Position numbers and translations under genes: made by a program. Under the pieces are notes generated by a model that had not been told where the DNA came from, searched no databases, and saw nothing but the letters and a program-made list of their open reading frames with translations. A stretch of DNA of 6,892 nucleotides, from contig PAUH01000016.1 in assembly GCA_002712645.1 (NCBI GenBank), positions 3,618 to 10,509 on the forward strand, given 5' to 3'. Shown here one piece after another: positions 1-6,892 of the stretch (its first letter is position 1; each line of letters begins with the position of its first letter). The stretch comes from Methanobacteriota archaeon. Lineage in GTDB: Archaea > Thermoplasmatota > Poseidoniia > Poseidoniales > Thalassarchaeaceae.

Positions 1-1377
<1,377 letters not shown>

Positions 1378-1380
1378 ATA

Positions 1381-2022
1381 ATGAGAGAGTCACACTTTGA
1401 ATGTATTCTTTGGGATTTTGGTGGGGTATTTACAGGCTCCCCCTTCTACTCAATTGACATCTACTCTGCCCGTTTAGGAGTAAAATCTCAAGAGCTCATT
1501 GAATTGGTTTTGGGTTATGGTTTAGTTGATGGTGATCACCATTGGCACCGGCTTGAACGAGGCGAGATAACAATGGTAGAAGCTCTTGAAGAAATAGAGA
1601 TTTTGACTAGCGCTAGAGGAATTGAAGGTTTCGAGATCAGAGATTTCTTCAAGTCAATGGGAGGCAAAAGCGATACAACTGAAGAAATGTTTGATGCTGT
1701 TCGCAGATACAAAGATTTAGGGATTAACCAATTTATTCTTTCAAATAATATTTTTGAATTCAGCTCATCATGGAAATCCATGCTGCCAGAGAATGTATTT
1801 GACGGCATTATTGACAGTTCAGAAGTTGGGATACGAAAGCCTGACCCAAAGATATTCACCTTGGCACTGCAAATTGCTGACAATTCTGCAGATAAGACAA
1901 TATTTCTTGATGACTATTTAGAACACGTTCATGTGGCCGAAGAATTAGGAATCAAGAGTATACACGTTGGTCCTAACCCCTTAGAGGCAGTCAAGCAACT
2001 TGATAAATTGTTAGCATCCTAA
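1381..2022 (+). CDS. HAD-superfamily (subfamily IA-like) hydrolase, probable phosphatase
   Basis: The product is a 213-residue soluble protein with all four HAD motifs. Motif I is WDFGGVF (Asp12 the expected nucleophile), motif II ILSNN (Ser121), motif III the RKPDPKIF lysine (Lys153), and motif IV FLDDYLEHV (Asp177/Asp178). Residues 20-100 between motifs I and II form a helical cap. The second Asp of the usual DxD is Gly14, as in the DFGGV/DLGNV branch that includes YihX-type sugar-phosphate phosphatases; members of that branch can be active, so this alone does not mean a dead enzyme. The substrate cannot be told from sequence. The ATG at 1381 lies 3 nt after the ligA stop, with a Shine-Dalgarno-like AGGGGA at 1362-1367 (spacer 13 nt, rather long), so translation probably depends on ribosomes arriving from ligA. 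The gene ends 6 nt before the end of the convergent minus-strand gene. Family is confident; specific function is unknown. Confidence 0.9.
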   Translation: MRESHFECILWDFGGVFTGSPFYSIDIYSARLGVKSQELIELVLGYGLVDGDHHWHRLERGEITMVEALEEIEILTSARGIEGFEIRDFFKSMGGKSDTTEEMFDAVRRYKDLGINQFILSNNIFEFSSSWKSMLPENVFDGIIDSSEVGIRKPDPKIFTLALQIADNSADKTIFLDDYLEHVHVAEELGIKSIHVGPNPLEAVKQLDKLLAS

Positions 2023-2028
2023 ATTTAG

Positions 2029-2511
2029 CTATAGTGCAGTAAAGCACCATTCAATTGTTGACCTAGCAGTCGCATCTGAAAGAGGCCAGTAAACTGCAAC
2101 GACGCAGTTTCTATCTCCCTGCAATTCCGGCACTGCCCTGCCTTCAAGAGGTTGGTACAGGAACCGGTTTAATGTAGACCCAAACGTTCCACTAGTTTGA
2201 GCGCTTTCTCTGGGATTCTCCAAGTCTCGCAACACATTTATTTGATCAGGAGGAATAGCAATGCCATTGATGGTTAGCTCTGCCTCGTAGCCAGCAATTA
2301 AGTCAATGCCGATTGATGTCTGTCTGAGTACCTCTGCATCCGGCTCGGGGAACAATGCCTCTATTACTGGGTTGCCTTCTACACGAATATCCGTACTTCC
2401 ACTGTTTGACAACGCAAAACCTAAAATAACACCCGTGATTCCAACTGTGACCAATGCCGGACCAAGAATCCTTGAGAACAAACTGCGTTGTGGCTCCACT
2501 TTTTCTGCCAT
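2029..2511 (-). CDS. Small membrane-anchored protein with exported beta-rich domain, function unknown
   Basis: I do not recognise this family. With the ATG at 2511 it is 160 residues: a short cytoplasmic head (MAEKVEPQRS), one hydrophobic helix at about 14-34 (ILGPALVTVGITGVILGFAL), then an exported domain. The Arg-rich head suggests N-in, C-out topology. The exported part alternates short hydrophobic strands (SIGIDLIAGYEAELTING, NCVVAVYWPL, TIEWCFTAL) with polar turns and a PEPDAEVL opening, reminiscent of Ig-like sandwiches. Cys136 and Cys156 in the last strands could form a disulfide. The frame also opens at a TTG at 2547, directly after a stop codon, but that TTG overlaps a good -10 box, so I prefer the ATG (12 residues shorter). 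No strong Shine-Dalgarno is seen. It is divergent from the PASTA protein gene and convergent with the HAD gene. It is probably real because of its coherent topology, own promoter and sensible composition. A lipoprotein is excluded: no lipobox Cys. Confidence 0.75.
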   Translation of the reverse strand: MAEKVEPQRSLFSRILGPALVTVGITGVILGFALSNSGSTDIRVEGNPVIEALFPEPDAEVLRQTSIGIDLIAGYEAELTINGIAIPPDQINVLRDLENPRESAQTSGTFGSTLNRFLYQPLEGRAVPELQGDRNCVVAVYWPLSDATARSTIEWCFTAL

Positions 2512-2546
2512 ATATCTATTCTGCCAGATTAAATCCCGTGACTGCA

Positions 2547-2574
2547 ATCATATGAGATATGCAAATCGTCACAA
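2547..2574 (-). promoter_or_regulatory. Probable sigma70-type promoter of the minus-strand membrane protein gene
   Basis: Read on the minus strand, TTGTGA (2574-2569, 4 of 6 to TTGACA) is followed after 16 nt by TATGAT (2552-2547, 5 of 6 to TATAAT). Transcription would start near 2540, leaving a leader of about 29 nt before the ATG at 2511. The -10 box overlaps the alternative upstream TTG start, which argues for the shorter protein. This is inferred from consensus matching only. Confidence 0.5.
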
Positions 2575-2580
2575 GGGCAA

Positions 2581-2592
2581 TACGATCTAAAT
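2581..2592 (+). promoter_or_regulatory. Candidate -10 box for a leaderless transcript of the PASTA protein gene
   Basis: TACGAT at 2581-2586 fits the TANNNT pattern and ends 6 nt before the GTG at 2593, so the transcript could begin at the start codon itself, a common arrangement in Actinobacteria. No convincing -35 is visible. A purine stretch AAGGG (2573-2577) is too far from the GTG (15 nt) to be a normal Shine-Dalgarno, which favours the leaderless reading. Confidence 0.35.
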
Positions 2593-4236
2593 GTGGAATC
2601 ATCGACGTATTTGCATGCCGGAAAAGTTATTAATAACCGTTACCGACTCATAACTCCATTTGGAAGTGGAACTCTGGCGCAGATATACCTTGCCGATGAT
2701 ATGCGTGTAAGGAAGCAAGTGATTGTTAAGGTATTCGATGGTGCGAAGCTCAGTGGGGAAGACTTTCAGAAAAATTTCCAGGCTAGCCTCCAAGGTCTTG
2801 CACAAACGAGCCACCCAAACCTAATCAAAATTCTAGATTGGGGTTCAGGTGAGACCCCTTATATCGTTACTGAATTTTTCGCAGGTGGAGACCTCAGAGC
2901 AATGCTGCAACGAGACTCATCCCTTTCCGTTGCGCAAATAACATTTATTCTTATGGAGATACTGAAGGGAACCAGTTATCTCCATAAGAGAGGAAAAGTT
3001 CACGGTGGCCTGAAACCGGAAAACGTCATATTCAATCTAACCGGCGACCTAAAGATATCTGATACCGGTATGCGAAATATAAGTTCATTACATTCCTCAT
3101 CTGAATTTTTTACAGCAGGACCCTATTTATCTCCGGAATTAATTAGCGGTGAGCCGCTTACTCCTGCTGATGATGTCTATGCCATTGCAGCAATCGCCAA
3201 AGAATTATTAGATACAAAGCTTCCAGAAAGTGAAAGCACTGGCGAAGCACAAGAAAAAAATTCAGAAACTTTACAGCAATTAAAGACCGCATTTACAAGC
3301 GTAATATCATTAAGAGCGTCTGAAAGACCCTCCGCTAGTTCATTATTAGGGATTGTGAGTGAGTTAAATATCAGAAATGCGAAACCTGCATTACTTCCTG
3401 TTCAGAGCAGTTTAAATCTAAATCTTTTTGAGACATTCCATGGCGAGGAAGAACTCATTGATATCGACAGAAAACCAAACCTTAAAGATCGTTTTAGTAA
3501 AGCGATCTTATACCTAAAGTCTCATCTCAGACGGTGGCTATGGCTGCTCATAATGAGTATTCTAGTTGCCGGCACAGCACTCTTAATTAATTCTGGAAAT
3601 GAAGAAGAAGAAATCAGGCTTCAGGCGGTACCAGAAGTTGTCGGATTGCAAACTACTGATCTTGTTAACCAGTTTGGTAACTACTGGGCTCTCGAAGAAG
3701 CCTTGACTAGGGAAGACGGAACGCAGAACGGGCAAATTCTAAGGACCATACCTGCTGCAGGTGTGGAACTAGCGCAAGGAGAAGTTCTTACTTATTTTGT
3801 TTCACTTGGACCTGAACTTCGTACTATACCTCTAGGCCTAACTGGACTAACTATTGACGAAGCAGAATCGATACTCTTAGAGTCCCGGTTAAGACTTGGA
3901 GAGACTTCAGAGGTGCCTGATGAGGTGATACCAATTGGCTTGGTTATCGGACCTACAACTTCAGTAACAGAGTTACCCACCGGATCAGAAGTAGATATTC
4001 AAATTAGTGCTGGCCCAGAACTTCGGACAGTTCCTGAAGCTCTCGTAGGGAGAGCATATGAGCCAGTTGAGACAGCGATTGTGCTTGAAGGTCTTCAAGT
4101 AAAAAGGACAGAAGTATTCCACCCAGCTATAGGACCCGGAGTAGTTATCAGACTGGAACCCGCATCTGGTTCTAAGGTGCTTCCTGATGGAGTCATAGAA
4201 ATTTTTGTATCAAAGGGCCCACAGACTGTTGAATAG
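2593..4236 (+). CDS. Membrane PASTA-repeat Ser/Thr pseudokinase (PknB-like architecture)
   Basis: The 547-residue protein has a PknB/PrkC layout. A kinase-like domain spans about 15-260, a basic juxtamembrane linker about 292-313, one transmembrane helix about 314-332 (RWLWLLIMSILVAGTALLI), an acidic stretch, then three extracellular PASTA repeats (about 345-407, 408-475, 476-543). PASTA domains of this family bind muropeptides or lipid II. The glycine-rich loop (FGSGTLAQIYLA), beta-3 Lys46, KPEN Lys141/Asn144, DTG Asp157, SPE Glu182 and Arg245 are kept. The alpha-C glutamate position is Ser65, and the catalytic HRD reads HGG (137-139), so the catalytic Asp is Gly139. The DFG Phe is Thr158. 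The activation segment is short. I therefore infer a pseudokinase that may bind nucleotide and scaffold or regulate envelope enzymes. The start is GTG at 2593; the frame is open upstream but offers no nearby standard start. The stop is TAG, 70 nt before gatC. Architecture is certain; inactivity is inferred. Confidence 0.93.
   Translation: MESSTYLHAGKVINNRYRLITPFGSGTLAQIYLADDMRVRKQVIVKVFDGAKLSGEDFQKNFQASLQGLAQTSHPNLIKILDWGSGETPYIVTEFFAGGDLRAMLQRDSSLSVAQITFILMEILKGTSYLHKRGKVHGGLKPENVIFNLTGDLKISDTGMRNISSLHSSSEFFTAGPYLSPELISGEPLTPADDVYAIAAIAKELLDTKLPESESTGEAQEKNSETLQQLKTAFTSVISLRASERPSASSLLGIVSELNIRNAKPALLPVQSSLNLNLFETFHGEEELIDIDRKPNLKDRFSKAILYLKSHLRRWLWLLIMSILVAGTALLINSGNEEEEIRLQAVPEVVGLQTTDLVNQFGNYWALEEALTREDGTQNGQILRTIPAAGVELAQGEVLTYFVSLGPELRTIPLGLTGLTIDEAESILLESRLRLGETSEVPDEVIPIGLVIGPTTSVTELPTGSEVDIQISAGPELRTVPEALVGRAYEPVETAIVLEGLQVKRTEVFHPAIGPGVVIRLEPASGSKVLPDGVIEIFVSKGPQTVE
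3625..4221 (+). repeat. Three tandem PASTA repeats within the pseudokinase gene
   Basis: These are protein-level repeats of about 63-68 residues, each ending in a (S/K)xGP-type motif: VSLGP, ISAGP, VSKGP. Repeats 1/2 and 2/3 are joined by near-identical linkers, GPELRTIP and GPELRTVP, also visible as related DNA near 3809 and 4012. Each has the PASTA pattern of an opening VP/IP, a helix rich in Glu/Ala, a mid-repeat IxxxxP, a GS/G-x-x-V/L turn and a final beta strand. Three repeats is within the usual range for PknB-like proteins. Confidence 0.85.
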
Positions 4237-4294
4237 CTTAAGCAATAAAATGGAAAGTTAAATTTGATACTGCGGTCAGATGGGCTTAGTTGGA

Positions 4295-4306
4295 TAGGAT
4301 GATGAA
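4295..4306 (+). promoter_or_regulatory. gatC initiation region: AGGA Shine-Dalgarno and/or leaderless -10 box
   Basis: AGGA at 4296-4299 lies 7 nt before the ATG at 4307, an ideal Shine-Dalgarno position, so the ATG was built to be used. The same bases read as TAGGAT (4295-4300), a TANNNT box 6 nt from the ATG, the same spacing as the TACGAT/GTG pair of the upstream gene. The two readings cannot be separated by eye. Confidence 0.45.
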
Positions 4307-4609
4307 ATGTCTGATTAAATATCTTCTGACGAAGTCAAACATGTTGCTAACCTTGCACGCTTACGTTTAACAAGCGAAGAGTTAGAAACCTTTACAGAGC
4401 AGTTGAGAGCAGTTCTAGACCATGCAAAAGATGTTGAAGCACTCGAGCTAGACGATATTGAACCTATGTCTCATCCGCTTCCGATCGAAAATACGATGCG
4501 AGAGGATACCCCTAATCCGATGCTAAGACCTTCTGACTTTCTATCCGAAGCACCAGCAGTAGAGGACGGAAAATTCCTTGTACCTAAAATTCTCGGTGAA
4601 GAAGCATGA
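4307..4609 (+). CDS. gatC: GatC subunit of tRNA amidotransferase, with an in-frame TAA at codon 4
   Basis: GatC is the small subunit that wraps around GatA and GatB and stabilises the amidotransferase. From ATG 4307 the frame reads M-S-D-stop, then continues ISSDEVKHVANLARL through a full GatC: first helix, the LELDDIEPMSHP segment, the MREDTPNP segment, and the C-terminal APAVEDGKFLVPKIL. The whole is 100 codons including the TAA (4316-4318), normal family length. Between the TAA and TTG 4403 the frame has no ATG, GTG or TTG. Starting at that TTG would give 68 residues and delete the N-terminal helix. Possible readings: a single-base error (AAA, CAA or GAA for TAA), a genuine nonsense mutation, or initiation at the ATA at 4319. 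The stop overlaps gatA by ATGA. Identity is certain; whether the gene is intact is not. Confidence 0.88.
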
Positions 4610-6057
4610 GTGGTGCGGTCCCTGCAAAGTACCAGAGCGCAAGTGAGATAGTCGATCTCGTTACTAATCGCGAGATTTCCGCAGTTGAAGTACTTGAACG
4701 GTATCTCAACCAGATCGAAGAGCATGAAGAGGATGTTCATGCTTTTAACTTGGTGACTATCAATGAAGCTAGAGCAGCAGCAAAAGAGACAGACAAGCTA
4801 ATTGTTCAAGGAGAAAAGCTAGGACCATTAGCCGGAGTCCCAGTAGCAATTAAAGACAACCTGTGTACGAAAGGAATACCTACTACTGCAAGTTCAAAGA
4901 TCCTTGAAGGTTGGAAACCACCCTATGACGCAACTGTTGTCAAGAAACTTAAAGAAGCAGGGGCGACAATAGTTGGTAAGACAAACTTAGATGAATTTGC
5001 TATGGGCAGTTCAACAGAAAATTCTGCCTTCGGGCCCACCCGAAACCCTCATGACCTTTCATGTGTCCCAGGAGGGTCAAGTGGTGGAAGTGCGGCAGCC
5101 GTGGCGGCAGGGTTTGCTCCTATCGCCATAGGTTCAGACACTGGAGGCTCAATACGCCAACCAGCAGCTCTTTGTGGAGTCGTTGGTGTAAAACCAACGT
5201 ATGGGGGGGTCTCACGTTATGGGCTCTTGGCATTCGCCAGCTCATTAGATCAAGTGGGGCCCTTTGCCACATCTGTCAGAGATGCGGCGATCGTTCATGA
5301 AGTAATCGGAGGTTATGATCCTCTAGATTCAACCAGCATCAAACAAGCCCCTAATTCTTTTGTGCAAATAATTGATGAAGGCGTCAACAAACTTAAAGTA
5401 GGTATCATCAGCGAACTGATGGGAGGAATAGATGGCATCACCCACGAAGTTATCGAACAAACAAATAAAGCCGTCTCTGCTTTGTCCAATGCGGGCGCAC
5501 AAGTTGAAGAAGTTTCTCTCCCTGCCGCTCTGTACTGCCTATCAGCGTATTACCTCATCGCACCAGCCGAAGCATCAAGCAACCTCAGTCGTTACGACGG
5601 AGTTCGCTACGGATTACGAGTTGACGGTGCCAACCTAAAAGAAATGAACGTGAACACGAGAACAGAAGGGTTTGGGGATGAAGTCAAACGAAGAATAATG
5701 CTTGGCACCTATGCCTTATCGGCAGGATACTATGACGCGTACTATGGGAAAGCATTAAAGGTACGAAGACTCCTAGCAGAGAATTTTGCTGATCTCTATA
5801 AAGACTATGACGTACTCCTTTCTCCCACTTCTCCCTGCACTGCCTTTAAGCTAGGGGCGAAAGTAAATGATCCAATGACAATGTATGTAAACGACGTTTG
5901 CACGATTCCTTCCAACCTTGTAGGTCATCCAGCTATCTCTATTCCGTTTGGTTCAGGCAAAGATGGTATGCCTATAGGGGTCCAAATACTTGCACCCCCA
6001 ATGAAGGAACCGGTGATGTATCAAGTAGCGCGGACCTTGGAACAGGCATCACAATGA
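4606..6057 (+). CDS. gatA: GatA, glutaminase/amidase subunit of Asp-tRNA(Asn)/Glu-tRNA(Gln) amidotransferase
   Basis: GatA hydrolyses glutamine and releases ammonia, which is channelled to GatB to amidate mischarged Glu-tRNA(Gln) or Asp-tRNA(Asn). The protein has 483 residues, the normal family length. The amidase-signature triad is intact: Lys83 in VPVAIKDN, cis-Ser158 in PGGSSGGS, and nucleophile Ser182 in [11 protein letters not shown], each 4 residues later than S. aureus K79/S154/S178. Other family blocks are [44 protein letters not shown] and the C-terminal [10 protein letters not shown] and [10 protein letters not shown]. The ATG overlaps the gatC stop (ATGA), with GGTGA at 4595-4599 as Shine-Dalgarno 6 nt upstream, so translation is coupled to gatC. 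The stop overlaps the gatB start in the same way. Seven G residues in a row at 5213-5219 are a possible sequencing trouble spot, but the frame is intact across them. Confidence 0.97.
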
Positions 6058-6892
6058 ATCAAGAAACTTTTAAAGACGATTGGGAACTTATAGTTGGGTT
6101 AGAAGTGCATGTTGAGCTTGCAACGCAGACAAAACTCTTTTGTGGGTGCCTCAACCAGTTTGGAAGCGAACCAAATACGAATGTTTGCCCGGTCTGCTTA
6201 GGGCTTCCTGGCTCACTACCTGTTGTTAATGAAACAGCAGTTTATTTCGCTATGCGATTAGGGAGAGCATTAAGTTGCTCAGTAAACCGATCAGTATTTG
6301 CGCGAAAAAACTACTTTTACCCAGATATGCCAAAAGATTATCAAATTAGCCAATATGACTTGCCAACAAATCTTGACGGTTACCTTCAGCTTCCCACTGG
6401 TGAATCAATAGGAATTGAACGAGCGCACATAGAAGAAGACACGGGAAAAACTACCCACATTGGAGCCAGTGGAAGAATCTCCGGGTCCGATTACTCCTTA
6501 GTGGACTACAACCGTGCCGGTATACCACTAATTGAAATCGTAAGTAAGCCAGAAATACGAACTATTGAACAAGCCAAAGCGTATGTTTCTGAACTACGCA
6601 GCATCATCCTAACCTTAGAAATATCTGACGCGAAAATGGAAGAAGGTTCAATACGTGTAGATGCAAACGTTTCAGTTCGTGAAATAGGTGAGGATAATCT
6701 ACGAACGCGATGTGAAATAAAAAACGTTAACTCACTTAAATCACTAGGTCGAGCGATTGAGTATGAAGCAAATCGCCACATCAGCCTATATGGGAATGGG
6801 GAATCTCCGAAACAAGAAACCCGTCACTGGGATGAAGATGCAGGAAGAACCCGTTCTGGCCGCTCAAAGGAAGATGCTGAAGACTACCGTTA
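6054..6892 (+). CDS. gatB: GatB, tRNA-binding kinase/transamidase subunit, 3'-truncated by the window edge
   Basis: GatB binds the mischarged tRNA, phosphorylates the aminoacyl side chain with ATP and transfers the ammonia from GatA. The ATG at 6054 overlaps the gatA stop (ATGA). The frame is open for 279 codons to the window end, covering the catalytic cradle domain; the helical and tail (YqeY-like) domains are off the window. Visible motifs are GLEVHVEL (15-22), the zinc site CGC (Cys30, Cys32) with CPVC (Cys45, Cys48), [31 protein letters not shown] (83-102), HIEEDTGK (125-132), [14 protein letters not shown] (151-164) and RCEIKNVNS (219-227). All look intact, with no missing key residue noticed. 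No strong Shine-Dalgarno is seen before the ATG, so translational coupling to gatA is likely. Confidence 0.97.

Follow-up and report, generated by a model that had tools for sequence, protein, structure and literature searches.

A PASTA-repeat receptor with lost catalytic kinase residues and its likely role as a non-catalytic partner of PknB

In actinobacteria of one family with small genomes, the ligA-gatC locus encodes a PASTA receptor in which catalytic residues of the kinase domain have been lost. The protein is likely to be a non-catalytic co-receptor, which would pair with the motif-complete PknB of most of the relatives. In the sequences compared, the catalytic losses ran across a clade and took different forms, at one locus and in an open frame, and the kinase domain had diverged more than in intact orthologues while the PASTA part had not.

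PASTA kinases are widespread cell-wall sensors of Gram-positive bacteria, in which the roles of the PASTA part and the kinase are hard to separate. In these genomes, evolution appears to have run the separation experiment: the kinase was relaxed, the sensor was not, and PknB is present in most of the same genomes. A catalysis-independent function of PASTA becomes directly testable.

Results

Domain architecture of the receptor

The window, i.e. the whole stretch of 6,892 nt that was analysed, contained the receptor gene and its neighbours (Table 1). The preliminary description had placed the receptor kinase at 2593-3372. The kinase-like half indeed lies there, but the gene extends to 4236.

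Table 1. Features of the window
Feature	Position	Strand	Basis
ligA, 3' part	1..1377	+	Pfam; conserved neighbour
HAD hydrolase	1381..2022	+	Pfam; neighbour in 27/110 loci
Divergent membrane-anchored protein, 160 aa from ATG, predicted exported beta domain	2029..2511	-	Conserved neighbour
Putative PASTA-repeat receptor pseudokinase gene	2593..4236	+	ORF, GTG start, 547 aa; Pfam; orthologues
Degenerate protein-kinase domain, residues 9-256	2617..3360	+	Pfam; AlphaFold2 model; Foldseek match to PknA/PknB
Beta-3 Lys46, AAG	2728..2730	+	Kept in window protein; Arg in 7/29 clade rows
Alpha-C position, Ser65 for Glu, AGC	2785..2787	+	Codon reading; alignment
HGG for HRD, CAC GGT GGC	3001..3009	+	Codon reading; alignment
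Gly139 in place of catalytic Asp	3007..3009	+	Codon reading; alignment
Catalytic-loop Asn144, AAC	3022..3024	+	Kept in window protein; Lys in 7/29 clade rows
DTG for DFG, GAT ACC GGT (Asp157 present)	3061..3069	+	Codon reading
Activation segment, residues 157-182, 26 aa; GTxR before APE motif absent	3061..3138	+	Row alignment
Predicted membrane helix, residues 297-332	3481..3588	+	AlphaFold2 model; clade conservation
PASTA-like repeat 1, residues about 345-411	3625..3825	+	Model strands (boundaries by eye); no Pfam match
PASTA repeat 2, residues about 412-479	3826..4029	+	21 bits, below Pfam cut-off; model
PASTA repeat 3, residues about 480-545	4030..4227	+	Above Pfam cut-off; model
gatA (Pfam Amidase)	4606..6057	+	Conserved neighbour; gatC between gatA and receptor

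The gene product has the order kinase domain, transmembrane helix, PASTA. Pfam matched the 547-aa protein to Pkinase (E 2.4e-32) and PASTA (E 8.2e-12). In the AlphaFold2 model (mean pLDDT 81; pTM 0.49), a kinase fold with two lobes was followed by a helix at residues 297-332 and by three PASTA-like domains, with ten-residue means of 81 to 95 across the PASTA part. Foldseek searches with this model matched PknA/PknB and the S. aureus PrkC ectodomain (3py9), and the PknB L33D and D76A structures were also among the matches. Four residues of the predicted membrane helix (R314, W315, W317 and L318) were invariant across the 29 rows of the clade described below. We interpreted the protein to be composed of a folded, two-lobed kinase-like domain, a single membrane helix and three PASTA domains, as the model predicted; the PASTA repeats would then lie outside the cell.

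The score of the receptor against the NCBIfam PASTA-kinase model NF033483 (203 bits) was below the 450-bit cut-off.

Catalytic residues of the window protein

The window protein was aligned to the solved StkP, and a profile of it and its relatives was aligned to PknB. These alignments identified the window residues at HRD, the alpha-C Glu, DFG, the beta-3 Lys and the catalytic-loop Asn. Together with the codons, they bore out the earlier reading of HGG at HRD, Ser65 at the alpha-C Glu and DTG at DFG. The codons likewise confirmed that Lys46, Asn144 and Asp157 are retained.

A PASTA receptor kinase is recognized by the catalytic Lys, the HRD Asp and the DFG Asp together; here, Gly139 replaces the HRD Asp. 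In the accessible part of a review, a bacterial Ser/Thr pseudokinase is defined by the absence of one or more of the beta-3 Lys, HRD Asp and DFG Asp (PMC12599244). With its HRD Asp missing, the window protein would be classed as a pseudokinase on motif grounds. Nucleotide binding may persist in the branch of the window, because K46, N144 and D157 are kept there.

The change had been proposed to be a genuine loss, and the relatives agreed. The 15 nearest proteins (P0002-P0016, 71-85% identical) also lacked the Asp, with HGG or HGS in its place. Since the same loss recurs in relatives on many contigs, sequencing error was rejected.

Source of the contig

The nearest named records to the receptor, at 84 and 83% identity, were from MAGs that carry the label Candidatus Microthrix sp., a name that led to a strain in Acidimicrobiia, Actinomycetota. 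Among 60 genomes, namely the window's own assembly and 59 relatives, a homologue at E 0.001 was found only in the former; all 59 relatives were without a match.

The bin that holds the window contained two RNA_pol_N genes; among 14 control genomes, this family was matched in four, each of them archaeal. A small 221-aa protein in the bin was read as Bud32, which is our own label. A search for ribosomal S11 added nothing further. The listed contamination of the bin is 6.34%. The bin (G000) is archaeal, and the 21-kb contig that carries the window (C23) is most likely a mis-binned actinobacterial piece.

The kinome that belongs with the window cannot be read from an archaeal bin, and it is therefore meaningless that no other PASTA proteins occur in it. 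Use of the bin in the search for a second PASTA kinase was rejected, because its 59 relatives gave no match and because of the two RNA_pol_N genes. Genome-level statements that join this bin and the window are unsafe.

Orthologues at the ligA-gatC locus

The family of the closest MAG was represented by 20 genomes, 18 small (1.2-2.1 Mb) and two large (3.9-4.2 Mb). The orthologue was present in 18 of them (16 small and both large), and its motifs were intact in the large ones. The locus was not found in the remaining two small genomes. This absence is uninformative, because the contig of one genome (G067) begins within gatA and the other genome (G075) yielded no gatA.

The search was extended to 198 genomes of the order; 98 of them had a match at E 1e-33 and were taken further, and the other 100 had none. 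In all, 112 loci were read (family, window and order), and ligA, the transmembrane protein or gatC stood beside the receptor in 110. The other two (L170 and L175) had no syntenic neighbour and were dropped from the synteny counts. On the fetched stretches of the 110 loci, ligA was found in 97, the transmembrane protein in 93, gatC in 58 and HAD in 27.

Within reach of the contigs, the gene order in the family was mnmA, a membrane protein, ligA, HAD, the divergent transmembrane protein, the kinase, gatC, gatA and gatB. The ligA, HAD and gatA labels were based on Pfam, and those of mnmA, gatB and gatC were our own. There was no HAD match at the locus of the two large family genomes.

The divergently encoded protein at 2029-2511 gave no Pfam match. 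It has one predicted transmembrane helix and a strikingly conserved exported domain with two invariant Cys, and its homologues were on the strand opposite to the kinase in the loci read. It is a possible partner of the receptor. Its model had a mean pLDDT of 72 and weak CopC/Ig-like matches, and was not used to assign an identity by fold.

In the gatC frame of the window (4307-4609), the fourth codon (4316-4318) is a TAA stop, by consensus error or in reality. In the relatives, gatC is open, with about 100-109 aa.

Pattern of catalytic loss

Five core residues were scored in the orthologues: K46, E65, D139, N144 and D157 (window numbering). All 16 small-genome loci of the family had lost at least one of them, and 15 had lost the catalytic Asp, which was replaced by G, S, C, E, A or M. 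Lys was changed to Arg in six of these loci, Asn to Lys in three, and the DFG Asp to Glu or Gly in four. On the other hand, all five residues were kept in both large-genome members, which have QRD, and in 85 of the 91 syntenic order loci outside the family. In the other six, either the Asp had been lost separately (L114, HRG; L119, HSG) or the alpha-C Glu alone had been lost (L112, L113, L116 and L118).

The last four belong to one branch of the order. They have Ala for the Glu, HGD or HRD, and RPSN or RPTN loops at the same locus, and their kinase identity exceeded their PASTA identity by only 0.01-0.11. This branch may represent the same change at an earlier stage.

A tree of 84 rows was built with the trait columns removed. 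From the initial set of 89 rows, a wrong-frame outgroup row and P0035, P0066, L114 and L119 were left out; the tree and conservation sets took every second intact order locus plus chosen loci. The degenerate rows formed one clade of 29 with support of 100/100, nested among intact relatives. This clade and the two QRD genomes grouped together at 100/98.

Orthologues with HGD or HRD had been named as part of a result that would speak against a genuine loss. Outside the clade such orthologues exist; inside it, the Asp was found only in P0018 (HGD) and in G064/P0021 (RYD). These rows set the minimum number of Asp changes in the tree at three, and if Asp was never regained, more than three losses are needed.

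G064/P0021 kept the Asp, but had Lys for Asn and Arg for Glu. The main exception was P0018 (57% identical), which kept all five core residues inside the clade; catalysis may therefore survive there or have returned, as far as the residues tell. P0018 was without T170, G174, T175 and R177 of the activation segment, all of which were present in the 47 intact rows (a set that leaves out L112, L113, L114, L116, L118 and L119). The segment from DFG to APE was 20-28 residues long in all 29 clade rows, P0018 included, compared with at least 30 in all 47 intact rows.

The frame was open in all 16 small-genome loci and in the window. The inner domain of the clade had 243-259 residues in every row, against a median of 261, and 38 of the 88 positions conserved in intact orthologues were retained. 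The alignment of same-lineage orthologues thus extended the loss in the window protein to the lineage, and it favours the initial reading as a PASTA pseudokinase as far as sequence can.

Conservation shift and rates of change

Kinase identity was higher than PASTA identity in all 1035 intact pairs computed, and in only 14 of 406 clade pairs. (A further 46 of the 1081 intact pairs were uncomputed, L152 having no PASTA columns.) Among chosen pairs of near relatives, PASTA identity was the higher in nine of nine clade pairs and in none of 11 intact pairs.

Distances were also scaled to ligA, using the locus rows only (P rows left out). The median ratio of kinase to ligA distance was 1.0-1.1 in the intact bins of 50-90% ligA identity and 2.7-3.3 in the clade, versus 2.0-3.2 and 1.8-2.7, respectively, for PASTA to ligA. 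The intact bin above 90% ligA identity (two pairs) gave 0.61 for the kinase and 1.06 for PASTA. Relative to ligA, the kinase domain of the clade was about 2.7-fold more diverged than that of intact orthologues and the PASTA part was not, in a comparison that is descriptive only because the pairs are not independent. As a control, 66 pairs of 12 of the 13 PknB-bearing genomes gave kinase/ligA ratios of 0.53 for PknB and 2.79 for the pseudokinase, with 65 of the pairs in the same direction; the kinase domain of PknB was not accelerated.

Pairwise dN/dS of the kinase domain was computed for six pairs: five gave 0.14-0.30, and one (G066/G070) gave 0.78 on a dS of 0.01. Elsewhere, it was 0.08-0.29 for PASTA, 0.04-0.10 for gatA and ligA, and 0.07-0.16 for pknB. 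The inner domain is thus less constrained than its neighbours, but not free. PASTA (0.26-0.29) was no lower than the kinase (0.22-0.30) in the three pairs closest to the window. At 72-98.5% kinase identity, the median dN/dS was alike in clade and intact pairs (0.240 in seven and 0.256 in 458, from overlapping pairs with doubtful dS). These medians, with no clear difference between them, stand against the conservation shift.

PknB in the same genomes

The preliminary description had called for a search for a second, catalytically complete PASTA kinase, and a motif-complete one was found in the form of PknB. It has HRD, Lys, Glu, Asn and DFG. Of the 16 small family genomes with the orthologue, 13 also carry this PknB, as does G062; the PknB of G063 has HCD. 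A search at E 1e-60 did not find PknB in G069, G071 and G076, perhaps through incomplete bins. The pknB frame of G070 contained one in-frame TGA.

In G077, PknB sits among FhaA, FtsW/RodA and transpeptidase genes (Pfam). In the four other loci where PknB was read as an ORF, at least two of the same gene clusters adjoin it.

Discussion

Proposed function

We propose that the PASTA part would bind fragments of peptidoglycan or lipid II, as known PASTA kinases do. The inner domain would contact PknB through the back-to-back face of its N-lobe, since it retains the counterparts of PknB Arg10 and Asp76. R16 is present in 29 of 29 clade rows and D82 in 26 of 29, and they align to PknB R10 and D76, residues of its back-to-back contact. 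These residues point only weakly to pairing with PknB, because both are conserved in intact orthologues too and V39, at the position of PknB L33, varies in the clade. The receptor would then signal by the pairing itself or by competition for ligand, with no transfer of phosphate.

According to two papers, activation of PknB-type kinases probably follows the binding of fragments to PASTA and dimerization of the kinase, and both back-to-back and front-to-front dimers are described (PMC6428115, PMC6333020). For MviN, the accessible part of the review describes a back-to-back dimer and gives L750 and D793 as the equivalent residues (PMC12599244).

We tentatively suggest, at slightly less than even odds, that these proteins make up a new family of PASTA pseudokinases: in a genome-reduced actinobacterial lineage, the ancestral sensor kinase at ligA-gatC would have become an enzyme-less sensor that controls PknB by pairing or by competition for fragments, with separate losses of the Asp at this locus in two or more further lineages of the order. 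If this is true, the PASTA architecture joins the short list of bacterial pseudokinase families.

Alternative explanations

The main rival to a co-receptor of PknB is an extracellular PASTA anchor or decoy, which would bind wall fragments outside and make no contact with PknB, its inner domain being a folded leftover for stability or anchoring. The faster divergence of the kinase (and not of PASTA) relative to intact orthologues would suit such a protein, as would the invariant residues at the membrane edge and the differences in nucleotide-site residues between subclades. The inner domain is, however, nearly full length in all 29 rows, with dN/dS below 1 and with retention of the 38 intact-conserved positions, and we regard the decoy as rather unlikely. 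Decay of the gene would go further: genome reduction would be removing a redundant kinase, and the clade would present stages of pseudogene formation. This seems quite improbable. The genomes are small (1.2-2.1 Mb) and the kinase domain is relaxed about 2.7-fold against ligA, but all 16 loci and the window have an open frame, PASTA divergence is not raised, five of the six pairs have a dN/dS far below 1, and 18 of the 20 family genomes carry the gene, the remaining two offering no usable locus.

It is very improbable that the protein is an enzyme by an atypical route, with another base in place of the Asp or with another kind of transfer, AMPylation for example. The review gives cases of pseudokinases with other chemistry (PMC12599244), and K46, N144 and D157 in the window's branch, and all five residues in P0018, are kept. 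The core residues lost, on the other hand, vary between subclades (Lys to Arg and the DFG Asp to Gly or Glu are among the changes), so that no single alternative site is kept. An artefact of sequencing or binning has hardly any claim to belief. The bin of the contig is indeed archaeal and is listed as 6.34% contaminated, but the same kind of loss occurs in many separate contigs and bins, and mis-binning changes the filing of a contig, not its gene.

Relation to known kinases and pseudokinases

The receptor shares a kinase domain, one transmembrane helix and PASTA repeats with the PASTA receptor kinases PknB, PrkC, StkP and Stk1, and its nearest solved sequences are StkP and PknB. It differs from them in its missing catalytic residues and in its NCBIfam score. 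Its locus is ligA-gatC, not the FhaA-FtsW-PbpA-PknB cluster read in these genomes.

The role proposed here is like that of the animal and plant receptor pseudokinases HER3 and CORYNE, in which a sensing ectodomain or co-receptor is joined to a non-catalytic inner domain that works via an active partner. Neither is known to be related to the receptor beyond the kinase fold.

The DYD pseudokinases combine a beta-3 Lys-to-Arg change with DYD; the window protein keeps the Lys and has DTG, and the Arg subclade of the clade has DFG, DLG or GFG. The ActPs1, ActPs2, GLW, CP1 and DLHK pseudokinases are set apart by sequence constraints of their own. The accessible part of the review, from 2025, lists seven bacterial pseudokinase families, which like the receptor have a kinase fold without the full motifs and of which several are membrane-associated (PMC12599244). 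That part describes no PASTA-repeat pseudokinase, and PASTA appears in it once, in the reference list.

A parallel may be drawn with MviN (ActPs3), which in the same source is an actinobacterial membrane pseudokinase of a cell that also has PknB and FhaA (PMC12599244). There, MviN is said to have lost all motifs, with a hallmark deletion in the activation loop, and to have a carbohydrate-binding domain as its outer part; the receptor keeps K46, N144 and D157, and its outer part is PASTA. Motif degradation in the receptor is thus incomplete, unlike that of ActPs3. Its DFG-APE segment has 26 residues, compared with 30-31 in 46 of 47 intact orthologues.

In the open-licence literature, none of the titles listed describes a PASTA pseudokinase, and no paper was found that mentions both a pseudokinase and an Acidimicrob- name. 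The pseudokinase SpkE is named, without PASTA, in the accessible part of PMC12189002. Bacterial pseudokinases as such are known; as far as these searches of open-licence papers reach, the PASTA architecture and the conservation shift seem new.

A second accessory kinase

A separate accessory pseudokinase-like gene is also present in these genomes. Its product is a kinase of about 530 aa, with odd motifs in the five small genomes read (L015, L047, L048, L051 and L052; L213 and L214; contexts L223-L229). The motifs were HGDLNPEN in three of these, and HGNLNPNN and HGSLDPKR in the others. SGFG replaced DFG in four of the five, and G075 kept DFG. The copies in G062 and G063 had intact HRD and DFG and part of the same neighbours. 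The accessory kinase is perhaps undergoing a parallel loss of catalysis, with PknB remaining intact. In G060, the accessory kinase gene lies ahead of an ECF sigma factor gene and near a thioredoxin-reductase-like gene, an arrangement that recalls the mviN-sigM locus.
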